Below, in pieces: positions 1-64,000 of a DNA stretch of 64,000 nucleotides (the stretch's first letter is position 1; every line of letters begins with the position of its first letter). The stretch is from positions 1,736,001 through 1,800,000 of the forward strand of contig CP079955.1 in assembly GCA_019357535.2 (NCBI GenBank), written 5' to 3'. The translations under genes and the position numbers were made by a program. The notes under the pieces were generated by a model. That model was given only the letters and a program-made list of their open reading frames with translations, ran no database searches and was not told where the DNA came from. The stretch comes from Macrococcus sp. 19Msa1099 (lineage in GTDB: Bacteria > Bacillota > Bacilli > Staphylococcales > Staphylococcaceae).

Positions 1-855
1 CGTCGAGCGATAATTACGTTCTAAAAAGATCGTCTTAGCATCTTTATAATCATCTTCAAAGCTTAAGATGTTATAAATATCTGCCCCACGCCATCCGTAT
101 ATCGACTGATCCGAGTCACCGACGACACAAATATTCTTAAATTTATCGGCAAGCATCTTCACGAGCAGATACTGCGCTCTATTTGTATCCTGATACTCGT
201 CGACATGGATATACTGAAACTTCGACTGGTAATAATCCAGAACTTCAGGGACACGTTCAAACAGTTGAATCGTCGTCATAATGAGGTCGTCAAAGTCCAG
301 TGCATGATTCTTAAGCAGCACGCGCTGGTACTCTGCATAAACTTTGCTGATCATCATACTCATAAAGTCACTCGCTGCCTCAATCGCATCATCAGGTGAT
401 TTCATTTCATTCTTTAAGTTCGAAATTTCTGCAACGAACATACGTGGATCATACTTCTTCGGATCGATATTCTCACGCTTTAATATATCCTTAACGACAG
501 AACGCTGATCTGTTGGGTCTAATATCGTAAAGTTACGCTCAATACCGATACGGTCAATATCACGTCTTAATATACGGACACACATCGAGTGGAATGTTGA
601 TATCCAGATAACATCACTCTCGTCACCGATAATCTTCTTGACACGTTCTTTCATTTCTTTCGCCGCTTTATTCGTAAATGTGATTGCTAGAATCTTATAA
701 GGTGAAACATCTTTCTCGTCAATTAAATAAGCGATGCGATGTGTCAGCACGCGTGTCTTACCAGAACCTGCTCCTGCCATTATAAGAAGTGGGCCTTCTG
801 TCGTCATCACTGCCTGACGCTGCTCTTCATTCATATGTTTTAATAAATCATTCAT
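1..855 (-). CDS. pcrA: ATP-dependent DNA helicase PcrA (N-terminal 285 codons, runs off the left edge)
   Basis: UvrD/Rep-type superfamily 1 helicase acting in DNA repair and replication. The visible part has Walker A GAGSGKT near residue 30, motif Ia ITFTNKAA, a STFHSMCVR segment, Walker B DEYQDTN near residue 220 and [13 protein letters not shown], in the family order. The ATG overlaps the TAA stop of pcrB (TAATG), so the two genes are translationally coupled. This follows the pcrB-pcrA-ligA order known from Bacillus and Staphylococcus; ligA would lie outside the window. The remaining C-terminal part is not visible. Confidence 0.97.
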
Positions 856-1538
856 TATAATCCTACCTTTACTGTTTGTAATGCTGCCTTAATATCTGTA
901 TAGATGACGTTCCCAACGACAATTGTATCTGCGACTTCAAGCATCTCTTGTGCGCGTGCGCGTGAATCAATACCTCCACCATATATCAGACGCGTAGATT
1001 TCAGTTTTCGTTTTGCAGCCTTAACCATTTCCACATCACCATAGGTTCCGCTATATTCTATATACATTGTCTTCAGCTTATATACTTCCTCAATCATCTC
1101 AGCATAGGCTTCAATATCCTCTGTCGATAATACTGTATTCGCCTTCGTTAGCTGCGCCACTTTACTCTCTTTGTTAAGTACAATATAGCCCTCTAATGTA
1201 AACAGGTCATAATCAATCATATGACCGAACTGTTTAATTGCTTCGTGCAGTATTCCATTGTGAAACGCTACATCCGAACTATTAAGTACAGAAGGAATCA
1301 TATAATGATCAAATCCTGGTATCGCACTTTCCAAAGTCGATAATTCTAGTACGCAAGGGACTGTATATCTCCTTACACGGCTCATTAAATCGAGTACATT
1401 ATCTACCGTTACATTATCAGATCCACCGATAAAGATGGCATCTGTTCCTGACTCGCAAATAAGCTCCAGGTGTGCATCGCTAATTTCTTTCGCTGGATCT
1501 AACTTAAATACATGTTGCCAATCTTTCACTTCGTACAT
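855..1538 (-). CDS. pcrB: Heptaprenylglyceryl phosphate synthase PcrB
   Basis: 227 residues, the usual length for PcrB, a TIM-barrel prenyltransferase that joins heptaprenyl diphosphate to glycerol-1-phosphate at the membrane. Family motifs visible are [14 protein letters not shown] near the N-terminus, [15 protein letters not shown] and VVGNVIYTD near the C-terminus, the last two being phosphate-binding loops. AAGGAG precedes the ATG at good spacing. The stop overlaps the pcrA start, which fits the conserved operon. Confidence 0.96.
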
Positions 1539-1602
1539 AATGTCTCTCCTTTAAATATTATTATTGTATATTATATCATTTATCATTCATAACATTAAAA
1601 AA

Positions 1603-1641
1603 AGAGAGGATGAGATTTTACAATTTCTTCTCATGCTCTCT
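1603..1641 (-). terminator. Rho-independent terminator of the vanY-like gene
   Basis: A 13-bp stem with one mismatch (AGAGAG-ATGAGA arms) lies directly after the stop of the lipoprotein gene at 1643. A run of T follows on the minus strand. Confidence 0.8.
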
Positions 1642-1642
1642 A

Positions 1643-2293
1643 TTATTGTACTGTCTGATCTTTCGGGTATAATCCAAGATATTCTTCAAGTGTTATGTTC
1701 TTAGTAAATATATCTTTTGCAATCTTTGTGCCAACATATCGCACATGCCATGACTCATACTGATACCCTGTAATATTTGACTTACCTTCAGGATACCTGA
1801 TGATAAATCCATATTTATGTGCATTTTGTGCCAGCCATTCTCCTTCAGTCGTATCACCAAATGAAATCGTTAAATCTTTCGCAGAGTCAACAGAGCCAAT
1901 ATCAAAGGAAAGTCCTGTCTGATGTTCAGAGTAACCAGGGCGTGCACTATAAGTGTCTGCATTCGCATCTCGTGCTTTAAACTCTTTATATAGTTTTTCC
2001 TGCATCTGATAAGAACGATAGCCACTTCTTACAACGAGATATTCTTTATCTTTCTTGGCATCTTTAATCATCTGATCTAATTTCATACGCGCGTATCGAT
2101 TCTCTCCAGGATTGAAATCAGCAGGCAATCTAATTTTCTTATTAACGATGAGTATATCATTAATATATGTAACGCCATTACGCGTTATGCGTTCATATTT
2201 CGGTGATGCTACATATGTGTCTTTCTGTGTGACAACTTGTTCATTTGAACAGGCAGCTAAACACACAATAATGATGATGAGTAATTTCTTCAT
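1643..2293 (-). CDS. VanY-type D-alanyl-D-alanine carboxypeptidase lipoprotein (copy 1)
   Basis: 216-residue M15B peptidase predicted to trim the terminal D-Ala from peptidoglycan stem peptides outside the membrane. The signal peptide ends in lipobox LAAC with Cys15. The metal-binding set is visible: SEHQTGLSFD at 122-131 (His124, Asp131) and WHVRY with His183. RSGYRSY at 89-95 is the family substrate loop. The start follows AAGGGG. It lies 13 bp after the paralogue encoded at 2307-2990, so the pair is a tandem duplication and probably one transcript. Confidence 0.88.
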   Translation of the reverse strand: MKKLLIIIIVCLAACSNEQVVTQKDTYVASPKYERITRNGVTYINDILIVNKKIRLPADFNPGENRYARMKLDQMIKDAKKDKEYLVVRSGYRSYQMQEKLYKEFKARDANADTYSARPGYSEHQTGLSFDIGSVDSAKDLTISFGDTTEGEWLAQNAHKYGFIIRYPEGKSNITGYQYESWHVRYVGTKIAKDIFTKNITLEEYLGLYPKDQTVQ

Positions 2294-2306
2294 GCTGTTT
2301 AACCCC

Positions 2307-2990
2307 TTATTTTAGACCGAGATATTCTTCTAATGTGAGGCCACTTTCATATACCTTCTCCGCTGTAGGTTGCCCTAGATATCTTAAATGCCACGGTTCA
2401 TACTGGTACCCCGTAATATCAGTTTTTCCTTTCGGATATCGTATGATGAACCCATATTCATGGGCATGACTTTTCAGCCACTTACCTTCTTTTGTATCCT
2501 CAAAAGATTCCATAAAATCGTCTGTGCCTTCAATATTACCTAAATCAAATGCAAGTCCCGTCTGATGTTCAGAATGACCAGGGCGTGCACTATAGGTGTC
2601 TGCCTTCTTCTGTCCATCTCTTGTAACATACTGGTTATATAGTGATGCTTGCGTCTCATAACTTCTAAAGGCACTACGGAGTACGAAGTTTAATCCGTCT
2701 TCGTTCCCTGCAGCGATCAACTCATTTAAATGCTGATTTGCCACCTGACTCACATCTGGATGATACGTTTTTGGAAGTGCTATATCTTTATTTACGATGA
2801 GAATTCCATCGATATAGGTGATTCCGTCTTTTATTTCTTTGTGATGTGTCGTTGCTCCTTGCTTTTCTTTAACTTGTACCGTTTCTTTTTTATTGTTTTG
2901 AGTCTTGTCTTTAGTTTCAACAGGTGCTTTACCCTCTTGGCAAGCAGTAAGCAGCATTGCCGACAACAGTATTACAAATAATTTTCTCAC
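2307..2990 (-). CDS. VanY-type D-alanyl-D-alanine carboxypeptidase lipoprotein (copy 2)
   Basis: M15B D,D-carboxypeptidase of 227 residues, paralogous to the gene just downstream. Lipobox LTAC with Cys17, then a lysine- and glutamate-rich linker, then SEHQTGLAFDLG and EPWHLRYLG carrying the Zn ligands. The GTG at 2990 is preferred to the ATG at 3008 because AGAGGAG lies 5 bases before it; the longer start would overlap that ribosome site and add a charged tail to the signal peptide. Together the pair may remodel wall crosslinking. Vancomycin resistance is not implied without other van genes. Confidence 0.86.
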   Translation of the reverse strand: MRKLFVILLSAMLLTACQEGKAPVETKDKTQNNKKETVQVKEKQGATTHHKEIKDGITYIDGILIVNKDIALPKTYHPDVSQVANQHLNELIAAGNEDGLNFVLRSAFRSYETQASLYNQYVTRDGQKKADTYSARPGHSEHQTGLAFDLGNIEGTDDFMESFEDTKEGKWLKSHAHEYGFIIRYPKGKTDITGYQYEPWHLRYLGQPTAEKVYESGLTLEEYLGLK

Positions 2991-3079
2991 AGATTCTCCT
3001 CTTTTCATTTTTCTATTATATGATGAAAAAAGTACCGAATCAATAAAGACCCAGTACCTGTAAATATTAATTGTCTACG

Positions 3080-3376
3080 TTATTCTTCTTCATCCAATCG
3101 ATTTAAGACGAGCGTATATGCATCGTTCCCCCATTGAAGTGAACGTTTCACGCGTGAAATAGTAGCGGTAGATGCACCTGATTCCTTTTCAATAGAAGCA
3201 TACGTATGTCCTTGCTTAATCATTTTCGCAACAAGCAGACGTTGGGATAACGACTGTAATTCATTCACTGTACATAAATCATCAAAGAACAAATAACATT
3301 CTTCGCGTGTCTTAAGTGTCAGTATAGCATCAAATAAGTCATCCAGTTGCTTCCCTCTAAGTTTGTCAATTTGCAA
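3080..3376 (-). CDS. yerC: YerC/YecD family TrpR-like DNA-binding protein
   Basis: 98 residues, the typical YerC length. The TrpR-superfamily helix-turn-helix is seen at about 58-80 (TYASIEKESGASTATISRVK). TTG is the probable start, preceded by GGGAG at 8 bases. In Bacillus subtilis yerC sits near pcrB-pcrA, matching this position. The role is a presumed transcription regulator; its targets are unknown. Confidence 0.88.
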   Translation of the reverse strand: MQIDKLRGKQLDDLFDAILTLKTREECYLFFDDLCTVNELQSLSQRLLVAKMIKQGHTYASIEKESGASTATISRVKRSLQWGNDAYTLVLNRLDEEE

Positions 3377-3597
3377 AATACTCAGCTCCCTTCAAACTCT
3401 TTCATAGTATAATTTTATATCAGCAATATATAGAAGTACAGATAAAACATTTAGCTTTCCGAAACTGATCATTGATTTCGATTCCTTTTATACGATTATC
3501 CAATCTTTAATATAATCAAGTTCCTTATACATTGCCGTACATCCTATTGTATTTCAATATACCTTTATTAAACCACGAAACTTTAATTCTTTAAAGT

Positions 3598-3627
3598 AAA
3601 AAACCGCCTACAATCGTAAGCGGTTTA
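3598..3627 (-). terminator. Terminator of purB
   Basis: Stem AAACCGC / GCGGTTT just past the purB stop, followed on the minus strand by a T-rich tract. The rest of 3377-3597 upstream of yerC is AT-rich with nothing further recognised. Confidence 0.8.
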
Positions 3628-3639
3628 ATAAAGTGTGAT

Positions 3640-4935
3640 TTATTCTAATCCAGCGCGGCGGAACAATGTATCGATTTGATTTAAATGGTGATTCTCGTTG
3701 AAACACTCATCAAGTTCTTCTTTCGATAATAAGTCAGTAATCTTGCTATCTTGCTCAACTAGCTCACGGAATGGCGTCTTCGTTGCCCATGATTCCATCG
3801 CTTTCGGTTGAACAGTATCGTACGCTTCTTCACGAACCATACCTTTATCGATTAACGTAAGCATGACGCGTTGTGAGTAGATTAAGCCGAATGTCTTCTC
3901 CATATTTGCTTTCATGTTATCTTCGTAAACTGTTAAGTTATCGATGATGTTCGTGAAACGATTTAACATGTAGTCTAACGCAATCGTTACGTCCGGTAAC
4001 ATAATACGTTCAGCAGATGAATGTGAAATATCACGTTCATGCCATAATGGTACATTTTCGTAAGCTGTTGTTAAGTAGCCACGAATAACACGTGCGATAC
4101 CTGTAACATTCTCTGAACCGATTGGATTACGCTTATGCGGCATTGCAGAAGATCCTTTTTGACCTTTAGCAAATGCTTCTTCAACTTCACGTGTTTCAGT
4201 CTTTTGGAGACCACGTACTTCTACTGCAAACTTCTCAATTGATGTAGCAATTAAGCTTAATGTAGCAATGTAGTAAGCATGACGGTCACGTTGCAGCGTC
4301 TGTGTTGAAATTTCAGCATATCCTAATCCTAATTTCTCACAAACATAGCTTTCAATTTCAGGTGGAATGTTTGCAAACGTACCTACTGCGCCACTCATCT
4401 TACCAACTTCGATTTCTTTACGCACTTCTTTAAAACGCTTTAAGTTACGCTGCATTTCCATGTACCATAACGCCATCTTTAAACCGAATGTTGTCGGTTC
4501 AGCATGTACACCGTGCGTTCTACCCATCATGAGTGTTGTTTTATGCTTTAATGCTTTTTGTTTTAATACTTCGATGAACCTTTCAAGATCTTTCTCGATA
4601 ATGTCATTCGCTTGTTTAATCACATAGCTTAACGCTGTATCCACTACATCTGTACTCGTTAAACCGTAGTGCACCCATTTCTTCTCTTCTCCTAATGTTT
4701 CAGATACTTGACGTGTAAAAGCAACAACGTCATGACGTGTTTCCATCTCAATTTCTTTTGCGCGTTCAACATCAACACGAGCATTCTGACGGATTAACTT
4801 CACATCTTCTTTAGGGATATATCCTAATTCTGCCCAAGCTTCACTTGCAAGTATCTCAACTTCTAACCAAGCCTCAAATCTGTTTTGTTCCGTCCAGATG
4901 TTTGACATCTCTTCTCTTGAATAACGTTCAATCAT
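3640..4935 (-). CDS. purB: Adenylosuccinate lyase
   Basis: 431 residues, full length for bacterial PurB, which cleaves SAICAR and adenylosuccinate to release fumarate in purine synthesis. The fumarase-superfamily signature [15 protein letters not shown] lies near residue 265, and the catalytic-loop segments [10 protein letters not shown] and [14 protein letters not shown] are present. GGAGG precedes the ATG at 9 bases. It stands apart from the other pur genes but next to the yebE-yebG pair, as near the B. subtilis pur operon. Confidence 0.97.
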
Positions 4936-5090
4936 GAATAGATTCCTCCGTAAATGTTTTATCTTAATCAGTATAACAAACTTTTAAAATTCCGTACATT
5001 TTTTATTTATTCATTTATAAAGTTCGTGTATTTTATGCTACACCTTCTATTTTAACAGATATTTCGATGAGATAAAATTCTCATTAAAAA

Positions 5091-5115
5091 AAACGGCCCT
5101 GAACGGACCGATTTT
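5091..5115 (-). terminator. Terminator after the NETI-motif gene
   Basis: CGGTCC-loop-GGGCCG stem (one G-T pair) followed by eight T on the minus strand, directly after the stop at 5118. Confidence 0.8.
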
Positions 5116-5117
5116 CA

Positions 5118-5291
5118 TTATTGAATCTTTTTACCAGTAAAAATAATCTGTTCTTTATACACTTCTATTTCACCTTTTTCATTTTCACGAAAAATTGGCT
5201 TTTGAAATCTTTTTACTGGTGCATAACCTGCTTGCTTCATGCGTTCTAAACATTGTGTAATTGTTTCATTGTCTTTAACTTCAAACTTCAT
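5118..5291 (-). CDS. NETI motif-containing small protein (YebG-like)
   Basis: 57 residues with the motif [11 protein letters not shown] near the N-terminus that names this Bacillales family; function unknown. The ATG at 5291 begins [11 protein letters not shown]; an upstream in-frame ATG at 5300 is too close to the ribosome site. The coding region overlaps the end of the DUF2179 gene, so translation is probably coupled. In B. subtilis the yebE-yebG pair lies by the pur operon, as here. Confidence 0.85.
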
Positions 5292-5847
5292 CTGTATCAT
5301 ACGCCTTTAACTTTTTACTGCGCACACCTTTAACCCAGAATCCACCATGAATATTCTTAGGCTCATATGCAATGATAAATGCTTTCGGATCAAGCTGCTT
5401 CACTGTGTCCATTAATTTAAGTTCAAAACGACGTGGAGTTAAAATTTGCATTACAAGACGATCACCATCACGACCATGTGCTGCATAGTGCGTTACACCG
5501 TAACCTAGGTCACGCAAAGTTTTCGGAATTTCCTTGTCATATTCCGCAGTCGTCACATTGATAACGATATAGCCTAATGCAATCATTTCTTCAATCTTCA
5601 TCCCTACAATAATCCCTGCACCAAATCCTAATGCATAAGCGATGATGTTTTCTATCTTATCTAGACCATTCATTACCATACCTAATCCTACGATATAGAC
5701 AAGTACTTCTAATACTGAAACAAAGGCTGCGAGATATCTATAACCTTTAAGTGTCAGAATCATACGCATCGTTAAGAACGATACATAAAAAATATTGATA
5801 ACAAATATTAATAGCACGGTAATCCATGGGTTATCTATTGCCGGCAC
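5281..5847 (-). CDS. DUF2179 / UPF0316 membrane protein (YebE-like)
   Basis: 188 residues. The first ~80 contain three hydrophobic segments ([54 protein letters not shown]). The soluble half (about 95-180) matches the DUF2179 domain of the YitT type, with [25 protein letters not shown] start, with AGGGGGGAT upstream. The function is unknown; homologues are sensor-like membrane proteins. It overlaps the downstream NETI gene. Confidence 0.85.
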
Positions 5848-5914
5848 TGTAATCCCCCCTATAAAAAATCATTCTTAAATTCTACTACTGAAGATAAGGG
5901 TTTGCAATGGTAAT

Positions 5915-6733
5915 TTATTTTATGAGTTCCTCGATTGAATAACGTGTGATCGGAAGCATACGCTTATGCTGAGTTTTTATATAATGACTTTCTATCTTTT
6001 CTCGAGACTCAGCATCTACTGTCTTACCTTCAAGGTAGTCATCGATTGCTTCATAAGTCACACCGAGTGCGACTTCGTCAGGCAATTGTGGTTTATCTTC
6101 TTCCAGGTCAGCTGTCGGAACTTTTTCATATAGATGAACCGGACAACCTAGATACTTCAGGATAGATTTACCTTGACGCTTATTTAAGCCGGCAAGGGGG
6201 AATATGTCGGCTCCGCCATCTCCAAATTTCGTGTAGAACCCTGTAATACTTTCTGCCGCATGATCTGTTCCGATAACTATGCCTTCCGTTGCAGCGGCGA
6301 TCGAGTACTGTGCCTTCATACGTTCACGTGCTTTTTCATTACCTTTTTGGAAATCTGTTAACGTAATTTCTGCTCTTTTCAATGTTTCAATACTAGCATC
6401 TACAGCTTTTTTAATATTAATCGTAATTACTTTGTCAGGTTGAATAAAAGCTATTGCATCTTCGCAATCCTGTTCGTCTTTTTGAACACCGTATGGTAAT
6501 CGCACTGCAATAAATTCGATATCGCGCTCTGACTTGAGTTCATCCACCGCCATCTGGCAAAGCTTACCGCAAAGTGTTGAATCCTGTCCTCCTGAAATTC
6601 CAAGCACTAGTGATTTTATAAAAGGATAGCGCTGAACATATGTCTTGATAAAGTTAATGATTTCACGCGTTTCTTCTCCGGCATCAATGGATGGCTTTGT
6701 CTTTAATATTTCAATAATTTGTTGTTGGAGCAT
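5915..6733 (-). CDS. nadE: NH3-dependent NAD+ synthetase
   Basis: 272 residues, the length of the ammonia-dependent form without a glutaminase domain. It adenylates and amidates nicotinate adenine dinucleotide to NAD+. The PP-loop [15 protein letters not shown] is near residue 45; [22 protein letters not shown] and [18 protein letters not shown] are standard NadE blocks. The ATG directly follows the pncB stop (TAGATG), so pncB-nadE form a two-gene NAD salvage operon. Confidence 0.97.
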
Positions 6734-8191
6734 CTATTTCACTTCTTTCACCTTATTGGAAACTTCATAAATTTCCTGATTTTTATTTTCCCAGCATAAT
6801 AAGCTCAGATCTACTGGATACTCTTCGGGATTCAAATAACGAATCGCCTCTTCCCACAGAAGATTCAAATTATCCTGTAAGTACTTACGTGACACTTCCA
6901 GTGATGGCACTTCATATACAAGTTTTCCACCTACAAAGATGTCCTGATGCAAGTCTCTCGCAGTAAAATCATTGATCCACTTTTGCTTATACGTATGAAT
7001 CGGATGGAACATCTTTAATGGTTTCTCTTTAGAGGGATCTTCAAAGTCCAGTGTAATATAATCTCCTTCAGACTTATTTGTCTGATTGTTGATAATACGA
7101 TATACCTTCTTCTTACCAGGAGTCGTCACCTTTTCTGCATTATTTGAAATTTTGATACGATCTTCTAGTTGCCCTGCTTTATTCTCTATTGCAACAAGTT
7201 TGTATACTGCACCAAGTGCCGGCTGATCGAATGCTGTAATGAGTTTCGTACCGATACCCCACGCTGTAATCTTAGCCCCTTGCTGTTTGAGTGCAATAAT
7301 CGTTTCTTCGTCTAGATCATTAGATGCAAATATTTTAGCATCAGGAAAACCTGCTTCATCGAGCATGCGACGTGCTTCCTTTGAAAGATATGCTAAGTCA
7401 CCTGAGTCAAGGCGAATTCCGACGAAATTAATCTTATCGCCTAACTCTTTAGCAACACGAATAGCATTCGGCATACCTGATTTCAGTGTATGGAAAGTAT
7501 CCACCAGGAACACACAGTTTTTATGACGTTCTGCATATTTCTTAAACGCCACATACTCATCATCATAGGCTTGAACCATCGCATGTGCGTGTGTTCCGGC
7601 AACCGGAATACCGAACAATTTGCCCGCACGCACATTACTTGTTGAGTCAAACCCCGCGATATACGCTGCACGTGTTCCCCAGATTGCTGCATCTAATTCC
7701 TGAGCACGGCGTGTTCCGAACTCCATGACGATTTCATCGCCAACAACCTGTTTAATACGGCTTGCCTTCGTTGCAATCAATACTTGGAAGTTGACGATGT
7801 TCAATATCGCTGTCTCAAGTAGCTGCGCCTGAATTAAAGGTGCTTCTATTCGTAATAACGGCTCATTGTTGAAACATACTTCCCCTTCCTGCATCGCACG
7901 GATATTACCTGTAAACTTCAAATCCTTCAAATAAGACAAATAGTCCTCTTTGTAGCCGAGAGTCTTCAAATATGCGATATCTGTTTCTGAGAACTTGAAA
8001 CCTTTCACATACTCTATCACGCGTTCAAGACCTGCAAACACTGCATATCCATTATCAAACGGCATGCTACGAAAATAGACATCAAATACTGCAGTCTGCT
8101 CATGAATACCATCATTCCAGTATGTTTCTCCCATATTAATCTGGTATAGATCTGTGTGTAACATCAAGCTATCATCTTGGTAGTTGTACAT
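6734..8191 (-). CDS. pncB: Nicotinate phosphoribosyltransferase
   Basis: 485 residues. Makes nicotinate mononucleotide from nicotinate and PRPP, the entry step of the Preiss-Handler pathway. MLHTDLYQINMGETY at the N-terminus, EFGTRRAQELDAAIWGTRAAYIAGFDSTSNV and the VGIRLDSGDLAYLSKEAR loop are diagnostic. GGGAG lies 6 bases before the ATG. It is transcribed with nadE. The nicotinamidase-like gene at 20840 could feed this enzyme with nicotinate. Confidence 0.97.
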   Translation of the reverse strand: MYNYQDDSLMLHTDLYQINMGETYWNDGIHEQTAVFDVYFRSMPFDNGYAVFAGLERVIEYVKGFKFSETDIAYLKTLGYKEDYLSYLKDLKFTGNIRAMQEGEVCFNNEPLLRIEAPLIQAQLLETAILNIVNFQVLIATKASRIKQVVGDEIVMEFGTRRAQELDAAIWGTRAAYIAGFDSTSNVRAGKLFGIPVAGTHAHAMVQAYDDEYVAFKKYAERHKNCVFLVDTFHTLKSGMPNAIRVAKELGDKINFVGIRLDSGDLAYLSKEARRMLDEAGFPDAKIFASNDLDEETIIALKQQGAKITAWGIGTKLITAFDQPALGAVYKLVAIENKAGQLEDRIKISNNAEKVTTPGKKKVYRIINNQTNKSEGDYITLDFEDPSKEKPLKMFHPIHTYKQKWINDFTARDLHQDIFVGGKLVYEVPSLEVSRKYLQDNLNLLWEEAIRYLNPEEYPVDLSLLCWENKNQEIYEVSNKVKEVK

Positions 8192-8298
8192 CCTCTTCTC
8201 CCCTATTCAATAAGCTCATATTAATTTCATATTACCATAGTGAATTCATTTAGGCATCGCTTTAACATTCTGTTACAATTAATGCAAGGAGGCATCAT

Positions 8299-9465
8299 AT
8301 GTTCAAGAAAAATTTCATCATTTTATCTATCATCGTATCAATTTCCGGCATGACTCAAGGGATGCTGTTGCCACTCATCGCGATTATCTTCGAGCACGAT
8401 AATGTATCGACATTCGTCAACGGACTTCATGCCTCATCCATATACATCGGCGTCTTTTTAGCCTCATTATTCTTAGAAGGATTACTCAGAAAGTTCGGTT
8501 ATAAGAACCTTATTATTATAGGAGGAGCCATCATATTCTTGTCGCTCGGACTCTTTCCGATACTTAAGAATATGACGATCTGGTTCATATTAAGATTGCT
8601 TGTCGGGGTGGGGGATAATATGCTGCACTTCTCAACGCAATCATGGCTTACAGAATCAACACCGAGACATAAACTCGGACGTATCATTTCAATTTATGGT
8701 CTTAGTTTTTCAGCAGGTTTTATGGTCGGACCGTTATTATCTAAACTGTATGACATACATGAAGCACTGCCTTTTGTAGCAAGCAGTTTACTCACGTTAT
8801 GTGCCTGCAGTTTAATACTATTACTGAAAAACCAGTATCCTGAAGTTCAGACCTCGAACATTTCACTAAAGAACACAACTGCAAACTTCGGCAAGGTGAT
8901 GAAGACGAGCTGGGTCGCATTCTTATTTCCTATGATGTATGGTGTGCTGGAAGCATGTTTAAACAGCAATTTCCCGGTGTTCGCCATGAAAAATGGCGTC
9001 GATGTAAACTTAATCATCTTAATCATTCCTGCGTATAGTTTAGGTGCAATTCTGTTTCAAATACCCTTAGGTATGATTTCAGATAAAGTAAATCGTAATG
9101 TGCTGTTATCCATCGTGACATTTATCGGTGCGTGTATCTTTATATTATGTCAATTCTTTACAAGTAATGGTTATGTATTACTCGCTCTTTTCTTTATCGC
9201 CGGAATTTTTATCGGGTCACTTTATTCACTAGGCGTGACATTGATGACAGAAATCACACCGAAAGTACTCTTGCCAGCAGGAAATTTAATGTGCGGGCTC
9301 ATATTCAGTGTCGGTAGTATTACAGGACCGATTATCGGCGGGATGACGATTCAGTTCTCGCACAACACACAATTTTTCAGCTTTATTGCTGTCATACTCC
9401 TACTCATCAGTATGGCTACAATTTATGATTACAGAAAACGACTGACAATTAGAAATGAGGGATGA
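8299..9465 (+). CDS. Major facilitator superfamily transporter
   Basis: 388 residues with about 12 hydrophobic segments and an MFS fold. The loop LRKFGYKN after TM2 corresponds to motif A, and a second copy, GMISDKVNRNVLL, begins the C-terminal half. The GARLVGVGDNMLHF-like TM4 region suggests a sugar or drug exporter of the YfkF/YcaD type; the substrate cannot be read from sequence. GGAGG precedes the ATG. It ends 1 base before the nos start, so the two are probably cotranscribed. Confidence 0.88.
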   Translation: MFKKNFIILSIIVSISGMTQGMLLPLIAIIFEHDNVSTFVNGLHASSIYIGVFLASLFLEGLLRKFGYKNLIIIGGAIIFLSLGLFPILKNMTIWFILRLLVGVGDNMLHFSTQSWLTESTPRHKLGRIISIYGLSFSAGFMVGPLLSKLYDIHEALPFVASSLLTLCACSLILLLKNQYPEVQTSNISLKNTTANFGKVMKTSWVAFLFPMMYGVLEACLNSNFPVFAMKNGVDVNLIILIIPAYSLGAILFQIPLGMISDKVNRNVLLSIVTFIGACIFILCQFFTSNGYVLLALFFIAGIFIGSLYSLGVTLMTEITPKVLLPAGNLMCGLIFSVGSITGPIIGGMTIQFSHNTQFFSFIAVILLLISMATIYDYRKRLTIRNEG

Positions 9466-9466
9466 C

Positions 9467-10510
9467 ATGGTCATCAATGAAGCAAAAGCTTTCATTACAC
9501 AATTCTATAAAGAACAGTGCTTCAGCGAACAATTAATGAAAGCACGTATTAAAGAAGTAGAAAGAGAAATAGAAGAAACAGGTACATATACACATACATT
9601 TGAAGAACTGGAATACGGCGCACGCGTTGCATGGCGTAACAGCAATCGCTGTATCGGCAGACTATTCTGGGATAAGTTGAAAGTTATAGATAACAGACAT
9701 ATTGAAAGTGAAGCAGCATTTATCGAAGCAATCGAACATCATATTGATAGCGCAACGAACGATGGAATGATCATACCGACAATTACAATATTTGCTGATG
9801 CAAATAAACAGCGAATAAACCTCTATAACGACCAGCTCATCCGTTATAGTGATGACCCGATTGTGCGTGAGACGAAAGCACTCATCGAACATACAGGGTA
9901 TACAAATTTCGGTAAGTTCTTACCTCTTCTGTATTCGATTGATGGCACATTTAAGACATATGAAATCAACCCGGACATCATTAAAGAAGTTACTATCACA
10001 CACCCGGAACACGAAGCATTCAATCAATTAAATCTCGCATGGTATGCGGTACCGATTATTTCAAGTATGGACTTAAAAATTGGCGGAATCACATACCCGC
10101 TAGTTCCATTTAATGGTTGGTATATGGAAAGCGAAATCGCAAGCAGGAACTTCCTCGATGACTACCGTTATGACAAGATGAAAGAAATCGCAGAAGCATT
10201 CGGATTCGATACGACGACAACAACAAGTTACTGGAGAGACAGAACCGTTGTAGAGATGAACTATGCGGTATATCACTCATTCAAACAGCAAGGTGTCTCA
10301 ATTGTGGATCACTATACCGCAAGTAGACAATTCGCACGCTTCGAACAAAATGAAGCGGACGAAGGCAGAAGTGTAACGGGAGACTGGACTTGGCTCATAC
10401 CACCGATCTCTCCATCAATCGTGCACAACTTCCATAAAGGTTATAAGAATATATACAACACCCCGAATTTCTATTACAAGAAAAAGGTTGGCAAATGCCC
10501 GTTTATGTGA
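9467..10510 (+). CDS. nos: Nitric oxide synthase oxygenase
   Basis: 347 residues, the length of bacterial NOS without a reductase domain. It makes NO and citrulline from arginine using haem and a pterin or folate. RNSNRCIGRLFW carries haem ligand Cys62; GWYMESEIASRNF includes the arginine-binding Glu; DWTWLIPPISPSIVHNFHKGY lies near the C-terminus. The start MVINEAKAF at 9467 follows GAGGGATGAC; an in-frame ATG at 9455 lies inside the transporter gene. In staphylococci nos usually precedes a prephenate dehydratase gene, which is absent here. Confidence 0.96.
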   Translation: MVINEAKAFITQFYKEQCFSEQLMKARIKEVEREIEETGTYTHTFEELEYGARVAWRNSNRCIGRLFWDKLKVIDNRHIESEAAFIEAIEHHIDSATNDGMIIPTITIFADANKQRINLYNDQLIRYSDDPIVRETKALIEHTGYTNFGKFLPLLYSIDGTFKTYEINPDIIKEVTITHPEHEAFNQLNLAWYAVPIISSMDLKIGGITYPLVPFNGWYMESEIASRNFLDDYRYDKMKEIAEAFGFDTTTTTSYWRDRTVVEMNYAVYHSFKQQGVSIVDHYTASRQFARFEQNEADEGRSVTGDWTWLIPPISPSIVHNFHKGYKNIYNTPNFYYKKKVGKCPFM

Positions 10511-10668
10511 GATTTGAATATAAATTTAGTGTCTCAACATACTCAATGCGTAGCACTATTTATGTTTATTCTATGTTTTAATCATTGTAACTTTATAAAT
10601 TTATCAATAGATATGTGATAGTCTATTTAAGCACCACACCTTTCATATGCAAAGAAGGTGCTAGTGTC

Positions 10669-10763
10669 ATGTTTGAAGTTGTTATATTCGTTTTACAGCA
10701 CTGATCTGTCCTATTATCACAGGACTAGCAGTAAACTACATCTATGATAAGATAAAAGGATAG
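10669..10763 (+). pseudogene. Frameshifted Fst/TxpA-like type I toxin remnant
   Basis: ATG begins MFEVVIFVL, then a stop. In the next frame the sequence continues as TALICPIITGLAVNYIYDKIKG and a stop, matching the small hydrophobic toxins of par/Fst-type loci. One missing base would restore a ~31-residue peptide with a single membrane segment. Upstream GCACC...GGTGC arms (10631-10662) form a 5' stem like that of toxin mRNAs. The expected bidirectional terminator follows but is split by the transposon (10767-10778 and 18199-18210). Family assignment is by pattern only. Confidence 0.6.
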
Positions 10764-10766
10764 ACA

Positions 10767-10778
10767 AAAACCCCACGT
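10767..10778 (+). terminator. Left arm of a terminator hairpin interrupted by the transposon
   Basis: AAAACCCCACGT here pairs perfectly with ACGTGGGGTTTT at 18199-18210. Without the insertion and one copy of the CGG duplication, the loop would be CGGCCA. This is the shared terminator expected for an Fst-type toxin and its antisense RNA. Confidence 0.75.
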
Positions 10779-10825
10779 CGGTGAAGTGCACCCCTAAAGT
10801 TGAACCTTAAAATTCAACTTTAGGG

Positions 10826-11353
10826 GTGTTTATTTTGAATAAAAAGCATGATCTTGATTTTAAATTAAAACTAATCAAAGAATATAAAGAAGGAAATATT
10901 GGTTATGATTCATTAAGTAACAAATATGATATCGATCTTTCACAACTAAAAACATGGACTTACCAATTTGATACCTTCGGTATTGACGGTCTTATATCCA
11001 GTATGACCAGAAAGAAATATTCAACAGATGAAAAATTAAGAATCATTCAGTATAGAATTACTAATCAACTTTCATATAAAGAAACTGCTAGAATCTTTGA
11101 TATTACTAATCCTACTTTAATAGCTCAGTGGCAGATGAAATACAATCAATATGGTATCCTAGGTTTAGAATCAAAACCGAAGGGTCGTGCGTCTAAAACT
11201 ATGAAAAATAAAAAGGTTGATAACACTAGTTTAAACGAAAGTGAACGACAAGAATTAATACGCTTACGTGAGGAAAACAGGAGATTAGAAATCGCAATTG
11301 CTCTCGAAAAAAAGTTACAATCCTTAGCTCGAAAAAATCAAACAAAGAAATAG
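10826..11353 (+). CDS. IS3-family transposase OrfA (left copy)
   Basis: 175 residues from GTG; the TTG at 10835, 8 bases after TAGGGG, is the alternative start. There are two helix-turn-helix regions (about 10-55 and 60-110) of the IS150 OrfA type, and a leucine-rich C-terminal helix (LIRLREENRRLEIAIALEKKL) for dimerisation. A_AAA_AAG at 11308-11314 is in frame, and the -1 frame stays open beyond it into OrfB, so a fused OrfAB transposase by programmed frameshift is expected. Confidence 0.9.
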   Translation: MFILNKKHDLDFKLKLIKEYKEGNIGYDSLSNKYDIDLSQLKTWTYQFDTFGIDGLISSMTRKKYSTDEKLRIIQYRITNQLSYKETARIFDITNPTLIAQWQMKYNQYGILGLESKPKGRASKTMKNKKVDNTSLNESERQELIRLREENRRLEIAIALEKKLQSLARKNQTKK

Positions 11354-11418
11354 TAGCTGCTATTATTGAGTTAAGGAATGAATCTAACTATAAGTTAAAA
11401 GAAATATTATCAGTAGCT

Positions 11419-12228
11419 ATGATAGCGAAAAGTGTATACCATTATTGGAAATTACGACTTAGTGTCACTAAACATAAAGACAATTATTTAATTACTTTGA
11501 TTAAAGAAATCATTAACAAACATAAAAATAGGATAGGTTATCGTACAGTAACCGACGAACTAAGAGAGTTAGGTTTTGTAGTTAACCATAAAAAAGTTCT
11601 TAGAATAATGAGAGAAAATAATTTACTTTGTACAAAGTTTAAGCATAGAAATAGAACATATAAGTCGTACAAAGGGAAAGTTGGCAAAACAGCTAAGAAT
11701 AAATTGAATCGCAGATTCGTAACTAATCGCCCATATCAAAAATTACTTACTGATGTAACACAATTCAACATTAAAAATGGAACTAAGCTATATCTGTCAA
11801 CAATTTTTGATGTATGTTCGAAAGAGATTATTTCTTATTCAATTAGTAAGCGTCCAACATTGGAATTCGTTATGGAATCATTGTTAAAAGCAATTAATGT
11901 AATTCCAGACCTTCCCTATAGAACTACAATCCATTCCGATCAAGGGTGGCAATATCAGCATAAATCTTGGGTACAATCTTTGAAAAAGAATAGAATTATT
12001 CAAAGCATGTCTAGAAAAGGTAATTGTCTTGATAATTCTCCGATGGAGAATTTCTTTGGTATTTTAAAACAAGAAATGTTTTATGGAGAAACATTTGATT
12101 CTTATGATGAACTAGAAGAGGAGATTATTGACTATATGGAGTATTATAATTTAGTCAGAAAGAAGAGAAAATTAAAAAGCAAGACTCCTGTAGAATACAG
12201 AAATCTTGCTTTAATGAAAGTAGCTTAA
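11419..12228 (+). CDS. IS3-family transposase OrfB, DDE integrase domain (left copy)
   Basis: 269 residues from ATG, with the open frame extending upstream to the slippery site at 11308. The HTH_21 segment NRIGYRTVTDELRELG is followed by the rve integrase core: LLTDVTQF (first Asp), IHSDQGWQY (second Asp) and the DNSPMENFFGILKQE region (Glu). It is normally made as part of OrfAB. The reading frame is intact. Confidence 0.93.
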   Translation: MIAKSVYHYWKLRLSVTKHKDNYLITLIKEIINKHKNRIGYRTVTDELRELGFVVNHKKVLRIMRENNLLCTKFKHRNRTYKSYKGKVGKTAKNKLNRRFVTNRPYQKLLTDVTQFNIKNGTKLYLSTIFDVCSKEIISYSISKRPTLEFVMESLLKAINVIPDLPYRTTIHSDQGWQYQHKSWVQSLKKNRIIQSMSRKGNCLDNSPMENFFGILKQEMFYGETFDSYDELEEEIIDYMEYYNLVRKKRKLKSKTPVEYRNLALMKVA

Positions 12229-12258
12229 TAAAAAGTTCAACTTTTTGGGTTCACTACA

Positions 12259-12381
12259 AAAGAAGGCACTCTCTTCGGGTTTTCGGTCTGTACTGAAATC
12301 AAGGTATTATTGGGAATCCCAGCTTAAATCATAGATACCGTAAGGGATTTTATTCTTTATTTAAAACTTTGCAACAGAACC
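12259..12381 (-). repeat. 123-bp inverted repeat with an IS6-family terminus (left)
   Basis: Begins exactly at the IS end and finishes at GCAACAGAACC, the complement of GGTTCTGTTGC, which is the terminal repeat of IS6-family elements (IS431/IS257, IS1216, ISS1). A perfect inverted copy lies at 16593-16715. No transposase coding part remains. Confidence 0.85.
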
Positions 12382-12400
12382 TTTTATACCTTATTAGCTT

Positions 12401-12715
12401 TTATTGTTCTTGTTCATTGATATGAGTTAAGACTTGTTCGAGAATACTGAAAACATGAAGATCATCAAGACTGTAAACCATGCTTTTCCCTTCTCTTCTT
12501 GCCTTCACTAAACGTGAATCTTTCAATATTTTTAGTTGGTGTGAAATCGCGGACTGTTCCATATCCAATGCAAGCACAATGTTTCCAACACTGAGCTCTT
12601 CTTTCTGTAAAAGAAAGAGAATTGACAAGCGTGTAGGGTCACTAATCACTTTGAATACTTTGCTTATTGATTGGATCTTCTCTTTATTGATTGGCGAAGT
12701 TGTTGATGTATCCAT
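12401..12715 (-). CDS. ArsR/SmtB-family metal-sensing repressor (CzrA-like)
   Basis: 104 residues with a winged helix-turn-helix (VGNIVLALDMEQSAISHQLKILKDSRLV, 43-70). The C-terminal helix carries the alpha5 metal-site pattern of CzrA: Asp85, His87, His98 and, in place of the last His, Glu101. No alpha3 cysteines are present, so Zn(II)/Co(II)-type sensing is more likely than Cd/Pb; this is inference. It is divergent from the P1B-4 ATPase, and a palindromic operator lies at that gene's promoter. It probably represses the pump until metal binds. Confidence 0.85.
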   Translation of the reverse strand: MDTSTTSPINKEKIQSISKVFKVISDPTRLSILFLLQKEELSVGNIVLALDMEQSAISHQLKILKDSRLVKARREGKSMVYSLDDLHVFSILEQVLTHINEQEQ

Positions 12716-12858
12716 ATGATCTTATTCCTCTCACATGATTTTCCATTCATATATATATAATACCACATGAGTAAAACGATGCTAGTTTTTTGTTTATAGA
12801 CAAAATTAAGACTTTTGTATCAGCAATAGTAGTCCATTTGAATAAGAAGCATCTTGTC

Positions 12859-12887
12859 TTGACAAAACTCATACAGTGAGTTAATAT
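12859..12887 (+). promoter_or_regulatory. Sigma-A promoter of the metal ATPase
   Basis: TTGACA (12859-12864), 17 bp, TAATAT (12882-12887): a near-consensus promoter pointing at the ATPase gene. Confidence 0.85.
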
Positions 12888-12899
12888 GATTTTGTAAAC

Positions 12900-12919
12900 A
12901 TATGAATGTAACTTCATAT
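12900..12919 (+). promoter_or_regulatory. ArsR-type operator
   Basis: ATATGAATGTAACTTCATAT is a perfect 7-6-7 inverted repeat with the form of ArsR/SmtB operators. It lies about 5 bp after the expected transcription start, so a bound repressor would block the ATPase transcript. The 12920-13082 leader also holds a CCTTGC/GCAAGG stem of unknown role. Confidence 0.75.
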
Positions 12920-13082
12920 CTTTATCATAATCATTCCGATTTACAAATAAAAGGAGATGGAGACTGGATAAGCCCAAACCATATGAATCCTTGCCTTACT
13001 TAAGCAAACAAACGAGCTCAGAATTTGCAAGGCACAAAAAAGTCAACAAAAATCAAAGAAATTTAATAGAAAGGTGATAGAA

Positions 13083-15008
13083 ATGGAAACTACCAAAGAG
13101 CAACATTCACAGGAAAAAGAGAAACATAACCACGACCATGATCACAATCACGGGAAGATGCCTATTATTCTATACTTTATTGGTTTGGCATTGGCAATTG
13201 TTGCATTGTTCTTAAGTGGAGAATATCAATTAACTAAAAACATCATGTTCTCACTCGCCACAATTAGTGCGGGCTATCATGTCATTGTTCTGGAAGGTCT
13301 TGGAGAGACAATTGAGAATACAAAAGCAAATAATAAGTTTACGCCTAATTCTCATATTTTAATGGGATTAGCGGCTATAGGAGCTTCAGCGATAGGGAAT
13401 TTTTGGGAAGGAACGTTGTTGATTCTCATTTTTTCAGGCGCACATTTCCTGGAAGATTACGCTGAAGGAAGAAGTAGACGAGAAATAACGAAATTACTCG
13501 AAATGAACCCAACAACTGCTCGGTTAATTTTGCCTGATGGGAATACAAAGATTGTTGACGTCAGTGAATTAACAGTTGGGGACCAACTTCAAGTACTAAA
13601 CGGTGACCAAGTACCCATTGATGGAGTCATTTTATCTGGCTCTACTTCCATTGATGAATCGTCTATTAATGGTGAAAGTATACCCAATGAAAAAACAAAA
13701 GGAGATACCGTTTTTGGGAGTACGATTAATGGGACAGGCACATTTACAATGGAAGTCACCAAAGAAAACGAAGATACAGTATTTTCAAAAATTTTACAAT
13801 TAGTGAACCAGAACCAAGATAATCAAACAAAAGCTGCGAGTATTATCCAAAAATTCGAACCGAAATACGTCACAGTTGTTTTAATTGCCATTCCCCTGTT
13901 CGTGTTATTGGCTCCTGTTCTACTTGATTGGACATGGTCACAAAGTATTTATAGGGGATTGGTTCTTTTAGTTGCAGCTTCACCCTGTGCTTTAGCAGCA
14001 GCTACCGTATCGGTAACCTTATCAACAACCTCTAACCTGGCCAAAAAAGGTGTCCTTTCAAAAGGTAGTTCTTATCTGTCTCAATTAGCTGATACTCAAG
14101 CAATTGCGTTTGATAAGACGGGAACTTTGACCAAAGGAAAACCAGAAGTAACCAATTATTATTTTGCCGATTCTGTGAATGAAGAAAATATTATTGATAT
14201 CGTAGTGGCTCTTGAAAAAGAATCCAATCACCCTTTAGCAGATGCCATTCTAAGAAAGTTTGAACAAAAAAATAAGCTTACCATTGAAGTAGAAAATCAG
14301 ATTGGTAAAGGGTTGACGGGAGATTATAACGGAAGAAATTATCGGATTGGAAAACCAACTTCGTTTGACAATGTTGAAAATGAATATATTCGTTTAAATA
14401 AGGAATGGGCATCAGAAGGTAAGACAGTCGTATACGTAGCAGAAGATGAGAATGTCATTGGACTTATAGCTCTCATGGACATTCCAAGTGAACATGCAAA
14501 AGAAACTATTAATTACTTTAAAGAACACGGCATACACACCACTTTAATTACTGGTGACTCAGAAATGACAGGAAAAGCAGTTGCAGAACAATTAGGAATA
14601 GATGAAGTAATCGCGAATGTCATGCCAGAAGATAAATCTCGAATTATTGACGAGCAAAAAGAGAAATACGGCGTAACAGCAATGGTGGGTGATGGTGTAA
14701 ATGATGCCCCTGCCCTTGTTAATGCAGATGTAGGTATTGCCATGGGGGAAGGAACAGATGTAGCAGTAGAAGTGTCTGATTTGGTTTTAATGCAGAATAA
14801 TTTATCCAAATTGGTACAATCTCATAATATTGCAACCAAAATGAATCGTGTCATTTGGCAAAATATTTTTTTCTCAATGGCCGTTGTTGTCTTTTTAATT
14901 ATTGCTAGTTTCTTAGGTTTGACGGATATTGCAATTAGTGTCTTCCTTCATGAAGGAAGTACGTTGGTCGTTATTCTGAATGGACTTCGTTTATTAAAAT
15001 CTAATTAA
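13083..15008 (+). CDS. P1B-4-type heavy-metal translocating ATPase
   Basis: 641 residues. A His-rich N-terminus (HNHDHDHNHG) replaces the usual CxxC metal domain. The membrane motif is SPC (300-302), not CPC, and HEGST lies near residue 623 in the last helix; both define subgroup P1B-4 (Co/Zn/Fe efflux pumps such as CoaT, PfeT, FrvA and ZosA). The phosphorylation site is DKTGTLTKG with Asp344; GDGVNDAPA is present. The ATG at 13083 follows AAAGGTG at 6 bases and is preferred to the GTG at 13074. The adjacent ArsR gene and operator suggest metal-induced efflux. Confidence 0.93.
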   Translation: METTKEQHSQEKEKHNHDHDHNHGKMPIILYFIGLALAIVALFLSGEYQLTKNIMFSLATISAGYHVIVLEGLGETIENTKANNKFTPNSHILMGLAAIGASAIGNFWEGTLLILIFSGAHFLEDYAEGRSRREITKLLEMNPTTARLILPDGNTKIVDVSELTVGDQLQVLNGDQVPIDGVILSGSTSIDESSINGESIPNEKTKGDTVFGSTINGTGTFTMEVTKENEDTVFSKILQLVNQNQDNQTKAASIIQKFEPKYVTVVLIAIPLFVLLAPVLLDWTWSQSIYRGLVLLVAASPCALAAATVSVTLSTTSNLAKKGVLSKGSSYLSQLADTQAIAFDKTGTLTKGKPEVTNYYFADSVNEENIIDIVVALEKESNHPLADAILRKFEQKNKLTIEVENQIGKGLTGDYNGRNYRIGKPTSFDNVENEYIRLNKEWASEGKTVVYVAEDENVIGLIALMDIPSEHAKETINYFKEHGIHTTLITGDSEMTGKAVAEQLGIDEVIANVMPEDKSRIIDEQKEKYGVTAMVGDGVNDAPALVNADVGIAMGEGTDVAVEVSDLVLMQNNLSKLVQSHNIATKMNRVIWQNIFFSMAVVVFLIIASFLGLTDIAISVFLHEGSTLVVILNGLRLLKSN

Positions 15009-15060
15009 TTCTATCAAAACCCATAAAGCTAGGGTATAGTAATAACTGTCTGAAGTTAAT

Positions 15061-15100
15061 ATGCCTTTAACGTTCTAAAAACGTTAGAGGCATATTTTTT
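15061..15100 (+). terminator. Terminator of the metal ATPase gene
   Basis: ATGCCTTTAACGTT stem with arms AACGTT/AACGTT and ATGCC/GGCAT, followed by TTTTTT. Confidence 0.85.
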
Positions 15101-15109
15101 ATAAATTAC

Positions 15110-15250
15110 TTTGTCTCAAAAATAATCGATTATGATACGATTTTTAAGGACTGTTTTTTTACTAAAAAAGTAGTCCTTTTCAGTATCAAAACTTTTTTCT
15201 TTATGTATGAATCTTTAACCACCATTTATGATACAATAAAATCAAAAAAA
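15110..15250 (+). other. Possible res site upstream of the recombinase
   Basis: The spacer holds repeated TATGATAC motifs (near 15130 and 15229) and a GACT..AGTC inverted repeat around 15148-15175. Subsites of this kind precede serine resolvase genes, so this is a candidate recombination and autoregulation site. Exact limits cannot be set by eye. Confidence 0.4.
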
Positions 15251-15261
15251 GGATGAGTTTT

Positions 15262-15813
15262 ATGAATGGATATATATATGGCTATGCTAGAGTGAGTACA
15301 CGATCACAAGAGTTAAACCGACAACTAGATTTACTCAATGAACAAAATTGCAATGAGATCCTTACTGAAAAAATGACTGGAACAAAATCCGATCGGCCTC
15401 AGCTGAACCGACTAAAAGATAAGATACGCCCTGGAGACACAGTTATAGTGGAAAGTTTCTCGCGTCTAGGTCGTAGTACTAAAGATTTAATTGATCTCGT
15501 TACTTACTTTGAAGAGCATAAAGTGAAGCTTGTAAGTCTGAAAGAAAACTTCGATACTAGTACACCCCAAGGACGCTTAATGATGACCGTTTTCCAAGCA
15601 TTCAGTCAGTTTGAGCGTGATTTGATTGTAGAGCGTACGAAAGAAGGTTTAAAAAGCGCGCGGGCTAGAGGTAGAAAAGGTGGTCGCCCACGCGTTAATC
15701 AACGAGATATTGAAAGAGCAGTGAAACTATATGACAGTCAGGAATATAGTGTAAAAGAAATTACGGAAATGACTGGTATTAGTAAAGCTACACTCTATCG
15801 ATATTTAAAATAG
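15262..15813 (+). CDS. Serine recombinase (resolvase/invertase family)
   Basis: 183 residues, the size of small Tn3-type resolvases. The catalytic region begins YGYARVSTRSQ with the nucleophilic Ser near residue 11; ESFSRLGRSTKDLIDL and FSQFERDLIVERTKEGL follow. A helix-turn-helix lies at the C-terminus (YSVKEITEMTGISKATLYRYLK). The ATG at 15262 lies 8 bases after AAAAAGGA; the ATG at 15253 is too close. It resembles the Bin3/Tn552 resolvases of staphylococcal plasmids and probably came with the metal-resistance cargo. Confidence 0.92.
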   Translation: MNGYIYGYARVSTRSQELNRQLDLLNEQNCNEILTEKMTGTKSDRPQLNRLKDKIRPGDTVIVESFSRLGRSTKDLIDLVTYFEEHKVKLVSLKENFDTSTPQGRLMMTVFQAFSQFERDLIVERTKEGLKSARARGRKGGRPRVNQRDIERAVKLYDSQEYSVKEITEMTGISKATLYRYLK

Positions 15814-15820
15814 TAAAAAA

Positions 15821-15893
15821 AAAAGCATTTTAAGGCAGTTTCGAATCTCCGAGTGGATGACTCTCCACGAAACAGTCTTAAAATGCGTTTTAG
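15821..15893 (+). terminator. Long terminator hairpin after the recombinase
   Basis: Arms AAAAGCATTTTAAG and CTTAAAATGCGTTTT, with an inner GTTTCG/CGAAAC stem and a GTGG/CCAC tip. The ~30-bp imperfect stem could stop transcripts from either side. Confidence 0.75.
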
Positions 15894-15922
15894 TTTATTC
15901 GATTCTACAGATATTATATAAC

Positions 15923-16030
15923 TCAATTGTATTCTTTACGTATATCTACATCTTTATACCAATCTAAATGAGGAGCCAGTTCTAACTCTGGCATATCAGG
16001 GTATCCTGACCCTCTAAATGCTTCTACCAC
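15923..16030 (-). pseudogene. 3' fragment of an unidentified gene
   Basis: An open frame ending GYPDMPELELAPHLDWYKDV...KEYN and a stop, with no start. It joins in another frame to the truncated PTS EIIA fragment upstream. It looks like the C-terminal ~30 codons of an enzyme gene left by a deletion; the family is not recognised. Confidence 0.45.
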
Positions 16031-16592
16031 TAATCGGTGAATATACCTCTTTTATATTAGGTCTAATAGCAAAACCATCCCCTAACATTTTCTGAGAAAA
16101 CACATCATCTTTCACCTCTGTAATTGGAACAAATACCCCTGTATTTATGCTATGTAGGGTTAATTGGTTCGTCTTCTTTTTAAATTTTTAAAATAAATTC
16201 ACACTTTATCTTCCCTTCAAAGAAACAATTACTCCATTTCTAGTAATTCTCTCATTTCTGTCTTATAGACTGCTGCTTTATTACCATAAATAATTTGAAT
16301 ACCAGATGGAACATTAACAACACCATTTGCCCCTAGTTTTTCCGTGAAATGAGTACTTGATTCAATTTTACTTGGCTCTTTTAAAGTTATTCTCAAACGT
16401 GTAAAACAAGCATCTACTTTTTCAATATTATCTTTACCACCGACAGCAACAATGATCGCTTCTAAAAGCTCTTTAGAATCTGTAGTATTTTCAACAGTAC
16501 CAGAAATAACAACATCCTCTACTTCTCTACCTGGAGTTTTTAAATTCCATTTAATAATAGCAAATTTAAAAATAAAATAATATAAACAAAAA
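16013..16592 (-). pseudogene. Remnant of a glucose-type PTS EIICBA gene
   Basis: Read on the minus strand from the IS6-type end, the sequence gives the end of EIIC (IIKWNLKTPGRE), then a full EIIB domain with its phosphorylated-Cys motif VDACFTRLRITL and a stop at 16229. In another frame follows the start of EIIA (FVPITEVKDDVFSQKMLGDGF, then SPISG) before it breaks off. No EIIC body, start codon or EIIA active-site His is left. The gene was cut on one side by the IS6-type element and on the other by a deletion. Confidence 0.8.
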
Positions 16593-16715
16593 GGTTCTGT
16601 TGCAAAGTTTTAAATAAAGAATAAAATCCCTTACGGTATCTATGATTTAAGCTGGGATTCCCAATAATACCTTGATTTCAGTACAGACCGAAAACCCGAA
16701 GAGAGTGCCTTCTTT
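16593..16715 (+). repeat. 123-bp inverted repeat with an IS6-family terminus (right)
   Basis: Starts GGTTCTGTTGCAAAGTTTTA and runs into the left end of the second IS3 copy. It is a perfect reverse complement of 12259-12381. Both copies stop exactly at an IS3-element boundary. Confidence 0.85.
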
Positions 16716-16759
16716 TGAAGTGCACCCCTAAAGTTGAACCTTAAAATTCAACTTTAGGG

Positions 16760-17287
16760 GTGTTTATTTTAAATAAAAAGCATGATCTTGATTTTAAATT
16801 AAAACTAATCAAAGAATATAAAGAAGGAAATATTGGTTATGATTCATTAAGTAACAAATATGATATCGATCCTTCACAACTAAAAACATGGACTTACCAA
16901 TTTGATACCTTCGGTATTGACGGTCTTATATCCAGTATGACCAGAAAGAAATATTCAACAGATGAAAAATTAAGAATCATTCAGTATAGAATTACTAATC
17001 AACTTTCATATAAAGAAACTGCTAGAATCTTTGATATTACTAATCCTACTTTAATAGCTCAGTGGCAGATGAAATACAATCAATATGGTATCCTAGGTTT
17101 AGAATCAAAACCGAAGGGTCGTGCGTCTAAAACTATGAAAAATAAAAAGGTTGATAACACTAGTTTAAACGAAAGTGAACGACAAGAATTAATACGCTTA
17201 CGTGAGGAAAACAGGAGATTAGAAATCGCAATTGCTCTCGAAAAAAAGTTACAATCCTTAGCTCGAAAAAATCAAACAAAGAAATAG
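16760..17287 (+). CDS. IS3-family transposase OrfA (right copy)
   Basis: 175 residues from GTG, differing from the left copy by DPS instead of DLS near residue 38 and by TTA in place of the possible TTG initiator at codon 4. If TTG is the real start in this family, this copy would initiate poorly; if GTG is used, only a Leu-to-Phe-type change of no consequence results. The slippery A_AAA_AAG is retained. Confidence 0.88.
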   Translation: MFILNKKHDLDFKLKLIKEYKEGNIGYDSLSNKYDIDPSQLKTWTYQFDTFGIDGLISSMTRKKYSTDEKLRIIQYRITNQLSYKETARIFDITNPTLIAQWQMKYNQYGILGLESKPKGRASKTMKNKKVDNTSLNESERQELIRLREENRRLEIAIALEKKLQSLARKNQTKK

Positions 17288-17352
17288 TAGCTGCTATTAT
17301 TGAGTTAAGGAATGAATCTAACTATAAGTTAAAAGAAATATTATCAGTAGCT

Positions 17353-18162
17353 ATGATAGCGAAAAGTGTATACCATTATTGGAAATTACGACTTAGTGTC
17401 ACTAAACATAAAGACAATTATTTAATTACTTTGATTAAAGAAATCATTAACAAACATAAAAATAGGATAGGTTATCGTACAGTAACCGACGAACTAAGAG
17501 AGTTAGGTTTTGTAGTTAACCATAAAAAAGTTCTTAGAATAATGAGAGAAAATAATTTACTTTGTACAAAGTTTAAGCATAGAAATAGAACATATAAGTC
17601 GTACAAAGGGAAAGTTGGCAAAACAGCTAAGAATAAATTGAATCGCAGATTCGTAACTAATCGCCCATATCAAAAATTACTTACTGATGTAACACAATTC
17701 AACATTAAAAATGGAACTAAGCTATATCTGTCAACAATTTTTGATGTATGTTCGAAAGAGATTATTTCTTATTCAATTAGTAAGCGTCCAACATTGGAAT
17801 TCGTTATGGAATCATTGTTAAAAGCAATTAATGTAATTCCAGACCTTCCCTATAGAACTACAATCCATTCCGATCAAGGGTGGCAATATCAGCATAAATC
17901 TTGGGTACAATCTTTGAAAAAGAATAGAATTATTCAAAGCATGTCTAGAAAAGGTAATTGTCTTGATAATTCTCCGATGGAGAATTTCTTTGGTATTTTA
18001 AAACAAGAAATGTTTTATGGAGAAACATTTGATTCTTATGATGAACTAGAAGAGGAGATTATTGACTATATGGAGTATTATAATTTAGTCAGAAAGAAGA
18101 GAAAATTAAAAAGCAAGACTCCTGTAGAATACAGAAATCTTGCTTTAATGAAAGTAGCTTAA
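17353..18162 (+). CDS. IS3-family transposase OrfB, DDE integrase domain (right copy)
   Basis: 269 residues, identical in translation to the OrfB of the left copy, with the DDE core TDVTQF, IHSDQGWQY and NSPMENFFG. Intact, and expected to be produced as OrfAB through -1 frameshifting within OrfA. Confidence 0.93.
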   Translation: MIAKSVYHYWKLRLSVTKHKDNYLITLIKEIINKHKNRIGYRTVTDELRELGFVVNHKKVLRIMRENNLLCTKFKHRNRTYKSYKGKVGKTAKNKLNRRFVTNRPYQKLLTDVTQFNIKNGTKLYLSTIFDVCSKEIISYSISKRPTLEFVMESLLKAINVIPDLPYRTTIHSDQGWQYQHKSWVQSLKKNRIIQSMSRKGNCLDNSPMENFFGILKQEMFYGETFDSYDELEEEIIDYMEYYNLVRKKRKLKSKTPVEYRNLALMKVA

Positions 18163-18198
18163 TAAAAAGTTCAACTTTTTGGGTTCACTACACGGCCA

Positions 18199-18210
18199 AC
18201 GTGGGGTTTT
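18199..18210 (+). terminator. Right arm of the interrupted Fst-type terminator
   Basis: ACGTGGGGTTTT, the perfect partner of 10767-10778. The following 18211-18410 has no convincing gene on either strand; on the minus strand an antisense RNA toward this terminator would be expected by analogy with par loci, but I could not identify its promoter with confidence. Confidence 0.7.
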
Positions 18211-18409
18211 CTGATGTTATGATGATATTTATTATATTCGTTAATATAATTCTAACATATTATTATATAATGTCAGAATTATTCATTTCTCCTTTTTCTT
18301 CTTATTCATATATAAAATTGCCACAAATACCGGAAAAAGAATTAGCATCAGTGCTAATTCATTGTTCTCTCTCCTTTAATCGAAGTTATATATCATACAG
18401 ATACCTTAA

Positions 18410-18604
18410 TTAACGATTTTTCTCTTTATTATATTTAATAAATATATTAATAAAATATAAAATGAAGATAACAATTGCGATAATAATTTGTATTGTTCTT
18501 ATTTGAGTTTTAATATGCCAATCAAAAATGTTATTAGGTATATGCATAAAGATAACAATAACAAATATAATAAATAATAAATTGATTAATTTATCTAGTT
18601 TCAT
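18410..18604 (-). CDS. Small membrane protein (two hydrophobic segments)
   Basis: 64 residues with hydrophobic stretches at about 6-25 (INLLFIIFVIVIFMHI) and 38-57 (IQIIIAIVIFILYFINIFI) and a basic C-terminus. AAGGGGG lies 8 bases before the ATG, a strong ribosome site that supports it as a real gene. Not recognised. It lies 54 bp after the SH3-like small gene at 18659-18826 on the same strand and is probably cotranscribed. Confidence 0.6.
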   Translation of the reverse strand: MKLDKLINLLFIIFVIVIFMHIPNNIFDWHIKTQIRTIQIIIAIVIFILYFINIFIKYNKEKNR

Positions 18605-18658
18605 TATATGGACCCCCTTATATAGTTGTTAAGGATATCTTAGCATATCCATTTTGCA

Positions 18659-18826
18659 TTACTTCTTTTTAATCGTCCCATTGTTTTCTTCAATTATTTG
18701 CTTTAGTACTTTATCAGTTCTTCCGACATAATTGAGTTTTTCAGGATATACAAATTCAATAATCACTTTATCTCCTGGTTTTATCCTTTCACCTGTATCT
18801 GTATATCTAATTTCTTTTTCAAACAT
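18659..18826 (-). CDS. Small hypothetical protein, 55 residues
   Basis: Starts MFEKEIRYTDTGERIKPGDK and continues with VIIEFVYPEKLNYVGRTDKVLKQI, ending in KKK. The GERIKPGDKVIIEF segment resembles a small beta-barrel (SH3- or KOW-like) entry, but I cannot name the family. AAGGGTGG lies 8 bases before the ATG. No membrane segment is visible. It precedes the small membrane gene at 18410-18604 and may form an operon with it. Confidence 0.55.
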   Translation of the reverse strand: MFEKEIRYTDTGERIKPGDKVIIEFVYPEKLNYVGRTDKVLKQIIEENNGTIKKK

Positions 18827-18969
18827 TCTGGACACCACCCTTATTAAATATCTCAGGATATTATAAGACTATTACAACTATAATTAAATTATTTAATAGT
18901 AATTGTAATGTTTTTTACATTTATGTTTATAATTAATTATAAATAAATAATAAGAGGTATTCTATAATT

Positions 18970-19155
18970 ATGTTAAAAAATTCTTTAAAACAGATAATAA
19001 AATTAATTTTCGGAATTCTTATGTTAGTTTTTGCAACAATGCAAATTCAACAAGATCATTTAGATACTTGGTTCATATCATATTTCCTACTATATTTATT
19101 AATTCTTTTTAACTTGGGTAATAACAATAATTCACACAAACAATCTAACCGCTAA
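18970..19155 (+). CDS. Small membrane protein, 61 residues
   Basis: Two hydrophobic segments (IIKLIFGILMLVFATM and WFISYFLLYLLILFNLG) and a polar tail rich in Asn and Ser. AGAGGT lies 11 bases before the ATG. Very AT-rich, like its neighbours. Not recognised; the cluster of tiny membrane proteins downstream of the transposon suggests accessory DNA. Confidence 0.5.
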   Translation: MLKNSLKQIIKLIFGILMLVFATMQIQQDHLDTWFISYFLLYLLILFNLGNNNNSHKQSNR

Positions 19156-19276
19156 TTTAATTGCCTTTTTCTTTTATCTTCAATAGACTAGATCAATGTT
19201 AATTATAAAAATAAATTGTTTTATTTCGACATTTATATATAATTAAAAATTTAATTTTTAAAGGATGATCTTAAAT

Positions 19277-19486
19277 ATGAAAACAAATAAAGATGTTATT
19301 TTAATCAGTTTAAGTATATTTATAGGTGCATTATTAGTTCAATTCTTTATGAGCTACATAACAACTAATTCAATATGGGAATGGTCTGAAGTTTCACATA
19401 ATGTTATTCCATTTGCTTTATTTTTCTTAGTTGTCTTATACATTTTTAAAGAATACAATATTAAAAAACTTAATCGAAGTAATTAA
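19277..19486 (+). CDS. Small membrane protein, 69 residues
   Basis: Begins MKTNKDVILISLSIFIGALL and has two hydrophobic segments separated by a polar loop (TNSIWEWSEVSHN), ending in a basic tail. The ATG at 19277 is chosen because AAAGG lies 12 bases upstream; the ATG at 19265 directly abuts that site. Its topology resembles small two-helix proteins of the DUF-type family in Firmicutes, with no firm match. The 19487-19627 spacer shows nothing. Confidence 0.5.
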   Translation: MKTNKDVILISLSIFIGALLVQFFMSYITTNSIWEWSEVSHNVIPFALFFLVVLYIFKEYNIKKLNRSN

Positions 19487-19627
19487 AACAATCATATTTA
19501 TTAATTAAAAAATTATTTAAAGGATAAATCAAATGAGGGATCGTTTGACTTTCATTATAAAGCTATAAAAATGCCTTATTTGCAGAAGAAAATTTGAAGT
19601 ATTTTAAAACTTCTAACGAGATAATAA

Positions 19628-20761
19628 TTACTTCTCCCCTACATTCTCTGATGCGACTTCAATCACATCAAAGAAGTCATCTACCGCTTCTTTCTTAATA
19701 TTATTCAGATTCTTATTTTGTGCACAGACAACGTGGGTTGCGTGTCCTATTTTCACAGAGCATGCGTCGTTTTCAAAGTCATTGTCGACGATATAGATAT
19801 CTTTATTTTTAGTTCCTTCATAGCTTTGGAAGAGTATTGCATGTTTTTCTTTAATGCCTTTAAATGTGTTTCGTCTAATAACTGTAAGCTCTCCCGCTGC
19901 TCCTTTATGCACATGACCGGTTAAGTCTGTCGTATACTTACCACTTTTTGTTGAACGGTATCGAATACCGCCTGCACAGTCGATAAATTCATTGTCGTGA
20001 ATATGCAGTACTTTTGATTTTAGGAATGTCAGTGCATAGTCGCCCATACCTTCGAATATATTATTTCGCACTGTTATGTTTTCATAGTAAACTTCGTGAT
20101 GACTCGCATGTGAGCCGATCGCACGGTTCCATGGTTTCATTAAGGGATCTCCAGAGTTTCCGAAATAGCAATTTTCGATAATAACATTTTTCGTCGGCGT
20201 TGCATCGTATGCACCAAACTTTGGAAACGAATCTTTCAGCTGCAGGTCAATCTGAATCGCTTCACTGAATGCACGCGCTCCACTGTCATCGCGAAATCCG
20301 AGAAACTTACATCCTGTTACTTTAAATCCATCTAAGCCGCACGCATCGATGGCATGTCCTTGTACAACGTTTTTGAATGTAACATCTTTAATCGTTATTT
20401 CTCGCGCATGCCCAAGCGACATAATCGTGTTGTTAAAGTTCAGCACGTGGCCGTTCTGGTTGAATGTGCCTCCTTCAATTGTAATGAAACTGTTGCCATC
20501 ATATCCTTTAAACTGATCGCCTTTATTCCCATTCTTAAGCAGTGCAAACGGACTCATCCTGATAATTTCTGCATCTTTATGCAGATGTAAGTGCGTATGT
20601 TTGTAAATAACAAGTTCCTTTGATATGTAATACTTACCTTCTGGAACATATATTTTTACGGGATGTTGCTTTGCTATATTAAGTGCGCGCTGAAATCCTA
20701 TCGTATCAAAGATAATATTTTTACCTTTTGCGCCATAATTTAACACGTTTACTTTTTTCAA
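19628..20761 (-). CDS. Right-handed beta-helix (pectate-lyase superfamily) protein
   Basis: 377 residues. The N-terminal NVLNYGAKG..IIFDTIGFQRALNIAK is the opening of the pectate_lyase_3/GH28-like fold. Repeating coils follow, each with N/D-hydrophobic ladders (ITIEGGTFNQNGHVLNF, ITIKDVTFKNV, VIIENCYFGNSGDP, ITVRNNIFEGMGD, LHIHDNEFIDCAGG, VIRRNTFKGI). No signal peptide, so probably cytoplasmic or released otherwise. TTG at 20761 lies 5 bases after AGGTGG; GTG at 20770 is the alternative. Substrate unknown; phage tail-spike-like proteins share the fold. Confidence 0.8.
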   Translation of the reverse strand: MKKVNVLNYGAKGKNIIFDTIGFQRALNIAKQHPVKIYVPEGKYYISKELVIYKHTHLHLHKDAEIIRMSPFALLKNGNKGDQFKGYDGNSFITIEGGTFNQNGHVLNFNNTIMSLGHAREITIKDVTFKNVVQGHAIDACGLDGFKVTGCKFLGFRDDSGARAFSEAIQIDLQLKDSFPKFGAYDATPTKNVIIENCYFGNSGDPLMKPWNRAIGSHASHHEVYYENITVRNNIFEGMGDYALTFLKSKVLHIHDNEFIDCAGGIRYRSTKSGKYTTDLTGHVHKGAAGELTVIRRNTFKGIKEKHAILFQSYEGTKNKDIYIVDNDFENDACSVKIGHATHVVCAQNKNLNNIKKEAVDDFFDVIEVASENVGEK

Positions 20762-20839
20762 TAATTCCACCTACATCTCTTTTATATTATAATGTTGAGT
20801 ATACCCGTTTTACGTAAATTATGTTAAGGAGTGATTGTT

Positions 20840-21394
20840 TTGGAGGATGCTTTAATTATTGTAGATTATTCGTATGACTTCGTTGCGCTTAATGGTAAAT
20901 TGACTTGTGGTGAGCCCGCAATCACTTTAGAATCATCACTTGCTTCTAAGTGGGAACACTATGTGAATGCCGGAAAACCGGTATATGTGCTGATGGATTT
21001 ACATTTTGAAAATGATATACATCACCCCGAATCGAAACTCTTCCCGCCACATAACATTGAAGGTACGGATGGCAGAAAGCTATATGGAAAGCTTGATGCG
21101 TTATATCAAAGAGATGAAGAGAAGGACAATGTCTACTGGTTAGACAAACGTCGTTATAGCGCATTCAGTGGTACACCATTACATCAGCTGCTTACAGAAC
21201 GTCATATTAACAATATTGAGCTCGCTGGCGTATGTACAGATATTTGTGTATTACATACTGCAATGGACGGTTATAACTTAGGTTATGAAATGTACGTTGA
21301 CGAACGTGCAGTTGCGTCGTTTAACCCCGTCGGTCATACGTATGCGCTGGAACATTTCAAAAATGTACTGGGCATGACTGTAGATAGCGAATAA
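20840..21394 (+). CDS. pncA: Isochorismatase-family cysteine hydrolase, probable nicotinamidase
   Basis: 184 residues. The catalytic triad of the family is visible: Asp in ALIIVDYSYDF, Lys in WLDKRRYSAFSGTPL, Cys in ELAGVCTDICVLHTA. The metal-binding DLHF..HP..K segment of nicotinamidases is present. It would convert nicotinamide to nicotinate, the substrate of PncB in this window. TTG at 20840 sits 8 bases after AAGGAG; GTG at 20831 overlaps that site. Isochorismatase or another amidase activity cannot be excluded. Confidence 0.82.
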   Translation: MEDALIIVDYSYDFVALNGKLTCGEPAITLESSLASKWEHYVNAGKPVYVLMDLHFENDIHHPESKLFPPHNIEGTDGRKLYGKLDALYQRDEEKDNVYWLDKRRYSAFSGTPLHQLLTERHINNIELAGVCTDICVLHTAMDGYNLGYEMYVDERAVASFNPVGHTYALEHFKNVLGMTVDSE

Positions 21395-21439
21395 CAATCG
21401 TGATAAACTAATAACAAACATGATTAAAGGAGAAGAACT

Positions 21440-22360
21440 ATGACAATTTTAACATTCGGACATCAAAATCCAGATACAGATACTATTACTTCAGCTTTAG
21501 TAATGGCTGATTTGCAAAAAGCTTTAGGTAAAGATATCGAAGCTGTACGTTTAGGTGATATCAACGGTGAAACTGAATATGCATTAAACAAATTCGGCGT
21601 AGAAGCACCAAGATTAATCGAGAGTCTAGACAAAGAAGAAGTTATTTTAGTTGACCATAACGAATTCCAGCAATCAGCACCGGGAATTGAAGAAGCAACA
21701 ATCTTAATGGTAGTAGACCACCACCGTATTGCGAACTTTGAAACTGCTGGTCCACTTCACTACCGTGCTGAGCCCGTAGGATGCACTGCAACGATCTTAC
21801 GTAAGATGTATAAAGAAAGCGATGTAGAAATCAAACCTGAAATCGCTGGTTTAATGCTTTCTGCAATCATCTCAGATACTTTATTATTCAAGTCTCCAAC
21901 TTGTACAGATGAAGATGTAAAAGCAGCTGAAGCGTTAGCAGAGATCGCGAATATCGACCTCCAGTCATACGGCCTTGAAATGTTAAAAGCAGGTGCATCT
22001 ACGAAAGACAAAACTGCTGAGGAATTATTAAACATCGATGCGAAGTCATTTGCGATGGGAAATCACGAAGTACGCGTAGCACAAGTTAACACTGTTGATA
22101 TCGACGAAGTACTCGCACGTCAGGATGAATTAGAACAAGCAATCAACGCTGAAACTGCACAAGAAGGCTATGCATTATTCGTTCTTGTAGTCACTGATAT
22201 CTTAAACTCAAACTCTAAAGTTTTAGCACTAGGACAACAACAGCCTGCAGTAGAGAAAGCGTTTAACGTAGCACTTGATCAAAACACAGCATTATTAGAA
22301 GGCGTTGTGTCTCGTAAGAAACAAGTTGTACCACAATTAACTGCAGCACTTACTGAATAA
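21440..22360 (+). CDS. ppaC: Manganese-dependent inorganic pyrophosphatase
   Basis: 306 residues, DHH family II pyrophosphatase, cytoplasmic. N-terminal [10 protein letters not shown] and VDHNE provide Mn ligands, VDHHRIANF is the DHH signature, and the C-terminal DHHA2 half ends [11 protein letters not shown] with the substrate-binding Arg-Lys-Lys. AAAGGAG precedes the ATG. The acetyltransferase gene 9 bp downstream is likely cotranscribed. Confidence 0.97.
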
Positions 22361-22369
22361 GGAGTGATA

Positions 22370-22639
22370 ATGATGGAAATATTACAAGGAAACAATAAGT
22401 TCTATGTTGGTAATGAAGCATCACCTGACGCTGAAATTACGTTCCAGCCCTCAGGCGATGCGATTGTAATTGATCACACATATACAGACCCTAAGTTGCG
22501 TGGACAAGGTATCGCGAAACAGCTTGTTGAACGTGCAGTAGATTACGCGCGCGAGCATAACTTGAAGATTGTACCACTCTGCCCTTATGCACGTGTTGTA
22601 ATGGAAAGAGACCCTGAGATGCAGTCACTCATTAAATAA
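22370..22639 (+). CDS. Small GNAT-type N-acetyltransferase (YjdJ-like)
   Basis: 89 residues of the GCN5-related family that covers only the acetyl-CoA core. TYTDPKLRGQGIAKQLVERAVDYAREHNLKIVPLCPYARVVME contains the R/Q-GxG/A CoA loop and the conserved CPY motif of YidJ/YjdJ proteins. GGAG lies 5 bases before the ATG at 22370; the ATG at 22373 is equally possible. Substrate unknown. Confidence 0.88.
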   Translation: MMEILQGNNKFYVGNEASPDAEITFQPSGDAIVIDHTYTDPKLRGQGIAKQLVERAVDYAREHNLKIVPLCPYARVVMERDPEMQSLIK

Positions 22640-22642
22640 CAC

Positions 22643-22675
22643 AAAAGCGCGATTCGTAAATACGAATCGCGCTTT
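22643..22675 (+). terminator. Terminator of the ppaC operon
   Basis: Perfect AAAGCGCGATTCGTA stem with a 2-nt tip and a T-rich 3' end. Confidence 0.9.
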
Positions 22676-22756
22676 CGATTTGAAAGAATGAAAAAATGGT
22701 ATGCATTTATTATAAACTGAATTATCTGAATAATCAATATTATTTTTGTATCTTTA

Positions 22757-23713
22757 TTAAAATAATAAATCCATCTGTGCTTTTAGTTCATCAATTAACT
22801 GCATCGTCATACGTGATGTCTTATTGTTCATATCATCCTGCTGCGCAGTGACACATTTAATAAAATGCTCAATCTCATATTGCATCGGCTGACCATCACA
22901 GCTAAATGTCTCTATGACTTCGCCACTGCGCTTCATTTTTACGATTTGAGAGGGTGCGGAGATTTTATCTATAGTAATAATACCTTCTTCTCCTATGATT
23001 TCTGAAGGCTGGTGGCTGTCGATAATCTTTGAGAAGCTTAATAACGCTGTCATATCATGATAGTTACAAATTACGGTTCCTTGACAATCTGCACCAGTCG
23101 ATAAAATTTTCCCAGTTGACTGCACGCTTTTAGGATAGCCAAATAAATCAACGAGTGGGCTGATTGTGTACACACCAAGGTCCATCAATGCACCATTTCC
23201 AAGTTCGGGTTTAAAGGCATTTTCGATGATTCCTTCCTTGTACTTATCATATCGTGATGAATATTGGTTATAATGAAAGTTAACACGTCTAATCGTGCCA
23301 ATCTCTTCAATCCATGATTTTAGTTTTAAATAGGCAGGAGAATAGATACTTTTCATGGCTTCCATAAAGTATACGCCATTATTCTCTTGTGCCTGCACCA
23401 TTAGATTGAAGTTCTTTAAAGAAGTTGTTATTGGCTTTTCGCATAGCACATGCTTTTTATGATTCATTGCTTGAATCGCCTGTTGATGATGGAGTATATT
23501 GGGGGTAGCGATATATACGGCATCGAGTGCTTCATCTTCTAGAAATGCATCAAAGTTATCAGTAAAGTTCGGAATATGGTGGCGCTCGCTAAACATCTCT
23601 GCTTTATCCAGTGTTCTAGAATACACGCTATGGAGTTCGAATTCATCCGTTACTTTGCCCGCTTCGATAAAACGATCCGTTATCCAGTTCGTTCCGATAA
23701 TTCCAAATTTCAT
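22757..23713 (-). CDS. Gfo/Idh/MocA-family oxidoreductase
   Basis: 318 residues. N-terminal Rossmann fold FGIIGTNWITDRFIEAG, then VYIATPNILHHQQAI and the family motif CEKPIT near residue 92. The C-terminal beta-sheet domain begins around residue 125. These enzymes oxidise or reduce sugars or related alcohols with NAD(P); the substrate is not evident. GAGGTG precedes the ATG. It is divergent from the aldehyde dehydrogenase gene. Confidence 0.9.
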   Translation of the reverse strand: MKFGIIGTNWITDRFIEAGKVTDEFELHSVYSRTLDKAEMFSERHHIPNFTDNFDAFLEDEALDAVYIATPNILHHQQAIQAMNHKKHVLCEKPITTSLKNFNLMVQAQENNGVYFMEAMKSIYSPAYLKLKSWIEEIGTIRRVNFHYNQYSSRYDKYKEGIIENAFKPELGNGALMDLGVYTISPLVDLFGYPKSVQSTGKILSTGADCQGTVICNYHDMTALLSFSKIIDSHQPSEIIGEEGIITIDKISAPSQIVKMKRSGEVIETFSCDGQPMQYEIEHFIKCVTAQQDDMNNKTSRMTMQLIDELKAQMDLLF

Positions 23714-23779
23714 AGTAACACCTCGTAATTAAGTTTTTTTATAGTATACCCTATTTCTAAATAGATGGAGGCTAAATTT

Positions 23780-25150
23780 ATGTTAAATTCAGAAATTCAA
23801 AATGTACGCGATTTCTTTCAAACACAATCGACAAAAGATATAAAATTCAGAAAGAAATATTTGAAAGCTTTGAAGAAATCTATAAAGAAACATGAACCTG
23901 ATATTCTAGACGCACTGAAAAGTGACCTTGGAAAGAATAAGGTGGAGGCATATGCAACAGAAGTTGGATTCGTTATGAAAGAGTTATCATATATTATTAA
24001 AGAACTTAAAAACTGGGCAAAGACAAAGTCTGTTACAACCCCGATGATGCAGTTTCCAGCAAAGAGCTTTATCAAATATGAACCATACGGCACCGTGCTT
24101 ATTATCGGTCCATTTAACTATCCATTTCAGCTCGTGATGTCACCGCTTATCGGTGCACTTGCTGCGGGGAACTGTGCAGTCGTGAAACCTTCAGAAATGA
24201 CACCACAGACAAGCATGGTCGTTCAGGAAATATTAGAAGAAGTATTCCCTGAAGATTACGTAAAAGTTGTCCAAGGCGAGAAAGAAGTAACGTCACAGTT
24301 ACTCGATGAGCGCTTCGACTATATTTTCTTTACAGGCAGCACCAAAGTCGGACAAATCGTCTATGAGAAAGCGAGTAAACATTTAACACCAGTAACACTA
24401 GAACTTGGTGGCAAGAGCCCCGTCATTATCGATGATACTGCTAATCTTAAAGTGGCTGCTGAACGCATCGCATTCGGTAAGTTTATGAATGCGGGTCAGA
24501 CGTGCGTCGCTCCAGACTACGTTATAATAGATAACACAGTGAAGATGAAGTTCGTGAAGGCATTACAGACAACAATCCAGGAGTTTTATGGTGCTCAAAT
24601 AGAACAGAGTGAAGACTTCGGTCGCATCGTTAATGATAATCACTTCAACCGCTTAGTCAATATAATAGAAGACAGTCGTCAACAAGTCATTTATGGTGGA
24701 GAGAGCAATGCTGATGAACTGTTTGTTGCGCCTACCATTATTCTTGATCCTGAGCTCAGCAACAGCGTGATGCAGCAGGAAATCTTCGGTCCAATATTAC
24801 CGATTATCGGCTATGATACGTTCAATGAAGTGTATGATATCGTTGAGCAGTATGAGAAGCCGCTTGCACTTTATCTCTTCACTGAAGACAGTGATCAAAT
24901 AACAGCAGTATTTAATCGTCTGTCATTTGGCGGAGGATGCGTTAATGACACAATCTTGCATCTTGCAAATCCAAACCTTCCTTTTGGTGGTGTTGGGCAC
25001 TCAGGTATCGGAAGCTATCACGGGAAATATTCATTTGAATTATTCAGCCATGAAAAGAGCTATATTACAAAGAGTACAAAGCTTGAATCTGGTTTACTCT
25101 TCCCACCCTACAAAGGAAAATTCAAATATGTAAAACAATTGTTTAAATAA
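23780..25150 (+). CDS. Aldehyde dehydrogenase (class 3-like, YwdH type)
   Basis: 456 residues, the shorter class-3 form without a tetramer extension. Oxidises aldehydes to acids with NAD(P). NYPFQLVMSPLIGALAAGNCAVVKPSE binds the cofactor, FTGSTKVGQ follows, the catalytic Glu is in LELGGKSP and the nucleophile in NAGQTCVAPDYV. GGAGG lies 8 bases before the ATG at 23780, which is preferred to the ATG at 23765. A C-terminal basic amphipathic tail (FKYVKQLFK) may associate with membrane. Confidence 0.95.
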   Translation: MLNSEIQNVRDFFQTQSTKDIKFRKKYLKALKKSIKKHEPDILDALKSDLGKNKVEAYATEVGFVMKELSYIIKELKNWAKTKSVTTPMMQFPAKSFIKYEPYGTVLIIGPFNYPFQLVMSPLIGALAAGNCAVVKPSEMTPQTSMVVQEILEEVFPEDYVKVVQGEKEVTSQLLDERFDYIFFTGSTKVGQIVYEKASKHLTPVTLELGGKSPVIIDDTANLKVAAERIAFGKFMNAGQTCVAPDYVIIDNTVKMKFVKALQTTIQEFYGAQIEQSEDFGRIVNDNHFNRLVNIIEDSRQQVIYGGESNADELFVAPTIILDPELSNSVMQQEIFGPILPIIGYDTFNEVYDIVEQYEKPLALYLFTEDSDQITAVFNRLSFGGGCVNDTILHLANPNLPFGGVGHSGIGSYHGKYSFELFSHEKSYITKSTKLESGLLFPPYKGKFKYVKQLFK

Positions 25151-25184
25151 AAAGCAGTCGGGACATCAATTCCCGACTGCTTTT
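25151..25184. terminator. Bidirectional terminator between aldehyde dehydrogenase and amidase genes
   Basis: AAAGCAGTCGGGA / TCCCGACTGCTTTT with A and T runs on each side. It overlaps the stop of the minus-strand gene and so serves both convergent genes. Confidence 0.9.
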
Positions 25185-25956
25185 AATATAGTTCCGGACG
25201 TCTTGAGTTCATCACTGGTATAGACGACTTCACTTCTTTACTATAATCCAGGTCAACAGATACCTTTAACGTTGCCTCTGCTGTTTCAAGTGTTTCTACT
25301 AACGTGCCAAGTGGATTGATTACTTTCGACTGTCCACCAAACTTTTCTTCCCTACAGTAACCGACATTATTACACGCGATAACATAGACCTGATTCTCAA
25401 TCGCACGTGCATAGAGCAGCTTATTGAAAGCATCAATGCGTGAAGCTGGCCATTCGGCGACGACAAAGAGGACTTCTATACCTTCTAAAGCAAGCTTCCT
25501 TGAAATCTCAGGGAAACGCAGGTCATAACAGATGATAACACCCATCTTTATCTCGTCTAATGTGAAGGTTTGAATATGATTCCCCGCTGTTAAATATTTC
25601 GGTTCATCCAGCATCGGTACGAGATGCACTTTATCATATTGGTGCACAATTTCGCCATCGTGATCAATAACAACACTCCTATTGAAGATACGGCCGTGAG
25701 ACTTTACAGCTATTGAACCCCCGACAATATGCACATGATGCACCTTCGCCATCTCTTGTAACACACGAATCTCGCGAGTTCCATCTTCATCCGCAAGCTC
25801 ATTTAATTCATCCAGCACATAAGAAGTATTCCACATCTCAGGAAGAATGACAATCTCTATACTTTCATCCAGTGCGCTGATCCATTTTCTTATCTTTGCA
25901 ATGTTTTCATCAGGATTTCCAGGAATAATCTCCATTTGATAGATTGCACACTTCAT
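25183..25956 (-). CDS. Carbon-nitrogen hydrolase (nitrilase superfamily amidase)
   Basis: 257 residues. The Glu-Lys-Cys triad is visible: ILPEMWNTSY (Glu40), HQYDKVHLVPM (Lys near 112) and GVIICYDLRFPE (Cys near 146). The AEWPASR and IACNNVG blocks match the YafV/Nit2-like omega-amidases, which deamidate 2-oxoglutaramate or 2-oxosuccinamate in methionine salvage. The precise substrate is inferred. GAGAGGAG precedes the ATG. Confidence 0.9.
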   Translation of the reverse strand: MKCAIYQMEIIPGNPDENIAKIRKWISALDESIEIVILPEMWNTSYVLDELNELADEDGTREIRVLQEMAKVHHVHIVGGSIAVKSHGRIFNRSVVIDHDGEIVHQYDKVHLVPMLDEPKYLTAGNHIQTFTLDEIKMGVIICYDLRFPEISRKLALEGIEVLFVVAEWPASRIDAFNKLLYARAIENQVYVIACNNVGYCREEKFGGQSKVINPLGTLVETLETAEATLKVSVDLDYSKEVKSSIPVMNSRRPELY

Positions 25957-26096
25957 CTTAAAACTCCTCTCGTTTTTTATGTAATTCCATGTATAAAAAA
26001 TAATTAATACTAATTTTTACAGTTCTAAATTTACCTTTTACACCACATTTACACTTAGCAATTATAATATAAATATCACAATACAAGGAGCAGACA

Positions 26097-26996
26097 ATGA
26101 TATTACAACATCGCAAAATGGATAACAAACTTGTCTACAAATTACAGATTGCTCGTCGAACTCAAGTTAGCAACAATAAACTTAAAGAATTAGAATATAG
26201 CCTTAGAGGTTATTTTGGTGAAGTGGCGTTTGATAAATTATCGGATAAATCCTTGAATAAGGGCATCACATTAAGGAACTTGAATTACATTGTCAACAAT
26301 AAAACATTTCAGATAGACAGCTTAATTTTAATGAATGGTGATTTATATATATTTGAAGTTAAAGATTTTACATCAGATTTATACTATGTTGATGGACAAT
26401 ATTATTATGCAGATCAATCACCTTGTGAGCGAATCAATAACCAGATGGAACGAACACCTAAATTATTTACTCTCCTTTTAAAAAATTCTCAACTGCATTA
26501 TAACTTCCACTATTATCACGCTTTCATCAATCCCACACATAAAGTATATGGCTATCACGCAACAGATAAGATTTTAGAACAAGCTAGAATATGTAAATTT
26601 ATTAGCGAGAACAGTCAAATGCCTGTTGGTGCATACGATATAGAGTGTTGTGAAAAACTACTAAGTTTACAAGATACTTCAGATCCCTTTAATTTCAGAA
26701 CTCCTCACAACTTTCACAATTTTAAAAAAGGAGTCTTGTGCGAATGTATGAAATCATTTTACACAAAACATTCTAACAGAAAATATAAATGCTCATCGTG
26801 TAATAAAATCATTGATTGTGATCACTTATTGGATAGTGCGATTCAAGAGATTAAATTAATATTTCCTGACGAACGTATCACGACACATATATTAAAAGCG
26901 TGGACTAAAGGTTTAGTGAGTCGTGAGAAGATTCGCTTATTCTTAAACAAGCGATATAGACGTCATCAGCTAGGAAGCATCATTTATTATGAGTGA
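26097..26996 (+). CDS. NERD (nuclease-related) domain protein with a zinc-ribbon-like segment
   Basis: 299 residues. The NERD domain spans about 25-145: GYFGEVAFDKL, then FQIDSLILMNGDLYIFEVKDF, with the D...E-x-K core typical of the endonuclease-like fold. The segment CECMKSF..YKCSSCNKIIDC (about 217-242) has four cysteines that may bind zinc, and a predicted winged-helix-like tail follows. AAGGAG precedes the ATG. Function unknown; NERD proteins are suspected DNA-processing enzymes. It is followed immediately by the 41-bp repeat array. Confidence 0.85.
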   Translation: MILQHRKMDNKLVYKLQIARRTQVSNNKLKELEYSLRGYFGEVAFDKLSDKSLNKGITLRNLNYIVNNKTFQIDSLILMNGDLYIFEVKDFTSDLYYVDGQYYYADQSPCERINNQMERTPKLFTLLLKNSQLHYNFHYYHAFINPTHKVYGYHATDKILEQARICKFISENSQMPVGAYDIECCEKLLSLQDTSDPFNFRTPHNFHNFKKGVLCECMKSFYTKHSNRKYKCSSCNKIIDCDHLLDSAIQEIKLIFPDERITTHILKAWTKGLVSREKIRLFLNKRYRRHQLGSIIYYE

Positions 26997-27000
26997 AATT

Positions 27001-27352
27001 GGCGCCATGCCAATTTCATCTGCTTTTTCTCTCGCGAATTTGGCGCCGTGCCAATTTCATCTGCTTTTTCCCTCGCGAATTTGGCGCCATGCCAATTTCA
27101 TCTGCTTTTTCCCTCGCGAATTTGGCGCCATGCCAATTTCATCTGCTTTTTCTCTCGCGAATTTGGCGCCGTGCCAATTTCATCTGCTTTTTCTCTCGCG
27201 AATTTGGCGCCGTGCCAATTTCATCTGCTTTTTCTCTCACGAATTTGGCGCCGTGCCAATTTCATCTGCTTTTTCCCTCACGAAGTTGGCGCCATGCCAA
27301 TTTCATCTGCTTTTTCCCTCACGAAGTTGGCGCCATGCCAATTTCATCTGCA
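27001..27352. repeat. Tandem array of 41-bp repeats (about 8.5 copies)
   Basis: GGCGCC recurs at 27001, 27042, 27083, 27124, 27165, 27206, 27247, 27288 and 27329, an exact 41-bp period. Each unit has TTGGC-GCCAT-GCCAA (small stem), ATTTCATCTGC and a pyrimidine run. Variation is limited to ATG/GTG within the loop, TCTC/CCTC and GCGAATTT/ACGAAGTT. All three plus frames stay open because 41 is not a multiple of 3, so ORFs here are artefacts. It fills the gap between convergent genes. Confidence 0.95.
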
Positions 27353-27356
27353 AAAA

Positions 27357-27380
27357 ATACCGGACATTCTCATCCGGTAT
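27357..27380 (-). terminator. Terminator of the lactonase gene
   Basis: ATACCGGA / TCCGGTAT stem followed by six T on the minus strand, next to the stop at 27389. Confidence 0.85.
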
Positions 27381-27388
27381 CATCTTCC

Positions 27389-28408
27389 TTATAAAAATTG
27401 CACGCATACTGCTTCTGGTGCACGTGCACTATCATCCAATAATGTTAAGCGTCCTGTCTGCTCGTCACGCTCGAACAAACTTAACACACCGTCTCTTTCA
27501 TGTGCACATACTAAATATTTATCGCTGTTATCAATATTGAAGTCACGTGGCCAATCGCCTTGTGTAGATATAATTTCAACCAGTTCTAGCGCTTCACCTT
27601 CACCTTGTACTTTATACACTGCAATAGACTGATGTCCGCGGTTTGATGCGTAAACAAATTGCTGATCGTGGCTCATTCTTATTGCTGCACCTTGTGAGTG
27701 GCCTGTAAAGTCTTCAGGTAACGCCGAATATTTCTCTTTCATTTCAAACTTGCCGTCATTATAAGACAACACCACAACTTCATTGCTTAACTCAGTGAAT
27801 AAGTACGCATACTTCCCGTTCTCATGGAAGATTAAATGTCTTGGCCCCATGCCCGGTTCTACATCTAATACGCCGACTTGCTTAAATCCTTCATCACCGA
27901 ACGTAAATGTAATCACTTCGTCTGTTCCTAAATCTACAGCAACTGCATATCCATCCGGTGTTTCCTGAATATAGTGCGTATGTGCATTATCTTGACGTTC
28001 TTCGTTCGGTCCACTACCTTGCTGCTGATGTGTATCGATAAGTTGTACTACTGCTCCATTGTCATCTAATGCATAAAGTCTCACTATTCCTGATCCATAC
28101 ACCGCTTCTAATAGATACTTCCCATCACGGCTGATCCATAAGTGACAACCACTGTCTGTAGATTCCAGTAAATCATTGATTACTGTAAGTTCTTCACCGA
28201 TCTGATAGCTTTGAATCCCTGCACCTTGCTCGTCTTTTTTAATGCCATATAACTTATCACCATGCTTTTGGATGTAAGTCGATGCCCCTACTTCATAGCC
28301 TGTTTCTACTGATGTAATCTTTTTCAGGTCAGTATCTATTTCAAAGGTATAAATCCCTTTGCCATCATTTTTTGTATAAGAACCTAATAACCCTTTAATT
28401 TTAGTCAT
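27389..28408 (-). CDS. Lactonase family protein (YkgB / 6-phosphogluconolactonase-like, seven-bladed propeller)
   Basis: 339 residues, cytoplasmic. GLLGSYTKNDGKGIYTF opens the first blade, and the HTHYIQETPDGYAVAVDLGTDEVITF, GMGPRHLIFHENGKYAYLFTELSNEVVV and ASNRGHQSIAVYKV blocks are typical of the Lactonase PF10282 family. It may hydrolyse 6-phosphogluconolactone in the pentose phosphate path, or another lactone. AGGAGG precedes the ATG. Confidence 0.9.
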   Translation of the reverse strand: MTKIKGLLGSYTKNDGKGIYTFEIDTDLKKITSVETGYEVGASTYIQKHGDKLYGIKKDEQGAGIQSYQIGEELTVINDLLESTDSGCHLWISRDGKYLLEAVYGSGIVRLYALDDNGAVVQLIDTHQQQGSGPNEERQDNAHTHYIQETPDGYAVAVDLGTDEVITFTFGDEGFKQVGVLDVEPGMGPRHLIFHENGKYAYLFTELSNEVVVLSYNDGKFEMKEKYSALPEDFTGHSQGAAIRMSHDQQFVYASNRGHQSIAVYKVQGEGEALELVEIISTQGDWPRDFNIDNSDKYLVCAHERDGVLSLFERDEQTGRLTLLDDSARAPEAVCVQFL

Positions 28409-28499
28409 GTTAACGCCTCCTCATAGTCATATTAACAAATCCTATATAACATTGCTCATGAGAACACACAAAAAACTTTCAAAAATCTAAAAATTTTTG

Positions 28500-28528
28500 T
28501 TGCGTTAAGTTTAGTAATACATTACAAT
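28500..28528 (+). promoter_or_regulatory. Promoter of the polyamine operon
   Basis: TTGCGT (28500-28505), 17 bp, TACAAT (28523-28528), leaving a leader of about 80 nt before speA. Confidence 0.65.
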
Positions 28529-28617
28529 TTGTTTGGTATTAATAAATGACAGTCTTACATAACTATTTGTTAAGTAAAACTAATATTTAAATCTTTCCCA
28601 ATTTTAAGGAGTGTCCA

Positions 28618-30126
28618 ATGATTCATACACATTCCCAAAAGGTTTTACACAGTATCGACAAAGGCAAACATAACGTTACGCCTTTATTTACTGCCTTAAA
28701 AGAATATGAAGCACAAAACGTCACAAGCTTTGATGTACCTGGTCATAAGCGTGGCATCGATTCTGATTATGCACTCAACTATTATGGCATGCGCACCTTA
28801 CGTCATGACGTGAATTCTATGCCGACTTTAGATAACTTTGATCATCCGACAAGCGTGATACATGATGCGCAAGCCTTAATGGCTGATCTGTTTCTAGCAG
28901 ATGAAGCACACTTTTTATTAAATGGTACAACGTCTGGCATTCAGGCGATGATTCTGTCAGCACTCAAACCCAAAGATAAATTGCTACTTCCTAGAAACGT
29001 TCATAAATCTGTGCTGAATGCGATGGCACTTGCTGATGTCACACCTGTATATATGGTGCCTGAGTTCGATACAGAATACGGGATTGCACACAACATCAGT
29101 GTTGATACAGTACGCAAAACGATTGCTGCGCATCCTGATGCAAAGGCACTATTCATTATGAATCCGACTTATTTCGGTGCAGTAAGCGACTTGAAGGAGA
29201 TTGTCTTTATTGCGCATAGCGCTGGGATACCTGTTCTTGTGGATGAGGCACATGGCGCACATTACCGCTTCTCAGAACACTTACCATTGTCCAGTATGGA
29301 AGCTGGTGCAGATATGGCAGCAACGAGCTTACATAAGACAGGCGGTTCGTTCACTCAGACGAGCGCATTATTATTTAACAGCCAGCTGATTGATAAGCAT
29401 AAAGTAAAGAGCATCATCAATATGCTGACGTCAACATCGGCGTCATTCCTGCTCATGTCATCACTTGATATTGCACGTCAGCATTTAGCGCTGCACGGTG
29501 CAGAGAAGATCAACAATGTATTGTCACTTGTTCAGTCATTCAGAGAAAGAATCAATAAAATTCCCGGATTCTACATGTTAGAACCAGAGAAATTTAGCAA
29601 CAAATATCAGCAGCAGTTAGACGAAACTAAACTCACAATCTATATTGATCATCGTCTTGATTTATCAGGTTTTGAAGTGTATCACACGCTGCGTAGCGTT
29701 TACGATATTCAGATGGAACTTGCAGAACCTAATATAGTGATGGGGATTGTTTCATTTATGGATAATGAAGCTGAACTCAATAAGCTCTATGATGCACTCG
29801 CACACATCAGCATTAAACACTTTAATCCTGACAAACCTTTCGTTCCACCGATTCTGAAGCAGATGTCGATTCCGATGCAGAAGATGGGTTTAAGAGATGT
29901 CTTCTATTCAGAGACTAGAGTTGTCCAGATTGAAGATGCCCTTAATGAAATATGTGCAGAAAGTTTAATGATCTATCCACCAGGTATTCCAATCCTGATG
30001 GCCGGTGAAATGATTACCCAGGAAGTCATCGACTACTGGAAATTTATTAACGATCAGCCCATCATCAAGATTGGCGCAGAAAACAAAAATGAAGTATTTA
30101 TAATTGATCATAAGGGAGATACTTAA
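28618..30126 (+). CDS. speA: Arginine decarboxylase (Orn/Lys/Arg decarboxylase, aminotransferase fold)
   Basis: 502 residues of the short, fold-type-I SpeA seen in Bacillus. The PLP-binding Lys240 is in TSLHKTGGSFTQTSALL; DVPGHKRG near residue 41, FLLNGTTSG and VDEAHGAHYRF (PLP Asp) are conserved. It turns arginine into agmatine, the first step here. AAGGAG precedes the ATG. speD starts 2 bases after its stop. Lysine decarboxylase activity is possible by family but the operon favours arginine. Confidence 0.93.
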   Translation: MIHTHSQKVLHSIDKGKHNVTPLFTALKEYEAQNVTSFDVPGHKRGIDSDYALNYYGMRTLRHDVNSMPTLDNFDHPTSVIHDAQALMADLFLADEAHFLLNGTTSGIQAMILSALKPKDKLLLPRNVHKSVLNAMALADVTPVYMVPEFDTEYGIAHNISVDTVRKTIAAHPDAKALFIMNPTYFGAVSDLKEIVFIAHSAGIPVLVDEAHGAHYRFSEHLPLSSMEAGADMAATSLHKTGGSFTQTSALLFNSQLIDKHKVKSIINMLTSTSASFLLMSSLDIARQHLALHGAEKINNVLSLVQSFRERINKIPGFYMLEPEKFSNKYQQQLDETKLTIYIDHRLDLSGFEVYHTLRSVYDIQMELAEPNIVMGIVSFMDNEAELNKLYDALAHISIKHFNPDKPFVPPILKQMSIPMQKMGLRDVFYSETRVVQIEDALNEICAESLMIYPPGIPILMAGEMITQEVIDYWKFINDQPIIKIGAENKNEVFIIDHKGDT

Positions 30127-30128
30127 TA

Positions 30129-30554
30129 ATGAAGTTAACAACACTTGGAAGACACGTTTTAATCGAATACTATAACTGTGACAAAGATATTTTAAAAGAC
30201 CATGATAAGGTAGAAGCAATCATGAATGAAGCTGCCCGCGTAAGTGGTGCGACAATCGTTGAAAGCTGTTTCCATACATTCAATCCGTACGGTGTAAGTG
30301 GTGCTGTTATCATCTCAGAGTCACATTTAACAATTCATACATGGCCTGAATATGGCTATGCATCAGTTGATGTATTCACTTGCGGAGATACAGTTGACCC
30401 TTGGCGTGCTGAAGATTATCTCCAAAAAGCATTGAAAGCTGAACTTTCAGATTCATATGAAATCGGTCGTGGTATGGCTGATAAGATCCACAAATATTCT
30501 AATGGTGAAATCGTCGTAGAATCATTCAAACCTGTGGAAGTAGCAGCTAAATAA
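30129..30554 (+). CDS. speD: S-adenosylmethionine decarboxylase proenzyme
   Basis: 141 residues, prokaryotic class 1B form. SESHLTIHTWPEYG carries the self-cleavage site between Glu64 and Ser65, giving the pyruvoyl group; the TCGD Cys near residue 87 and His70 are catalytic. It produces decarboxylated SAM, the aminopropyl donor for SpeE. GGGAG lies 10 bases before the ATG. It lies between speA and speE in one operon. Confidence 0.96.
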   Translation: MKLTTLGRHVLIEYYNCDKDILKDHDKVEAIMNEAARVSGATIVESCFHTFNPYGVSGAVIISESHLTIHTWPEYGYASVDVFTCGDTVDPWRAEDYLQKALKAELSDSYEIGRGMADKIHKYSNGEIVVESFKPVEVAAK

Positions 30555-30567
30555 GGAGGAATTGTAC

Positions 30568-31428
30568 ATGTTAGACTTATGGTATACAGAGAATCACACG
30601 GATAACGTAAAATTTTCTATTAAAACAACGGAACATATCTTAACCGAAAAAACACCATTCCAGCAAATTGATTTCTTCAAGTCTGAAGAATTTGGTACGT
30701 TCTTTACTTTAGATGGTTTAATGATGGTTAACGAAAAAGATGAATTCGTGTATCACGATATGATTACGCATGTTGCTATGGCAACAAACCCTAATATTAA
30801 GAAAGTACTCGTTATCGGTGGTGGTGATGGGGGTACTGTACGTGAGTTAACACGTTATGCATCAATCGAACAAATTGATATGGTAGAAATTGATGAGCGC
30901 GTTGTACGTTTATCTCAAGAATATCTTCCGATTACAGCAGGAAAGCTCTCAGATCCACGTGTTACTTTATTATTCGAAGACGGTTTGGCATACGTGAAGA
31001 ACAAAGAAGATGGTTACTATGACCTTATCTTAGTAGACTCTACTGACCCAATCGGTCCTGGTGAAGGGTTATTCTCACATGATTTCTATAACAACTGTTT
31101 CCGTGTGTTAACAGATGACGGTATATTAATCAATCAGCATGAATCTCCTTATTATCCAAGCTACGCACATGAAATGAAGCGTGCACACTCTAAAATCAAA
31201 GGATTATTCCCGATTACGCGTGTGTATCAGTTCCATATGCCGACTTATCCATCAGGACACTGGTTATTTGGATTTGCTTCTAAGAAATTCGACCCATTAA
31301 AAGATGCCGACTTAGATGCATGGAACAAACTTGGCTTAAAAACTAAATACTATAACACAGATATTCATACAGGTGCATTCGCCCTTCCAACATTCGTTAA
31401 GGAGATGCTCGATGATGCAACCGAATAA
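30568..31428 (+). CDS. speE: Spermidine synthase
   Basis: 286 residues. Transfers an aminopropyl group from decarboxylated SAM to putrescine. Rossmann motif VLVIGGGDGGTVREL near residue 80, VEIDERVVRLS, and the gatekeeper DSTDPIGPGEGLF. GGAGG lies 8 bases before the ATG at 30568 (MLDLWYTEN); the TTG at 30562 is less likely. The last 17 bases overlap the start of speB. Confidence 0.97.
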   Translation: MLDLWYTENHTDNVKFSIKTTEHILTEKTPFQQIDFFKSEEFGTFFTLDGLMMVNEKDEFVYHDMITHVAMATNPNIKKVLVIGGGDGGTVRELTRYASIEQIDMVEIDERVVRLSQEYLPITAGKLSDPRVTLLFEDGLAYVKNKEDGYYDLILVDSTDPIGPGEGLFSHDFYNNCFRVLTDDGILINQHESPYYPSYAHEMKRAHSKIKGLFPITRVYQFHMPTYPSGHWLFGFASKKFDPLKDADLDAWNKLGLKTKYYNTDIHTGAFALPTFVKEMLDDATE

Positions 31429-32263
31429 ACATGTGTATATGAGCTGCGAATCTTCATTTGAAGAAGCCACGACAGTGATATACGGTGCGCCATTTGACGG
31501 TACGGTTTCAAATCGTCCTGGTACACGCTTTGCAGCTGATGCTATTCGTTCTGAATCATATGGCCTTGAAACGTATAGCCCATTCTTAAACAAAGACTTA
31601 GAAGACGTCCGCATTATGGATTCAGGCGACGTCGATATTACAATCGGTAATAAGGTGAAAGTATTAGAAGAACTTGAAGAGACTGCGCGTACAATCTTAA
31701 ATGCAGGCAAACTGCCGTTTATGATCGGTGGCGAACATTTAGTGACGCTCGGCCCTATGCGTGCCGTCCTAGAAAAGTATCCGGATGCGATGCTTGTGCA
31801 GCTTGATGCACATACAGACTTACGTGATGACTATATGGGAGAACCATTGTCTCACGCAACAGTCGTACGCCGCATACATGACCTTATTGGTGATAACAGA
31901 ATCTATCAATACGGTATTCGTTCAGGTACGAAAGAAGAGTTTGACTGGAGCGATACACATACAATTCTTGAGAAGTTTTCAATTGATACATTAAAGAATT
32001 TACCCGGTATTATCGGTAATACGCCTGTATATGTCACAATTGACCTGGATTGCCTAGATCCATCTATCTTCCCTGGTACAGGAACACCTGAACCCGGCGG
32101 ATTAACTTATAGAGAACTTGAACCCGCATTTAGAGTATTCGAACAACTGAACGTTGTTGCAGCAGATATCGTAGAATTGTCACCACCATACGACCATAGT
32201 GGCGTTTCTAATGCAGTTGCAGCGAAAGTTGCACGTGAACTGATGCTTGCGATTACGAAGTAA
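31412..32263 (+). CDS. speB: Agmatinase (ureohydrolase)
   Basis: 283 residues. Hydrolyses agmatine to putrescine and urea using two Mn ions. Metal motifs GGEHLVTLG, DAHTDLRDDY and TIDLDCLDPS are all present. AAGGAG inside speE lies 7 bases before the tandem ATGATG at 31412. With speA, speD and speE it completes arginine to agmatine to putrescine to spermidine. Confidence 0.96.
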   Translation: MMQPNKHVYMSCESSFEEATTVIYGAPFDGTVSNRPGTRFAADAIRSESYGLETYSPFLNKDLEDVRIMDSGDVDITIGNKVKVLEELEETARTILNAGKLPFMIGGEHLVTLGPMRAVLEKYPDAMLVQLDAHTDLRDDYMGEPLSHATVVRRIHDLIGDNRIYQYGIRSGTKEEFDWSDTHTILEKFSIDTLKNLPGIIGNTPVYVTIDLDCLDPSIFPGTGTPEPGGLTYRELEPAFRVFEQLNVVAADIVELSPPYDHSGVSNAVAAKVARELMLAITK

Positions 32264-32272
32264 AATATTTTA

Positions 32273-32309
32273 TAATCTGAAGGTTTCACAACTTCAGATT
32301 ATTTTTTTG
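32273..32309 (+). terminator. Terminator of the polyamine operon
   Basis: TAATCTGAAG / CTTCAGATTA stem followed by TTTTTTT. Confidence 0.9.
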
Positions 32310-32367
32310 TTGAAAAACAGAACGTATGTTCGTATAATGAAAGAAAAGCTTGAAAGTAGGGATAAAA

Positions 32368-32781
32368 ATGATTCATCCGATCTATGGTGAAACAGATTAC
32401 CGTAAAATCGATCCTGCACAATTGAACAGAAATATTCCGAAAGGACGTGGCATGATTAAGTGGGCACCCTTTGCGACGATGCCCGAACAATTTCTAGATG
32501 TTAAGCGCCAGATTGATGCACAAACGAAGATTGAACGTCCAGAACTATTAGAAGACCGCTTACAGGAAATTAATGAGATACTACATAGCGCACTCAGTAA
32601 GCAGCAGCCAGTTTACATTGATTATTACATCGACGGCACAATTCAGCATACAATGATGTATATCGAGAAGGTTGATCAGTGGGCTGCCATTATTATCGGC
32701 ACGACGGTAAACGAAGGGCACACGTATTTTGTGTCATTTTTAGATATTGTAAATCTTGAGATTATTACAGAAATCATTTAA
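32368..32781 (+). CDS. YolD-like protein
   Basis: About 137 residues. RGMIKWAPFATMPEQF near residue 30 is the signature of the YolD-like family. A beta-rich second half (YIDYYIDGTIQHTMMYIEKVD) resembles the conserved WYL-like tail of these proteins. In Bacillus, YolD proteins pair with Y-family polymerases (UvrX/DinB-like), but no polymerase gene is next to this one. TAGGGA precedes the ATG at 7 bases. Function not established. Confidence 0.78.
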   Translation: MIHPIYGETDYRKIDPAQLNRNIPKGRGMIKWAPFATMPEQFLDVKRQIDAQTKIERPELLEDRLQEINEILHSALSKQQPVYIDYYIDGTIQHTMMYIEKVDQWAAIIIGTTVNEGHTYFVSFLDIVNLEIITEII

Positions 32782-32959
32782 CAATTAATATCCAGAATTT
32801 GCATAATAATATTGATAAAGTAATGGATTTATTACAATTTATTAAAGTTCAAACAAGCATTGTGAACTGAAGCTAAATGAATGATAAGATTCGGTAATTC
32901 ATCACAGCAAACGCGTAGCACATGGCATAATATAAGCAAATCAACTAAAGGAGTCTATA

Positions 32960-33997
32960 ATGCGAACAATTATAATACTATTATTGTTGCTGATCATTCC
33001 ATTGCCACTATATGCTAACGAGTTACCCCCTACAATCTTGTACTTTGAAAATGAACATGCCCAGCCGCTGAAATATCACTTTACAGTAAATGATGACCTC
33101 TACTACGAAACAGACGACGATGGTTACTATATTTTCAATAATACTGTCAATGAAATTGAAGTGGATGGGCAGATTATCCCTATTAAAGTAGGTCATAAGC
33201 ATATCATTCATGTAGATGAACCGGTAGATGGCATCCTTGAAGAAGTCCCTCGTCCACATGATGATGAGACCGAACAACCGTCAAATAACGACACAACCGT
33301 TAGAGTATTCACACCTGCATTTACTCCATCTGAAGCTGTCCATGTATATCTTAACGAAGGACATAAACGTATCGCGACAAGTGAAGCAAAAGACGGGACC
33401 GCTCATTTCGATAACTTAAAGCGTGACACGGTATATACGGCGACTACTGACGAAGCAGTAGAACCCATTCGTATCAAGCAAGGAGAAACACGTCGTATTA
33501 CAGTGCAGACAGACGACCCGCCTCCGAAAGTAAGAGCAGCACGTGTAATGCCACAAAACGCACCTGAGAAACAGAAGCTCAATATTAAGCTGAACGACGA
33601 GGCAGATGAGGAACAATCAAACAAAGAGCAGCAGGTGCAAAAGAAATATACGTATACGAAACGCTCAGTCACCTCACAAGAAAACAACAATAAAGCGTAT
33701 AAGGGCGTAATGCCACAGATTCCGGTGTCACCTGTAAAAGATGACGAAAGTTCTTCCTATAATGTTGCAGAACAATATGAATCACCTATTCAAAAAGAAA
33801 GCGGTACGAAAGAAATAACGACTCAAGAAACAACCTCTATGCACCCTGAAGACCATATTGACTCCGAATATAAAGTAAAACAGACCGTGGATAAAACACT
33901 GCCCGATACAGGAGATGCATATACTAATCCACTATTATTATCTGTATTATTTACCGCGTATGGCGGCTGTATTCTTTATATCAGCCGATTAATTTGA
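32960..33997 (+). CDS. LPXTG-anchored surface protein (LPDTG), novel
   Basis: 345 residues. N-terminal signal peptide (RTIIILLLLLIIPLPLYANE). The C-terminus has LPDTG at 314-318, a hydrophobic span (PLLLSVLFTAYGGCILYI) and a short basic tail SRLI, so it is a sortase A substrate. Two beta-sandwich-like segments lie at about 25-90 and 115-180; the second (VYLNEGHKRIATSEAKDGTAHFDNL) resembles CNA-B/SpaA repeats. A charged Gln/Glu/Lys stalk follows. AAAGGAG precedes the ATG. Ligand unknown; I do not recognise it as a named adhesin. The spacer 32782-32959 is AT-rich with no gene. Confidence 0.8.
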   Translation: MRTIIILLLLLIIPLPLYANELPPTILYFENEHAQPLKYHFTVNDDLYYETDDDGYYIFNNTVNEIEVDGQIIPIKVGHKHIIHVDEPVDGILEEVPRPHDDETEQPSNNDTTVRVFTPAFTPSEAVHVYLNEGHKRIATSEAKDGTAHFDNLKRDTVYTATTDEAVEPIRIKQGETRRITVQTDDPPPKVRAARVMPQNAPEKQKLNIKLNDEADEEQSNKEQQVQKKYTYTKRSVTSQENNNKAYKGVMPQIPVSPVKDDESSSYNVAEQYESPIQKESGTKEITTQETTSMHPEDHIDSEYKVKQTVDKTLPDTGDAYTNPLLLSVLFTAYGGCILYISRLI

Positions 33998-34007
33998 ATC
34001 ACAGCGT

Positions 34008-34529
34008 CTATACGGCACGACTATGACCATTTACCTGCAACATGCCACTTTCTACAACAAAGTCATGACCAAAAGGTGTTATGCCACGCATCCCTTCAAA
34101 TATAAACATACCACCACTACTAATCATGCTTTGGGAAGCAAGTGTCGACATGACGTATGTGCGGTGCGCCTTTATATCCGTCAGACGATGTAATCTGCGC
34201 ATCACCTGTTCAAAGCCTTCTGTTGCACCTAGCGCTACAAAGGCATCAGGGTTATGTCTATTTATCCTTCTTATGTATTTATTAAATGACTTAGCGCGTT
34301 CATTCCAGTCCACAACAGCGAGTACTTGTCCTCCATCACCAAATGGTCCGCCGTATGCTTCCCATAATGTTTTAAACTGATATGCTGTACGGATATGAGA
34401 GTCATGCCTGCTACACCCGATTACAATATCGCGGATAGCAGGTTTATTCTGTTTCATTAAAGCAATCAATGTAAGCATCTCGGATTCTAATCTCGGATTA
34501 ATGTCTAAAACATGCTGAACTGTATTCAA
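34008..34529 (-). CDS. Conserved hypothetical protein, 173 residues
   Basis: Not recognised. Starts TTG, 5 bases after GAGGTG. No signal or membrane segment. IRDIVIGCSRHDSHIRTAYQF near residue 35 and GGPFGDGGQVLAVVDWNERAKSFNKYIRRI (about 60-90) look like a nucleotide- or metal-binding alpha/beta fold. SSGGMFIFEGMRGITPFGHDFVVESG lies near the end. Glycine-rich loops and conserved-looking His/Asp residues suggest an enzyme. It is convergent with the LPDTG gene and apparently monocistronic. Confidence 0.65.
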   Translation of the reverse strand: MNTVQHVLDINPRLESEMLTLIALMKQNKPAIRDIVIGCSRHDSHIRTAYQFKTLWEAYGGPFGDGGQVLAVVDWNERAKSFNKYIRRINRHNPDAFVALGATEGFEQVMRRLHRLTDIKAHRTYVMSTLASQSMISSGGMFIFEGMRGITPFGHDFVVESGMLQVNGHSRAV

Positions 34530-34562
34530 ATAAGCACCTCGTCTATTAATTTATTCAAAAAG

Positions 34563-34588
34563 AAAAGAACTCAAAAAATTGAGTTCTA
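34563..34588 (-). terminator. Terminator of the 56-residue membrane protein gene
   Basis: GAACTC / GAGTTC stem with a TTTTTT loop side and T-rich end, overlapping the stop codon. Confidence 0.7.
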
Positions 34589-34756
34589 CGCGTGTTCTGA
34601 TTCAATTTGTGAAACGATTTCTTTCGTACGACGTTCGATATCTTCAAAATCTTTCTTAAAGCTGATGAAAAATAATGCAGCGCCTGCTGTCAAAATAACG
34701 CTTAATACTAAGGCAAAGATAAATACTGCTTTAAATAATCCTTTGATCAATTCCAT
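34586..34756 (-). CDS. Small membrane protein, 56 residues
   Basis: Begins MELIKGLFKAVFIFALVLSV, with one hydrophobic segment at 8-31, then a charged helix (FKKDFEDIERRTKEIVSQIESEHA) that could form a coiled coil. AGGAG lies 9 bases before the ATG and a terminator overlaps the stop, so the gene is well bounded. It lies between two transcripts and is not recognised; a single-helix anchor with a cytoplasmic coiled tail is the best description. Confidence 0.65.
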   Translation of the reverse strand: MELIKGLFKAVFIFALVLSVILTAGAALFFISFKKDFEDIERRTKEIVSQIESEHA

Positions 34757-34892
34757 CCATATCCACTCCTAAGTTTACTTTTGTCCTTAGTTTATCATAA
34801 ATAATTTCATCATAAAAATATTTGACATTAACTATTTCAAATTAAAACGATTATATATATAATAAAACAAATACATTTAAAGGATGAACAGG

Positions 34893-35267
34893 ATGGCTCA
34901 TGTACATTTACTTGCTGCCTGGCAGCATAACGACATCGATAAAATAAAACAGCTTATATCTAAACGTGTGCACGTTTTCTTAACTAAAGAAAATGGTGTA
35001 ACAATTGAAATGAATTATGAGACACTGATCGCCTTAATGCAACAAGCAATTGAAGTCGCTAAAAAAAACGACTGGGACTGGCAGTTTGACGTAATGCATA
35101 AAACGGAACGTGGATCTGAGAATATTGTTGTGATAAAAATTTCTATGAGTAGCGGTAACTTCGAATCATCAGAAAAAGCCAGGTTATGTATATTAACATT
35201 TGATGATGATGGTGATGCAAGAAGGCTTATTCATGCATATATTGAAGATAATGTAACAAACAATTAG
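34893..35267 (+). CDS. NTF2/SnoaL-like small protein
   Basis: 124 residues. MAHVHLLAAWQHNDIDKIKQLISKRVHVF is the helical opening of the NTF2-like cone fold, followed by beta strands (WDWQFDVMHKTERG, NIVVIKISM, KARLCILTFDDD). These proteins bind or isomerise small molecules; the role is unknown. AAAGGA lies 8 bases before the ATG at 34893. The C45 hydrolase gene begins 15 bases downstream and is probably in the same transcript. Confidence 0.68.
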   Translation: MAHVHLLAAWQHNDIDKIKQLISKRVHVFLTKENGVTIEMNYETLIALMQQAIEVAKKNDWDWQFDVMHKTERGSENIVVIKISMSSGNFESSEKARLCILTFDDDGDARRLIHAYIEDNVTNN

Positions 35268-35282
35268 GAAAGCTGGGAAATC

Positions 35283-36317
35283 ATGCAACAAGTTAAAAGT
35301 ATGATCACGGAGTTTAGAGGTAACCATTATGACTTCGGGCGGCATCAGGCTGAATGGCTGAAGACGACACTCATGATGGAAAACAGAGCGAGAGAGTGGC
35401 GTCTTCGTCGTCCCCGATTTGATATTAATATCGAGGAATCAATGGATGCATTCATGAAGTATGCACCCGGTATATGGGAGGAACTCATCGGATTACAGGA
35501 TGGACTCCACATGGATATGACACAGGTGCTGCTTAATTTCGGCCACTATAGAGTGTATGCGAAGCCAAGTGGATGCAGCGTGTTTACAACAGAAGATTAT
35601 ATGGTAAGGAACTATGATTATCATCCTGCAACATATGATGGTAGATTTACGTTCTATCAGCCGAGTGATATCGGCTATGCAACGATGGCACCTGTTTCAC
35701 GTATTACAGGTCGTATGGATGGAATGAATGAGCATGGTCTTGTAATGGGCTATAACTTTATGCATCGTAAGGCACCTGGAGATGGCTTCGTCTGCTATAT
35801 GATCGGACGTATGATTTTAGAATATTGTAAAGACATTGAAGAAGCAGTCGCCTTCTTGAAAGAAATTCCACATCGTTCCAGCTTCAGCTACATATTGCTG
35901 GATAAATCAGGTATCACTAAGATTGTCGAAGCAACACCGAGAGAAAAAACGGTGCGTAATCATCATTACTGCACAAATCATTTCGAAGTACTCACCCACG
36001 AGAATAGACGAGTGCTTGATGATTCACATATGCGTATGAAGCACTTGAAGCAGCTCACTTCTCACATTGATGCGCACACTGCCTTTCGCTTAATGAATGA
36101 TCCCAGCCAAGGTGTCTTCAGCAACCTCTATTCTAGCTGGAGTGGTACGATTCATACGAGCTGTTATCACCCGAAAGATATGGCATGCGACATCACGCTT
36201 GGCAGTAACGGAACCCCCGTGACCCTTAACTTGCAAGATTGGCTAGATGGCAAACCGTTACCTCACTACGAGATAACTGGACAAATCGATACGCATTTAA
36301 CATTCGCAAGTGAATAA
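35283..36317 (+). CDS. C45-family Ntn hydrolase (acyltransferase/linear amide hydrolase)
   Basis: 344 residues, homologous to isopenicillin-N acyltransferase-type enzymes. GCSVFTTEDYMVRNYDYHP contains Cys98, the Ntn nucleophile exposed by self-cleavage before it; GRMDGMNEHGLVMGYNF and NHHYCTNHFE are conserved oxyanion and binding blocks. The natural substrate in cocci is unknown (acyl-homoserine, bile or fatty amides and penicillins are used by relatives). AAGCTGGGA precedes the ATG. The first copy of the 118-bp repeat follows the stop. Confidence 0.82.
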   Translation: MQQVKSMITEFRGNHYDFGRHQAEWLKTTLMMENRAREWRLRRPRFDINIEESMDAFMKYAPGIWEELIGLQDGLHMDMTQVLLNFGHYRVYAKPSGCSVFTTEDYMVRNYDYHPATYDGRFTFYQPSDIGYATMAPVSRITGRMDGMNEHGLVMGYNFMHRKAPGDGFVCYMIGRMILEYCKDIEEAVAFLKEIPHRSSFSYILLDKSGITKIVEATPREKTVRNHHYCTNHFEVLTHENRRVLDDSHMRMKHLKQLTSHIDAHTAFRLMNDPSQGVFSNLYSSWSGTIHTSCYHPKDMACDITLGSNGTPVTLNLQDWLDGKPLPHYEITGQIDTHLTFASE

Positions 36318-36318
36318 T

Positions 36319-36641
36319 AGGTCGTGACACGAGCGCTTAGACACGAATAAAATCATGAAAAGACACTAGGAAACGGGGTTTGTTTCCGGGGTTCTTTTTG
36401 ATTTTTAGAAGTGTCTGCTCGTGGAACGCCGTCAACAGGTCGTGACACGAGCGCTCAGACACAAATAAAATCATGAAAAGACACTAGGAAATGGTTTTTG
36501 TTTCCGGGTGTCTTTTTGATTTTTAGAAGTGTCTACTCGTGGAACGCCGTCAATAGGTCGTGACACGAGCGCTTAGACACGAATAAAATCATGAAAAGAC
36601 ACTAGGAAACGGGGTTTGTTTCCGGGTGTCTTTTTGATTTT
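36319..36641. repeat. Tandem array of 118-bp palindromic repeats (2.7 copies)
   Basis: AGGTCGTGACACGAGCGCT starts at 36319, 36437 and 36555, exactly 118 bp apart. Each unit folds on itself by nested arms: ACGAGC/GCTCGT, AGACAC/GTGTCT, AAAATCA/TGATTTT, AAAAGACAC/GTGTCTTTT and GGAAAC/GTTTCC. The inner part with its T run looks like a terminator. It lies between convergent genes. Confidence 0.92.
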
Positions 36642-37398
36642 ATTGAAAGGCTGTAAGCACCTTAAATGGTCTATTCTCAAATAGATCAAATTGCTGCTGG
36701 CGTAAGTCCATCGCCTTCAGCAGACGCTGCTTCTGAAATGGAAGTGTGACATACTGATCGATATTGGCTGCTGTCACAGGATAAAACGCGACGTCTACCG
36801 TCTCTTCTGGTGCGTCTTTTAGTACGCCTCCTGTCACTCGCCCTTGAAATGTAAAATTGATTACACCTGTTGTTTTGTTATGTGATGTGTAAAGCAACGC
36901 TGTAATCTCTACATCGAGTCCCGTTTCTTCTTTGACTTCCCGTATTGCACCTTGGATTACATCTTCACCCTTATCCAGACGTCCCCCTGGTAATTCTAAT
37001 GTATCACTACGATGTAAGCTTCTTACAAGGAGTACTTCATTCTTATCATTTGTTACATAAACATTGGTTGATACGAGATGTAAATCTTGTTTGTAATCTC
37101 CTGTAGGATGGATGATCATTTCCTTCTTAGAGATGATCCACTTATCGTTTGCAAGCTTTTCTGGAAGACTGTTTTTGTAGTGCACTGTTTTCTTGCGCAT
37201 TTCAAAGAATTCACGGTAGTGCTGCTCATCAATATAACCCCATATTTCGGTGATTACAGTATAATCATCATTCACCCATCTACCGATCAGTTTGACACCG
37301 AGTTCTAGATAATTGTTAAGTACGTGGTTATGAAAATAAGCATTCGTAGATTCATAACCATCAGGAATAATTCTAATTTCAGTCTTTACTTCAAACAT
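36640..37398 (-). CDS. NIPSNAP-like domain fused to a Nudix hydrolase
   Basis: 252 residues. The N-terminal part (FEVKTEIRIIPDGYESTNAYFHNHVL..EIWGYIDEQHYREFFEMRK, about 1-85) matches the NIPSNAP dimeric alpha/beta barrel fold. The C-terminal part (about 105-235) has a full Nudix box GGRLDKGEDVIQGAIREVKEETGL, so it can hydrolyse a nucleoside diphosphate derivative. ATG at 37398 follows AGGAAG at 7 bases; the longer 37443 start is less likely. The substrate is unknown. Confidence 0.82.
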   Translation of the reverse strand: MFEVKTEIRIIPDGYESTNAYFHNHVLNNYLELGVKLIGRWVNDDYTVITEIWGYIDEQHYREFFEMRKKTVHYKNSLPEKLANDKWIISKKEMIIHPTGDYKQDLHLVSTNVYVTNDKNEVLLVRSLHRSDTLELPGGRLDKGEDVIQGAIREVKEETGLDVEITALLYTSHNKTTGVINFTFQGRVTGGVLKDAPEETVDVAFYPVTAANIDQYVTLPFQKQRLLKAMDLRQQQFDLFENRPFKVLTAFQ

Positions 37399-37566
37399 CG
37401 CTACACTTCCTAACCTGCTTCTTCGTTTACCATTATCATACATTAATCCATATAAAATTTCATTTCACAAGTGAAATTTTTACGGCATCAAATATATATT
37501 TAACAGTTCAAATATTCGAATTCTATATTTATTCAGTATAAAATACACATATAAGGAGTGATTCAA

Positions 37567-38607
37567 ATGAACACAAAATTAAATACAAATATAAAAATAA
37601 AAGATCTGACACTTAAAAATCGTATCGTTATGCCTCCGATGTGCCAATATTCTGTTGAAAAGAAAGATGGCACACCGACAGATTGGCACCATATACATTA
37701 TGCTTCTCGTGCTGTTGGAGGCACAGGACTGATTATTGTGGAAATGACAAATGTTGAACCCGACGGCAGAATTACCGATCACTGTCTTGGATTATGGGAT
37801 GATGCTCAAATTCCAGCTTATCAACGTATCGTCCAGGGAATTCATGATAATGGTGCTAAAGCCGCAATTCAAATCGCACATGCAGGACGTAAAGCGACAC
37901 ATATAGAGACACCTGTCTCAAGCTCAGAAACACCGCTCGATGAACCGACAAAGTTCGGTCCAATACGTTACCCTCGCGCGCTTTCAACGGAAGAAGTAAA
38001 GGTTATGGTGGATAAGTATAAAGAAAGTGCGAGACGTGCGGTTGAAGCGGGATTTGATGCGATTGAGGTTCACGGTGCACACGGATACCTCATTCACCAG
38101 TTTCACTCACCTTCAATTAACAAGCGAACGGATGAATACGGTAAAGACTTATCTCTATTCGGATGCGAAGTAATACAAGCGGTTAAGTCTGTTATGCCTG
38201 AAGGAATGCCGCTCATCTTCAGAATTTCTGCTCGTGAATATATGGATGGCGGTTATGACTTAGAACATGCACTGCACATTTCTGAAGCTTATCAAGCAGC
38301 AGGTGTCGATGTTTTCCATATTTCAACAGGTGGAGAGGCACCCGCTGGCAAAGAAAAGCCAGGCAACTATCCAGGATATCAAGTGCCATTCGCACGTGCA
38401 TTTAAAGAAAGATTCAACATACCTGTCATCGCAGTAGGCATGCTGGATAATGCAGAAACTGCTGAAATGGTGCTGAACAATGATGATATCGATATGGTTG
38501 CCATCGGACGTGGCATGCTAAATGATCCTTATTGGGCAATTCATGCGGTGAAATCTTTAAGAGATGATGTCGAAATTCCAAAACAATACGAACGAGGGAT
38601 TCATTAA
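37567..38607 (+). CDS. namA: NADPH dehydrogenase NamA (old yellow enzyme)
   Basis: 346 residues, FMN-dependent ene-reductase of the YqjM class. RIVMPPMCQYS carries the Cys that tunes FMN, QIAHAGRKA and the catalytic-site HGAHGYLIHQFHSPSINKRTDEYG follow, and IAVGMLDNAETAEMVL..DMVAIGRGMLNDP binds the phosphate. It reduces activated double bonds such as those of toxic enones. ATG at 37567 is 8 bases after AAGGAG. Its stop overlaps the next ATG. Confidence 0.94.
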   Translation: MNTKLNTNIKIKDLTLKNRIVMPPMCQYSVEKKDGTPTDWHHIHYASRAVGGTGLIIVEMTNVEPDGRITDHCLGLWDDAQIPAYQRIVQGIHDNGAKAAIQIAHAGRKATHIETPVSSSETPLDEPTKFGPIRYPRALSTEEVKVMVDKYKESARRAVEAGFDAIEVHGAHGYLIHQFHSPSINKRTDEYGKDLSLFGCEVIQAVKSVMPEGMPLIFRISAREYMDGGYDLEHALHISEAYQAAGVDVFHISTGGEAPAGKEKPGNYPGYQVPFARAFKERFNIPVIAVGMLDNAETAEMVLNNDDIDMVAIGRGMLNDPYWAIHAVKSLRDDVEIPKQYERGIH

Positions 38608-39248
38608 TGTACGATTATGTACTCTTTGATCTGGATGGTACATTAACCGATCCTTATATCGGAATTACGAACAGCATCATCTATTCTTTACAACAGATGA
38701 ATATTGAAGCGCCAGATAACAGTGCGCTTATCCCATTCATCGGACCACCTCTACATGAAAGCTATAGAACGGTCTATAACCTGCAAGATGAAGATAACGC
38801 TACTGCAATTAAGCATTATAGAACTTATTTCAGCGATAAAGGCATGTACGAAAATGAAGTATATGCAGGAATTGAAATTGTGCTGCAGGCACTTAAAGCA
38901 CAAGGGAAGCAACTCTTCATCGCGACAAGTAAACCGACTGATTTCGCAATTCCGATATTACAGCACTTCAAACTTGATGGTTACTTTAATGAAATTGTCG
39001 GCAGCAATATGGATGGCACACGCACGAATAAAGCAGAAGTGATTGCGACAGTTATGAATACCCATCAGTTAAATCCAGATAAGACGGTGATGATTGGTGA
39101 CCGTATGTATGATATCAATGGTGCTCATCAAAATAATATCGATAGTATCGGTGTCCTCTATGGTTATGGGAGTGCAGAAGAAATAAAGGCGGCAAAGCCA
39201 ACACACACAATTGCAACGGTGGATTACTTGCTGGATGTGCTTCTCTAA
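38607..39248 (+). CDS. HAD-superfamily phosphatase (PpaX/Gph-like)
   Basis: 213 residues. HAD motif I is DLDGTLTDP (Asp nucleophile at residue 8), motif II is FIATSKP, and motif III/IV is KTVMIGDRMYDINGA. The small helical cap is of the phosphoglycolate/pyrophosphate phosphatase type. The start overlaps the namA stop (TAATG), indicating translational coupling; the substrate is not evident. Confidence 0.9.
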   Translation: MYDYVLFDLDGTLTDPYIGITNSIIYSLQQMNIEAPDNSALIPFIGPPLHESYRTVYNLQDEDNATAIKHYRTYFSDKGMYENEVYAGIEIVLQALKAQGKQLFIATSKPTDFAIPILQHFKLDGYFNEIVGSNMDGTRTNKAEVIATVMNTHQLNPDKTVMIGDRMYDINGAHQNNIDSIGVLYGYGSAEEIKAAKPTHTIATVDYLLDVLL

Positions 39249-39268
39249 ACTAAATAATGTTATTCCAA

Positions 39269-39310
39269 AAAGAACCCGAACACTGCATAATGCAATGTTC
39301 GGGTTCTTCG
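39269..39310. terminator. Bidirectional terminator
   Basis: AAGAACCCGAACA / TGTTCGGGTTCTT between the convergent phosphatase and aminopeptidase genes. Confidence 0.88.
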
Positions 39311-39312
39311 TA

Positions 39313-40542
39313 TTAGATAACCCAGTTCCCATCTTTAAAGACAGGAATTGTTGATCCATCTTCATAGACACCATCGATATTCAGATCACTGCTGCCCATC
39401 ATAAAGTCTACATGTACGAGTGAGTGATTCAATCCTTTATCAAATAACTCATCTTTTGATAAATCTTTTCCGCCTTCTATCGCATTCGGAAATGATCGTC
39501 CTAATGCAACATGGCACGATGCATTTTCATCATATAACGTATTATAATACAGAATTCCAGAATTTGAGATTGGAGAATCATCTGGCACAAGCGCAATTTC
39601 TCCTAATCGTCTGGCACCTTCATCGTTATTCAATAAGTTCTTCAGCACTTCATAACCTTGTCCAGCTTCGAAGTCTGTCACGACACCGTCTTTAAACGTT
39701 AATTTAAAATCATCAATAATTGCACCTTGATATGCAAGAGGTCTAGTATTTCCGATAACCCCGTTAACACGGCGATAATCCGGCGATGTAAATACTTCTT
39801 CTGTCGGCATATTCACTTGAATTTCAACACCATCTGCATTTTTCGTGCTCGCACCTAACCATCGATGTCCTTTCGTCAAACCAATTTCAACATCCGTACG
39901 TTCAGAATAATAATGAAGCTTATCGAAGTTCAGTTCATTTAACCTTTCTGCACGTGCATTCAAATTATCATTATGTTCTTTCCATGCCTGAACAGGGTCT
40001 TCTTTGTCCACACGTACCGCTTTAATCATCGCATCAAGCAGCTTAAGTTTTGCTGCCTCTCCTTTTTCTTTTGGAAATACAAGTTCTCCCCACTTGTCAT
40101 TCGGGAATGCCACGATACACCATGAGAAATCATAACGCCCTACTGCACGTGCGAAGTCTTTGTTCATCTCACCACTCGCTTTAGCAAGTGCTGCAATCTT
40201 ATCAGGTGCTGCATCTTTCAATAACTCAGGGGTCTGTGAATAAATACGTAGATGTGCGACCTTCTGCTCGATAAAGTCGTTTACTTCGTCTATCTTATAC
40301 TGCTTCACCGTTTCGAATACTTCTACAGGTGCATATTCAAAGTCTAGCTGACGTGATGGTCCATCTGTCAGCTTTTGAATAACATTATGCGCCCCACGTT
40401 CATATGCCGCTTTCGTTACTGCTCTGACAAAGTCGATCGCATCGATATCTGAATTGATGACCAATGTCTGCCCTGGTTGTACATTCAGACCTACTGTCAC
40501 AACGGTCTGTGCATATTTCTCTACTGTTTCAATATAATTCAT
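39313..40542 (-). CDS. M29-family aminopeptidase (AmpS/PepS-like)
   Basis: 409 residues. A thermophilic-type metal aminopeptidase with two Co/Zn ions. MPTEEVFTSPDYRRVNGV (Glu ligand), FEAGQGYEVLKNLL, CHVALGRSF and NHSLVHVDFMMGSSDLNIDGV (His/Asp ligands) are in family order. GGAGGAG lies 7 bases before the ATG at 40542 (MNYIETVEKY); the 20 upstream codons are non-coding. It cleaves N-terminal residues from peptides in the cytoplasm. Confidence 0.93.
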   Translation of the reverse strand: MNYIETVEKYAQTVVTVGLNVQPGQTLVINSDIDAIDFVRAVTKAAYERGAHNVIQKLTDGPSRQLDFEYAPVEVFETVKQYKIDEVNDFIEQKVAHLRIYSQTPELLKDAAPDKIAALAKASGEMNKDFARAVGRYDFSWCIVAFPNDKWGELVFPKEKGEAAKLKLLDAMIKAVRVDKEDPVQAWKEHNDNLNARAERLNELNFDKLHYYSERTDVEIGLTKGHRWLGASTKNADGVEIQVNMPTEEVFTSPDYRRVNGVIGNTRPLAYQGAIIDDFKLTFKDGVVTDFEAGQGYEVLKNLLNNDEGARRLGEIALVPDDSPISNSGILYYNTLYDENASCHVALGRSFPNAIEGGKDLSKDELFDKGLNHSLVHVDFMMGSSDLNIDGVYEDGSTIPVFKDGNWVI

Positions 40543-40630
40543 AACCTGTCTCCTCCATTCTATTATTTCCATTATATCGGTTTCCGAATGAAAGATAAAC
40601 AAAAAAGAAAAGTATCGATCATTAACAAAA

Positions 40631-40676
40631 ATACCGGAACAACTATGAGTTTTTTCACCAACCGCTGTTCCGGTAT
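40631..40676 (-). terminator. Terminator of the gene at 40684
   Basis: ATACCGGAAC / GTTCCGGTAT stem just past the stop, with a T run on the minus strand. Confidence 0.75.
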
Positions 40677-40683
40677 ACTTATA

Positions 40684-41166
40684 TTAAGCATCAAATAATT
40701 CGATACGTTTCACCTTATTATCTTTAAAGATAAACTTCATACCTATGTGATTTTCTTTATCCATATAATGATACTGTGTTTGACGGTTATTCAGTATTGA
40801 TTTCTTATATGTCGCACCGTAAGCCTCAATCACTTGTGCTTTCGAGTCACCGATGCCAATATTACGTTCCGTGTACAATTTATCATTGCGATATAAGATA
40901 AGCGCACTTATCTGCTGCTTCTTATTCGATACGCTAATAATCAGACCAGGCAATGCATCTGATCGATAAAATGATTTACCTTCCACTTTCGCATTATCAT
41001 CTTCTTTAAAACTTTCTAGTAGTACATTACGATGCTGATGTAACATATAGTTTCCGATGCGTTCCTGACTTAGATCATTATCTGGAGTCGTGCAATAATT
41101 ATAAACGAGCATGCCGGAAACGAAGATAATAAACAGTCCAATAATTGTAAATATATATTTCTTCAT
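40684..41166 (-). CDS. Membrane-anchored hypothetical protein with a CAP-associated-like domain
   Basis: 160 residues. One N-terminal hydrophobic segment (FTIIGLFIIFVSGMLVY) and an extracellular part. IGIGDSKAQVIEAYG..YKKSILNNRQTQYHYMDKENHIGMKFIFKDNKVKRIEL resembles the CAP-associated / SmpA-like 'IGDSKEEVIKKYG' fold. No catalytic motif. GAGGAAAG precedes the ATG. Function unknown. Confidence 0.68.
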   Translation of the reverse strand: MKKYIFTIIGLFIIFVSGMLVYNYCTTPDNDLSQERIGNYMLHQHRNVLLESFKEDDNAKVEGKSFYRSDALPGLIISVSNKKQQISALILYRNDKLYTERNIGIGDSKAQVIEAYGATYKKSILNNRQTQYHYMDKENHIGMKFIFKDNKVKRIELFDA

Positions 41167-41306
41167 GAGCGCCCACTTTCCTCATTTATTTTCTTTATAA
41201 TAACATAAAATATTAGTTTATTCTTTCGACTTCTAGAGCGTTAGTTTTGTCTGACAATTCTTATATTGTTATAATACAATTATAATAACTAAAGGGGATG
41301 AACGTC

Positions 41307-41861
41307 ATGACAACACTTAAAACGCATTACGATAATAGTTTAACACTTGAACAATACTTAGCGCATATGCAGGTCAATAAAGATGAAATGCTTGAGATAT
41401 ATAATGCTTTTCAAGTACCAGATGATGCACGTCTACAAGAAATTAAAGATAAAGATTTAAAGGCAATCGTCATTACAGAAGACTGGTGCGGGGATGCAAT
41501 GGTCAATATTCCAGTACTCATGCGCATCGCTGAAGCAGCAAGTATTGATCTGCGTTTCTCATTACGAGATGATAATCTTGAGCTCATGGATCAATACTTA
41601 ACAAATGGCACTGCACGTTCGATTCCAATCTTCGTATTCCTTGACGCTACAGACCATCAATATGCTGTGTGGGGTCCACGAGCACAAGTTGTCCAGGACT
41701 ATGTCACAGAAGTACGCCAGGACCTACCTAGTAAAGATGCACCAGACTTTGAAGAGAAACAAAAAGCAGTGCACCACACAATCCACGAAAAATATAAAAA
41801 CACACCAGAATTCTGGGAGGAAATCTACAACTCTATCGTAGAACGCCTCATTCATCTATAA
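41307..41861 (+). CDS. Thioredoxin-family protein
   Basis: 184 residues. The fold is seen from about residue 50: AIVITEDWCGDAMVNIPVLMRIAEAA, where WCGDAM replaces WCxxC, leaving a single Cys. The cis-Pro loop is in ARSIPIFVFLD. A long N-terminal helix precedes it and an EIYNSIVERL helix ends it. This matches the staphylococcal/bacillal single-Cys thioredoxin-like proteins, possibly acting on bacillithiol-modified proteins (inference). ATG at 41307 lies 9 bases after AAAGGGG. Confidence 0.82.
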   Translation: MTTLKTHYDNSLTLEQYLAHMQVNKDEMLEIYNAFQVPDDARLQEIKDKDLKAIVITEDWCGDAMVNIPVLMRIAEAASIDLRFSLRDDNLELMDQYLTNGTARSIPIFVFLDATDHQYAVWGPRAQVVQDYVTEVRQDLPSKDAPDFEEKQKAVHHTIHEKYKNTPEFWEEIYNSIVERLIHL

Positions 41862-41868
41862 TCACGAC

Positions 41869-41904
41869 AACAGTTTGAGAAAATAATACTCAAACTGTTT
41901 TTTT
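41869..41904 (+). terminator. Terminator of the thioredoxin-like gene
   Basis: AACAGTTTGAG / CTCAAACTGTT followed by TTTTT. Confidence 0.88.
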
Positions 41905-41968
41905 GTGTAATAAATACTGAATTCGAGGGTATATAGGAATATAGATATATATTAAAAGAGGTGAAGCT

Positions 41969-42343
41969 ATGAATAATTTATATGATGAAGTAAGAAACTC
42001 ACGAAACGAACTATTAGAACAAGCTAAACAGCTTAGTACATCTGAACTTAACTATAACTTCGGCAGCAAATTCAAGAGCATTAAATATAACTTACTGCAA
42101 ATCGCATATGCATATCACGAAGGACTGGATCAATATAAGGACCAGATTGGTGATTATGACTTATTTAAAGAGAACGGACCCAAACTGAACATTATCGATA
42201 TCGAGAACTATTTCGATAATATTGATTATGCAATCGAACAAAACCCAGTGCCTCCAGAAACAGTGATGCCTTATATCTTTAACGACTATGAGTATCGCGG
42301 TAAGATTAAGTTTCTGATGATATTCTTTGAAGTGTTGAAATAA
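41969..42343 (+). CDS. Hypothetical protein, 124 residues
   Basis: Acidic, helical protein beginning MNNLYDEVRNSRNELLEQAK, with LNYNFGSKFKSIKYNLLQIAYAYHEGLDQYKDQIG in the middle. No signal peptide, membrane segment or known motif. AGAGGTG lies 6 bases before the ATG. A terminator follows at 42353. Not recognised; it could be a small immunity or antitoxin-type protein, but nothing shows this. Confidence 0.6.
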   Translation: MNNLYDEVRNSRNELLEQAKQLSTSELNYNFGSKFKSIKYNLLQIAYAYHEGLDQYKDQIGDYDLFKENGPKLNIIDIENYFDNIDYAIEQNPVPPETVMPYIFNDYEYRGKIKFLMIFFEVLK

Positions 42344-42352
42344 TGAAACTAA

Positions 42353-42384
42353 TAATCCCCCAAATAAAATTTGGGGGATTATAA
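42353..42384 (+). terminator. Terminator of the 124-residue gene
   Basis: AATCCCCCAAAT / ATTTGGGGGATT stem with a T-containing 3' side. Confidence 0.8.
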
Positions 42385-42414
42385 AATTTTGAAGTGATTT
42401 TTGTATAATTTTCA

Positions 42415-42536
42415 ATACTATGAATCGTCTGTCTTGAGCGTTTCAATCTATTTGCAAATTCTTTTGCCGAAAGATTTTGATGATAATATGATTCTATGAA
42501 CACGAGTTCATCCGTGTTAAGATGGTTAGAGGTCAT
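42415..42536 (-). pseudogene. Remnant of an IS30-family transposase (N-terminus)
   Basis: MTSNHLNTDELVFIESYYHQNLSAKEFANRLKRSRQTIH resembles the N-terminal helix-turn-helix of IS30 transposases. After ~40 residues similarity stops and no DDE domain follows. It lies alone between a terminator and the protease gene. The spacer 42537-42650 shows nothing else. Confidence 0.6.
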
Positions 42537-42650
42537 TCTGTACTCACTCCTTATGTTTTCTTTGGTCAGAAATACACAATGAGTTTAGCACAGAGGATTT
42601 TTTAGTTATCTAGCTTAATTTACAATCAACGTTTAGAAAAATTAAACTAA

Positions 42651-42684
42651 AAAAACACTTTATTTAAAAAAATGAAGTGTTTTT
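42651..42684 (-). terminator. Terminator of the M4 protease gene
   Basis: AAAACACTT / AAGTGTTTTT stem after the stop at 42708, with a T run on the minus strand. Confidence 0.85.
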
Positions 42685-42707
42685 CTACTCGATAAAATAC
42701 TGTTATC

Positions 42708-44240
42708 CTACTGTACTCCAGCTTTACTCCACTCATTCCAAACGATATCAGCATCATTCTGACCATAAAGATCATATGCAGACTGTGCAAGTGCATTTTT
42801 AGCATCAGAGAAATTAGAATTAGATGTTAGGTATTGTGTGAGTGCACGATAATATATTTGTTCAGATTTTTGATTCCCTAGTTGTCGGATGGTGTTATAT
42901 GCAATTTTATTTGGAATTCCTGAATTGATATGGACACCACCATTATCTGACTGCGTATTGACATATTGACTCATATTTTCAGGTTGTCCAAAGGCACCTG
43001 GATTTGACAGACTTCTCAATGCATCTCCTGATTGTCCTGGAGTATATACGTCTTCTCCCATCAACCAGTCGTTAGGATCTACAAAATAACCAAAGATATC
43101 AGAGAAACTTTCATTCAATGCACCTGACTGACCATAATATTCAAGGTTCGCAGTTTGTTGAGTAACACCATGCGTAATCTCATGTGCAACAACATCGTTT
43201 GCTCCTGATAAGGCTGTGAAAGTTCTACCATCCCCATCACCGTAAATCATCTTATCGCCAATCCAAGCGGCATTATTTGTATTATCTCGGCCACCATAAT
43301 TATTCACATGGACAATAGAATTAATTGGACTACCATTATTATCATAAGATTCACGATTAAATCTATTTTTGTAGAATTTATAGGTCTGAGCAGCATAATA
43401 GTTAGCATCTACTCCCGCACGCTGATTATTGCTATCGAAAACCTTGTCATAGTCTGTAATAAGATTGGCACTACCATTATACTGATTCAGACTATAAGCA
43501 GATATTTGTCCTTTATTTGTCACATCCTGTAAAGCATAACCCTTACTGATACTATTGATATTGATACTTTTAGTATCTCCTAGTACGCCACGACCAGTTC
43601 CTACAGCAGCAGCTTCTTGAATTAGATTCAGCTTCTCTAATACTTGTCCGTTATCTGCATCGATTTTCACTTTCCAATGTCCAACTTTAGGAGATACAGT
43701 AGTAATTTCTATATCATATACTAGTTTATTTTTATCTCCATCAATAACAACATTGGAGCTTTTAATGACTTTATCTCCAAGGTTATCTGCTTTATCTTCA
43801 TTGATAGAAAGTGATTTAAATGCTTCAGAGATAGCAGTCTTACTGTCGATATTAACATTATTTGTAGGTGCAATAGTCTTAGCGTCTATAGCACCATTGA
43901 CAAGTACAACCTCACCTTTGTCATTTGTATGTACTTTAATCTCTTGGTCTGTAGCAAATCTTCCTTTTGATTTGGGATGTAAAGTGTAATGTACATAACC
44001 TAAATTATCTTTTTCTACATTTGTTACTTCATATTGTTTATAATTCTTCTTCAAATTTTTATAACCCGGAAGATCTTTGAGAATTGTTTTTACTTCTTTC
44101 TTTGATTGAATATTTCCATTTACGTCAAGTTGCTTAAAACTTTGATTCTTAGCTTGAGCCTCATGTGTATCAGCGATGCCTAGAGCAGATGAAATTATTG
44201 CTGTTGAAAGAACAATAGTACCTAGTTTACTCTTTTTCAT
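42708..44240 (-). CDS. M4-family neutral metalloprotease (thermolysin/aureolysin-like)
   Basis: 510-residue prepro-protease. Signal peptide ends near THEAQA (about 30). The propeptide holds an FTP region (40-90) and a PepSY-like domain. The mature domain starts near 200. HEITH at 353-357 has catalytic Glu354, NESFSDIFGY supplies the third Zn ligand, and GGVHINSGIPNKIAYNT carries the catalytic-site His. GAGGTG precedes the ATG at 44240. Secreted, Ca/Zn-dependent. The promoter contains a 16-bp palindrome with PlcR-box geometry, and a PlcR-like regulator with a peptide gene lies upstream. Confidence 0.96.
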   Translation of the reverse strand: MKKSKLGTIVLSTAIISSALGIADTHEAQAKNQSFKQLDVNGNIQSKKEVKTILKDLPGYKNLKKNYKQYEVTNVEKDNLGYVHYTLHPKSKGRFATDQEIKVHTNDKGEVVLVNGAIDAKTIAPTNNVNIDSKTAISEAFKSLSINEDKADNLGDKVIKSSNVVIDGDKNKLVYDIEITTVSPKVGHWKVKIDADNGQVLEKLNLIQEAAAVGTGRGVLGDTKSININSISKGYALQDVTNKGQISAYSLNQYNGSANLITDYDKVFDSNNQRAGVDANYYAAQTYKFYKNRFNRESYDNNGSPINSIVHVNNYGGRDNTNNAAWIGDKMIYGDGDGRTFTALSGANDVVAHEITHGVTQQTANLEYYGQSGALNESFSDIFGYFVDPNDWLMGEDVYTPGQSGDALRSLSNPGAFGQPENMSQYVNTQSDNGGVHINSGIPNKIAYNTIRQLGNQKSEQIYYRALTQYLTSNSNFSDAKNALAQSAYDLYGQNDADIVWNEWSKAGVQ

Positions 44241-44290
44241 TAAAAACACCTCTTCTTTAAATTATAAAATTTATTACTAACTTTATTATA

Positions 44291-44327
44291 TATTCAAACT
44301 TGAATATTTCAATATATTTTTTGAATA
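44291..44327 (-). promoter_or_regulatory. Candidate operator of the protease promoter
   Basis: TATTCAAACTTGAATA at 44291-44306 is a perfect 7-2-7 palindrome, and a further TTGAATA lies at 44321-44327. Compared with the PlcR box TATGNAN4TNCATA it has the same 16-bp frame and differs only at the symmetric positions 4 and 13. Confidence 0.6.
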
Positions 44328-44332
44328 TAAAA

Positions 44333-44371
44333 AATAATCTATTAATTCTATAATAGAACTAATAGATTATT
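44333..44371 (-). terminator. Terminator between the peptide gene and the protease
   Basis: Perfect 12-bp stem AATAATCTATTA / TAATAGATTATT followed by TTTTTTA on the minus strand. It ends the peptide transcript before the protease promoter. Confidence 0.8.
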
Positions 44372-44393
44372 AGAGAGTTCTTCCAAAGGGTTC

Positions 44394-44492
44394 CTACCAA
44401 AGATGCCACTCAGGAAGGTTATCAAAGTTTAAAATTATTACGCTGCTTGCAAATATAAGTAAAGAACTTGTATTTTTAAAGACTTTTTTCAT
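44394..44492 (-). CDS. Candidate PapR-like signalling peptide precursor, 32 residues
   Basis: A short frame starting MKKVFKNTSS, then a hydrophobic stretch (LLIFASSVIIL) and a C-terminus DNLPEWHLW. GAAAGGAG lies 7 bases before the ATG and a strong terminator follows, so it has all the marks of a gene. The layout (basic start, secretion segment, short polar/aromatic end) matches the pheromone precursors of the RNPP family; PapR of Bacillus cereus ends in DLPFEF, also with a Leu-Pro. It is divergent from a PlcR-like regulator. The mature form cannot be fixed from sequence; a 7- to 9-residue C-terminal peptide is the guess. Confidence 0.7.
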   Translation of the reverse strand: MKKVFKNTSSLLIFASSVIILNFDNLPEWHLW

Positions 44493-44536
44493 TTTTATTC
44501 TCCTTTCTAATATTTTAAAGTAAAATTCTAAGTAAT

Positions 44537-44552
44537 ATTGTATATATTCATA
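44537..44552. promoter_or_regulatory. PlcR-box-like site in the divergent promoter region
   Basis: On the minus strand TATGAATATATACAAT matches 14 of 16 positions of TATGNAN4TNCATA. It lies between the regulator gene and the peptide gene. A TTGTAT-16-TAATAT promoter for the regulator overlaps it. Confidence 0.55.
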
Positions 44553-44599
44553 TAATATATAATATAATGTATATCTATATAATAAGAAAGGGTTAATTT

Positions 44600-45451
44600 A
44601 TGAAAATAGGAAAAAGAATTAAAAATCGCCGTCAACAACTTAATATGACTCAACATGAGCTATCAGATGGGATATGCACTCAAAGTCAAATCAGCAAGAT
44701 AGAGAAAGACGAGATTATACCTTTAGCAAGTCTTCTAGTGAAGATTGCTGAGAAATTGGAAGTTTCTTTAGATGATCTAGTCTATGAAAATAGAACAAAA
44801 AGAATAGAAAATGAATTTTTAATAGATAAGGAACGTATAGACTATTTATTGAAAATTAGAGAATATGGTAAAATACAAAATCTTATTAGCGTGATAGATA
44901 AAGAAAAATTAAGCTTTAATGACTCTATATATATTATGTATATATCATTAGTAACAGAAAACTATACACGAAATAGTAATTCATTAGAAAAATTAAATAT
45001 TTTTTACTCTGAACACAGTGACACTATGGAGGATAATCTTAAGATAAGAACTCTAAATAGCTTGGGTATTATGTCAATGGAAAATAATCAACCAGAGAAA
45101 GCTAAAGAGTATTTCTTGAAAGGTTATAGAATTGCGATAACAAGTAATGTATATGAGGATTTGTTATTCAAGGTTGCATATAATTACCTAAGGCTTCTCT
45201 TTCAGCTTGAAGAATACAAAGAGATGTATGATATTTCATGCACAGCTATAGAATTTGTCTTCGTGAATAATAATACCTATTGTTATCCTCAACTAGTTTT
45301 CTATAAATATTTTGCTTTAATGAAACTTAATTTGTTATCACTCGTAGATATGAAAGAGATAGAGACGGCCTTATTTTTCAGCATAAAAAAAGGTGAAAAT
45401 AAAACTACAGAAAATCTTGAAAAAATTATATGTAATTTGAAAAGATTATAA
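44600..45451 (+). CDS. PlcR-like transcription regulator (RNPP family, XRE HTH plus TPR)
   Basis: 283 residues, the size of PlcR. HTH at 5-60: IGKRIKNRRQQLNMTQHELSDGICTQSQISKIEKDEIIP, close to the ICHQSEVSRIE region of PlcR. The rest is helical with TPR-like repeats (LNSLGIMSMENNQPEKAKEYFLKGY; YNYLRLLFQLEEYKEMYDISCTAIEFVF), the peptide-binding part in PlcR, NprR and Rap. AAAGGG precedes the ATG. It lies divergent to the peptide gene and next to the M4 protease, as in PlcR/NprR control of proteases. Rgg-like alternatives are possible. Confidence 0.85.
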   Translation: MKIGKRIKNRRQQLNMTQHELSDGICTQSQISKIEKDEIIPLASLLVKIAEKLEVSLDDLVYENRTKRIENEFLIDKERIDYLLKIREYGKIQNLISVIDKEKLSFNDSIYIMYISLVTENYTRNSNSLEKLNIFYSEHSDTMEDNLKIRTLNSLGIMSMENNQPEKAKEYFLKGYRIAITSNVYEDLLFKVAYNYLRLLFQLEEYKEMYDISCTAIEFVFVNNNTYCYPQLVFYKYFALMKLNLLSLVDMKEIETALFFSIKKGENKTTENLEKIICNLKRL

Positions 45452-45694
45452 TTTGCACCTTCAATATAATTGAAATGAAAATAATAAACGCTACCAACCA
45501 TGTCATGGAATTCAATACTATTTGCTCAGTCAAAATAGATAGAGGATATACTGTCCTTACATCAGATATATTTTCAAACATATAATATTTCAAAATATCT
45601 TCTAAATTATTAACTGTTATCATTTTTTAGATTTCAATCGGTAATCGTTTAATTAGCCTTATTTATTATACAAATAACGTGTGATTACAAACAA

Positions 45695-45738
45695 AACACT
45701 CCAGAGTTAAGATTTTCAAATCTAACTTCTGGAGTGTT
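45695..45738 (-). terminator. Terminator of the FAD monooxygenase operon
   Basis: AACACTCCAGA / TCTGGAGTGTT with an inner TTAGATT/AATCTAA pairing. The remaining stretch 45452-45694 shows no convincing gene. Confidence 0.85.
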
Positions 45739-45769
45739 GCTCACATCTTTGTAACACGACGTTCTTATT

Positions 45770-46885
45770 TCAATTTAATGGTCTTCTATTCAGAAATTCT
45801 GTCTGCTTATTCAAGACATATTCAGGAATATTTTTTACGACTTTATTACGTAATTGAATAAACAGCTGCGATTCACTTTGAGCAGCTTTCCCTATCTTAC
45901 GGGACTTCAGTATGACTTTCTTCGTATGCGGAACACTTAATCGGTCATAATTTGCAAGTGCTTCTTTCAATGGGTATTGTTCTAACTGGTTGACGAGACA
46001 TACTGCATCTTCAATGGCCTGCGATGCACCTTGTCCCATATTAGGTGTCGCTGCATGTGCTGCATCCCCTAGTAATACGACACGTCCTTTTACAAATGTC
46101 TTAAGCGGTTCAATATCATATATATCATGATGTAATGGATCTCCGACTGTGTTGTCTAAAACATTAGTCACTGCATGAGGAAATTCTTTAAAGTATCGCT
46201 TTAACTTCTTCAGATTATAGTTTCTGAATTCTGTATCCCGTTCAAGGGCATTAATGCATAAAAACCAGTAGACTTCATTATCTCCCAGAGGAACAATCCC
46301 GAATCTGCCACGCGCATCCCAGTATTCTAACGCTGTCTTGTCGTTCAGCCCTGGATTCACGCTCGTTCCTCTAAAGCATGTATATCCTTGATACTTCGCC
46401 TCACTACCTGGAAACATCTGTCTGCGCACTTGAGAGTGCAGCCCGTCCGCTGCAATAATGAGATCATACTGGTTGCTAGTACCATCATTCACTTTAATTG
46501 TTCCTGCATCAAAGTCTGTAATCTTGACGACCTCTTTAATCAACCTTACATTCCCTTTATAATGATAACGTAGTATATTATGCAGTGAACTGCGCTGTAT
46601 CGTAATATTATCTTCTCCAGCTTTATTAAAGATCACACGATTTAAATATGTATCGTTCGCATCTCTTAGCTGAGCTTCAATCAAAATATTGCCGTCTCTT
46701 TTTATATCTTCAGCAATATCATAACGTTCAAGTGCACGTATCGCGTTTTCACCGATACCAAGACCTACACCTTCTTGTTTTAATACGTGTCTCTTTTCTA
46801 GTACTTCTACGCTATGTCCAAGACGTTCTAGTAATATCGCTGCGGTTAAACCACCGATACCCGCACCAATGATTCCTATACGCAT
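45770..46885 (-). CDS. FAD-dependent aromatic-type monooxygenase
   Basis: 371 residues of the UbiH/PHBH family. FAD-binding GAGIGGLTAAILLERLG at 6-22, DG motif AADGLHSQVRRQMFPGS, and GDAAHAATPNMGQGASQAIEDA near residue 285. It hydroxylates an unknown, probably aromatic or polyketide-like substrate using NAD(P)H. GGAGTG precedes the ATG. Its first codons overlap the end of the acetyltransferase gene by 10 bases. Confidence 0.9.
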   Translation of the reverse strand: MRIGIIGAGIGGLTAAILLERLGHSVEVLEKRHVLKQEGVGLGIGENAIRALERYDIAEDIKRDGNILIEAQLRDANDTYLNRVIFNKAGEDNITIQRSSLHNILRYHYKGNVRLIKEVVKITDFDAGTIKVNDGTSNQYDLIIAADGLHSQVRRQMFPGSEAKYQGYTCFRGTSVNPGLNDKTALEYWDARGRFGIVPLGDNEVYWFLCINALERDTEFRNYNLKKLKRYFKEFPHAVTNVLDNTVGDPLHHDIYDIEPLKTFVKGRVVLLGDAAHAATPNMGQGASQAIEDAVCLVNQLEQYPLKEALANYDRLSVPHTKKVILKSRKIGKAAQSESQLFIQLRNKVVKNIPEYVLNKQTEFLNRRPLN

Positions 46886-47361
46886 GTCATCACTCCATTA
46901 AATTCATATTCATAATAATAATAGCTATCATCTATATTCGTACATATAAAGTCTAACGTCTCAAGTAAACGCTGAGATGCTGTATTATCGATTAGTGCCG
47001 ATGCTTTAATCGTCAGTTTGTCATGATGTTGTGTTAAATGCGCTATAAGACAGCTTATCGCTTCATAAGCATAGCCGTTACGTCTATAGTTACAGCGTAT
47101 GTGGTAGCCGATTTCTATCTCATGATGCCAGCTCGGTGGTCCACTGAGGGAGATTTCACCAATGAAAGTATCCTCCAGCTTCAATAACCACGTCCCATAA
47201 CCAATACGTCCTGGCATCATATGCTGTTTGTAAACTTCTTGAATATATTTGCTACCGTACTTATAGTTCGACAGCACTTCTTCTAAATTTTGTGCACATA
47301 AAGCATCAATTATCAACCGCTCTGACTGTAATTGATAACTGATTGTCATAGCACTGTTCAT
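46876..47361 (-). CDS. GNAT-family N-acetyltransferase (RimJ-like)
   Basis: 161 residues. ERLIIDALCAQNLEEVLSNY is the RimJ/RimL-type opening; IGEISLSGPPSWHHEIEIGYHIRCNYRRNGYAYEAISCLIAHL has the CoA-binding R-x-x-G-x-A loop; ASQRLLETLDF follows. The start follows GGTGAG. It overlaps the monooxygenase gene, so the two are coexpressed. The acceptor is unknown. Confidence 0.88.
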   Translation of the reverse strand: MNSAMTISYQLQSERLIIDALCAQNLEEVLSNYKYGSKYIQEVYKQHMMPGRIGYGTWLLKLEDTFIGEISLSGPPSWHHEIEIGYHIRCNYRRNGYAYEAISCLIAHLTQHHDKLTIKASALIDNTASQRLLETLDFICTNIDDSYYYYEYEFNGVMTCV

Positions 47362-47436
47362 ACGCTCACCTGATTCTCATAATATAATTTCATTATACAT
47401 CATCCATTATATAAATGCTTTTTTGAGCAAAGAGAC

Positions 47437-47465
47437 ACGTCGCCAGAAATGGAATCAGACGACGT
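47437..47465 (-). terminator. Hairpin after yidC
   Basis: ACGTCG / CGACGT arms after the stop at 47475. The T run lies further downstream, so function is probable rather than certain. Confidence 0.5.
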
Positions 47466-47474
47466 TTAAGTTAC

Positions 47475-48197
47475 TTAGTTATAAAGTTTATTCGATATAT
47501 ATTGCTGGGTGATTAAGATGACTGCACCGACAGACCAATATAATGGCAGTGCTGCTGGTGAATGGAAGCTGACGAAGATAATCATCATCGGACTCATCAG
47601 TATCATCGGTCGCATTTGTTTACGCGTTGCTTCCGGCATATATTGCAATGATATCCAAGACTGCAAGAAATATAATGCGCCTGCAATCACCATCATCATG
47701 ATATCTGGACTCCCCAGATTAAACCAGAGAAAACTTTGAGTTGCAATATCCTTACTATGCGTTATCGCAAAATATAACGCCATCAATATCGGCATCTGTA
47801 CGATGACCGGAAGACAGCCCATGTTTAATGGATTTACATTATATTTGCTGTAAACTTTTAAAAGTTCTTGTGATAGTCGTGCTTTCTCCTCTTCATCTTT
47901 TGCAACTTTGATCTGATCCTGCAATTTTTTAATCTCAGGCTGAGCAAGCTTCATATTGCCTTGCATAACCTTCTGACGTTTCGTTGCGTTCAGCATCATC
48001 GGCATGAGTACAAGCCGTACACAGACCGTAACAAGTACAATCCCCATACCGTAGCTTCCATCAAAGAAACTCGCAAAATATTTTATCAACTGCGCAAATG
48101 GCTCCACCAGTGACTGATGAAATAGACCATCCTCTTTTGGCGCGCACCCTGTAAGTAGTAATAATAATGCTGTGAGTAAAACTGTGAATTTTTTCAA
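47475..48197 (-). CDS. yidC: Membrane protein insertase YidC/OxaA
   Basis: 240 residues of the short Gram-positive form. Lipobox LLTGCAP with Cys18; five membrane segments; GSYGMGIVLVTVCVRLVLMPMML contains the conserved Arg of the hydrophilic groove; NPLNMGCLPVIVQMPILMALYFAI is the family signature. TTG start 7 bases after AGGAGG. That ribosome site is the right arm of a perfect 15-bp hairpin (48206-48240), so translation should be low unless the leader ribosome opens it. Confidence 0.95.
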   Translation of the reverse strand: MKKFTVLLTALLLLLTGCAPKEDGLFHQSLVEPFAQLIKYFASFFDGSYGMGIVLVTVCVRLVLMPMMLNATKRQKVMQGNMKLAQPEIKKLQDQIKVAKDEEEKARLSQELLKVYSKYNVNPLNMGCLPVIVQMPILMALYFAITHSKDIATQSFLWFNLGSPDIMMMVIAGALYFLQSWISLQYMPEATRKQMRPMILMSPMMIIFVSFHSPAALPLYWSVGAVILITQQYISNKLYN

Positions 48198-48205
48198 TTT
48201 ATGTC

Positions 48206-48240
48206 CTCCTATATATTAATGTGAAATTAATATATAGGAG
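48206..48240 (-). promoter_or_regulatory. Shine-Dalgarno-sequestering hairpin of yidC
   Basis: On the minus strand CTCCTATATATTAAT, loop TTCAC, ATTAATATATAGGAG: 15 perfect pairs. The right arm contains AGGAG of the yidC ribosome site. The left arm encodes the leader's last codons Ser-Pro-Ile-Tyr-stop, so a ribosome paused near the leader's end would melt it. Confidence 0.88.
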
Positions 48241-48496
48241 ATGCCGCTACCTCATCGGACTGTCTGGACAGACACTTAATACGCCATATTAGCGTTTTGG
48301 AAATCAATAGATACGTATACGTTACTTTATGTTTAATCTTTCTGACTTCAATCCACTCTGCACTTACTTTAACATGTGCAATCGTGTGAATCAGTAAGAA
48401 TAAAAAGGCAGTGAAGTATGGAATTAAATAGAGTAATTTAAAGAAAATATACTTCCACAGTAAATCTTCAGTTAATAAGTTGATCAATAACTCCAT
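48227..48496 (-). CDS. MifM-like regulatory leader peptide upstream of yidC
   Basis: 89 residues. One hydrophobic segment at about 17-41 (IFFKLLYLIPYFTAFLFLLI), a basic middle, and a C-terminal region LIWRIKCLSRQSDEVAASPIY. Length, one membrane segment, the W-basic pattern and the acidic residues shortly before the end recall Bacillus MifM, whose nascent chain stalls the ribosome and opens a hairpin masking the yidC2 ribosome site. Here the stop lies inside such a hairpin. ATG at 48496, 7 bases after AAGGGG. The stalling function is inferred; the layout is seen. Confidence 0.78.
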   Translation of the reverse strand: MELLINLLTEDLLWKYIFFKLLYLIPYFTAFLFLLIHTIAHVKVSAEWIEVRKIKHKVTYTYLLISKTLIWRIKCLSRQSDEVAASPIY

Positions 48497-48569
48497 CACT
48501 TCACCCCTTCTTTATATTAGTATGGATAGAATATCATAATTTGGTTGAAAGGTGATAGTTATGTTATCG

Positions 48570-48842
48570 GCGAGTGGCCGATAATAGGACATTCAGACTC
48601 ACTTTTGTACGCGAGTGGCCGATAATGGGACATTCAGACTCACTTTTGTACGCGAGTGGCCGATAATGGGACATTCAGACTCACTTTTGTACGCGAGTGG
48701 CCGATAATGGGACATTCAGACTCACTTTTGTACGCGAGTGGCCGATAATGGGACATTCAGACTCACTTTTGTACGCGAGTGGCCGATAATCGGACATTCA
48801 GACTCACTTTTGTACGCGAGTGGCCGATAATAGGACATTCGA
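48570..48842. repeat. Tandem array of 41-bp repeats (about 6.7 copies)
   Basis: GCGAGTGGCC recurs at 48570, 48611, 48652, 48693, 48734, 48775 and 48816, exactly 41 bp apart. Units are identical except one base after GATAAT (A, G, G, G, G, C, A). Not a CRISPR array: there are no unique spacers. Same period as the array at 27001. A 7-codon frame (48561) with AAAGGTG leads into it. Confidence 0.95.
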
Positions 48843-48905
48843 GTTCTCCTCAAACACTCACTCAATATAAAGAAACGTGCGATCACCTAAGATCGCACGT
48901 TCTTC

Positions 48906-50969
48906 TTATTTTCTTTTCAACAATCTCAAACTATTCAGTGTCACTAATATCGTTGCACCCATATCCGCGAATATTGCGATCCATAATGTGAGCCATCCTG
49001 GAATCACGAGTAGTATCGCAAGTAGCTTTAAGCCAAGTGCGAACGTGATATTCTGCTTAATAATCTTCAATGTACGTTTGCTCAGTTGAATCACACGGGG
49101 TAAATCGTCAAGATTATCTTTCATAAATGCAATGTCCGCTGTTTCTAATGCGGTATCTGTTGCGGCCCCGCCCATCGAGAAACCGACGTCAGCTTGAGCG
49201 AGTGCGGGCGCATCGTTAACACCATCTCCAACCATCGCAACACGTCCATGTTGCTGATAATCTTTAATGATATCCAGTTTATCTTCAGGCAATAATCCCG
49301 CATGTACTTGTGTTAATCCGATTTCTTTGCCGATTGTTTCAGCAACTGACTTATGATCCCCTGTTAACATGACAGTATCAATGTTCATTTGTTCAAGGGT
49401 ACGAATGACTGATTCTGCTTCTTCTCTCAGTGTATCTTTAATAAAGAACACACTGTAAATTCGATTGACTGTTCCAAAGAGCACCATCGTTGCACCTGTT
49501 TCATGCATGTTTTCTATTTCTTTTTGTGCATCATCAGATAAATCAAAGAAAGAACGTTGCCCAATTCGGTATTCAACACCATCGAATACGCCTTTTACAC
49601 CTTTAGCAGTAACCACTTCATAATCGGTTACAGGAACGAGCGTGCGCACTTCAAGCGAGTCGACGACGGCACGACTGAGTGGATGTCCAGCCTCTTTTTC
49701 AAGTGTATAGATAATGTCATCCTTCTGATCTGCTTCAAAATCTCTTCTTGACACAACAGCAGGTGTTCCTTTCGTCAAAGTTCCTGTCTTATCGAAAGCA
49801 ACGGTGCCAATATGTCCAGCGTTCTCGAGATGCACGCCCCCTTTAATGAGCATTCCTTCTTTTGCTGCGCGTCCAATCGCTGTTACGATTGCTACTGGCG
49901 TGGATATTACAAGTGCACAAGGACATCCAACAACAAGCACTGACAACCCTTGATATAAGTAGTGATTAAAATCGCCTCCAAAGAGCGGTGGTACCACAAT
50001 AACCATTAATGCAATCAGCATAATAATCGGAGTGTAATATTTCGCAAATCTATCGACGAACTTCTGGGTCGGCGCTTTCTCGCTCTGCGCTTCTTCTACA
50101 AGATGAATCATCTGTGCAAGTTTCGTCTCATCATTTCGTTTAGTTACGCGGACTGTCAACTGACCGGATTCATTCAGCGTACCTGAATACACAGTGTCTC
50201 CCTCCTGCTTATGTACAGGAATACTTTCTCCAGTGATGCTCGCCTGATTAATATTACTTTGTCCATCGGTTACAACACCGTCTACTGGTATTTTCTTACC
50301 AGGCAGTACTTTGACGATATCACCAGGCATAATGCTGTCTACATCCACTTCAATAAACTTACCTTCACGTGCTATAAGCGCAACGTCTGGCGAGATATCA
50401 ATAAGCGAAGCGATACCTGCACGGGATTTCTCCATCGCGTACCCTTCTAACGCTTCACTTATCGCAAAGAGTACAACGACCATCGCGCCTTCTTGTAATT
50501 CACCAATTAGCGCTGCACCAATGATAGCAACCGTCATCAGTACATTCATATCAAAGTTCAATTTAAACAGACCTTTTACTCCTTCGATAAATAGATGGTA
50601 ACCCCCAACCAATATCGCAATGATGAACACAACACGCGTTACTGTATGATCCTCACCAAAGTTCAGACTACATAGCATCCCAATCAAAAATATAATTGCC
50701 GATAATATAAACGGTATATTCTCTCTCTTCTTATAGAAAGGAACTTTGTTAACACGTTTAATATGGGCCGGTCTCACTTTGATGTTATCGAATTTACCTG
50801 CCGCTTCTAACGCCTCAATGGATGCATCTCCAGTAACTTCAAGCTTGGCCGCACCAAAGTTTAAAGTGACATCCTCTACACCTGGAATTGCCTTCACGTT
50901 ATCCTGAAATTTCGCTGCACAATTTGTACATGACAAACCTTCTAAGCGATACACTTCTTTATTCTTCAT
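48906..50969 (-). CDS. cadA: Cadmium/zinc-exporting P-type ATPase CadA
   Basis: 687 residues, P1B-2. A single HMA domain has GLSCTNCAAKF with Cys14 and Cys17; the membrane metal site is CPC (GCPCALVISTP); phosphorylation motif DKTGTLTKG and hinge GDGVNDAPALA are present. It pumps Cd, Zn or Pb out of the cell. ATG at 50969 is chosen after GGAG; it overlaps the end of cadC, giving a cadC-cadA operon. The divergent P1B-4 pump at 13083 covers a different metal class. Confidence 0.94.
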   Translation of the reverse strand: MKNKEVYRLEGLSCTNCAAKFQDNVKAIPGVEDVTLNFGAAKLEVTGDASIEALEAAGKFDNIKVRPAHIKRVNKVPFYKKRENIPFILSAIIFLIGMLCSLNFGEDHTVTRVVFIIAILVGGYHLFIEGVKGLFKLNFDMNVLMTVAIIGAALIGELQEGAMVVVLFAISEALEGYAMEKSRAGIASLIDISPDVALIAREGKFIEVDVDSIMPGDIVKVLPGKKIPVDGVVTDGQSNINQASITGESIPVHKQEGDTVYSGTLNESGQLTVRVTKRNDETKLAQMIHLVEEAQSEKAPTQKFVDRFAKYYTPIIMLIALMVIVVPPLFGGDFNHYLYQGLSVLVVGCPCALVISTPVAIVTAIGRAAKEGMLIKGGVHLENAGHIGTVAFDKTGTLTKGTPAVVSRRDFEADQKDDIIYTLEKEAGHPLSRAVVDSLEVRTLVPVTDYEVVTAKGVKGVFDGVEYRIGQRSFFDLSDDAQKEIENMHETGATMVLFGTVNRIYSVFFIKDTLREEAESVIRTLEQMNIDTVMLTGDHKSVAETIGKEIGLTQVHAGLLPEDKLDIIKDYQQHGRVAMVGDGVNDAPALAQADVGFSMGGAATDTALETADIAFMKDNLDDLPRVIQLSKRTLKIIKQNITFALGLKLLAILLVIPGWLTLWIAIFADMGATILVTLNSLRLLKRK

Positions 50970-51321
50970 CGTCCTCATCTCCATGTGCTAACGCTGTTCT
51001 TATCAACGTCTTAATATGATCATCTTTCAGTTCATAAAATGCATTCTTACCCTTTTTTTCGACGCTTACAATATGTGATTTAAGCAAATATCTGAGATGA
51101 TGACTCGTCGTAGCGACAGTCGCGCCGATAATGTTTGCCAGATCACACACGCATAATTTCTCTTCAAGCAGCAAACTATAGCAGATTGACAAACGATTTT
51201 TATCAGCTAATGCCTTATAAATCGAAAGCATTGGCGCTAAGTCAACAACCTCCATATTCGCTTTTACACGTGATACTTTATGTTCATCAAATAAGTAAAC
51301 ATCACACATATCATTACTCAC
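50959..51321 (-). CDS. cadC: CadC-type ArsR repressor
   Basis: 120 residues. ELLLEEKLCVCDLANI has the alpha3 cysteines Cys57 and Cys59 that bind Cd/Pb; an N-terminal Cys6 is also present, but the second N-terminal Cys of staphylococcal CadC (in FCYDEEKV) is replaced (YLFDEHKV). The winged helix is ATVATTSHHLRYLLKSHIV. A perfect palindromic operator lies 12 bp upstream. It represses cadCA until metal binds; the altered site may change affinity (inference). Confidence 0.9.
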   Translation of the reverse strand: MSNDMCDVYLFDEHKVSRVKANMEVVDLAPMLSIYKALADKNRLSICYSLLLEEKLCVCDLANIIGATVATTSHHLRYLLKSHIVSVEKKGKNAFYELKDDHIKTLIRTALAHGDEDDEE

Positions 51322-51332
51322 ACATCCACCTC

Positions 51333-51352
51333 ATTCAAATATATATTTGAAT
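51333..51352 (-). promoter_or_regulatory. CadC operator
   Basis: ATTCAAATATATATTTGAAT, a perfect 20-bp palindrome just upstream of cadC, in the style of ArsR/SmtB operators. Confidence 0.78.
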
Positions 51353-51370
51353 ATATTATATAACAAACGT

Positions 51371-51396
51371 AACATTCAAACAATGATTTGAATGTT
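51371..51396. promoter_or_regulatory. Second palindrome between cadC and the gene at 51466
   Basis: AACATTCAAA, 6 bases, TTTGAATGTT: a perfect 10-bp inverted repeat. It shares ATTCAAA with the cadC operator and may be a second repressor site. Confidence 0.5.
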
Positions 51397-51465
51397 ATGT
51401 TTATATCTTTTTACTACGGGAATCTTATTGATGAACAAATAATAAATAAGGGAGTTTTATCCATA

Positions 51466-51696
51466 ATGGAATCAAGTAGTAATTATTTAAAGATTGAGAT
51501 TAAGCTGGACAACAATGAAACGGTTTATCATTACGAGTTCTTCTCAACAGATGAGAAGATTGCGTACAATAACTTCATCACAAAATGTGACCGTAACGAA
51601 ACAGGTTTCCTTCCAATCAATGACGGGGAACATAATAGTGCAATCAATCTAAATAAAATCGTCAAAATTACTCCGCTTGAAAGAACGAATATTTAA
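51466..51696 (+). CDS. Hypothetical protein, 76 residues
   Basis: Begins MESSSNYLKIEIKLDNNET and continues VYHYEFFSTDEKIAYNNFITKCDRNETGFLPINDGEHNSAINLNKIVKITPLE, a beta-rich small fold. No membrane segment. AAGGGAG lies 11 bases before the ATG at 51466; the frame extends further up but lacks a ribosome site. Its promoter region holds the palindrome at 51371, so it could belong to the metal regulon. Not recognised. Confidence 0.65.
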   Translation: MESSSNYLKIEIKLDNNETVYHYEFFSTDEKIAYNNFITKCDRNETGFLPINDGEHNSAINLNKIVKITPLERTNI

Positions 51697-51701
51697 ATAG
51701 T

Positions 51702-51731
51702 AAAAAGCACCTGACACGTCAGGTGCTTTTT
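51702..51731. terminator. Bidirectional terminator
   Basis: AAAAAGCACCTGAC / GTCAGGTGCTTTTT between convergent genes. Confidence 0.9.
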
Positions 51732-51736
51732 ACTAT

Positions 51737-52381
51737 TTAATATTTATCTTCATCCATAATTTTCTCCAAATAACTATCTACCAGTTTGCCGTGTTTATTA
51801 ATACGCACTGCACATAGGTGCTCATAGTTCCCCGCACCTGTATCGATGTTGAGTATATTACGTTTCTTATCATACTCCGGCTTACCACTTTCTGTCGGCG
51901 TATGTCCTATCACCTGCAGCTTATGCATATGCTTCAACTTTCCACGGTAGCGCAGTACACACCAACTGCTCTCTGTGCTAAACTTTCTAAAGTTCAGCCA
52001 GTTTACGCCGGCATGTGATACATACAGTACCTCATTTTCATAATAAAGCGGTAAACGATGCATCCACTCAATATCCCTGTCGAATTTTTTCAATGGATAA
52101 TGTGTGAGCGTCCTTCTGTAGTTTTCTTTCATCTCTGACTTTGGTGTATGCTGCATCATATACTGTACCATCTTATATTCATGGTTCCCTTTAATACACA
52201 CCGTATCCGGATACATATTGCACAGCTTTCTAATATAATAGACTACATCTCTCGAATTGCAGCCTTTGTTAATATAGTCTCCGACAAAGATAAGCTGTTC
52301 TTCGCCTTTTTTCCAGTGCTTCATGATTTTCTTCAAGGTAAAGAAACAACCGTGTACATCTCCAACAATAAAATAATTCAT
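51737..52381 (-). CDS. Metallophosphoesterase (PrpE/serine-threonine phosphatase-like)
   Basis: 214 residues. GDVHG at 7-11, GDYINKG, GNHEYKM, VSHAGVNW and VIGHTPTE give the full metal-binding set of PPP phosphatases. Bacillus PrpE and phage-type phosphatases share the architecture; the substrate could be a phosphoprotein or Ap4A. MNYFIVGDVHG at 52381 is 9 bases after GGGG; starts at 52390 and 52396 are also possible. Confidence 0.88.
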   Translation of the reverse strand: MNYFIVGDVHGCFFTLKKIMKHWKKGEEQLIFVGDYINKGCNSRDVVYYIRKLCNMYPDTVCIKGNHEYKMVQYMMQHTPKSEMKENYRRTLTHYPLKKFDRDIEWMHRLPLYYENEVLYVSHAGVNWLNFRKFSTESSWCVLRYRGKLKHMHKLQVIGHTPTESGKPEYDKKRNILNIDTGAGNYEHLCAVRINKHGKLVDSYLEKIMDEDKY

Positions 52382-52536
52382 CTTTGCCATCCCCATAATA
52401 AAAAGATTAGTAGTTACTGATTATAATTCAATCGCCGAAAAATCTAAAGAAAATATTGAAATAAATTATGAAACCCCTTACAATTTTCTTTCCGATTTTG
52501 ATACAATTGGAATTGAATAAACAAAGAAGGATGTGA

Positions 52537-54084
52537 ATGATTATGAGAGAAAGTATCGTATCTGCAAGCTATCTGCAATTCTTTTCTAAGAAAAATCAAA
52601 CACCAGGGTATACGAAAGTTCAACTGATTGGTTTAATTTTCGGTCCATTGTTATTCCTCTTATTTAATTTTCTTATCCAGTTAGAAGGTTTAACACCTGC
52701 TGCACGCTTTGTCCTTGCCTCAACACTGTGGATTGCAACGTGGTGGATTACTGAACCGATTCCAATTCCAATAACCTCACTTTTACCACTTGTCTTATTT
52801 CCGATGGGTCAGATTATGGACGGTAACAAAGTCGCGGCAAACTATGGTAATGATATTATCTTCTTATTCCTAGGAGGTTTTATTTTAGCGATTGCTATGG
52901 AGAAATGGAATCTGCATACGAGGCTCGCGCTGAATATTATCAATAAAATCGGGACAACAACTTCTAAAATTATACTTGGATTTATGATGGCAACGGGCGT
53001 AATGAGTATGTTCGTCTCTAACACCGCAGCGGTTATGATCATGATACCGATTGGACTGGCATTGATCAAAGAAGCCGAAGTGCTCAGTCAGAATAATGCA
53101 TCAGAATCATTACAGAAGTTCGAGAAGACACTTGTGCTCGCAATCGGCTATGCAGGTACGATAGGTGGACTGGGGACATTGATTGGAACACCGCCACTTA
53201 TTTTGCTTACGGGTCAGATGAAAGCAATATTCGGATATGAAGTCAGCTTCGGACAATGGATGCTCGTTGGTGTCCCTTCAGTTATCGTCCTCTTATTACT
53301 TACGTGGGCATATTTAAACTATGTAGCGTTTAAGACAGATATGACAGAATTACCAGGAGGTCAAGCGGTCATTGAACGTGAACTGAACAAGTTAGGAAAG
53401 ATTACACGAGAAGAAATTATCATCTTATGTATCTTCTTGTTTGCAGCATTCTTATGGATTATTAGAGGGTTCGTATTCGTGAATATCCCTGCCCTCAAAA
53501 TGATTCAGGATGGTTCAATTGCAATGTTCATATCGATATTATTATTCTTAATTCCGACAAAACGCCAGCAAGGCCGCATCGTTGACTGGTCGATTGCAAA
53601 GGAAATCCCATGGGGTGTGCTGCTATTGTTTGGTGGAGGATTAGCGCTAGCAAATGCAATTACCACAAGTAAACTCGATGCGTGGCTGAGCAATCAGCTG
53701 ATTTTGCTAAAAGGATTACCGATTATCCTGATCATCACGATCACTGTCTTATTCGTACTGTTCTTAACCGAAATCACATCAAATACAGCAACTGCAACAA
53801 TGATTTTGCCATTACTTGCTGCACTTGCAATATCAATAGATGTACATCCACTCGCATTAATGGTCCCAGCTGCGATGGGTGCGAACTGTGCATTTATGTT
53901 ACCAGTAGGTACACCTCCAAATGCTATCGTGTTTGGAACAGGTAAAGTGACGATTCGAGAGATGGCAACTACCGGTTTCTGGTTAAACCTAATCAGCTGT
54001 GTCATTATCGTTATTGCTGTGATGGTATTGCTGCCAATCGTCTTCGGCTTCGATATTACACCATTTCCAGCTTCATTAAAATAA
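52537..54084 (+). CDS. Sodium/dicarboxylate symporter (SdcS-like, DASS family)
   Basis: 515 residues with about 11 membrane segments. The two Na-binding SNT motifs are FVSNTAAVMIMIPIG and TEITSNTATATMILP, diagnostic of the divalent anion:Na symporter family. SdcS of Staphylococcus aureus takes up succinate, fumarate and malate. AAGGA precedes the ATG. It is a single gene with its own terminator. Confidence 0.92.
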   Translation: MIMRESIVSASYLQFFSKKNQTPGYTKVQLIGLIFGPLLFLLFNFLIQLEGLTPAARFVLASTLWIATWWITEPIPIPITSLLPLVLFPMGQIMDGNKVAANYGNDIIFLFLGGFILAIAMEKWNLHTRLALNIINKIGTTTSKIILGFMMATGVMSMFVSNTAAVMIMIPIGLALIKEAEVLSQNNASESLQKFEKTLVLAIGYAGTIGGLGTLIGTPPLILLTGQMKAIFGYEVSFGQWMLVGVPSVIVLLLLTWAYLNYVAFKTDMTELPGGQAVIERELNKLGKITREEIIILCIFLFAAFLWIIRGFVFVNIPALKMIQDGSIAMFISILLFLIPTKRQQGRIVDWSIAKEIPWGVLLLFGGGLALANAITTSKLDAWLSNQLILLKGLPIILIITITVLFVLFLTEITSNTATATMILPLLAALAISIDVHPLALMVPAAMGANCAFMLPVGTPPNAIVFGTGKVTIREMATTGFWLNLISCVIIVIAVMVLLPIVFGFDITPFPASLK

Positions 54085-54113
54085 GGAACGGAAGCAATTC
54101 CGTTCCTTATTTT
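54082..54113 (+). terminator. Terminator of the symporter gene
   Basis: AAGGAACGGAA / TTCCGTTCCTT followed by TTTTTT. Confidence 0.9.
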
Positions 54114-54121
54114 TTATTCTT

Positions 54122-54445
54122 CTATTGAATAGACTTACTTGAGAAACTATCAGGATATTCTGTAATTCTATGAAGTAACGGAAAGAAGATGATCAATAAA
54201 ACAAGAGAAACGATATATAACGTAAGTAATACATACGAATGCAGATGAAATAGATTAACTGCCATCATTATTATTAAATTTACTACAAAAAGATGCAGAT
54301 AAATCTTAGCAATCTGTTTCTCAGATATATAATGAGTATGCGCACATTTTGGACACGGCACTTTAACATTGGTAAAGAGCTGCCATGATGCTTTAAACAT
54401 ATCCTCATACCGATAAGGATAATTGCACTTCTTACATCGATTCAA
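54122..54445 (-). CDS. Zinc-ribbon membrane protein (CXXC-20-CXXC type)
   Basis: 107 residues. CKKCNYPYRYEDMFKASW..VKVPCPKC provides two CxxC pairs about 23 residues apart, the pattern of the TIGR04104-type family. Two hydrophobic segments follow (IYLHLFVVNLIIMMAVNLF, LLTLYIVSLVLLIIFFPLL). TTG start 6 bases after AGGGAG. Function unknown. Confidence 0.82.
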   Translation of the reverse strand: MNRCKKCNYPYRYEDMFKASWQLFTNVKVPCPKCAHTHYISEKQIAKIYLHLFVVNLIIMMAVNLFHLHSYVLLTLYIVSLVLLIIFFPLLHRITEYPDSFSSKSIQ

Positions 54446-54578
54446 ATCAATCTCCCTCTCTACTTACTAGCTGTTGTATTATATCTAATTTTTTACAATA
54501 AATAAAGATAGATGTATATTGTAATTTATATCTTTATCATGTACTCTATTGCTATCAAATATTAAAGAAGGTTTCTAA

Positions 54579-55895
54579 GTGAAAAAGAAAAAAAGTAATC
54601 CATATCTCGTGATTATCAGTTCGTTCATCATCTTCTTAGCTATCGGGACATTGCTGCTGGCACTTCCGATAGCACAAAGACAGCCAACATCATTTATTGA
54701 CTGTCTGTTTATTGCAACCAGTGCATTTACGGTGACAGGACTTGCAACGATAGATATTACAGCAAATTTCAATACATTTGGTCATATTATCATTATGATC
54801 CTTGTACAGGCTGGCGGACTCGGGATCATCACATTAGCGATGATCGTCTTTATCATGCTTGGTCGTAAGGTAGGACTGAAAAGCCGTTCATTGGCTACGG
54901 AAGCTTTGAACCAGCAAAACTTAGGCGGCATATTACGTCTTGTTCTTACACTGTTACTGATCAGTCTTCTATTCGAGTCAATCGGCGCTGTACTGCTGGC
55001 ACTTGAATGGGTCCCTTTGCTCGGGATTAGACGTGGATTATTCAATAGTTTCTTTACTGCGGTAAGCGCATTTAACAATGCCGGATTTGCACTTCACAGT
55101 GATAATCTCGTGCAATATCAGACAAATCCTTTAACTAACTTTATTATCACTACATTGATCATTCTTGGAGGATTAGGATTTACTGTTATTCTTGATCTCT
55201 ACCAGAAAAAAAAGTTTAGTCATCTTAGGCTGCATACGAAAATCATGATATTCGGCACAATCATTATTAATGCGTTCGCGACACTGTCCATCTATTTACT
55301 TGAAATGAATAACCTTAAGACGCTCGGTGGCCATAATACGTTCGATCAGTTTCAGATGGCTTACTTCCAGGCTATTACGACAAGAACAGCAGGATTTAAT
55401 ACTATAGATATTGGTGCACTACAAACACCGACCATCTTACTGATGATGCTATTCATGTTTATCGGAGGCGGATCGACATCAACTGCCGGCGGGATTAAGT
55501 TGACGACAGCTGTCGTTATCTTCTTCGGGACAATCAGTTATATTAAACAACGTGAACAAATCAATTTATTCAAAAGAGCCATCGATACTAAAAATCTTTT
55601 TAAAAGCTTCGCAATTGTCGTATTGAGCTCTACCTTTATATTTATCATCACTTTGGCGCTTGTTATCGCAGAGCCTGATCTGCCATTCCTTGCAGTAATG
55701 TTCGAAGTCATATCAGCATTCGGCACAGTCGGATTGACGATGGGCATCACAGCGAAACTCTCTGTTATCGGAAAGCTGCTCATTATTCTGATGATGATGA
55801 TTGGTAAGATCGGTGTATTAACCATCGTGCTGACATTCTCTAAACCACAGAAAGCGCTCTATACGTATCCGAAAGAAGATGTACTGACGGGGTAG
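54579..55895 (+). CDS. Potassium uptake subunit KtrB/KtrD (TrkH family)
   Basis: 438 residues. Four pore repeats carry the K+ filter glycines: TSAFTVTGLATID, VSAFNNAGFALHSDN, TRTAGFNTIDI and SAFGTVGLTMGIT. MMIGKIGVLTIVL near the end is conserved. The partner KtrA/KtrC is not in the window; in staphylococci KtrB and KtrD both use KtrC. GTG start 7 bases after GAAGG. Confidence 0.93.
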   Translation: MKKKKSNPYLVIISSFIIFLAIGTLLLALPIAQRQPTSFIDCLFIATSAFTVTGLATIDITANFNTFGHIIIMILVQAGGLGIITLAMIVFIMLGRKVGLKSRSLATEALNQQNLGGILRLVLTLLLISLLFESIGAVLLALEWVPLLGIRRGLFNSFFTAVSAFNNAGFALHSDNLVQYQTNPLTNFIITTLIILGGLGFTVILDLYQKKKFSHLRLHTKIMIFGTIIINAFATLSIYLLEMNNLKTLGGHNTFDQFQMAYFQAITTRTAGFNTIDIGALQTPTILLMMLFMFIGGGSTSTAGGIKLTTAVVIFFGTISYIKQREQINLFKRAIDTKNLFKSFAIVVLSSTFIFIITLALVIAEPDLPFLAVMFEVISAFGTVGLTMGITAKLSVIGKLLIILMMMIGKIGVLTIVLTFSKPQKALYTYPKEDVLTG

Positions 55896-55917
55896 ATAAT
55901 ATTATAAATTTGCATCA

Positions 55918-55952
55918 AAAAAGAGAAGAACTTCAAAATTCTTCTCTTTTTT
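55918..55952. terminator. Bidirectional terminator
   Basis: AAAAAAGAGAAGAA / TTCTTCTCTTTTTT between the convergent ktr and 55964 genes. Confidence 0.9.
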
Positions 55953-55963
55953 AACATTAAAAA

Positions 55964-56146
55964 TTAATCTTCAATATTTTTCTTAATTCTTATTAAATCT
56001 TCTTCTGACACTTTAAACGTTACCTCTCCAGTTTCAAGATCAACTTCTGCCAGTACTTCGGCTGTTCGAGGAAACAACCCCTTCGTTAGTTTTAACTTCA
56101 GTGGAATTGAGGCATTATTGGTCATCGTCTTAAATATCTTTTTCAT
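55964..56146 (-). CDS. Small hypothetical protein, 60 residues
   Basis: Begins MKKIFKTMTNNASIPLKLKL, then GLFPRTAEVLAEVDLETGEVTFKVSEEDLIRIKKNIED. Soluble, beta-alpha, without known motif. AGGAGAGG lies 8 bases before the ATG at 56146; the longer start at 56167 is inside that site. It overlaps the end of the membrane gene upstream by 17 bases, so the two are cotranscribed and perhaps coupled. Confidence 0.62.
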   Translation of the reverse strand: MKKIFKTMTNNASIPLKLKLTKGLFPRTAEVLAEVDLETGEVTFKVSEEDLIRIKKNIED

Positions 56147-56444
56147 AAGAATGTCCTCTCCTAACAATGATTTTTCTGATTAGTAGTATTGGCGCAATGA
56201 TAAAAGCACCCACCTGCACTAAAGAACGAATCGGTTTTATCTTGAGTGCAAATGCACTGGCATCAAGAGCGATAAAAGGATAGCTAAAGAACGCAACGAT
56301 AAAGTAGAGTGTTAAGATTATCAACGGAAATCGCCATACATCGGCAGAATATAGTGTACCCATAACATAAAAGTATAGCGCCAAGAAGGCAATGCTTAAA
56401 ATAATAGCAAGAATATGATATACAATATTCTCTTTCAATATCAA
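56130..56444 (-). CDS. Small multi-pass membrane protein, 104 residues
   Basis: Three hydrophobic segments: YHILAIILSIAFLALYFYVM, FPLIILTLYFIVAFFSYPF and VQVGAFIIAPILLIRKIIV, then a basic tail. TTG at 56444 (or 56438) follows AAAGGG; the exact start is uncertain. It is operonic with the 60-residue gene. Function unknown. A short frame in another register over the start was set aside. Confidence 0.6.
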   Translation of the reverse strand: MILKENIVYHILAIILSIAFLALYFYVMGTLYSADVWRFPLIILTLYFIVAFFSYPFIALDASAFALKIKPIRSLVQVGAFIIAPILLIRKIIVRRGHSYEKDI

Positions 56445-56511
56445 TCATCCCTTTCTCATTTATTTTAACAGATGTATAATTATAGTAAAATATAGGGAAA
56501 GGAGAGATATT

Positions 56512-56712
56512 ATGAAAAAATCTCAAAAATCATTTATCATGCTTGTCATCATTCTGGCTATCGTGAATATCATCTTAATCCTTATGGACTATGAGATACG
56601 TGGTATCATCAGCTGGGCTTCTATGGCAATCATTCTACTTGTAGCTTTCACCTTAAATATGCGAAGATTTATGCGCAATGAACCTGACCAAGATAAAGTG
56701 GCCCGTAAATAA
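56512..56712 (+). CDS. Small membrane protein, 66 residues
   Basis: Two hydrophobic segments (FIMLVIILAIVNIILILMDY and IISWASMAIILLVAFTL), then a charged tail MRRFMRNEPDQDKVARK. GAAAGGAGAG precedes the ATG. Its last 4 codons (Val-Ala-Arg-Lys) and stop form the beginning of the first 62-bp repeat of the array that follows. Function unknown. Confidence 0.65.
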   Translation: MKKSQKSFIMLVIILAIVNIILILMDYEIRGIISWASMAIILLVAFTLNMRRFMRNEPDQDKVARK

Positions 56713-57140
56713 TAAACACGGGCCACCTTGCACACCAAACAGCCGCTTTATCTCTCAAAGTGGCTCGTAAATAATAAACACGGGCCATCTTGCACACCAA
56801 ACAACCGCTTTATCTCTCGAAGTGGCTCATAAATAATAAACACGGGCCATCTTGCACATCAAACAGCCGCTTTATCTCTCGAAATGGCTCATAAATAATA
56901 AACACGGGCCATCTTGCACGTCAAACAGCCATTTTATCTCTCAAAGTGGCTCATAAATAATAAACACGGGCCATCTTGCACACCAAACAACCGCTTTATC
57001 TCTCAAAGTGGCTCATAAATAATAAACACGGGCCATCTTGCACACTCAACAACCATTTTATCTCTCAAAATGGCTCATAAATAATAAACACGGGCCATCT
57101 TGCACACCAAACAACCGCTTTATCTCTCAAAGTGGTCCTT
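56699..57140. repeat. Tandem array of 62-bp repeats (about 7 copies)
   Basis: TGGC..C starts at 56699, 56761, 56823, 56885, 56947, 57009, 57071 and (partial) 57133, exactly 62 bp apart. Each unit has GTGGCCCG/CGGGCCAC-type arms around AAATAATAAACA, then TTGCACACCAAACA-CCGCTTTATCTCTC. The first unit contains the end of the coding region upstream. Between convergent genes. Confidence 0.94.
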
Positions 57141-57144
57141 AAAA

Positions 57145-57170
57145 AACCTCACTCAAAATTGAGTGAGGTT
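57145..57170. terminator. Bidirectional terminator
   Basis: AACCTCACTC / GAGTGAGGTT hairpin just before the stop of the oxidoreductase gene. Confidence 0.88.
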
Positions 57171-57176
57171 CACTTC

Positions 57177-58577
57177 TTATAAATCGATATCAACGCCCAT
57201 CATATGCATACCTAGTAGTTGGATAACACCACTTGATGCACTCGGGAATGCAACAATCAGCTTATTTACTTCTCGACCACTCATCTTCTTCTCGATAATC
57301 AGTGTGAGCATATTAATAAGATCGTCTGCGGCACTGCCATAGATAACCGCACCTTTTAATCTATTTCTTCCATCAAGGATAACCTTCATTTCCGCATCAC
57401 GTTCGTGTTTATACTGAAATTCCAGCTGTTCCCCAAATTTAATAGTTTTCACTTTATACCCTGATTTACGTTCCGCTTCCTCGACGGTCATCCCCACATG
57501 CGCGATTCTTGGCAGCGAATACACCACATTCGGGATTGCAGGATATTTAATCGGTAAGAGTTTCAATGCTTTTAACGGGAACTTCTTCTTATCCGCATCG
57601 TTACCTAGTATATTGAGCGCAATATAGTTTGATTCGAATGTTGCCGTCGGTGTTAATTTAGGTGTTTTCTTACTAACGACATCTCCACTTGCATAGATAT
57701 TTGGCACAGATGTCTGCATGAACTTGTTGACTTTAATACCGTGCTTATCGTAATCCACACCCACTTGCTCTAATCCGATACCTTCCACATTCGGTACACG
57801 TCCTGTTGCATCTACAACGTAATCTGTATACAGTTCAAAGCCTTTGTCGTCAGTGAACTTCAAACCATCCTCTGTCTGTTCAAGCTTATTGACATCAATA
57901 TTCAGATGGAATGTCACACCTTCATCTTCCAGCTTCTTGACCAGTTTCTGTACATATGGCTGATGATACTGCTTCAGCACAGTATCAGAATGACCAATCA
58001 CCGATACTTCACTGCCCATCTTCGCAGCAATTGAAGCGAACTCGATGCTGATATAACCACCGCCCAGGAAGGTGATGCGTTCAGGGAACGTATCCAGCTC
58101 CATAAAGTCGGTACTGTTGTGCATGAGTTCCTTACCTTCAATATCTAGTACATGACTGCGCTGTCCCGTTGCAAGCACGATGAATTTCGCGTGGTATTCT
58201 GTTCCATCAACGCTCACCGTGTGTGCATCTTTCAGCAGCCCTTCACCTTTGATAATATCAATGCCCTGATCTTTGAAGATTTGTTCCAATCCTTCATGCA
58301 TCGGATTAATCGTCTCGCGTTTATAATCCATTAACTTCGACCAGTTCACTTGAGGGAGCGTATCTACAATATCACCATAATGCTTGAGAGACTCAATCGC
58401 TTCAAATGGCCCTTCTAATAAGATTTTAGGATTACACCCATAGTTCGTACACGTACCAGCAATCTTATCTTTTTCAATTATCGCTACACGCTTCTTCATC
58501 TGGTTCAAGATAAGTGCGCCGTGCCATGCTGCATGACCACTTCCGATATAAATCACATCATAATGTTTATTGTTCAT
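57177..58577 (-). CDS. Pyridine nucleotide-disulfide oxidoreductase
   Basis: 466 residues, class I flavoprotein. FAD motif IGSGHAAWHGALILNQM; redox pair GTCTNYGC with Cys43 and Cys48; NAD(P) motif FLGGGYISIEFASIAAKMG; second FAD motif YASGDVVSKKTPKLTPTATFES. The C-terminal His-Glu of glutathione reductases is not obvious, and the N-terminal Cys pair is spaced CxxxxC as in lipoamide and mercuric reductases. It may reduce a low-molecular thiol; which one is unknown. GGTGGGGA precedes the ATG. Confidence 0.9.
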   Translation of the reverse strand: MNNKHYDVIYIGSGHAAWHGALILNQMKKRVAIIEKDKIAGTCTNYGCNPKILLEGPFEAIESLKHYGDIVDTLPQVNWSKLMDYKRETINPMHEGLEQIFKDQGIDIIKGEGLLKDAHTVSVDGTEYHAKFIVLATGQRSHVLDIEGKELMHNSTDFMELDTFPERITFLGGGYISIEFASIAAKMGSEVSVIGHSDTVLKQYHQPYVQKLVKKLEDEGVTFHLNIDVNKLEQTEDGLKFTDDKGFELYTDYVVDATGRVPNVEGIGLEQVGVDYDKHGIKVNKFMQTSVPNIYASGDVVSKKTPKLTPTATFESNYIALNILGNDADKKKFPLKALKLLPIKYPAIPNVVYSLPRIAHVGMTVEEAERKSGYKVKTIKFGEQLEFQYKHERDAEMKVILDGRNRLKGAVIYGSAADDLINMLTLIIEKKMSGREVNKLIVAFPSASSGVIQLLGMHMMGVDIDL

Positions 58578-58721
58578 ATATTCCCCACCTCAACTTTATA
58601 TTATTGTTCTTAATCATACTAATATAATAACACTTACGATTAAGTTAAAACAAAGGGTATGATTCATTGTTTCGCAATAACACTACGCACCGTCTCATTT
58701 ATATCAAATGCTAATCCCAAC

Positions 58722-58762
58722 AAAAAGACTACACCACAAGCTCGCTTGCGATATAGTCTTTT
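58722..58762 (-). terminator. Terminator of the XRE/DUF2975 operon
   Basis: AAAAGACTA / TAGTCTTTT outer arms with inner pairing, after the stop at 58768, T run on the minus strand. Confidence 0.8.
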
Positions 58763-58767
58763 ATAAA

Positions 58768-58983
58768 TTATTTACCTGAATCATTTTCCACATACTCAAA
58801 CAAATCTCCCGGTTGACAATCTAGCGCTTTACATATAGCTTCAAGCGTAGAGAAACGCACGGCTTTCACCTTTCCGGTCTTTAAGTTCGATAGATTTGCA
58901 ACGCTCACATCTACCATCTCGGATAGTTCATTTAACTTCACTTTACGATCTGCCATCACTCTATCCAATCTCACTATTATCAT
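58768..58983 (-). CDS. XRE-family helix-turn-helix regulator (YozG-like)
   Basis: 71 residues, almost entirely a HTH_26-type domain: VRLDRVMADRKVKLNELSEMVDVSVANLSNLKTGKVKAVRFSTLEAICKALDCQPGDLFEYV. GGAAGTG precedes the ATG. It follows the DUF2975 gene by 11 bp, a pairing common in Firmicutes, and probably regulates that operon. Confidence 0.88.
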   Translation of the reverse strand: MIIVRLDRVMADRKVKLNELSEMVDVSVANLSNLKTGKVKAVRFSTLEAICKALDCQPGDLFEYVENDSGK

Positions 58984-58994
58984 ATCGTCACTTC

Positions 58995-59633
58995 CTAAAC
59001 TGTTGCATCATATTCACCTTGAAGGTAGGCCCCGTATCTGAACGCTCTTCCGATAAACCAGATTGTCACTGCAATTAATATAACATTCCAATCTAAATTA
59101 AATAAATTATAACTCACTTTATTGATGACATCTGTATCTATTAAATAATGAGATAAGTTCAGTGATTTATCAATAAATACACTGATCAGTGTAACCATCA
59201 TTTTATATGAATGCCCTACGAATATAAACAGTATCGCGATTGTCTCAATAAATTTGCCATTACGATTACTAAATACTTCATTCTTACTAAACGCATGGAT
59301 TAATTTTCTTGCAAACCACATCATCAATAAGAATATAACAGCATTTAATATTGCAATAATCAATAAACTAATCAGAAGGCCTTTATTAACTGCGAGTTGC
59401 TCTCCTATAAAACTTTTAGTGAACTCATAATCCACACCGCCAATACTCAGCATTATTTTGGAGTTATCTGCTTGTAGGAACTTGTTTAAAGTTTCTTCTG
59501 ATAAAGTAGAAATAAGTATCGTGAGTCCAGCTAAGACAACAGTTCCTATGGCTGCCAGCACGATACCAATGAGATAAATGATATCCATCACCTTTAACAA
59601 TCCTTTAAAACGACCCACACTATTTTCATTCAT
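58995..59633 (-). CDS. DUF2975 membrane protein
   Basis: 212 residues with four membrane segments (about 18-40, 88-108, 128-150, 180-200). GLLISLLIIAILNAVIFLLMMWFARKLIHAFSKNEVFSNRNGKFI contains the F-x-x-x-N signature loop of DUF2975. ATG at 59633 lies 6 bases after GAGGTG. Role unknown; it is coupled to the small HTH gene downstream. Confidence 0.85.
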   Translation of the reverse strand: MNENSVGRFKGLLKVMDIIYLIGIVLAAIGTVVLAGLTILISTLSEETLNKFLQADNSKIMLSIGGVDYEFTKSFIGEQLAVNKGLLISLLIIAILNAVIFLLMMWFARKLIHAFSKNEVFSNRNGKFIETIAILFIFVGHSYKMMVTLISVFIDKSLNLSHYLIDTDVINKVSYNLFNLDWNVILIAVTIWFIGRAFRYGAYLQGEYDATV

Positions 59634-59746
59634 AATCGACACCTCTTACTTCTATTTTTGTTCACTTACATATTACCATTACTATTTATGAAATTCAATA
59701 ATTATTTATCGTTTATCAATAAATAATATACTATTAACATAAAAAA

Positions 59747-59770
59747 CACCCAACTGCATGGAGTTGGGTG
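59747..59770 (-). terminator. Terminator of the DUF805 gene
   Basis: CACCCAACT / AGTTGGGTG followed by TTTTTT on the minus strand. Confidence 0.88.
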
Positions 59771-59776
59771 CATCTT

Positions 59777-60280
59777 CTACATGCGTTTCGGGTCTTTGCC
59801 ATACTTATTATCGCCTTCATTACCTTTAATGAAATTGATGATAAATAAGAACAATCCTCCAAGAACTGTGAATAGCGTAATTAATATAATTGGTAATGAT
59901 ATTGTATCTAAGTTTACCGGAAACGTGCCTGTCATTTGTTCTGTGATAAAACTTAAGATTGCTGATAATACTGTGATGACGATTGCAATTTTACCGCTCA
60001 TATTAATATCATGTAATCGGCGGCTTGCCTGTGCCATCGTTGGTATAGTAGTGATATATGGAAATATCGTACCTGCTACAAATCCGTAATGATCCATCAC
60101 ATGATAACGTCCGCCAGTCATTATCTCAAGCAACAAGACTACGATTGTAAGAATCAATCCAATAATGATGTTCGCAAGTATATTCAGCCAGACTTCTCTG
60201 CGGCGTGCGCGTCCTGTGAATGTGAATCCTTTCGTCCAGAATGCTATAAATGCATCTTTAATCGACATATTATTTTCCAT
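59777..60280 (-). CDS. DUF805 membrane protein
   Basis: 167 residues. AFIAFWTKGFTFTGRARRREVWLNILANIIIGLIL is the DUF805 opening (R-x-R-R-x-E-x-W), and TIPTMAQASRRLHDINMSG the second signature. Four membrane segments. ATG at 60280 is 6 bases after GAGGTG and lies within the end of the upstream gene. Function unknown. Confidence 0.88.
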   Translation of the reverse strand: MENNMSIKDAFIAFWTKGFTFTGRARRREVWLNILANIIIGLILTIVVLLLEIMTGGRYHVMDHYGFVAGTIFPYITTIPTMAQASRRLHDINMSGKIAIVITVLSAILSFITEQMTGTFPVNLDTISLPIILITLFTVLGGLFLFIINFIKGNEGDNKYGKDPKRM

Positions 60281-61244
60281 AATCTTCACCTCTTACTTCT
60301 ACACCAATGTACATATGGCCATCTTTCAACTGTTTCTTATATTGCTTCAGTTTGTCTACATCATGCTGGAAGTGAAGTTTATAAGTTATCCCTTCCACCG
60401 CTTCTTCTGTGTGAGTATCAACCACTGTATCTGCTATAAATGTAAAGCGTTCATACTGACCTGCATAATATTGTTGCTCTTTCAGACGTACAGGTATGAC
60501 GGTATATTCATTAAATGCATCTACTTTATTCTGATAGATATGGAAGTTCATATTCTTAGATTTAATTACGCCGACTGCCTTACCGAATACTTCCTGCGTA
60601 GCAGCACTTACTGCTGCCTCTTCTGTATCGAATGCTTTCATCGGTTCATTCATACCAACCTTATTGTTCGCTTTATTGAGCCATATACCCTTTTCGTTCA
60701 TCTGAATAACGCCATCTTTCAGCTCTGTTGCTACAGTAACCCCTTCTGATTCATCGTCATTTGTCATGATGCGATCTTCAAGTTTTGTCGCTTTACTGAA
60801 TGCACCTGACTGAAAATGATGCACTCCAGCCTTACTCTTGATATCCCATGTTTTTTGTTCGAACTTTCCATTTACACTGACCAGATTAAATTCATTCTCT
60901 GGAAATGTCAGTTCCGTCGTGTCCTTTGAGATGTTTTCGATAAATCCGGTATATAAGTATTGTGAACGTTTATAATCTCCGTCCATCATCTTCCATGAAT
61001 AATAATGACCGTTCGGCAGTTTGAAAGTGCGATCTGCGTGATTTGCTTTGACGCTAAATTTCTCACCCATTGCATCACTCATTGCACTTGACGCCTCTTC
61101 ATAATCTAAATATTGTCCACTATATAACCCTGATTCCACTTCTAGATCTGTGAGGTCGTTACCTAACACATAATCTTTCGTATCCCTTATCGCGCCAATT
61201 GCTAAGAACACAATAAATAAACCGAGCAATATTTTCTTCATCAT
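60270..61244 (-). CDS. Membrane-anchored hypothetical protein, 324 residues
   Basis: An N-terminal hydrophobic anchor (MMKKILLGLFIVFLAIGAI) and a large extracytoplasmic domain rich in beta strands (GHYYSWKMMDGDYKRSQYLYTGFIENISKD; FEQKTWDIKSKAGVHHFQSGAF). No lipobox or catalytic motif recognised. ATG at 61244 follows GGGATGG. It overlaps the DUF805 gene by 11 bases, so they are one operon, perhaps a membrane complex. Confidence 0.68.
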   Translation of the reverse strand: MMKKILLGLFIVFLAIGAIRDTKDYVLGNDLTDLEVESGLYSGQYLDYEEASSAMSDAMGEKFSVKANHADRTFKLPNGHYYSWKMMDGDYKRSQYLYTGFIENISKDTTELTFPENEFNLVSVNGKFEQKTWDIKSKAGVHHFQSGAFSKATKLEDRIMTNDDESEGVTVATELKDGVIQMNEKGIWLNKANNKVGMNEPMKAFDTEEAAVSAATQEVFGKAVGVIKSKNMNFHIYQNKVDAFNEYTVIPVRLKEQQYYAGQYERFTFIADTVVDTHTEEAVEGITYKLHFQHDVDKLKQYKKQLKDGHMYIGVEVRGEDYGK

Positions 61245-61334
61245 CCATCCCACACTTCATTTGTATTTTCTTCCATTATTTACATGATACTTCTAAATAG
61301 GATTAAGTGTCAATTTAATCTTTATTATCAAAAA

Positions 61335-61357
61335 AACCGACGAATGATTCGTCGGTT
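61335..61357 (-). terminator. Terminator of the ABC transporter gene
   Basis: AACCGACGAAT / ATTCGTCGGTT with a T run on the minus strand. Confidence 0.9.
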
Positions 61358-61362
61358 CTTGC

Positions 61363-63081
61363 TTAAGACATGACTTGTGCATATTGTGCCTGCTGTAATC
61401 GATAATATTTACCTTGCTGTGCGATGAGGTCGTCGTGACTGCCACTTTCAACGATGCGCCCATTCTCTATAAAAAGAATTCGGTCCACATCTCTTATCGT
61501 TGACAGACGGTGGGCAATCGTCAGTGTTGTACGCCCTTCTGATAAGCGTTTAAATGCTGCCTGTATACGATTCTCTGTTTCAACGTCAAGCGCACTTGTC
61601 GCCTCATCCAGTATAATAATCGGCGGGTTCTTCAAGAACATACGCGCAATAGAAACACGCTGCTTCTGCCCCCCTGATAACTTCGTACCGCGTTCTCCTA
61701 CAATCGTGTTTATACCCTCTGGCAACGTATCAACAAACGCTTTCAGCTGGGCTTGTTCTACTGCCCACATAATCTCCTCATCTGTCGCTTCCAAATTCCC
61801 ATACGCGATATTCTCTTTTAATGTGCCGCTAAAGAGAAATACATCTTGCTGCACGATACCAATCTGTTTACGCAGAGATGCTAACGTATAGTCCTTTATA
61901 TTCTGTCCATTCATAGTAATCTTGCCGTGCGATGGATCATAGAACCTCGGCAGCAATGAACAGATTGTCGTCTTGCCGCCACCACTCGGTCCGACAAGTG
62001 CGATATGTTCCCCGCGCTGAATTGAAAACGATAGATCGTCAAGAATCGTCTGTTCGCCGTACTTGAACGTCACATGGTCATAGACAATCTCTTCCGGTAC
62101 TTGTTCGAAGCTTACGGCATGAGCGCTATCCTTAACAGCAGGTTCTGTCGCCATAATCTCCTTGAAGTTGCTAAATCCAGCAATACCTTTCGGGAAGAGT
62201 TCGATGATCAGGTTAATCGACTGTAACGGCTTGAATAATATATCCGTAATCATAATAAATGCAACGAACTCTCCATAGCTCATCATATTCTGTAGTACGA
62301 AGTAACAGCCTAATATCAATACAATGATCAATGTAAACTTCTGTGAGATATAACCAATCGATGTGTTCCACGACATGTAGTTATACGCCTTTAATTTCGT
62401 ACGTCTAAAGTCTTCATTCGTCTCTTTAAAACGTTCGTTCTCATAACGTTCATTCGTGAATGCCTGTACTAGACGAATGCCACCGATTGTCTCACTGATG
62501 ACATCGTTGAACGCAGATACATTGCCAAACAATCTGCGGAACTGCGTCGTCATCTTACGGTTAAAGTATAACGTTAAAGCGAAGATGAGCGGTACGATAC
62601 AAAACGTGATTAACGCAAGCTTTACATCAATCGTGAGCATAATAATCAGCGCACCAATGACCGTCATCACGGCAACGAACACCTCTTCAGGACCGTGATG
62701 CGCAAGTTCACCGATATCCATCAGATCATTCGTCAGCCGACCCATGAGCTTTCCTGTCTTATTACGGTCAAAGAATCCGAAGTTCAGACGCTGCATATGC
62801 TGATACAGTTCATTCCGGATATCACGTTCAATATTTGTCCCGAGCTTATGCCCCCAGTAAGTCACGATAAATTTAAGGATCGTGACAAACCCGAACACTA
62901 AAAACAAGCCGACCGCACCAAGCACGATATTCGGCCAGTCTTTCGACGGTAACAGCTTATCAATAAACAAACTCGTCATTAATGGAAAGATGAGCTCCAG
63001 TACGCCGACAAATACCGCTGAACCAAAATCCAGCATAAACAAACCCTTATACGGCTTGTAGTATTCAAAGAATGATTTCAT
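61363..63081 (-). CDS. ABC exporter, fused membrane and ATPase domains
   Basis: 572 residues. Six membrane segments in about 1-310, then the ATPase: Walker A GPSGGGKT, Q-loop QQDVFLF, signature LSGGQKQRVSIARMF, Walker B IIILDEATSALD and H-loop AHRLSTI. A homodimeric half-transporter of the Sav1866/BmrA type, exporting lipids or drugs. GAGGTAACTCAT precedes the ATG. Confidence 0.93.
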   Translation of the reverse strand: MKSFFEYYKPYKGLFMLDFGSAVFVGVLELIFPLMTSLFIDKLLPSKDWPNIVLGAVGLFLVFGFVTILKFIVTYWGHKLGTNIERDIRNELYQHMQRLNFGFFDRNKTGKLMGRLTNDLMDIGELAHHGPEEVFVAVMTVIGALIIMLTIDVKLALITFCIVPLIFALTLYFNRKMTTQFRRLFGNVSAFNDVISETIGGIRLVQAFTNERYENERFKETNEDFRRTKLKAYNYMSWNTSIGYISQKFTLIIVLILGCYFVLQNMMSYGEFVAFIMITDILFKPLQSINLIIELFPKGIAGFSNFKEIMATEPAVKDSAHAVSFEQVPEEIVYDHVTFKYGEQTILDDLSFSIQRGEHIALVGPSGGGKTTICSLLPRFYDPSHGKITMNGQNIKDYTLASLRKQIGIVQQDVFLFSGTLKENIAYGNLEATDEEIMWAVEQAQLKAFVDTLPEGINTIVGERGTKLSGGQKQRVSIARMFLKNPPIIILDEATSALDVETENRIQAAFKRLSEGRTTLTIAHRLSTIRDVDRILFIENGRIVESGSHDDLIAQQGKYYRLQQAQYAQVMS

Positions 63082-63219
63082 ATGAGTTACCTCTACCCTT
63101 TAATATAATATGTATATTTTAACATAGGACAGACAGGTATTTGATATAGATGTCCTTTTAAGTTTTATTTGCAAATATTAGGGTATAATAATACACAAAT
63201 ATAGGAAAGGGTGCAGAAC

Positions 63220-63783
63220 ATGGATGAATTAATTGTCAGAAAAAGTATCGTAAAACAAGCTTTTGTAACCTTTATGTCCCTCGGCCTTACTGCACTAGGC
63301 GCTTTTTTTCTATACATAGGAATCGAATATAATACATTGTTCGCCATTTTATTTGGTATTTTCATTTTATTAATATTCGGTTTCTTTACTTTCCATCATA
63401 TTAAATTACTTATTGATGGCCATGACCTCGTGATACTGAACAACAAAGGTTTCTATGATTATTCCAGTGCAATCTCAACGAAAGATCAGCTCATTAAATG
63501 GACAGATGTCAGAGACATTGCATTGACAACTATGGGCGGGAAATTATTCGTGTCGATTGAAGTTGAAAATTTTCATGAATTGCTTAAAAGTCAAAACGCG
63601 ATGTCAAAAAAAGCGATGCGTCTGAATAATAAGATTGGATACAAAGATATCAATATTACGACGCAAAATGCAAAAGGTATGGACGCAAATGACCTGGCGA
63701 TTATAATGCAGGACTATCATGCAAAGTATGGTAATGCGATTAACTACGAAGCTGGCGAACTTAAACACCTAAAAGACTTATAA
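63220..63783 (+). CDS. Two-pass membrane protein of the STM3941 type
   Basis: 187 residues. Two hydrophobic segments near 18-60 (LGLTALGAFFLYIGI; LFAILFGIFILLIFGFFTF), then a PH-like domain: HDLVILNNKGFYDYSSAISTKDQLIKWTDVRDIALTTMGGKLFVSIEV. That layout is seen in STM3941 and other bacterial PH proteins. ATG at 63220, 9 bases after GAAAGG. Function unknown. Confidence 0.75.
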   Translation: MDELIVRKSIVKQAFVTFMSLGLTALGAFFLYIGIEYNTLFAILFGIFILLIFGFFTFHHIKLLIDGHDLVILNNKGFYDYSSAISTKDQLIKWTDVRDIALTTMGGKLFVSIEVENFHELLKSQNAMSKKAMRLNNKIGYKDINITTQNAKGMDANDLAIIMQDYHAKYGNAINYEAGELKHLKDL

Positions 63784-63815
63784 TATATACATATTAATGT
63801 TCGAAAGGATGCGCT

Positions 63816-64000
63816 ATGACAAATACATCACGAAATAAACTTATTATTATATGCTTCAGCTTAATCGTTCTGATTACTCTATTCATTATCATCACGAATA
63901 AAAAGACGCATGTTGTAACCCACAAAGCAAATAATCCTGAACACTTCACTACGAGTGATGGTACGCAGATTAACTATCTTATCTACCCTGCAAAACACGC
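63816..64000 (+). CDS. Partial CDS, membrane-anchored protein (runs off the right edge)
   Basis: 61 codons visible: MTNTSRNKLI, a hydrophobic anchor (IICFSLIVLITLFIIIT), then THKANNPEHFTTSDGTQINYLIYPAKH. GAAAGG lies 8 bases before the ATG. The FTTSDGTQINYLIYP segment looks like the start of an alpha/beta hydrolase domain, but too little is present to decide. Confidence 0.65.
   Translation, partial: MTNTSRNKLIIICFSLIVLITLFIIITNKKTHVVTHKANNPEHFTTSDGTQINYLIYPAKH

Follow-up and report, generated by a model that had tools for sequence, protein, structure and literature searches.

The 64-kb window considered here (the whole stretch of DNA analyzed, G000:C1:1736001-1800000, where G000 is the window's genome, a Macrococcoides close to M. 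caseolyticum) contains a 32-codon gene located between the gene of a secreted M4 metalloprotease and the divergent gene of a 283-residue HTH/TPR protein, which raises the question of whether the three form a peptide-based signaling circuit of the kind found in Bacillus cereus, with the protease as its output. The three genes themselves, the family membership of the regulator, a clade-specific match of peptide and receptor and the repeated linkage with an M4 gene were all observed, and the locus probably encodes a one-component quorum-sensing circuit of the PlcR/PapR type, to which an M4 protease of the NprB type is linked.

Organization of the locus

The divergent orientation of the peptide and regulator genes, proposed in an earlier note made from the sequence alone, is evident from their coordinates and strands (Table 1). 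Downstream of the protease, at 42306-42536, a fragment resembling the N-terminus of an IS30-type transposase was present, and a similar IS30-type fragment follows the protease of Macrococcus caseolyticum DSM 20597. Elsewhere in the window (48570-48840), an intergenic array of a 41-bp unit (6.6 tandem copies, 98% matches) lies beside a P-type ATPase gene.

Table 1. Positions of genes and putative control elements in the window
Feature	Position	Strand	Basis or remark
M4 metalloprotease gene (thermolysin/aureolysin-like)	42708-44240	-	Pfam domains and aureolysin match
Protease promoter (-35 TTGAAA, 16-nt spacer, -10 TATAAT)	44285-44312	-	Consensus match 11/12
Perfect 8+8 palindrome ATATTCAAacTTGAATAT in the spacer of the protease promoter	44290-44307		Candidate operator
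Intrinsic terminator of the peptide gene	44333-44371	-	19-nt arms and T run
Putative pheromone precursor gene, 32 codons, MKKVFKNTSSLLIFASSVIILNFDNLPEWHLW	44394-44492	-	
DNLPEWHLW codons, expected region of the mature signal	44397-44423	-	PapR-like core LPEWH; predicted ends
Ribosome-binding site of the peptide gene, AAAGGAG	44500-44506	-	
PlcR-box-like site in the peptide-regulator interval	44538-44551		Weak; one mismatch to ATGHAWWWWTDCAT
Ribosome-binding site of the regulator gene, AGAAAGGG	44585-44592	+	
PlcR-like RRNPP regulator, 283 aa	44600-45451	+	HTH, residues 7-60; TPR-type RNPP_C, residues 85-257

Affiliation of the regulator

Both domains that had been read in the regulator were recovered by domain search: the HTH_3 match had an E-value of 2e-13 and the TPR-type RNPP_C match one of 1e-6, better than the curated Pfam cut-off, and the latter domain was recognized more strongly in relatives, such as G002 (1.4e-10) and a Macrococcus bovicus plasmid regulator (8e-10). 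The supposed resemblance to PlcR also held. With a profile of ten sequences of the regulator family, PlcR was by far the best solved structure (2qfc, E 7.5e-28, full length, profile positions 2-277), while Rgg-type chains (5w4m, 4yv6) gave 7e-5 to 4e-4 with the same profile, and up to 5e-4 with RapH included. PlcR was likewise the best solved homologue when the window regulator was used as a single query, albeit with an E-value of 2.6e-5, reflecting how distant the two proteins are in sequence.

Five of the six mapped groove positions were kept or conservatively replaced (PlcR/window: K89/R87, N159/N153, N201/N195, K204/R198, Q237/Q231), the exception being Y275, which is T269 in the window regulator. 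Two of the mapped positions correspond to N205 and K208 of PlcRa, and the remaining ones presumably line the peptide groove. N205 and K208 are described as contacts to the peptide main chain (PMC3519770). An AlphaFold model, calculated for the window and DSM 20597 sequences, had a mean pLDDT of 41 and was not usable.

In the regulator tree, the proteins of the window, G002 and G009 formed one clade (support 100/98), and PlcR was placed on a very long branch, so that its exact position is unsure. The nearest named relative was the regulator of DSM 20597 (95% identity), which was the only match in a scan of genome contigs for regulator relatives; a search of viral contigs produced none. A second PlcR-like paralogue (32-33% identity) is encoded in the window's own genome, G000, on a smaller contig, C2 (L032, 6609-7448). 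Its neighbors are insertion sequences and genes of the ParA type, and no peptide is recognizable nearby any longer.

The peptide gene and its predicted signal

The earlier note had described the short gene as having a strong ribosome-binding site and a terminator of its own, and both were found: the AAAGGAG motif precedes its ATG, and the 19-nt inverted repeat followed by a T run was calculated to fold into a hairpin of -18 kcal/mol (z -5.0). Since this terminator is strong, the peptide and the protease are probably made from separate transcripts. Application of a strict ORF filter (good ribosome-binding site, two basic residues near the start, hydrophobic core) left only three ORFs in the 64-kb window, and simulation by composition gave an expectation of 0.0005 such ORFs in the intergenic region of the peptide.

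The small precursor gene adjacent to the regulator, which is a trait of RRNPP systems, is kept in both clade relatives. The regulators of G002 and G009 are preceded, about 107-109 bases upstream and on the same strand, by signal-type ORFs (MKLRLKSFTLAASLTLTIFAANMPSEWHLW and MMKKRLMPILYIAAVTTVLFIDKIPTEWH) ending with MPSEWHLW and IPTEWH, respectively. Among 6,370 short stop-bounded frames taken from the window and eleven related loci, the P..EWH ending occurred only in the window peptide and in these two, and strong terminator hairpins follow the peptide genes in all three cases. Because adjacent signal-type ORFs with a matching ending are present in both clade relatives, the 32-codon frame is, judging from these comparisons, a real gene. 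The alternative of a chance frame, or of a small membrane protein that has nothing to do with the regulator, could draw on the ORF being shorter than usual genes and on most species of genus g4 keeping the regulator without an intact adjacent peptide, but it is already strongly disfavored, and in our view very improbable, given the low expectation from the simulation, the clade-specific ending beside three of three regulators and the dedicated terminator behind each of the peptide genes.

The PapR-like Leu-Pro core (LPxxH) suggested for the signal gained support from a class-level sample of 399 Bacilli genomes, in which peptides encoded beside PlcR-like regulators of other families end with LRLPYQH, DVDLPPCH, LTLPPQH, TLPFQH, GGLPFQH or LPDLPSRH. 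The known PapR7 peptides include SDLPFEH and KDLPFEY (PMC10017872), as well as ADLPFEF (PMC3519770). The NLPEWH of the window fits the pattern of an LP core with an aromatic or His end, with LW added. As to the orientation of the peptide gene, it does differ from that of papR, which is located downstream of plcR, but it is not unusual: divergent peptides were found at many of the sampled PlcR-like loci of other Bacilli families, which makes the arrangement in the window ordinary. The placement also echoes the divergence of nprB and plcR in B. cereus.

Conservation in related genomes

The comparison covered one genome per species. Co-conservation of peptide, regulator and protease, which the earlier note had proposed as a check, was found in genus g4, probably Mammaliicoccus, and in G002, whose regulator (39-41% identity) is the nearest one that is intact among the species compared. 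In G002, the three genes lie within a single 3.5-kb stretch in an order different from that in the window: the peptide comes first, then the regulator, then a gene on the opposite strand for a LuxR-type response regulator, and last the M4 protease. Among the g4 species, G031, G020 and G014 have protease, peptide and regulator one after the other on a single strand, whereas G026 and G023 have protease and then regulator. Counting G000, G002, G031, G020, G026, G014 and G023, the distance between an M4 gene and the regulator is no more than about 1 kb in two genera and three gene orders, and all three genes are intact in the window, G002, G031, G020 and G014. The proteases of the window and of g4 belong to separate M4 clades and their regulators to separate clades as well, so the linkage is either old or was made twice. 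In the wider sample of Bacilli, no M4 gene adjoined a PlcR-like regulator among the matches listed, the nearest being about 10 kb away (G223).

The earlier note had also expected the peptide frame to persist in relatives that keep the regulator. This was true for the clade relatives G002 and G009, but only in part for the more distant g4, where five of the eight regulator-keeping species were without an intact neighboring peptide: the frame in G026 is disrupted around a conserved IPYDMH, G017 has a remnant, and none was seen next to the regulator in G023, G029 and G011. Two of these, G026 and G023, have kept the adjacent protease. Such losses of the peptide speak against the proposed circuit. 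The precursors of the three species with an intact frame have no obvious leader and are, therefore, candidates only. The close relative DSM 20597 provides no test of the peptide, since codon 28 of its regulator gene (L031, 61-912), within the HTH part, is an in-frame stop and the peptide region falls into an assembly gap, apparently located at an insertion sequence. The contig that carries its protease begins about 90 bases ahead of the matching protease leader region, in what appears to be the end of an insertion sequence.

In G009, peptide and regulator are still paired, but the M4 orthologue is located elsewhere and is linked to an Rgg regulator and a different small peptide instead of a PlcR-like regulator, which is an observation against the proposed circuit. 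At this second locus (L123, 2094-4813), a 32-residue signal-type ORF (MKLKLQRLMTFGLGILIVVTLDDSISNLANLR) lies upstream of the protease gene and the Rgg gene downstream (Rgg_C, 1.1e-50); a different quorum-type regulator is thus linked there to a protease of the same kind. Plasmid relatives of the regulator were found in pLI0213a of Macrococcus bovicus (L143, 5850-9306) and in pMCCL1 (L145, 3998-8556), each with a small exported-type peptide ORF adjoining (MIKRNKMVLIFLTGVVISLAIGAPPDWY; MFKKYIGTLLLGTFLSFIDFSILPPPDIFFIFWN) and followed downstream by a short ORF resembling a precursor, by a ThiF-family adenylyltransferase and by either an MFS transporter or radical SAM enzymes. These loci are possibly peptide-controlled clusters for microcin C-like or other modified peptides.

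The protease and its proposed control

The secreted M4 protease was recognized by its Peptidase_M4, M4_C, FTP and PepSY domains (PF01447, PF02868, PF07504, PF03413), in agreement with the earlier reading, with a signal peptide, an FTP/PepSY propeptide and the catalytic domains; its closest solved structure was aureolysin (1bqb, E 3.7e-140). In B. cereus, the M4 gene nprB adjoins plcR in the opposite orientation and is controlled by PlcR, and NprB is at least partly responsible for the maturation of PapR (PMC10017872, PMC2588459, PMC4701985). Since NprB is thus both a target of PlcR and a trimmer of PapR, the window protease may similarly be both target and signal-maturing enzyme. Gene linkage and the B. 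cereus precedent suggest that it is the output of the circuit.

According to a competing explanation, the PlcR/PapR-type pair is genuine and acts on its own genes and on others, but the protease is a mere neighbor with its own constitutive or otherwise regulated promoter. The protease gene does have a near-consensus promoter, although promoter-like sites in the region were not more numerous than in shuffled sequence, and a strong terminator separates it from the peptide gene. Aureolysin-like M4 proteases are, moreover, common in the family and often present without the regulator, and the orthologue in G006 (70-72% identity) has no PlcR-like neighbor. Conversely, all six species of genus g5 have the regulator with a downstream peptide ending with VDIDVH, VDLDVH or NFH, and no linked M4 gene was present at the two g5 loci inspected in detail; the ThiF clusters next to the plasmid paralogues also indicate that the family has several targets. 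Against these points stand the recurrence of an M4 gene beside the regulator in two M4 clades, two regulator clades and three gene orders, and nprB as a proven target of the homologous regulator, and we consider the mere-neighbor explanation unlikely.

The search for an operator yielded none: PlcR-box matches in the 64-kb window were at chance level (nine against 7.8 expected), and the PlcR-box-like site in the peptide-regulator interval, where 0.036 counted matches were expected (palindromic sites being counted twice), was not conserved in relatives. The perfect palindrome ATATTCAAacTTGAATAT lies between the -35 and -10 elements of the protease promoter, a location typical of repressors, and it is damaged in G004, whose regulator has a stop codon. 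The regulator might, accordingly, be a repressor acting at this site and released by the peptide, with a sign opposite to that of PlcR. Such a mode of action is a variant of the PlcR/PapR-type circuit and compatible with it, but it appears quite improbable, since palindromes arise easily in AT-rich DNA, the M4 genes of G002 and g4 lack this one in their upstream regions, and the nearest homologue that has been studied acts as an activator (PMC2464732).

Under the PlcR/PapR-type circuit, the 32-residue precursor would be exported by means of its basic-hydrophobic leader and cut down outside the cell to a few C-terminal residues around the core LPEWH(LW), possibly with the aid of the adjacent M4 protease, as for NprB and PapR. 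The peptide would then re-enter through an oligopeptide permease (Opp-type binding proteins are encoded in the window's genome) and, judging from homology and the conserved groove residues, bind in the TPR groove of the regulator, which would alter transcription from the short intergenic promoters that serve the peptide and protease genes and, probably, its own gene.

Comparison with known systems

The locus resembles PlcR-PapR-NprB in its HTH/TPR regulator with PlcR as the best full-length profile match, in the small precursor with predicted export and a C-terminal LPxx(H/F/Y) core, and in the M4 gene adjoining the regulator divergently. In contrast to B. cereus, the peptide gene lies between protease and regulator, the signal continues with LW after the conserved His, the window contains no convincing PlcR box and the host belongs to the Staphylococcaceae. 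The PlcRa-PapRa pair of B. cereus is similar in consisting of a PlcR paralogue and a precursor ending with CSIPYEY, but acts in the oxidative stress response and cysteine metabolism, and the available part of its description notes no linked M4 protease (PMC3519770). Rgg-SHP/ComR systems share the superfamily and a similar regulator size, and the M4 orthologue of G009 has an Rgg gene and a small peptide ORF as its neighbors, but Rgg-type chains match the family profile far more weakly than PlcR.

In the NprR-NprX system, an RRNPP regulator of about 420-430 aa with nine TPRs and its adjacent peptide control a neutral protease. The window regulator, in contrast, has 283 residues, and the proteins of 420-450 aa in its relatives are separate genes with far lower scores. 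The agr system of Staphylococcus aureus exerts quorum-dependent control of aureolysin with a membrane histidine kinase and a cyclic thiolactone peptide; it is alike in placing an aureolysin-type protease under quorum control, but has no parts in common with the window locus.

Implications for the Staphylococcaceae

PlcR-type systems have not been reported in Staphylococcaceae in the published surveys. In an RRNPPA survey (mBio 2022), PlcR was predominantly found in Bacillus, and Staphylococcus accounted for less than 0.05%, with Rgg only (PMC9765709), and in the RRNPP_detector paper Staphylococcaceae appear solely through five gene clusters that a supplement contains (PMC10075063). In the papers searched, we found no PlcR-type signaling for Macrococcus and no RNPP signaling for Mammaliicoccus, although an earlier listing in the RRNPP_detector supplement is possible. 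With no earlier report found, the locus would extend the PlcR/PapR-type systems, here with a linked protease, to a new host family. Macrococcus proteases resembling aureolysin have been included in a list of homologues of virulence factors, with their role unknown (PMC10400458).

The regulator had no match at an E-value of 1e-15 in the large sister genus g3, presumably Staphylococcus. A bolder idea, which we find rather unlikely, is that Bacillaceae and Staphylococcaceae share an old triad of regulator, PapR-like signal and M4 protease that amplifies itself, in which the aureolysin-type protease would be both target and signal maturase, and which Staphylococcus proper would have lost, its aureolysin now being under other control. 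If the PlcR/PapR-type circuit is true, a peptide signal that can be synthesized and tested would determine how much protease these bacteria, which are associated with dairy products and animals, produce, and the lack of a regulator match in g3 would bear on the divergence of protease control within the family.
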